Source: Ramicandelaber brevisporus (lineage: Eukaryota; Kickxellomycota; Ramicandelaberales; Ramicandelaberaceae). Taken from it: a stretch of DNA of 21,890 nt. The notes below the pieces were generated by a model. It worked only from the letters and a program-made list of their open reading frames with translations. It was not told where the DNA came from and did no database searches. Position numbers and translations under genes: made by a program. Shown piece after piece: positions 1-21,890 of the stretch (within the stretch, counting starts at the first letter, position 1; the number at the start of each line of letters is the position of its first letter). The stretch lies in assembly GCA_025201865.1 (NCBI GenBank), contig MU602733.1, positions 1 through 21,890 on the forward strand, written 5' to 3'.

Positions 1-156
1 GGTAACCGTGGCGTCATTTCCAGTGCCGAGAATCGCTTCCTAATGATCGCCCTGTTTCAAATGCACTGGGAGAGAAACAGTCCAAGCGGCAACGTCAGTC
101 TGACACATACAGTCCTTCCAGCATGTTTTTTTTTTGATAGTCTGTGTCAACAGTGA
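1..156 (+). CDS. Possible 3' end of an upstream gene, cut by the window edge
   Basis: Frame 1 is open from the first base to a TGA at 154-156, giving 51 codons. The first 39 or so codons have a fairly GC-rich third position (AAC, GTC, TCC, GCC, CGC, TTC, GTC), like the coding frames elsewhere in the window. No domain is recognisable in so short a piece. A run of ten T at 126-135 lies inside the frame, so the real end may be earlier or the frame may be wrong. It would be a tandem upstream neighbour of SDE2 with about 100 bp between them. The open frame could also be chance. Confidence 0.25.
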   Translation, partial: GNRGVISSAENRFLMIALFQMHWERNSPSGNVSLTHTVLPACFFFDSLCQQ

Positions 157-255
157 ATACGACAGTGTCAATAGTGAGCCAGTAGCATCCGCTTCATGAG
201 TCTTTCTTTTAGTAGGCTTGGTTTGTCTATTTACTCTTAATTATTCACACAAACA

Positions 256-1011
256 ATGGCCATCTTTGTGTTTGCATCAGCTCGAGTGCTCAAGTATGAC
301 GGCAATCTCGACACAGTTGCTGCTCTAAAGCAGGCCATCTCTGACGATCTCGGTCTCCATGTTGAAGATCAGCGACTATCTCACTTTAGTGGCTATCCGC
401 TTGCCGATACCATCGACTCGCTGCAAGCGCAGTTTGCGGGCAGCGAGCCTATTCAATTGAAGCTCAGCGTTCGACAGCGTGGTGGCAAAGGAGGATTAGG
501 CACACTGATACGAGATGGCAAGTTCGAGGGCGACCAGAGTATGAATGAAAGCAGAGATCGGGAAACTGGCCATCGGGTATCAGCAATCAACCTTGCGAAA
601 CAAATTGCAGACGCAATCACGAATGAAGCAACAACATCCGAAGCAGAAAAGAATAAAGAAAGCACCAACAGTCGCAGTAAAAGAGACAAAGGAAAGCGGC
701 AGCACAATGGCGAGGAAACGAAGGCATCATCAGTAGGAAAGGATGCATCAAAGCGAAGGAAATCCGAACAAAAGCAACAAAAGAAATCAACAAAGACGAC
801 ATCCAACAAGTCACCTGCAGAGAGCTACGAACAGAAACGAGAACGATTAGAAAGGAATGAGGATTTGATTACAGCAATCAAAAGTGCTACAAAGTCACAG
901 TCAACGGTGACAACAGCAACAACAGCAACAACAGCATCTAAACCGGCTGTAGTGAACCTATCACGATGGAATGTTGATGATAGCAGTAGTAGTAGTAGTG
1001 ATGATGAATGA
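256..1011 (+). CDS. SDE2: SDE2-like splicing/genome-maintenance factor with ubiquitin-like N-terminus
   Basis: The protein has 251 residues. Residues 1-77 form a ubiquitin-like domain ending in RQRGG (73-77), followed directly by KGGLGTLIR (78-86). This is the hallmark GG|KGG processing site of the Sde2 family. In fission yeast, deubiquitinating enzymes cut Sde2 after the diglycine, and the Lys-starting C-terminal part joins the spliceosome to promote excision of particular introns; the human protein also acts at replication forks. The cut here would fall between G77 and K78, matching ubiquitin's length almost exactly. Residues 104-116 (TGHRVSAINLAKQ) fit the conserved stretch after the site. 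The rest is Lys/Glu/Ser-rich and low-complexity, ending in a Ser6-Asp-Asp-Glu acidic tail that suits CK2 phosphorylation. The start at 256 has a good context (ACAATGG) and no earlier in-frame ATG is needed. An Sde2 in an intron-poor region implies that some introns exist elsewhere in the genome. Confidence 0.88.
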   Translation: MAIFVFASARVLKYDGNLDTVAALKQAISDDLGLHVEDQRLSHFSGYPLADTIDSLQAQFAGSEPIQLKLSVRQRGGKGGLGTLIRDGKFEGDQSMNESRDRETGHRVSAINLAKQIADAITNEATTSEAEKNKESTNSRSKRDKGKRQHNGEETKASSVGKDASKRRKSEQKQQKKSTKTTSNKSPAESYEQKRERLERNEDLITAIKSATKSQSTVTTATTATTASKPAVVNLSRWNVDDSSSSSSDDE

Positions 1012-1020
1012 AGAATGATG

Positions 1021-1058
1021 ATATAAATACTTGTTTTTGATATAAATACTTGTTTTTT
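1021..1058. repeat. 19-bp tandem duplication in the SDE2 3' region
   Basis: The units at 1021-1039 and 1040-1058 share ATATAAATACTTGTTTTT and differ only at the last base (g/t). The pair begins about 10 bp after the SDE2 stop codon. It may overlap 3'-end signals (AT-rich then T-rich) or be a replication-slippage product. Confidence 0.85.
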
Positions 1059-1221
1059 CAGTCAAAGCCACCTCTTTTTGAAAGTTATATGGTCTAAGCG
1101 CGAGTACCATATGGTGCAGATGACGTGGGTTCCTCAACAGAGACTGACTGTATATCTCCGCCATAATGGAAAAAGGAGGGGGGAAGTTGCCAAACTTTGC
1201 TGACGTTCTTCGAGATCTCCC

Positions 1222-1430
1222 CCTCCACTACTTCCTCGAGGCTACCCGCAGCTTTTCTTTTCTTTTCTTTTCTGTTTCTTTCCCGTTCCTCTGTTTGGGT
1301 GATACCGTCCACTCGTCTCTCCACGTCCTTGTCTATTTCTCCCCGCTGTCTACCTTTCATCTCGTCCACCTCTCCTCTTTTCTTCTTCCTCCTCCTCTTT
1401 TTTCCCCCTCTTCATCGCGTAGTTTGGGAG
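1222..1430 (+). promoter_or_regulatory. Polypyrimidine leader/promoter tract of the trypsin-like gene
   Basis: This stretch is strongly C/T-rich on the + strand, with runs such as TTTTCTTTTCTTTTCT near 1255-1271 and TCTTCTTCCTCCTCCTC near 1380. It directly precedes the ATG at 1431. Pyrimidine-rich leaders recur before other genes here (before 11922 and 14087). The low stop-codon density of CT-rich DNA also explains why the trypsin frame appears open far upstream without an ATG. Confidence 0.5.
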
Positions 1431-2495
1431 ATGCGGGGCGGTAATCTGCTTGCTTGGCTAGGAGCAACCGTCTTTGCAGCGCTCTCCATAACTACATCAA
1501 CGCTGCTGGCGGCATCAACAACACACTCTGGTGGTAGCAATGTGACCCCGCGCATCATTGGAGGCACAGAAGCTCAGCCTAGCGAGTTCCCATTTGCCAT
1601 CTACATCACCGTTACCCAAAATATAGACAGCAGTAAAACTTCCATCACTCGATGCACCGGTGTTCTCGTTACGCATGATGCTGTTCTGACGGCAGCTCAC
1701 TGTGTCTATGTCGGTGACGAACGCCAGCGACTCGTCAGTCCTAACAACATTACTATTGCATATGGAAATGTCGCAGTCAGCAAAGCAAAGACTGCAAAGG
1801 CAGCCGCAGTTTACGTTCCGGACGACTATGACTCGGCAACTCTCAAACACGATTTAGCGGTAATCAGACTCTCCCAGCCGCTGCAGTTCACGGATAGCGT
1901 GCAGCGAATTCCATTCAGTGACGTGATTTTGCCACCAAAAACCAATGTCACGGCAATGGGCTGGGGATTTACGAAGCAAAACACCCAGGATTCAGCACCA
2001 GACACCCTGATGCAGACATATCTCCAAATTGCGCCAGACTCTGAGTGCAAGATTGCCCAAATTTACCAGACACAAGCTGGACCCGTATTGTGCACGGGCA
2101 ACACGCCGAGCCATGATACGTGCGAGGGTGATTCTGGAGGACCGCTGGTGTACAAGGATCCAAAGGATGGTCAGCTGAAGTTGCTGGGAACTACGAGTTT
2201 TGGACAGAGTAAAGGGTCGGCACCGATGGGATTGTGCGGATTAGTGGACATGTATGCATTCTTTACCAGAGTGTCTTATTATGCAAACTTTGTGGCGGTT
2301 TATTCGGGTATCGATGAGAAGAGTCTGTACTTGAATGGCGAGGTGGTTGCCAAGCCGCCAGGTGCAAGCAACTCTTCTGCACCAACAGCTGGCCGTGATA
2401 ACCACGCTGGCAATGGCGGCTACAAGTCGGGCTATCAAGTGGCTATTGGTGGCATTGCTGTGAGTCTAGCATCCAGCGTCTTTAACTTCCTTTAG
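1431..2495 (+). CDS. Secreted trypsin-like serine protease (S1 family), probably GPI-anchored
   Basis: From ATG 1431 the protein has 354 residues. Residues 5-28 form a hydrophobic signal sequence. A short pro-segment ends at R41, giving the zymogen junction TPR|IIGG (39-45). The catalytic triad is visible as H90 in TAAHC, D141 in DLAVIRL and S235 in CEGDSGGPL. D229 lies six residues before the serine, at the chymotrypsin-189 position, which predicts cleavage after Lys/Arg. C75-C91 and C231-C269 fit the standard 42-58 and 191-220 disulfides. After the protease domain comes a Ser/Gly/Asn-rich linker (about 305-334) and then a terminal hydrophobic stretch (335-354, YQVAIGGIAVSLASSVFNFL). This layout suggests a GPI signal with the anchor site among the small residues at 311-334. 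The frame extends upstream to 1197 but has no ATG, so 1431 is the start. Classical trypsins are patchy in fungi and often linked to animal or plant hosts, but no role can be assigned here. Confidence 0.9.
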   Translation: MRGGNLLAWLGATVFAALSITTSTLLAASTTHSGGSNVTPRIIGGTEAQPSEFPFAIYITVTQNIDSSKTSITRCTGVLVTHDAVLTAAHCVYVGDERQRLVSPNNITIAYGNVAVSKAKTAKAAAVYVPDDYDSATLKHDLAVIRLSQPLQFTDSVQRIPFSDVILPPKTNVTAMGWGFTKQNTQDSAPDTLMQTYLQIAPDSECKIAQIYQTQAGPVLCTGNTPSHDTCEGDSGGPLVYKDPKDGQLKLLGTTSFGQSKGSAPMGLCGLVDMYAFFTRVSYYANFVAVYSGIDEKSLYLNGEVVAKPPGASNSSAPTAGRDNHAGNGGYKSGYQVAIGGIAVSLASSVFNFL

Positions 2496-2505
2496 AATAA
2501 ATAAA
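2496..2505 (+). terminator. Overlapping AATAAA polyadenylation signals
   Basis: AATAAATAAATAAC follows the trypsin TAG immediately, giving two overlapping AATAAA hexamers at 2496-2501 and 2500-2505. They imply a very short 3' UTR. Confidence 0.6.
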
Positions 2506-2828
2506 TAACAATACAGCTTGAATATTTCACTGCGCCGCCTTAACTCTACATGTAAAGGTTATTACTGATTAAATGATTAAATAGCACACAAAAGAATATA
2601 GAAAGTTAGGATGAATCAAGAAATCAAGAAACGGTAATAAAAAAAAACAAGTAAAACAAGTGAGGGAGAATTAAAAAGGGAAGGGGGATAGGTAGAGTGT
2701 GTGAGTAACATGGAATTAGTTGAATATTGCAAAATGATGATGACGACGACGACGAAGACGACAAAGAAGAAGAAGAGGAAGATGATTATGATTACGATGG
2801 TTACGATGGCATTGTGGTTGAAGGTGCA
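2506..2828. other. Convergent intergenic region with a GAY/GAR triplet tract
   Basis: This 323-bp gap separates the 3' ends of the trypsin gene (+) and the MIT gene (-). It is AT-rich and A-rich on the + strand (A8 near 2639). From about 2735 to 2784 it holds a degenerate purine-rich triplet tract (GAT, GAC, GAA, GAG) followed by repeated GAT/TAC-like triplets to about 2810. No convincing gene or RNA was found. Confidence 0.6.
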
Positions 2829-5800
2829 TTAGTCAAGAATCCATTCTTGAATGTTTCGTACATGCTTCAACATAAATGTTTGTAAATCTCTCGTTACAAA
2901 CGCCAAAATACCATTTTCTAACAATGTAACCAGCCTGTTGAGTCTCGCCACAATCTCACAATAAGTCTGCAAATTAAATGGACTGAACAGCTCTGCGTGT
3001 AATCTTGGATTCTGCGCCAGTTCTTCAGGTGCCGATGGGTTAGTGAACTGCACCAAGTGAGTCGGCAAATCTGGAATCTGGCAGCTGGCAAGGCTATCAA
3101 AGTATATCATCCAGTCACTAATAAATGAAATTGATTGCAACAAAGTGTAAAGTCGCTCAGTGTATTCCAGCGTGTCCTCAATCTTATCACCAGTGCCAAC
3201 TACGCCAGATGAGCTGATTTTACCTTCAGGTCGTCGAATTACTGCGAGAACTGGATTGTTGTTGGCTGCCAGTGCTGCTGCTGCTGCCGCCGACGAGGGC
3301 AGATCATGTTTACTATCATTCTGTGACGAATTGGCGCCGCTTCGGGTTAATTTACTTGTCATCGATTTGAACATGCTGAGTGTGCTGCTGCTACCGTTGG
3401 AGACAGCTGGAGAAGGTGCAACAACAACTGTAGCATGGTGCTGACCGGCATTGATCTCACTTGCAGGGTCTGGAATGTATCTCAACTTTTTACTCAAGAC
3501 ACGTTGGATGGAAATGGCTTGCATCTCTAGCTGACCAAGTTCGCGTAGTGCGTGCGGTGCCAATGAGGCAAGTTGCATCAAATCAACTGTGATTGGTGCA
3601 GATGGCATGGACGTGGTTGGTGTCACACTAGTGCCCGATACAGCTGCAGTGTTAGCTGCTGCAGATGCAGCAGGGTCGACCAGGGCAGGAATCGCAATGG
3701 TTTCGGTGACCTGAGACATTGCGGCAGCCAGCATATCCAGAGCTTGCATTTTATAGTCATAGGACATTATGCGTATTCCAGACTGGAACCAAACTGTGCG
3801 AGGAACATGGAATGTATCTGACAGCCAGCTCTCACTCTCAATAGACTGCATCAATTTGCGTGCAAGCGTCAATGCTGGATGCGATGGTGGAACAATCGGT
3901 GCAGATGCTGCAGGAATTGTAGCATGCGACAAATCGACCACCATTGACATTGGACGTGAGCTGCGAGACCGAGTTCCACTGCTTGCTGAGTGAGTGGAGC
4001 GAGCATCTCCACTGCGAGTCTTTGTTGTGGCGATGGCTGTGCCTAGACTGAGTGTTGCAGTTGACGTGGCTGAAGTAGGTGTGGGGAGTGAGCCCAGGGC
4101 GGTAGAAGAGTATAGTGAGGCAGAGGCAGAAGAGGGCACAGCGAGTGCAGAAAAGAATGTTTGCTGAGAAGATGCTCCTTTAATTGCATTCAATCCAAAA
4201 GTTACATTTGACGAGTTTCCAGCTGAAGTGAAAATTGAACCCAAAGCAGAACGTCTGGATCCGCTTAAACTGACTCGACTGCTATTAACACTGTTGGAGG
4301 TATTACTCAAACTAAAGCTAGCCGTGGGCAATGGTGGAATTGATTCGCGCGGATCAAATACAAATTTATTGCCATTGCCATTATTATTAATAGTAATATT
4401 GCTACTTATGCTAAGGTTGCCAGTACTGCTATTTAAATCCGGGCTCCTCATCATTCTATCCAGCGATCTTCTCAGTAAGTTATCTGCACTCTTTTTGTGA
4501 CTAACTGTGTTTGAAACATTCCCGCCTCCAGCTGCAGTTGCCGCCATAACAGGTGACATTGAAGCCAATATAGTACTGCGTCGTAAATCCATTGAGCTGC
4601 TACTGCGACTCAGTGCTGCTGCTGCTGCTGCTGCTGCTGATCCATTCTCATTCTTCGGCATCATTGAATTATCAGCCACGTGGCGTGCAGCAGGGCTACC
4701 AATGGACAGTCGAGATAATATTCCACCACTCTTGCTATTGTTACCACTTCCAGCTGATGAGACTGAAACTGGACTCTTTATGCCGTTTGAATTTAAATTG
4801 GAAGTGCTCTTCTTCTTTCTAGTTCCCAATAATGTACCAAACATTGATGTAAATTTATGATCTCCATTAGATTCTGAACCATTATCATTAGCATTATTAC
4901 TGCTGTTATTATTAAGACTAAGTGATAGCGTTGGTGGGGATGATGCAAGTGACAATGAAGGTCTACTGTCTTCCACCTGGTCAGTATTAGCTCCATTAAC
5001 AGCTTGAGATTCACTCAGGCCAACTGCTGGTAATTGGGTGGTAGCAGCACTCGTGATGACTGCCGTAGTAGTTGAATTTGATACAGTTTCATCATTGTCC
5101 TGCTGCTGTGGAATATCAGGCAGTGGTTTCTTCAAATACGCTTCGTGGACCGATCGAGGCATTCTGCGAGCTGCTGATTTGTTGGGAACAGCTGGCGGCA
5201 CTGGTGAAGTTGGGCTCATCGATTCCATATCATTAGATCCAACTGATTGGTTGCTCGGAAGTCTAACACCCGAGGGCAGTGCAACTGGAACATTGCCTCC
5301 CTGAACTGCCGCGAGTGCTGATGACACTGTCTGGGCTCGCCTCAGGTTATGGTCGTAGGCTAAATGCGGGTGCTGGTATTGCTGCTGATATTGATTATAC
5401 TGATCGAGTGGGTAGGTGGGTGTTGGATGGCCCTTATTTGGCTCTAGGCCAAGTGTTTGACCATAGTAGCCCTGCATTATAGCAGCCGTGTTGTTTGCAC
5501 TAGGCGTGTACATCGACTGAACTGGCTGAGGACGTCCTGTGCGAGCTGATATCATCGATTGATCATGTGCCTGGATCGCTGCCATGTGTGGCTGAGTTGG
5601 AGCAGGCGTCGATGCCACATACTGAACTTGTTGATGCAATGGCTGCTGCTGTTGGAACTGAGGATATGCCTGAGTGTGTTGATTATTCTGTTGCGGTTGT
5701 TGCGCTTGCGTGTGTTGCTGCGTGTGCTGTGTTTGTTGCTGCTGCTGTTGTGTTTGCTGCTGCATGTGCTGCATCAATGTATCGATACGATCCGAGTAGG

Positions 5801-6065
5801 TGCGATGGAAGTGCTGCAGTACTTCTCGATTTGCATCGTCCGTACGATCTCTGATAAGTGCCAGCATGTTGACAGCCTCGCGATATGCACCGATGGCCGC
5901 CTGCACTCGCTCGGCCTGGTCGTGTTCAACGGCCAGCTTGGCTCTGCGCAGCGCAAGTGTCAAGAGGAATCTAAACGAGCGGCCACCCGTGGACCCAGGC
6001 GTTGGTGTCGCCGCCTCACTCGCTGCACCTAGAGCAGCCACTGTAGATTCGTCTGTCGCTGACAT
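2829..6065 (-). CDS. MIT-domain protein with long low-complexity middle and conserved C-terminus
   Basis: From ATG 6065 the protein has 1078 residues. An open frame continues upstream to 6425 but contains no ATG and is low-complexity, so it is treated as leader. Residues about 31-105 form an MIT (microtubule interacting and transport) three-helix domain: FLLTLALRRAKLAVEHDQ, then AAIGAYREAVNMLALI, then a third helix to about 103. MIT domains typically bind C-terminal motifs of ESCRT-III subunits. PolyGln/Thr/His follows (102-155), then a long Ser/Asn/Ala-rich disordered region including an Ala tract coded by eight GCT-complement triplets. The C-terminal 330 residues are more ordered: WLSDTFHVPRTVWFQSGIRI, a stretch near SMFKSMTSKLTR, and EDTLEYTERLYTLLQSISF, then a helical end. 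This arrangement resembles a fungal MIT protein family also seen in basidiomycetes (from memory, not searched). The MIT call is firm; a membrane-trafficking role is inferred. Confidence 0.82.
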   Translation of the reverse strand: MSATDESTVAALGAASEAATPTPGSTGGRSFRFLLTLALRRAKLAVEHDQAERVQAAIGAYREAVNMLALIRDRTDDANREVLQHFHRTYSDRIDTLMQHMQQQTQQQQQQTQHTQQHTQAQQPQQNNQHTQAYPQFQQQQPLHQQVQYVASTPAPTQPHMAAIQAHDQSMISARTGRPQPVQSMYTPSANNTAAIMQGYYGQTLGLEPNKGHPTPTYPLDQYNQYQQQYQHPHLAYDHNLRRAQTVSSALAAVQGGNVPVALPSGVRLPSNQSVGSNDMESMSPTSPVPPAVPNKSAARRMPRSVHEAYLKKPLPDIPQQQDNDETVSNSTTTAVITSAATTQLPAVGLSESQAVNGANTDQVEDSRPSLSLASSPPTLSLSLNNNSSNNANDNGSESNGDHKFTSMFGTLLGTRKKKSTSNLNSNGIKSPVSVSSAGSGNNSKSGGILSRLSIGSPAARHVADNSMMPKNENGSAAAAAAAALSRSSSSMDLRRSTILASMSPVMAATAAGGGNVSNTVSHKKSADNLLRRSLDRMMRSPDLNSSTGNLSISSNITINNNGNGNKFVFDPRESIPPLPTASFSLSNTSNSVNSSRVSLSGSRRSALGSIFTSAGNSSNVTFGLNAIKGASSQQTFFSALAVPSSASASLYSSTALGSLPTPTSATSTATLSLGTAIATTKTRSGDARSTHSASSGTRSRSSRPMSMVVDLSHATIPAASAPIVPPSHPALTLARKLMQSIESESWLSDTFHVPRTVWFQSGIRIMSYDYKMQALDMLAAAMSQVTETIAIPALVDPAASAAANTAAVSGTSVTPTTSMPSAPITVDLMQLASLAPHALRELGQLEMQAISIQRVLSKKLRYIPDPASEINAGQHHATVVVAPSPAVSNGSSSTLSMFKSMTSKLTRSGANSSQNDSKHDLPSSAAAAAALAANNNPVLAVIRRPEGKISSSGVVGTGDKIEDTLEYTERLYTLLQSISFISDWMIYFDSLASCQIPDLPTHLVQFTNPSAPEELAQNPRLHAELFSPFNLQTYCEIVARLNRLVTLLENGILAFVTRDLQTFMLKHVRNIQEWILD
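4615..4638. repeat. (GCT)8 microsatellite coding polyalanine in the MIT protein
   Basis: Eight perfect GCT units on the + strand read as alanine-coding AGC-complement triplets (GCA-type codons in the minus frame) inside the MIT gene. Such a perfect run is expected to vary in length between strains. Confidence 0.85.
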
Positions 6066-6643
6066 GAAGTCTGCTGCTGCTATTGTTGTTGCTGTTATTG
6101 TTGTTGTTGTTGTTGTTGTTGTTGTTACTACAGTTGCTGGAGAGAGGGGTGCGGTGTGTGATAAAGGCGATCGTGTAGAGTGTTTATGGGTGTGTGTATG
6201 TGGAGCAGCGATTTCTGGTAGTAAACGGCACTGGAGGTCGCCCGAGAGAAAGCACAACGACGGACACACTTTCTCACAGGGGTACTGGAAGAATGCGAAT
6301 GCGAAAAAAGGAACCAAAGAGAGCAAAAGAAGAAAGAGAGAGAGAAAAACAGTAGCAACAGCAGCAACAGCAACGACGACAGCAAAGACAGCAACAGTGG
6401 ACTGGCATCTGAGATCCGGGAGCATCTTTACGTACTGTATCCCAGACTGCCCAATAGTTGTCGAGAGTAACGAGTCGGAGACCCCCCAGCGTCATCGTGT
6501 ACGCAAATCGAAAATTAAAAAAACCATTCTCGGAGTGGTTCGACCATCCAGCCATCCATCCAGCCATTCCGTGCTTTTTTTCACATTCGCCCCCTTTGTA
6601 GTTTTGACAGTTTTTTTTTTCGTATTCGTATTCTTCAATTGAA
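6066..6643. promoter_or_regulatory. Divergent promoter region between MIT gene and Nudix gene
   Basis: This 578-bp gap lies between two divergent start codons and must hold both promoters. It contains a perfect (GTT)9 tract at 6100-6126, only about 35 bp from the MIT start. It also has an AG-rich stretch (6300-6350), CAG/CAA/CGA triplets (6353-6400), an ATCCAGCC repeat near 6546-6570 and T-runs near 6577 and 6611, shortly before the Nudix ATG. No TATA element stands out. Confidence 0.5.
6100..6126. repeat. (GTT)9 microsatellite in the 5' leader of the MIT gene
   Basis: Nine perfect GTT units, preceded by interrupted GTT/GCT triplets from about 6083. In the MIT transcript they read as (AAC)n just upstream of the start codon. 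Confidence 0.85.
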
Positions 6644-7867
6644 ATGCATAGTCGCGAGCTGGCATACCTACTTGCTGCCATCAGCAATCTCGAGCAACAG
6701 GGCCATCATGCGATACCCTCGCCTCCACCAGGCGTGAATCCTTTGTCAGCTCGAGCTCTGAGACGCAGTGCTGTCGCTGTCGTCCTTCGTGTCCGGCCGT
6801 CGTCATCTTGCGCATCTCCAGTCCAAAGCACTCAATGCGAAAACGACACTGCATTCGATGTCAAGCAGTTTGCAGAGCAAGAATGGGTCCGCTCAGGAAC
6901 TCCAGAAGTTCTGGTCATCAAAAGAGCAGTAAGAGCTGGGGATCGCTGGTCTGGCGATGCTGCATTTTCAGGCGGACACAGCGAGCCGAGCGACGGTGGC
7001 AGCAGTGCGGCAACCGCCGAGCGAGAGACATTTGAAGAGGTTGGACTTGATCTATCAGACCGCAGCAGGTATCGAATCATCGGTTCGCTGGACGACAGAA
7101 CCATGGCGACTTGGTTTGGAGAGTTCCTGATGGTCGTGTCGGCTGTTGTCTACCTACAGATCGTACCAGATACACCTCCATTGCAGCTACAGCCGAGCGA
7201 AGTTCAATCCGCACATTGGATCCCGCTGAAAGCTCTCATTGATGCTGCTCATCCGCTGGCTTCATTCCCAAATTCCGAGACGCATTTGCCCATCGATCTA
7301 GTGCGCCGTGTTACAGGAGCCATGAAGCGATTCCGAAATCCCAGTACTGCGACGTCGCTTATGCTGAGCTGCATGTCGAACATGGTTGGCACCGTCAACT
7401 TCCCAAGCATCCATATTCCGGTCAATGATGACAACGGCAATGTCGAGCCACTGCGGCTGTGGGGAATGTCGCTCGGAGTGGCGATGGAGCTTGTTGAGCG
7501 TGCCCGCCATGCTCTTGCTCACGATCCCTCCATAGCGCGCTTTGCTGCCTCGCACGGTGTTGGCCGCGTTGTCGATGGCCATCCCTGGCTGGCTGGTGGA
7601 ATCTGGCGCTGGGCATGGCTAGACATCTATCTCATGGTCAAAATAGGAGTGTTCATGTCACGAAGTCTCGGTTTGTACTCTGATCCTAATCTATTGCTCC
7701 AGCAGCGCGCACCATGGAGCCAAATTGCAGCTGCCAAGCGGTCAAAGGTGCTGGTGTATCGAACTGCCATTCGCACTGCAATTGCACTCTCGCTCATCGG
7801 CAAAAGTATCGCTGCATTCTGGCTGGGTAAAACAGCATTGCAAGCCTGCATCCGTGCTCGCTACTAA
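6644..7867 (+). CDS. Nudix hydrolase of the CoA-diphosphatase (PCD1/NUDT7/NUDT8) type
   Basis: The protein has 407 residues. The domain opens with RRSAVAVVLRVRP (40-52). The Nudix signature spans about 110-135: GGHSEPSD, a short spacer, then the catalytic helix ERETFEEVGL (126-135) with the metal-binding R-E...E-E residues intact. PCD1/NUDT7-type enzymes hydrolyse CoA and its derivatives to 3',5'-ADP and phosphopantetheine. The spacer between the GG and RE halves looks about one residue longer than in NUDT7, and Asp occupies the usual Glu position of the first half. An LWGMSLG motif (about 275-281) matches the 'LWGxTxG' block typical of this family. About 130 extra residues follow, with Trp-rich and hydrophobic stretches (WLAGGIWRWAWLDIYLMVKI) and a final amphipathic or membrane-like helix near 380-402, so it may be membrane-associated. 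The ATG at 6644 follows AAA. CoA specificity is inferred. Confidence 0.8.
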   Translation: MHSRELAYLLAAISNLEQQGHHAIPSPPPGVNPLSARALRRSAVAVVLRVRPSSSCASPVQSTQCENDTAFDVKQFAEQEWVRSGTPEVLVIKRAVRAGDRWSGDAAFSGGHSEPSDGGSSAATAERETFEEVGLDLSDRSRYRIIGSLDDRTMATWFGEFLMVVSAVVYLQIVPDTPPLQLQPSEVQSAHWIPLKALIDAAHPLASFPNSETHLPIDLVRRVTGAMKRFRNPSTATSLMLSCMSNMVGTVNFPSIHIPVNDDNGNVEPLRLWGMSLGVAMELVERARHALAHDPSIARFAASHGVGRVVDGHPWLAGGIWRWAWLDIYLMVKIGVFMSRSLGLYSDPNLLLQQRAPWSQIAAAKRSKVLVYRTAIRTAIALSLIGKSIAAFWLGKTALQACIRARY

Positions 7868-8115
7868 ACTACAACTAAGCTGCTATTATATACATTCAAT
7901 ACATCTCCCTCCGATCATCATCATCATTATCAGCAACAGCAGCAGTAGTAGTAGCAGCAGCAGCAGCAGCAATAGCAGTAGCAATAGCAACTCGATCGCT
8001 ACTTTGGATGTCACAACATGCGAGCTCAATGCCCTCACTTCCGATTTTTTCAGCCGCCAAAAAAACTTGAAACTTGCAGCTGCCATTCTCACACGAACGC
8101 GTTCCCGACCATACG
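7868..8115 (+). promoter_or_regulatory. Nudix 3' UTR and UGO1 promoter/leader with AGC-rich tract
   Basis: This 248-bp tandem gap holds an ATCATCATCATT stretch, then an interrupted AGC/AGT triplet tract from about 7931 to 7998 (with five consecutive AGC units near 7954-7970). It ends in a leader with an A8 run at about 8058-8065. Open frames here on both strands are triplet-repeat artefacts. Confidence 0.55.
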
Positions 8116-10095
8116 ATGGCGTCCCACCAGCAGCAGCACCAGCAGCCTGGCGCTGGCAGAGGTTCGTTCGGGGCAGATGCCTATGACAGATCGTCATTGT
8201 ACACTCGTCCGTCTGCCTCCTCCTCCTCCGCCTCTTCTTCTCTTCCTCCATCTTCGACTCAATCTCTTGGTAGCGGCCGTGGCGTGACACCTCAGATGAC
8301 GGACTACAACCGATCCCTCGGCGGTAGCCATTCTTTCCAGGTGTCAGCAGAGGACTTTCTGGGTGATTTAGACTACTCGCGCAGTGCTGGTCGCTACAGT
8401 TCTGGCGGAAGCATATCCCATGTTGAGGTTTCGAATGTGGGTGGCGGCGGAGGCGGTTCGAGTGGTATGCCATCGCTGAATCAGTGGACAACTGCCGAGG
8501 GATGGCGTTTGATGTTCAGATATGCAGGTGTTCGCTTCTTGTTTCAGGCACTGTCGAATCCCTTTGAGACTGCCCAGACGCTTAAACAGGTGCAGTATGT
8601 TCCAAGAAGTGACATTCGTCGCCCACCATCGCAACAGCAGCAACAACAGCAACAACAGCCAATCTCGCCACTGGAACAGCAAACGACTGGACAGTACCAC
8701 GATGACCGCCAGTACAAGCTGAGTGATTATCGCATGTTGGCGGCATCTCATTCTGGACGACTCGAGCATGAAAGCGATGTCGATGAAACAGCCAGCCAGG
8801 GCGGTGTTTCTGTCGATATCCAGTCAGCTGACGAGCACGAAGAGTACCAGCTCGGTCCATTGTTAGGCGGTGTGTGGAAGACGATTGGCACCATCTCTGC
8901 TCACCCAGATGAAGGCTATCTCTCGCTCTACAAGGGCCAGTTCACTGCATGGGTTCACGACATCTCCAACCAGATCATTCAGCCATCCACCGAGGCTCTT
9001 CTTGGCGATGCGCTGCGCTTGGATGATTTGAACGATGAGATCTTTGCACCCAGCGACAACAGTCCTCGCGCACTGTTGTGTCGTCTTGGCCACGATCGTG
9101 CTGCATTGCTGACTATTGTGGCCAGTGAGATCATTACGGGCATTGCACTGTCGCCTCTTGACATTGCACGGACTCGACTGATTGTGCAGTCTAGTCATCC
9201 CGAGCATCGCAAGTATTCTGGATTGCGTGATGCATTGCGCACAATATCAAAGGAAGAAGGAGGCATGCTGTCAATCTACTTGCATCCAAGAAACCTGTTC
9301 CCGACTCTGCTCTACTACACATCGCACTCCATCTTTGACAATGCTCTGCCCTTAGTGCTAGAGCTGCTGGGCTGTTCATTCACATCGGCTCGCGACGCTC
9401 CATTCTTGTATCCTTTGGCCGAGTTGTTCTGGTCTACTCTTCAGCTGGTAGTGACCATGCCGATCGATACTGCCCGCAAGCGCATCATGGCACAGCCGCG
9501 GTATCGTTCATCGCTCTTTAGCGGCGGTGTCAGCACTAGTAGCAGCCGCAGCGCTGATTCCATAGTTATGGATGACAGCGGTGCCGAAATCCGTGAGTAT
9601 GAGACGTCTGTCGTAATCTCTCAGCTGCCTTACACTGGCATTTTCTACACCATTTACCGCATTGCCACCGAGGAAGAGAGCGACGCAAGAGCACTGTTGG
9701 CACAGCGGCTCAGAGCAAGACAGCGAATGGCTGCAGTCAACTTCAACAGCCACAGCGCTACTGGCACTCCCCACCTGGCACGCTCTGCAACTGGCTCAAT
9801 CTACATGCCACGAAACAGCATCGGCGGTAGCGGCAGCACCGTTGGTGGCGGTGGACGTCGCCAGTCGTTCTCATCAAACAGCGAGGCTGATCCAGTTACT
9901 TTTTTGCGTCGTGCTCAAACAATGTCAAACGGCACTTCATCAAAAGCGGTTTCTCGAAGCCCCACCAATGCGGATGGCTGGAAACGACTCTACTCTGGCT
10001 TCGCCATGCAATGTCTCATCAACATATCTCTCTTCGCAGTCAATCTCGTCACTGGCACAATGCAGATCGACGACGACTATGACCACGAATGGTAA
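8116..10095 (+). CDS. UGO1: Ugo1/SLC25A46-like mitochondrial outer-membrane fusion protein
   Basis: From ATG 8116 the protein has 659 residues; the frame opens 14 codons earlier only at a TTG, so ATG 8116 is chosen. The N-terminus (1-125) is Gln/Ser/Gly-rich and disordered. Family marks follow: FQALSNPFETAQTLKQVQYV (143-162), close to the Ugo1 block 'NPFEV.KTLLQVQYVP'; a carrier-type repeat with P347-L-D349 and an arginine-rich helix, SPLDIARTRLIVQSS (346-360); YSGLRDALRTISKEEG; and a second carrier-like motif MPIDTARKRIMAQPR (448-462). The last helix (about 640-655) precedes an acidic tail. Ugo1 is a degenerate mitochondrial carrier in the outer membrane that links the fusion dynamins Fzo1 and Mgm1. 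A polyGln insert (about 172-181) and Ser/Gly inserts make it longer than the roughly 500-residue yeast protein. It ends tail to tail with bL34m, another mitochondrial gene. Confidence 0.85.
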   Translation: MASHQQQHQQPGAGRGSFGADAYDRSSLYTRPSASSSSASSSLPPSSTQSLGSGRGVTPQMTDYNRSLGGSHSFQVSAEDFLGDLDYSRSAGRYSSGGSISHVEVSNVGGGGGGSSGMPSLNQWTTAEGWRLMFRYAGVRFLFQALSNPFETAQTLKQVQYVPRSDIRRPPSQQQQQQQQQPISPLEQQTTGQYHDDRQYKLSDYRMLAASHSGRLEHESDVDETASQGGVSVDIQSADEHEEYQLGPLLGGVWKTIGTISAHPDEGYLSLYKGQFTAWVHDISNQIIQPSTEALLGDALRLDDLNDEIFAPSDNSPRALLCRLGHDRAALLTIVASEIITGIALSPLDIARTRLIVQSSHPEHRKYSGLRDALRTISKEEGGMLSIYLHPRNLFPTLLYYTSHSIFDNALPLVLELLGCSFTSARDAPFLYPLAELFWSTLQLVVTMPIDTARKRIMAQPRYRSSLFSGGVSTSSSRSADSIVMDDSGAEIREYETSVVISQLPYTGIFYTIYRIATEEESDARALLAQRLRARQRMAAVNFNSHSATGTPHLARSATGSIYMPRNSIGGSGSTVGGGGRRQSFSSNSEADPVTFLRRAQTMSNGTSSKAVSRSPTNADGWKRLYSGFAMQCLINISLFAVNLVTGTMQIDDDYDHEW

Positions 10096-10108
10096 TCATC
10101 ACAATAAT

Positions 10109-10114
10109 AATAAA
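10109..10114 (+). terminator. AATAAA polyadenylation signal of UGO1
   Basis: AATAAA lies 14 bp after the TAA stop of UGO1, within ACAATAATAATAAAAATG. Confidence 0.5.
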
Positions 10115-10156
10115 AATGATTTAAACATCCCATTAATGTTTTTATACTATCCTTTG

Positions 10157-10196
10157 CTATACTTTACTATACTTTACTATACTTTACTATACTTTA
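10157..10196. repeat. Four tandem copies of a 10-bp unit (CTATACTTTA)
   Basis: CTATACTTTA repeats four times without error, with a related TATACTAT just upstream at 10143. It sits in the 140-bp gap between the convergent UGO1 and bL34m genes, so it falls in or near both 3' ends. One unit is close to one helical turn. Confidence 0.9.
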
Positions 10197-10221
10197 TCCT
10201 AAAACATCAATCATTCGCTTG

Positions 10222-10227
10222 TTTATT
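10222..10227 (-). terminator. AATAAA polyadenylation signal of bL34m
   Basis: TTTATT on the + strand reads AATAAA on the minus strand, 8 bp beyond the bL34m stop codon. Confidence 0.5.
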
Positions 10228-10235
10228 TGACTGCT

Positions 10236-10658
10236 TTAATGAGACAGGAAGCGACGGCCCTTCAGTTTACGACGAATCAAAATCTTGCGGCCGCTGGCAC
10301 TGCGCAGACGACGCAGGAATCCGTGCCGACGCTTGCGTTTCAGATTGCTGGGTTGGTACTCCGTACCGCGTGTGCGCCATCTAACAGACATCATGTTGGT
10401 CGAAATGGATCCCATCGCTGCTGGTGATGTAGCCGGAGACACGGCAAGCACTGAGGAAATCGATGGAACAACGGCAGTCGAGGAAGCGGAAGGAACTGAT
10501 CTGCGAGCCAAAGTGGCAGGAGTTGAAGAGCCGATCAGAACTGAAGAGAAGCTGCGAACTGGCTGAAGGCACACGGTGGTCGTGGCGGCCAACCGTGGAG
10601 CAACTGTGCGGGCAGCTGCAAATCGTCGTGCAGCGGTCGAGGCGGCCAGCGAGATCAT
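10236..10658 (-). CDS. MRPL34: Mitochondrial ribosomal protein bL34m
   Basis: The protein has 140 residues. The C-terminal 44 (97-140) are a complete bL34 domain: [20 protein letters not shown] (101-120), then [20 protein letters not shown] (121-140). This is the classic arginine/lysine-rich bacterial L34 pattern (YQPS..KRKR.HGF..R......GRK.L..RR.KGR..L). bL34 binds 23S-type rRNA deep in the large subunit. The first roughly 45 residues are rich in Arg, Ala and Ser without acidic residues ([20 protein letters not shown]), a typical mitochondrial targeting sequence ending near RSFSS, so it acts in the mitochondrial ribosome. A Ser/Ala/Val-rich linker joins the two parts. The ATG at 10658 is the first in frame. 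Confidence 0.93.
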
Positions 10659-11921
10659 TATAGTTCTTGTTTTTTTTGTTAGTTAATTTCTGTTTTTTTT
10701 TTTACCAGCAAGATCACCGAAGCAATATGAAGGATGTCAAGACTGCCGCTGGATTGCACTTGATAGCAGCACGGAGCATGGAACTGATGCAGTGCTTGCA
10801 TGGTCGCGACGTGTAGTCCAACTCATACACTGACAGAGATTGATTCAACTCTACAATGTGTAGGTTAATTCCTTCTCATCTCCTCCCCCCCCCCATAAAT
10901 TCAGCATGAAACGCGGCCACAGTTGAATGGCGCCGAGGGGTGGGTATGCAACTGGCCGCTTCCTCGAAAGTGGAGTGTGATATGTCCTTACTGTTGCAGA
11001 CTCTTGTTTACCTCGGCGATGCTTTCCGAGACACGCGTGTCGTGGCACTGCCGTAAATACAGAGACGAGACCAACCACCCGTCTGGGCTTTAATGAAGCT
11101 CGCTTGGCCACAACGTTCGTCGATGCTGCGAGTCCCTTCTTCGCTGCGCAGATACATTCTTCATTCTTCACTCTTCATTCTTCATTTACAATTCCTCCAT
11201 TCGCAATATCCCACTTTGCAATCCACAATTCACAACTCGCAATTTGCAGTCGCTGCACATTCTTTCTCGACGATGCAAGCTGTCGGCGGGTCTGATCAAC
11301 AACAAACAACCACTGCTCTGCTAAATTGCAACAGCAGCGCTCCGGCATGTTTATTCAGCGTGAAATGACCAGCAACCAGCACGCCACAAGAGCTCTCGAT
11401 GGATGAGTGTGGCAACAACAAGGCTTCGCTCATTGAGCAGAGTTATCACAGGTAGAAGAGATAGTGAATCGAGGAGATTGTTGGGAATTGATCAAGGAGA
11501 AACTCACTTGTGAGAATCAGCACGCCACATTACATCTTCCCGTTCTGAGCCGGTCATGATGATCTGCATCTTCCTCGCCATTATAAGGTTCATGACTGCC
11601 CAGAGCGCATGCGTCTGATTGTCCTCCGCCTCTAGCAACTGGCGCCATTGGCCTCGACCGCCACATTGCATGTCAGTTAATGTGGCGGCCGAGCAACCCT
11701 GGATGGGATTCGTTTCCACGCTGTGATTGAACCTAAACTCCTCGCTTCCAAATGTGCCGGTTAGTTGATCAAATTTCTCATCGCCATTCTCTTACACTCC
11801 AGGTTTATTTCTCACCTCAGCTGTCCATACAATCATCTCCTTCTGTCTCTCTCTGAATCTCTCCACTAATCCTATTCTTGCTTTGAATCCAACCTTTTTT
11901 CCCTACTAGAACTAGAATAGC
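10659..11921. other. 1.26-kb stretch without a convincing gene
   Basis: This stretch holds the bL34m promoter at its left end (T-runs at 10671-10678 and 10692-10703) and the leader of the zinc-finger gene at its right end (CT-rich from about 11780). Between them are a C10 run at 10885-10894, a repetitive TTCATTCTTCA leader-like tract at 11158-11185 before an ATG at 11273 that opens only 31 codons, and two copies of CAGCACGCCACA (11378 and 11519). There is also a strong hairpin at 11653-11693. Several splice-like signals occur: TTTTTTTACCAG at about 10696-10707 on +, and GTGAGT just below 11517 on the minus strand. A small spliced gene or non-coding transcript therefore remains possible. I could not assemble a recognisable protein, tRNA or snRNA. 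Confidence 0.55.
11653..11693 (-). other. Strong hairpin: 15-bp stem, 11-nt loop
   Basis: CTCGACCGCCACATT (11653-11667) pairs with AATGTGGCGGCCGAG (11679-11693) around the loop GCATGTCAGTT. The single exception is A11657/C11689. On the + strand transcript this is an A-C mismatch; on the minus strand it is a G-U wobble, so the minus-strand RNA would pair along all 15 positions. It does not follow a coding stop and has no T-run, so it is not a simple terminator. Confidence 0.7.
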
Positions 11922-12485
11922 ATGCTCACTGGAAAGCGTACTGAGCGCGACGAAGACAGCGACAGTGATTTCCTCTATTCCACGCAGCGCAAGCAACAGT
12001 GGAAATCAACCAGAATTGTCGACTTGAGCGACGATGATATCGACTATGGATCACCAGCAGCCACTGGATTCGAGTTGCACTGCGATACTTCTGAAGACGA
12101 GCGCAATATCATTGAAGATATTGTGCCAATTGAGATATCTGACAATTCTGGTGACGATTCTGATGATTCTGATATCGTATTCACAATCCCAAAACTACTC
12201 TCTGGAAGAACGACATCAAATACAATAATCAGTTGTACATCAAGTGATGATTCATCAAGCGATTGTTCAAGCGATGACGACTTGATGTATCTGCTGGAGA
12301 GTGATACAGCAAGTGACGATGACACAGATGGAGATGATGAATACAGACCATACAAATCACTCAAACCAGCCAAAACAGTCAAACCACAGAAGACTCAGAA
12401 GTCCCAGAAATCTCAGAAATCTCGGCGTAAACCACAAAAGCCGCAGCATCCAAAAAAAGACCATGCAGCAACCAAAGATGGCTAA
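11922..12485 (+). CDS. Acidic Ser/Asp-rich N-terminal part of a frame-split zinc-finger gene
   Basis: The open frame has 187 codons from ATG 11922. Residues 10-140 are dominated by Ser/Asp/Glu clusters (for example DLSDDDIDYGS and SSDDSSSDCSSDDD), good CK2-type sites. Residues about 145-180 are basic, with KTQKSQKSQKSRRKPQKPQ, a likely nuclear localisation signal. The frame ends at TAA 12483-12485. The next frame (+1) is already open and carries the zinc fingers. Removing one A from the A7 run at 12452-12458 would fuse the two frames into one 628-residue protein. The donor-like GTAAAC at about 12427 does not help: none of the AG acceptors I checked after it gives an intron length that connects the frames. 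I think this is the N-terminus of one zinc-finger protein; an independent small acidic protein is the alternative. Confidence 0.6.
   Translation: MLTGKRTERDEDSDSDFLYSTQRKQQWKSTRIVDLSDDDIDYGSPAATGFELHCDTSEDERNIIEDIVPIEISDNSGDDSDDSDIVFTIPKLLSGRTTSNTIISCTSSDDSSSDCSSDDDLMYLLESDTASDDDTDGDDEYRPYKSLKPAKTVKPQKTQKSQKSQKSRRKPQKPQHPKKDHAATKDG
12452..12458 (+). other. A7 homopolymer at the frame break of the zinc-finger gene
   Basis: CC-A7-G lies 25 bp before the stop of the first frame. A one-base change in this run is the simplest way to join the two open frames, because a +1 shift is needed. It could be a sequencing or consensus error, a real polymorphism, or a slippage site for RNA polymerase or the ribosome. 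Confidence 0.6.
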
Positions 12486-13375
12486 AAGTCAATATCTCAA
12501 ACAGCCATACAGATGCGACTACCGTGGATGCAATTTTGTATGCAACAAATTCAATGACTCCTCAGAACATCGAAAGTCTCACCTCACCACCTTCACTCGT
12601 GCTATTGCTGGAACCACCATTGTCTTCAGCAGACCGTCAACAAACGATAGATGGCAATGCCCGTTTGATGGATGCTCAGCTCGACCATACAGCCGTGTTT
12701 TCAGTCTGTTCAATCACATTCATAAAGCTCATATGGACAAGAAATCAAATACACCATGGCATCCAGTACAGCATCCAAAACCACAAATATCACAGCAACC
12801 GCAGTCACCGCAGACGCCGGAATCAGCATTTGCAGACTCACCACAGAGCTCGCCAATTCCATCTGCAGCTCTTAGTAGCCCAGGATTAGCGCCAGAACTT
12901 GAACTGGATCGCGATCATAAATTTGGTTTCAATATTATTTGCACTGGCATGGACATGATTCTTCTTGATGCTCATACGCTGCTCCAGCAGCTTACTCACG
13001 GCTACTGTCGTTCTCCGGCACTTCAGTTATCAGATGCAACACCAAGCGACATGCACCTCGCAAGTCTCGACTATGGTCCACACATGACGAGTGATTGCGA
13101 CAACGAACTGCAGCATTTCTATCACCATCTACAACTTGCTGCTCCACAACTGCATGCAGCCATACATGCAAACGCGCTACCGACCACTGGGTCGCCGGAA
13201 TACAAGGCGTTCACAACTGGTCACGACCGCCTGCTTCGCATGATTATACTAGCTCTCGTCACAGCTGGTGGGCCGTCTTTCATGACAAATAACGAGTTGG
13301 ATTCAGTTCGGCTTGTGGACTTGGATGAGAAGCGCAGTATTCGAGTCCATGACGGGACAATTTTGTTGTTCACAC

Positions 13376-13416
<41 letters not shown>

Positions 13417-13809
13417 ATACGAATGCTGCCTCGCTCTGTTGGACAACTGCTCCTGGATTACCTGGTGTTTATCCGACGACCATTGATTGAATCAAACTTA
13501 CGCAAAGGCAACGTTCAGCAAGCACATCTTCTCAAGCTATTTTTGTGCACATCGGCATGCCCGCAAATTCCATCGACAGTTGCAATCTCGGCATTCATTT
13601 CTCTTTCAGCAAACTATTTTGGCAGTCAGCTCACATTTGATGGATTCACTGGTTTGATGAGCTCGCACACAAATCGTCTTGGATATACTGCAACTCAAGT
13701 GGTGGCAAGCGATATACCATCAATTGACGAACTTTACTCGACTATTGAGGCCTCAAGGCAGTGGCATTGTCTACTCATCCAACACGGTGCATCGTTTCTT
13801 ATTAATTAG
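12478..13809 (+). CDS. C2H2 zinc-finger protein with a degenerate tyrosine-recombinase-like C-terminus
   Basis: The frame is open from upstream of 12301. The first well-placed ATG is 12478 (AAAGATGGC), giving 443 residues and overlapping the previous stop as ATGGCTAA. Two zinc fingers are clear: C13-x4-C18-x12-H31-x3-H35 and C61-x4-C66-x13-H80-x4-H85. A Pro/Gln/Ser linker follows (about 90-145). The C-terminal 230 residues contain LALVTAGGP (258-266), NELDSVRL, then after a Ser13 tract LPRSVGQLLLDYL (317-329), SHTNRLGYTA (396-405) and EASRQWHCLL (424-433). These occur in the order seen in the tyrosine-recombinase-like region of fungal proteins tied to OrsD-type (DUF3505) fingers and telomere-linked RecQ-like helicases, from memory. 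The usual catalytic Arg after GGP and the HxxR/Tyr set are not intact, so a recombinase activity is unlikely. It may be a domesticated or decaying mobile-element protein. The zinc-finger call is firm; the recombinase relation is tentative. Confidence 0.7.
13378..13416. repeat. (TCA)13 microsatellite coding polyserine
   Basis: Thirteen perfect TCA units give a Ser tract (about residues 301-313) inside the C-terminal domain of the zinc-finger protein. The insertion falls between the GGP/NELD block and the LPRSVG block, probably in a loop. Confidence 0.9.
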
Positions 13810-14086
13810 TCATTAACAACACATTTTTAAATACACTTTGTTATACATGAAGAAAGTGGAAGATAACGACAACATAGACCCTTATCATTACCTTTTCTGG
13901 CGCATCTCCTTTATTTGTCTCGGCTGCATATTTACAAGTTTTAAGGAGAAAACAGAGCAGAGCAGATAACCGGTTTATTCCTTATTCTTCTTATTGTTGC
14001 TGTCTTTCCTATGTAGCCCTCAGTATCGCATTTCATCCTCTCGTTCCACCACAGTTCAAGCTCTATCTTTTTTCTCGTAATTCACA

Positions 14087-14320
14087 ATGCGTTTTGTTAT
14101 CATGGCCATGGTTATCGGGATCTCCCACTTTGTAGTTATTGGCACGCCTGTCGACGTTGGTCTGATGGAGGGTGGAAGCCTTGCTTGTGTGTCTATTGCT
14201 ACGCCATGCACAGGCCATGATCCTTCCTATGAATGCGGTAGTGGAAGAATCTGTAAAATGGTGGGCAGTTGCGGATGGCGTTGTCAGGGAGGTTTGCTCG
14301 ATATCAGTGTTATTATCTAA
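14087..14320 (+). CDS. Small secreted cysteine-rich protein (six cysteines)
   Basis: The protein has 77 residues. Residues 1-20 form a hydrophobic signal peptide (MRFVIMAMVIGISHFVVIGT), with cleavage likely around residues 20-25. The mature part, about 50 residues, has six cysteines at 34, 41, 50, 56, 62 and 66, spaced C-x6-C-x8-C-x5-C-x5-C-x3-C, enough for three disulfides. It is rich in Gly and small residues and ends in a short hydrophobic tail. The ATG sits in a good context (CACAATG) after a pyrimidine-rich leader (about 13975-14080) like those of its neighbours. The spacing does not match a family I recognise (defensin, knottin or hydrophobin patterns do not fit). A toxin, effector, antimicrobial or cell-wall peptide are all possible. 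Being short, it could be a chance frame, but a signal peptide plus an even cysteine count argues for a gene. Confidence 0.6.
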   Translation: MRFVIMAMVIGISHFVVIGTPVDVGLMEGGSLACVSIATPCTGHDPSYECGSGRICKMVGSCGWRCQGGLLDISVII

Positions 14321-14567
14321 CATGATCACTGTTAAACTAAACCTTTATCTTCTTCGGATTCAATTTGCTGATGTTATCAACCATTGTATTTCATATGTCT
14401 TTTTAAAATAGTTTACATAATTTGATGAACTGCATGGTGAGCCAATTACTTTGCAACTATGTGAAACCACAGCGCCAAGATGTTGCCGCTTTGTTGCAAC
14501 ACTTCATTTCCTCTCTACAAAAACAAAACAGAAACAAAACTAAAACACTCTGTTCGCTGCACCGACA

Positions 14568-15536
14568 ATGGTGGCCATGCTACTCGTTATTGCGCTTGGC
14601 ATTCTGCTAACGACATGCTTCGCCATACTGTGCATGGCCTGTGGTTTGTATTTCCTCGCTGACTTGGCCGAAGAACACACTGCCGTCGCTCGCCGCATCA
14701 TCAACGGCACTATCAACGCAGTTGTCGCCATCCACATCCTGCTCTTTATTTGTGACGGCGATATCCCCTGGTGGCACACTGCTCTCTCGGTTGGAATTAA
14801 TGCAGGAGTATATCGGCGTGTGTTGAAATCATATCCGGATACAGATCCACTCGATCCAGCGTTTGTGGCAAGTTGTGCAGCACTGGTTGTTGACCATTTG
14901 CTGTGGTTTCAGTTCTTGGTGTATGATTACTGCGAAGACTGTCACATTGCCGGAACTCGACTGCTTATCCTGCCATATTATGAGAAAGTACTTGCACCGA
15001 GTAATAAACAGAATAATAATTATAGTAGCGGTGGTGGAGAAAGAGGACTTGGTGGGCAGGCTGTTGTGGCGGCAATGTTTGTATTGACCTGGCTGGTTCC
15101 ACTAATGCTATTTGTGTCAATGTCAGCTGGAGAATACACTCTTCCGCAGTATCTTACTGATGATTCACACCAGACTACCATGCAGCTGACCGCAAAGCAC
15201 AGAGATGTACCGAGGAATGCATTGGAGTTGAAAGAGCAGTGGCGGAATCGCTATCGACGCAGAATGGGCCTGGTCTCCGTCATTGTGCACAAGATTCACT
15301 ACTTTTTGTCACAAGTATTTGGCGTAACACTAAAGAACCAGAACACGCCGGATTCAACTCGAAGAGCGCAATACTATGTTGGCGCGAGCGAGTCGGAGTG
15401 GGAGGGCGACAATGCAAGTGATGCAGGCAGCCAAGTTCCTACTCCAGCACTGTTGGCGACTCCACCAGTTTTCTCTTTGCCTGATATCAATCGGAAACAC
15501 ACCCATCATTCACCCAAGTTAGTTTCTCGTCGTTAA
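14568..15536 (+). CDS. SVP26: Svp26/TEX261-family ER-Golgi cargo receptor
   Basis: The protein has 322 residues. The N-terminal block FAILCMACGLYFLADLAEEH (18-37) is the family hallmark (compare 'SGLYYLAELVEE'). Predicted membrane segments lie at about 2-25, 44-62, 97-119 and 164-186, with a weaker one near 66-84. The fourth matches another conserved block, LTWLVPLMLFVSMSAGEYTLP (173-193; 'P..FFVSLSA.ENVLP' in TEX261). In yeast Svp26 is a COPII adaptor that exports type II membrane proteins, mainly mannosyltransferases, from the ER. A Gly/Asn loop (about 147-163) and a Ser-rich cytosolic tail of about 100 residues extend the usual core; the tail carries an SESEWEGDNASDAGS acidic stretch. The ATG at 14568 (GACAATGG) is well placed. 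It is tandem with the small secreted protein and convergent with the aspartic protease. Confidence 0.87.
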   Translation: MVAMLLVIALGILLTTCFAILCMACGLYFLADLAEEHTAVARRIINGTINAVVAIHILLFICDGDIPWWHTALSVGINAGVYRRVLKSYPDTDPLDPAFVASCAALVVDHLLWFQFLVYDYCEDCHIAGTRLLILPYYEKVLAPSNKQNNNYSSGGGERGLGGQAVVAAMFVLTWLVPLMLFVSMSAGEYTLPQYLTDDSHQTTMQLTAKHRDVPRNALELKEQWRNRYRRRMGLVSVIVHKIHYFLSQVFGVTLKNQNTPDSTRRAQYYVGASESEWEGDNASDAGSQVPTPALLATPPVFSLPDINRKHTHHSPKLVSRR

Positions 15537-15638
15537 AGAGTATGAGCAATTAAAGTATCAGAAACAAACAAACAAAAATAGAGAGTAAAGTCTATCATGA
15601 GCTAAGAGCTAAATAAGTGAAAGGAGAGCGGAAGTTTG

Positions 15639-17030
15639 TTAACGGGCAGCAGCGAGACCAACACGGCGACCACCAACATCATGCACAGTGTAGTACGCAC
15701 GGAGGAACACATCACCCAGAATCCAGCCGCTTCCATTGTCCAAACCGCCAGCAAATCCAGAGACACAGACACCGCTTGTGTCTTGCAATGTGTATTGATC
15801 CTTAGTCAGCTCCAGCACGTGCTCACCAAGTCTGATTGCAAGAGTCGGTCCAGCACCGCACGGAATAATATACAAACCGTTGCCCACTGAACGCGCACCG
15901 ATTGCTTGGTTTACCAGCGAAGCATCGCGATCGCCCATCACAATCAAAGTGGAGCCAGTGTCCAAAATTGCCGAGCGCTCTCCAATGCTCAGCGGTGAAG
16001 CAGCTCTCGCTTTGCCGTTGCCCGAGATGGTTGCAGCGCCAGTGAGTGGCACTCGCCAATGTGCCGCTTCTGCCAGCGGTACATATTTGAGCTCACCATT
16101 AAACCTGCTGGAGTTGATGCCACCAAACAGAATCTCGCTATCGGAACGGCCACTCTCGCTGCCCAGGTACACTGAAAACACAGGTGCATCCAGCTGCCGC
16201 TGCTGAATCATACGGAAGATGGGCGGCGTCATGCCAGAAGACGAAGCCGATGGGAATGCCAGTCCAAAGATGCCTTCAAAGTTTTGGCCAACAAAGAAAT
16301 CGGCTTCTTGGACAGACTGGCCAAACTCAGTTTGAGGGACAGTGAAACCACCAAACCGTAGAGTGTCACGAGCAACAAGACCCGTCATCGACCCGGTGAC
16401 ATAGCGAATGCGGAATGGACGGCGGGTGAGTTCACCAGTGGAAGAGGCAGCAACATTGTACTTGTTGACACTGCGACAGGCATTCGATGTGCATTGTGCG
16501 CCAGGAACCCACAGGTCGACGGAGCCGGTGTCAAAATTGACCTTGAATGATTGCGGTGGCGTGCCCAGCTGGACAGTGCCGTAGTAGTACATGTTGTTGT
16601 TGTCGACGAGATTCTCCGGTCGAGTATCACGTTTGCTGAGCGGTTGCTGCTGCGATTGTTGTTGTTGTTGCTGAGAGATGGCTTCAGTAACAGCTTGGCT
16701 TGGTGGAAGAGAGTGTTTCTGGGCAGCAGCGTACAGCATATGTGGACCTTTGGCCAGAATGTTGAACTGTTTGCCATGACCGCCGGAATAAGTTAAAGCG
16801 ACGCGCACTGTCGCGCCACGACCAGATGCCTCGGTTGAGTTGGCAACATCTGGGATACTGGCAAAGACTGGTGGCAGGGGAAGTGAAGAGAAGTGTTCGT
16901 GCTGCTGCTGTTGGTGCTGCTGAAGAGTGTCGATGTCGCCTGGCTGCGGTGGAAGGACGACTGCATTGGAAAATGAAATGGATGAAGCAACCAGAGCCAG
17001 GAGGTAACTCGAAATGTATCTCTTGTGCAT
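15639..17030 (-). CDS. Secreted pepsin-family (A1) aspartic protease
   Basis: The protein has 463 residues. The signal peptide is about 1-23 (YLLALVASSISFSNA). The propeptide contains two Gln tracts (38-43 and 120-130) and ends at K133-R134, a Kex2-type site, directly after the second tract. The mature bilobal protease has both catalytic aspartates in DTGS motifs: FDTGSVDLWVPG (D167) and ILDTGSTLIVMG (D357). The flap is IRYVTGSMTG with Y210. C180-C185 and C391-C422 fit the two conserved disulfides, and WILGDVFLRAYYTVHD (436-451) is the usual C-terminal block. The protein ends at GLAAAR with no anchor or Ser/Thr tail, so it is likely secreted rather than a GPI-anchored yapsin. It would mature in the Golgi or at acidic pH. 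The start is the first in-frame ATG. Confidence 0.93.
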   Translation of the reverse strand: MHKRYISSYLLALVASSISFSNAVVLPPQPGDIDTLQQHQQQQHEHFSSLPLPPVFASIPDVANSTEASGRGATVRVALTYSGGHGKQFNILAKGPHMLYAAAQKHSLPPSQAVTEAISQQQQQQSQQQPLSKRDTRPENLVDNNNMYYYGTVQLGTPPQSFKVNFDTGSVDLWVPGAQCTSNACRSVNKYNVAASSTGELTRRPFRIRYVTGSMTGLVARDTLRFGGFTVPQTEFGQSVQEADFFVGQNFEGIFGLAFPSASSSGMTPPIFRMIQQRQLDAPVFSVYLGSESGRSDSEILFGGINSSRFNGELKYVPLAEAAHWRVPLTGAATISGNGKARAASPLSIGERSAILDTGSTLIVMGDRDASLVNQAIGARSVGNGLYIIPCGAGPTLAIRLGEHVLELTKDQYTLQDTSGVCVSGFAGGLDNGSGWILGDVFLRAYYTVHDVGGRRVGLAAAR

Positions 17031-17335
17031 TTCTTTTCTATGTTTATGATCTGTTTAATTGGATTTGAAAGTGTTGTTATTTTTTCTATTAAGAAAGAGA
17101 TAATGAGAATAAGCAAGGAAGTAATGTGATATGAGAGAATGAGAGTATGTCAGTGGATTGTGTAGAGGAAACGGCGCCACAGCTGCTAATTAAAAGGGAG
17201 TGCAAATATTGAAACACGAAAAGGTTCCAGAACAAAAAAAAAACAGCAACAACAACAGCAACAACAACAACAACAATTTTAAGACATTAAGGAGACTGCT
17301 ATGAGACACATATCCCAGGTTCCTGGACCTTTGAT
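17031..17335. promoter_or_regulatory. Aspartic-protease promoter and kinase 3' region
   Basis: This 305-bp gap separates two minus-strand genes. Next to the protease start it is AT-rich with A/T runs (17041-17100). A perfect CAG/CAA tract spans 17244-17276 (11 triplets), preceded by an A9-10 run at 17233-17242. No other element is evident. Confidence 0.5.
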
Positions 17336-17340
17336 TTATT
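17335..17340 (-). terminator. AATAAA signal overlapping the kinase stop codon
   Basis: The minus strand reads GGAATAAATC: the TAA stop (17338-17336) lies inside an AATAAA hexamer. If this hexamer is used, the 3' UTR would be only a few tens of bases. Confidence 0.45.
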
Positions 17341-18472
17341 CCCGAGCAGCTGTCGATGCTGATCTAAGCTGCTGGACCTGGGCAAGGACTTGCCGAATAT
17401 TCGGTCTGGCGGCTGGATCAGGATTCAGAATGAACTTGATCAAATCAATCAGTTCCTGAGAGTAGTGCTGGCGAGCAGAGGATGGAACCGTGTATTTGGC
17501 GCCAAGAACAGCCAGGGCGATATTGCCACCTTGCTGATTCTGCTGTCTTTCAAAGGGCGAATCGTTGAAGGCGAGCGCATATAGCAGGCAGCCAAGTGAC
17601 CAGATATCCACAGCCTCGTCAATGACAGCCTCCGGCTTCACATCGAACAGCTCTGGAGCGCGATACGGCATTGAGCACAGCTGAGCAGCATCGTCTTGCA
17701 ACGTCAACGCCTGCGAACGATCGCCAACCCACTGACGAGCCACATCGGCACTGCCCAGGTCCATCAGTACTGGAACACCGTCATCACTGAGCAGCACATT
17801 GCCCGGCTTGATGTCGCGATGGGCACACGGGAACAGCAGTTGGCCATTCTCGTCAGTCGCTGGATGAGATTGCGCATACTCTGGACAGTTCTCGGCAATC
17901 ACCTGGTGCATCCTTGTGGCCTGCGCAGTCTCTTCCGGAGTCTTTGCGGTATAAGTATGCATTGCCAGCACACCTTCACAGATTCCGCTAAACAACTCAA
18001 GCACTCGACTCTCCGGCATGTGCGTATTCTCGACCATGTTACGGTAGATCATGTTCATCAATGAGCCTCCGCGATACACTGGCAGCAGCATTAGATACAC
18101 CTTGTCTCCGCCGCTATTGCCATCGCTTCCGATTGTCGTTGTGATCGATTTGGTGCTGGTTTCAATGGCACAATCCTTGAGCTCAATGATATTCTTGTTG
18201 CCGTTCAGACGACGTGTCCATGTCACTTCGTTCTGCGCAGCATTGGCAGCCAGTGTCATGCCGCTTGGAACAATCATCTTCTTTAGTGCGAATTCACGTG
18301 ACGTGGCTGTATCGCGCACGAGAAGCACACTGGCAAACGCGCCTTCGCCGAGGCTCCTGACAATCTCGTAAGATCTGCCATTGATAACGAGCGACGGACT
18401 CGGCAGGCACGGCTGTATCAGGTCGAATGCGGCAGTGTAGACAGACGCCAAGGTATTGACCAGGAAGCTCAT
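17336..18472 (-). CDS. STK16/MPSK1-like Ser/Thr kinase (NAK family; yeast Env7, S. pombe Ppk13)
   Basis: From ATG 18472 the protein has 378 residues; upstream in-frame sequence starts only at a GTG. All kinase landmarks are present: glycine loop GEGAFASVLLV (42-52), K64 in FALKK, E82, catalytic loop HRDIKPGN (218-225), DLG rather than DFG (238-240), APE (272-274) and DIWSLGCLLY (289-298). A DLGS metal-binding motif and the HRDIKPGNVLL context are typical of STK16, a Golgi/vacuole-associated kinase involved in secretion and membrane fusion. Human STK16 is myristoylated at Gly2; here residue 2 is Ser, so anchoring would rely on Cys22 palmitoylation or the hydrophobic N-terminus. An insert of roughly 45 residues (about 172-215) precedes HRD. 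It shares a 273-bp divergent promoter with dynein light intermediate chain. Confidence 0.9.
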   Translation of the reverse strand: MSFLVNTLASVYTAAFDLIQPCLPSPSLVINGRSYEIVRSLGEGAFASVLLVRDTATSREFALKKMIVPSGMTLAANAAQNEVTWTRRLNGNKNIIELKDCAIETSTKSITTTIGSDGNSGGDKVYLMLLPVYRGGSLMNMIYRNMVENTHMPESRVLELFSGICEGVLAMHTYTAKTPEETAQATRMHQVIAENCPEYAQSHPATDENGQLLFPCAHRDIKPGNVLLSDDGVPVLMDLGSADVARQWVGDRSQALTLQDDAAQLCSMPYRAPELFDVKPEAVIDEAVDIWSLGCLLYALAFNDSPFERQQNQQGGNIALAVLGAKYTVPSSARQHYSQELIDLIKFILNPDPAARPNIRQVLAQVQQLRSASTAARE

Positions 18473-18745
18473 CTTAGGCAAAACGTGGGTGAAGAAAATA
18501 CTGTGAGCAAACGAACGACAAGCGCACACACAACGCAAGAGAGAGCAAGAGAGAAGGGGAGAAAGAGATCGAGCTCTCTCCACCTTCTTCTCTCTTGCCG
18601 GCTACCACGACTTGCGTAATAACAGCCCCACCCCTCTCAACAAACACTACCACCAACCGAGTTGACAATCAAGAACAAGACGCAGCAGCAGCAACAACAG
18701 CAACAGCAACACGAGCGCACGCGTAGTAACTGTTAAGAAAAGGCG
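18473..18745. promoter_or_regulatory. Divergent promoter between the kinase and dynein light intermediate chain
   Basis: This 273-bp gap lies between opposed start codons. It carries a GAGA-rich stretch (GAGAGAGCAAGAGAGAAGGGGAG area, 18537-18570), whose complement gives the pyrimidine-rich kinase leader. CAG/CAA triplets at about 18678-18712 sit just upstream of the dynein start and lead in composition into its coded polyGln. Confidence 0.5.
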
Positions 18746-21207
18746 ATGGATGCACTAAGTCCCAAGGTTGCCGCTACGGCTGGTCAGCAACAACAACAGC
18801 AACAGCAGCAAGATCTATGGTCAGTGATCTTGGGCAGTGTAGCTTCTCCAAAGAGCATAGCACCAAAGCACCTGCTGCTGCTGGGAGATCCGTCTGCAGC
18901 CAAGAGCCAGCTCATCGAACAGCTCAAACGCGCATCAAACTCTACACAGGCATTTGGTGGAGAGCAGGTGGGTTCATCAACTGGCATCCCTACCCTTGAC
19001 ATCCCCTCAATTGGACAGCAACAGCAGCAGCAAGCGGCAGGTGCAGGAAATGCAGACTTGGCATTGTCGTATAGATACATAGATGCACATGATGATGAGA
19101 ATGAGGATGTATTGGCACGCATTGATGTGTATAGTTTGGCATCTACTATTAGCTCGTTAACTGGAGTGTCTGATAACAACAGTGAGCCATTCTTGCCACT
19201 GCTTCGCTATCCAATCACAGGCCAGACACTTGCAGATGGACTTTCGTGTGTCTTGGTTGTTGATTTCTCCAACCTGTGGACAGTTGTGGCTCAGATTGAA
19301 TACTGGGTTAGCATCCTCACTGAAGCCATAAACAAAGTGACTAATCCGGCACCATCGTCTCAGTCGCCCAGCGTGATTTCACCGCAGCTTGGCAACAGAA
19401 ATCAGTCCAGCAATACTTTGTCAGCCTCAGCAGCTGCAGCTATATTTGACTCGTGTCGTGAGCAAATCGAGCAGTTGTGGAAGTCCTACCAAGATCATTC
19501 TGCGCAATCTTCCACTGCCGCGGCTGTCGCTGCTTCTGCCGTCCCAACCTCATCAGCTGTGACTACTGTGGATGTTCCATTGCCTCCTGGCACCCTTACT
19601 CAGAACCTTGGCATTTCATTGGTGATTGTGCTGGCTAACACTGAGGCATACATTGCCCCGCCAGGTGGAACTGCATCCATGATTGTCGGCGGGCCGGGTG
19701 GAGCGGGCAGCGCTGCCGGTGGACTCCGTAATCGCCAAGTGGGAACGCGAGTTGATATCAGAGATGAACATGTTGATTTCATATTGCAAACTGTGCGCAC
19801 CATCGCCATTTCACTTGGCGCAGCCGTCTTTGCAATTCCTCAGCGCAATCCTGCGGCCAATGAAAGCACACTGAAGCTGTGGCAATATGTTGTGCATCGT
19901 TTGATGTCATTCCAGCCAGTGGCTGTAACTGCCAATGAAGTGGATGCCAAATCTCCCAGTTTGGAACCCTCGGCTGACGCAGCGTCGCCTCTGAACAAGG
20001 CAAGAGACAGTGGCGAGATTGGCGGAGTCATCCATTCGCAGAGACTGGGGATGTATCCATATCGCCATCGAGCACAGGTGATCGACAGAAGTACACTATT
20101 GATTCCAGCTGGGTGGGATTCATGGGGCAAAATTAGAGCAACCGTCACTGGATTTGAATGCCAGCGAATTTACACAGCTTGGTCTGGTGACATTACCGGC
20201 GAATCCGAAGGTGCTGGTGTTAGAGAGACTGCTCTGGCCATCACACTGGCCAACCTGCCCCAGCCTCCTCCCACTCTCAATGTGCCTTCGATAACTCAGA
20301 GATATGGTGGACGCCACAAACAGCAACAATCACAGCTTCAGCAAAGCGATAAATTAGACACTCAGCAGAACACAATCGCTGACGAGACTGTGGCTGATGA
20401 TGACCAGCAGTTCCTTGGTAAATTCTACGAAGTGCATCTGGAGACTCATGCCATCAATCTATCCAGCGCTGCTACCTCTCAGCGTCACAAACTGAGTTCA
20501 CCAAGACCGGCCATCTCAAGCGAGTTTGGCTCATCCTCTGGCCCATCATCCGCCACATCATCCAATCTGCCTCCAGCCATTGCCGCTGCTACTTCTGCCG
20601 CCACCTCTGCTGCATCATCCGCTGCCGCTGCTGCAATGGCTCGTCTGCAGGCTCATCCTCTGGCCCATCATCCGCCACATCATCCAATCTGCCTCCAGCC
20701 ATTGCCGCTGCTACTTCTGCCGCCACCTCTGCTGCATCATCTGCTGCCGCTGCCGCTATGGCTCGTCTGCAACTCCCGAAGCGGAACAATCCAAGCATGT
20801 CCCAGCAGAATGGTGGAATTGTCAGTGGCTCAACTGGCGGCTCCTCTGGCAACTCGCCTCAGCTCGCCTCAGCTCCATCGTTCTCTTCATCCTCAGACGG
20901 CGGCAATGCTGCCTTGGGTTCAACTTCAGCCTCTGCGTCATCCTCTGGAGCACCTGCGTCTTCAGCTACCGCCGCTGCACGCAATGAGACCCTGATGAAC
21001 TTTTTTAACACATTGAAAACGAGACGCCAGACTCCATCACCCTCAGCCGGCGCAGACCAAACAGCCGGTGGTGCATCATCATCATCGACTGCAGCTACTG
21101 GAGCTGGAGGAAGCGCACGACCAACTGGCACGATGGATATTCAGGCACAGCTTGCTCGTCTTCAGCGTGCAAACCGTGCCAACCCAGCTGTTGCAAAGCC
21201 CCAGTAA
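18746..21207 (+). CDS. Cytoplasmic dynein light intermediate chain, frame broken by a 122-bp duplication
   Basis: DLIC binds the dynein heavy chain with a Ras-like domain and recruits cargo adaptors with its C-terminal tail. From ATG 18746: polyGln (14-22), LWSVILGSV, a Walker-A-like LLLLGDPSAAKSQLIEQL (43-60), then the Ras-like core with LSCVLVVDFSNLWTVVAQIE and the block near IPAGWDSWGKI. This frame stays open to 20995 (749 codons), but after about 20650 it turns into a Leu/Pro/His-rich sequence unlike the family. The true tail is in another frame, 20758-21207, and contains NETLMNFFNTLKTRR, matching the adaptor-binding helix of DLIC ('ANFFNSLLSKK' in humans). Two near-identical 122-bp copies (20528-20649 and 20650-20771) cause the shift, since 122 is not a multiple of three. 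With one copy the protein would have 779 residues. The Walker A glycine before Lys is Ala (GDPSAAKS), so nucleotide binding may be weak. The family call is firm; the state of the reading frame in the living cell is open. Confidence 0.85.
20528..20771. repeat. 122-bp tandem duplication, two copies
   Basis: Copies at about 20528-20649 and 20650-20771 keep an exact 122-bp period (for example ATGGCTCG at 20636 and 20758). I count three differences, all near the end: TCC/TCT, GCT/GCC and GCA/GCT. All three are synonymous in the dynein gene's own frame. The exact edges are uncertain by a few bases. Confidence 0.92.
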
Positions 21208-21708
21208 TAATTAATCATTTAGTTAGCTCTCTAAATCTCTTCTCTCCTTTTTTATTTTACTTTCGCTGATTTAACTCTACTTTCTTTCAACTGGGCAAAT
21301 CCGCCTGGGTCCGGAAAGGTTTCGCCCAAGCGAGGAAAACGCAAAATAAATCGAACCTTTTTTTTTTAACCTCTAAGCCCTGTTTGACTTGCGGTATGAT
21401 GTGGCGGCGACGAGCTAGGTGTGCCGCAGCAAACTCTGTCCCTTCGACAGTCACCACAGTTCTGTCACAGCGCAAATTCGCATCAAGTCGAAGAAGTTGA
21501 TGAATGAAGCTCTTTTTTTGCACTCACAAAGAACGATGCAAAGCACCATTCACGTGGATATTGCTGCTCGAAAGCATGGTGGTTATTTGTTTTACAGGCT
21601 TCGTGTTGCCATCAGTGACAAGCATCCAAACCTGCATAGCTGCCTGAATACAATTAGTGTCTGCGGCAAACACAAACAGATGTGTTCGATTGTTTGACAA
21701 CAGTCGGA
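21208..21708. other. Non-coding stretch after dynein light intermediate chain
   Basis: It starts with an AT- and CT-rich 3' region (TAATTAATCATTTAG, then T-rich to 21285). Next is a GC-richer part with a weak stem (GGGCAAATCC near 21292 against GGTTTCGCCC near 21319), a T10 run at 21359-21368, and an unremarkable 92-codon frame (21419-21697) without recognisable features. No gene can be supported. Confidence 0.5.
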
Positions 21709-21890
21709 GTGGCGTGTTCAACTACCCTTTTCAAACCGGAAATACTTGGCTGATCAAAGAGACCATTTGCCTTCTTTTCTAATATTGTAGCATACACAAT
21801 CATTAATTGAATCGCCAAGTAAATGTGGCTGAAGTGGCGTATTCAGCTGTCCCTTTTCGAAACGGAATTGCTGCTGATCCTTTCAGATAC
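21709..21890. repeat. Imperfect direct repeat of about 50 bp at the right edge
   Basis: GTGGCGTGTTCAACTACCCTTTTC... at 21709 to about 21757 matches GTGGCGTATTCAGCTGTCCCTTTTC... at 21834 to about 21881, with 125-126 bp between equivalent bases. Both run on through CGGAAnTnCT and GCTGATC. The second copy may continue beyond the window. Confidence 0.7.

Follow-up and report, generated by a model that had tools for sequence, protein, structure and literature searches.

The dynein light intermediate chain (DLIC) gene of Ramicandelaber brevisporus, a fungus placed in the Kickxellomycotina, is interrupted in its genome assembly by a short tandem duplication, which raises the question of whether this organism makes a dynein subunit that has lost its adaptor-binding helix or whether the assembly has laid two versions of one exon side by side. 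R. brevisporus strain CBS 109374 is described as a widely distributed saprotroph of soils (PMC5285503). The window considered here is the whole stretch of 21,890 nucleotides that was analysed, corresponding to bases 1–21890 of contig C66 in a genome of 17.9 Mb and 510 contigs.

The duplication itself, which the first-pass annotation had reported at 20528–20771, is exact both by TRF and by copy-by-copy comparison. TRF assigns it a period of 122, 2.0 copies, 97% matches and a score of 467, the second-best of the 25 rows that the program returned for the window scoring 90. The two copies abut head to tail, with a spacer of 0 and no common base past either edge, and their junction contains no N in the deposited contig. 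With a unit length of 122, which 3 does not divide, the DLIC frame is lost on entry into the second copy, and a simple gene call runs into a nonsense tail that ends at 20995 (Table 1), just as the annotation had stated. Its further observation of three differences between the copies, each a third-position change that leaves the amino acid of the original frame unaltered, was verified at each codon; the residues concerned are Ser, Ala and Ala. These three differences span 16 bp. When every possible single substitution in the unit's first 120 bp is counted, 32.2% prove synonymous, and the chance of a three-out-of-three synonymous score is about 0.033; such a score is suggestive, although alone it is not strong.

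Residues 1–634 of the DLIC ORF are 100% identical to the public R. brevisporus protein GQ42DRAFT_153789, and both the simple ORF (95.1 bits) and the deposited gene model P0001 (97.8 bits) match the DLIC family PF05783 above its cut-off of 19.7. Removal of either copy yields the same 779-aa protein, which contains NETLMNFFNTLKTRR. Downstream of the pair the DLIC frame stays open up to the stop at 21207 with no sign of decay, and the segment that lines up with EVL..FF.SLL in five other fungal DLICs (Table 1) is predicted to be the C-terminal adaptor helix, encoded by the DLIC gene in frame after the pair. This open frame with its conserved helix counts in favor of an assembly artefact. In the helix itself, which reads NFFNTLK, the second leucine of the SLL found in the five other fungal DLICs is a lysine. 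Helix 1 of human LIC1 and LIC2 is reported to be essential for binding of the adaptors tested and to be critical in vivo in Caenorhabditis elegans, and joint mutation of both helix leucines in human LIC1 abolished binding (PMC6336354); the main text of this source for helix 1 function uses neither the word fungi nor fungal.

Table 1. Positions of the features discussed, on contig C66 (window numbering) unless another contig is named.
Feature	Position	Strand	Details
Simple DLIC ORF	18746-20995	+	749 aa; DLIC frame to 20649, then frame-shifted nonsense tail; PF05783 E 5.8e-27
Copy 1 of 122-bp pair	20528-20649	+	TRF and direct comparison
Copy 2 of 122-bp pair	20650-20771	+	Synonymous differences at 20742, 20754 and 20757 (copy 1/copy 2: 20620/20742 C/T, 20632/20754 T/C, 20635/20757 A/T)
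56-nt 'intron' of P0001	20643-20698	+	GT-AG; donor CTC/GTCTGC, acceptor CCTCCAG/CCA
Remainder of the DLIC frame past the pair, up to the stop	20758-21207	+	ORF; weak C-terminal match to PF05783, under its cut-off of 19.7 (18.0 bits, E 0.0014)
NETLMNFFNTLKTRR, putative counterpart of DLIC adaptor-binding helix 1	20983-21027	+	Aligns with EVL..FF.SLL in 5 further fungal DLICs
Two-copy pairs of at least 70 bp, 97-100% matches	C66:20528 (122 bp), C2:48213 (118 bp), C1:49381 (76 bp)		TRF
C2 pair	C2:48213-48448		118 bp x2; breaks methionine aminopeptidase 1 in zinc finger
C1 pair	C1:49381-49532	minus-strand frame	76 bp x2, 0 differences; next to a masked stretch
C344/C484 identical ends	C484:1-600, C344:23557-24156	opposite orientation	

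The deposited model P0001 comprises 801 aa, not 749; it is untruncated and retains the helix. Its two exons, 18746–20642 and 20699–21204, translate exactly to these 801 residues, and the 56-nt intron between them runs from the end of copy 1 to the middle of copy 2, a GT-AG span across the copies that restores the frame. The annotation's suggestion that dynein, were the duplication real, would be without its adaptor-binding helix is not supported: the deposited model retains the helix by means of the modelled intron, as would a gene with a single copy. The donor of the intron, GTCTGC, is weak when judged by the general donor consensus, no CTRAY motif occurs inside the 56 nt, and the sense strand of the 122-bp unit carries no AGGT, the sequence of the classical route of intron gain. 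The intron is probably a patch introduced by the gene caller. Two other introns spanning exactly one unit were also considered: a 122-nt GT-AG intron that would restore the gene exactly requires a sense-strand AGGT in the unit and was rejected, and a 122-nt GC-AG intron at 20529–20650, possible on paper because AGGC occurs at the junction, has a poor donor context (G/GCTCAT) and was likewise set aside.

The DLIC pair has counterparts elsewhere in the genome. TRF was run with a minimum score of 80 and periods up to 500 on 164,604 unmasked bases of the same genome, taken from the whole of C66 and from the initial 50 kb of C1, of C2 and of C3, less stretches masked as N. Five arrays with a period of at least 25 were returned, two of them imperfect 28-bp arrays, which are neighbours at C1:37941–38121, and three of them two-copy pairs, each lying in apparent coding sequence and each with a unit not divisible by 3. 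The count of three is small, comes from the Ramicandelaber assembly alone and includes the pair that was the reason for looking; without C66, which was chosen for its pair, it amounts to two pairs per 102,157 bases. As two thirds of lengths are expected by chance to be indivisible by 3, these lengths speak against selection for frame and for nothing further. The C2 pair breaks the gene for methionine aminopeptidase 1 (MetAP1), and its copies differ at one site, CTA/TTA, which is synonymous, bringing the synonymous differences across the three pairs to four out of four. The public MetAP1 model, P0007 (390 aa), likewise bridges its pair by an intron, of 178 nt at C2 48332–48509, that begins one base into copy 2; the exons translate exactly, and the protein lacks 20 linker residues that are encoded in the DNA. 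This parallel also counts toward an artefact. The source contig of P0007 is given as 181,343 bp, as against 180,570 bp for C2, although the exons match C2 exactly. The frame broken by the C1 pair is only weakly AMP-binding-like, since a 98-aa one-copy read scores E 9.2e-5 and 21.8 bits, below the cut-off of 29.9. A scan of the same genome with the PF00501 profile for split genes returned 14 rows, among which no further pair stood out clearly.

More direct support for unmerged alleles comes from the ends of contigs. A scan with the kinase profile PF00069 yielded three pairs of same-score matches on different contigs, and the two of these pairs that were compared are identical throughout the kinase match, over 921/921 and 786/786 bases; the third comprises C164:42820–43713 and C275:12657–13550. 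The last 9,788 bp of C234 (24701–34488) align end to end with C465 1–9785, with seven substitutions and one 3-bp indel confined to offsets 554–1396 and the remainder identical. All seven substitutions fall in one open frame of 1451 codons, where five are third-position and synonymous and two are first-position replacements (His/Asn and Thr/Ala). Three differences are clustered within 13 bp (731–743), a pattern that resembles the DLIC pair, where three fall within 16 bp. Judged from these alignments, the ends of C234 and C465 represent two different alleles whose overlap was left unmerged. The coinciding ends of C344 and C484, in opposite orientation, are identical in the stretches compared (921/921 and 600/600); they may stem from haplotypes, from a repeat or from a chromosome end, and their identity was also counted in favor of an artefact. 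A second allele of the DLIC locus was sought in two ways. Comparison of 20400–20900 with the whole assembly recovered the self-match only, and 15600–18600 gave 54 matches, namely the window, a 71% relative on C509 and 52 short matches of about 30–60 bp, all to one small stretch. A literature search for heterozygosity in Ramicandelaber found no paper.

By analogy with these overlaps, the 122-bp pair would be a local assembly artefact of two alleles, and dynein is probably unbroken, a reading to which a probability of roughly 0.86 can be given. It is the best available because the frame-breaking pairs, the synonymous differences within them and the unmerged allelic overlap are all accounted for. 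The first-pass annotation had already proposed two alleles of one exon placed side by side, either by an assembler joining two haplotypes or nuclei or by unequal crossover between alleles; the frame-breaking pairs and the allelic C234/C465 overlap support the two-allele idea, with the assembler as its most likely agent. The sequenced material, whether diploid, heterokaryotic or mixed, would have contained two slightly different alleles of the exon. The end of one partial assembly would have overlapped the start of the next by 122 bp, and because of the three differing sites this overlap would have been laid end to end instead of being merged. The true gene in each nucleus would then be single-copy, with 779 codons and an intact adaptor-binding helix, and the 56-nt pseudo-intron would be the gene caller's way of getting past a false frameshift. 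We infer the route by which the DLIC pair arose, the existence of single-copy alleles and the unreality of the introns; those that bridge the pairs in both P0001 and P0007 are probably not real.

Several observations weigh on the other side of this artefact reading. False duplication from contigs that carry different haplotypes at their overlapping ends is a described assembly error (Kelley and Salzberg 2010, PMC2864568), and as that account presents it, duplications within a contig are rarely false in this way. The DLIC pair lies inside one gap-free contig, which is the main point from the sequence against an artefact, and the C234/C465 overlap is 9.8 kb long and lies between contigs, such that a within-contig version of about 100 bp is proposed only by analogy. 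The one match of the DLIC locus in the assembly, with no second, single-copy locus, also counts against. Finally, as the C1 pair has no differences, alleles alone do not explain it, and the C344/C484 ends are identical too.

Among the alternatives, the one that fares best, though it is unlikely, holds that the duplication is real and gave rise to a new intron, with the 56 nt from the GT at 20643 to the AG at 20698 being removed, the frame restored and the linker lengthened by 22 residues. P0001 shows exactly such a structure, and all three differences, which are synonymous, fall in parts that would be exonic in both copies. In addition, a potato gene is reported to have gained an intron by tandem duplication outside the AGGT model (PMC4974935). 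This idea is at odds with several features of the locus and of the genome. The same event would be needed again for the other pairs, and the modelled intron has the weak donor, the lack of CTRAY and the lack of a sense-strand AGGT in the unit described above. A strong-intron motif occurs 8 times in the sample and shows no enrichment, since 20 rounds of shuffling in two-base blocks gave a mean of 10.3 and a maximum of 17. In the PF00069 scan, the best 35 of 122 kinase matches all stay in a single open frame over no fewer than 251 of the 263 profile positions; this set is biased to unbroken genes and includes two pairs representing doubled loci, and many of the matches below it are partial. With weak support, the motif count and the kinase frames thus give no sign of many introns in the genome. 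Three de novo intron scans furnished no training set usable for a genome-trained splice-site model, and one intron candidate at 4475–4531 on the plus strand was dropped, as it lies antisense within a 1198-aa ORF. The fullest form of the idea, in which a very young, wholly exonic duplication without AGGT would at one stroke have yielded a working intron of 56 nt from a cryptic donor and acceptor, with a longer DLIC linker as the outcome and with the MetAP1 pair making the process recurrent, is slightly more doubtful still. If it were true, the DLIC and MetAP1 pairs would suggest that new introns have arisen repeatedly from tandem duplications in a fungus with seemingly few introns.

It is also conceivable, but very improbable, that the assembly erred without alleles, an overlap in haploid material having been left unmerged and the differences between copies being sequencing or consensus errors. 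The absence of differences in the 76 bp of the C1 pair and the identical C344/C484 stretches would fit such an account; errors are not biased to synonymous sites, yet four of four differences in the pairs and five of seven in the C234/C465 overlap are synonymous. Least likely of all is a plain truncation, in which a real duplication would deprive DLIC of its adaptor-binding helix in some or all nuclei, as the stop of the simple ORF at 20995, before the helix, might suggest. Against it, the helix is reported to be essential in human LICs for the adaptors tested and critical in C. elegans (PMC6336354), the downstream frame shows no decay, and comparable frame breaks in other sampled genes are implausible as biology.

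If the artefact reading is true, there is no new dynein biology at the DLIC locus. Short and false tandem duplications may instead be numerous in the genes of this assembly, to judge from three pairs in 164,604 bases, and bridging introns of the kind modelled here, which are probably not real, could mislead work on how early-diverging fungi gain introns and on their pseudogenes and protein linkers.

Compared with known systems, the protein resembles dynein light intermediate chains (PF05783) in its core domain match, its long linker and an NFF..L helix close to the C-terminus. It differs from other DLICs in that the linker is a low-complexity stretch of Ala, Ser and Thr, and from the five aligned fungal DLICs, which have FFQSLL or FFKSLL, in its Lys at the position of the second helix leucine. 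The modelled intron recalls intron gain by tandem duplication in drawing on both copies, the upstream one for its donor and the downstream one for its acceptor; unlike such cases, it has neither AGGT nor CTRAY, and the duplicated stretch contains no parental intron. The cases of Kelley and Salzberg concern separate contigs, an arrangement found for C234 and C465, whereas the DLIC pair is 122 bp long, has a gap-free join and lies within one contig as deposited. With the duplicated overlapping contigs described in that report (PMC2864568) the pair nonetheless shares adjoining near-identical copies, allelic-looking differences between them and, in the same assembly, an unmerged allelic overlap of contigs.
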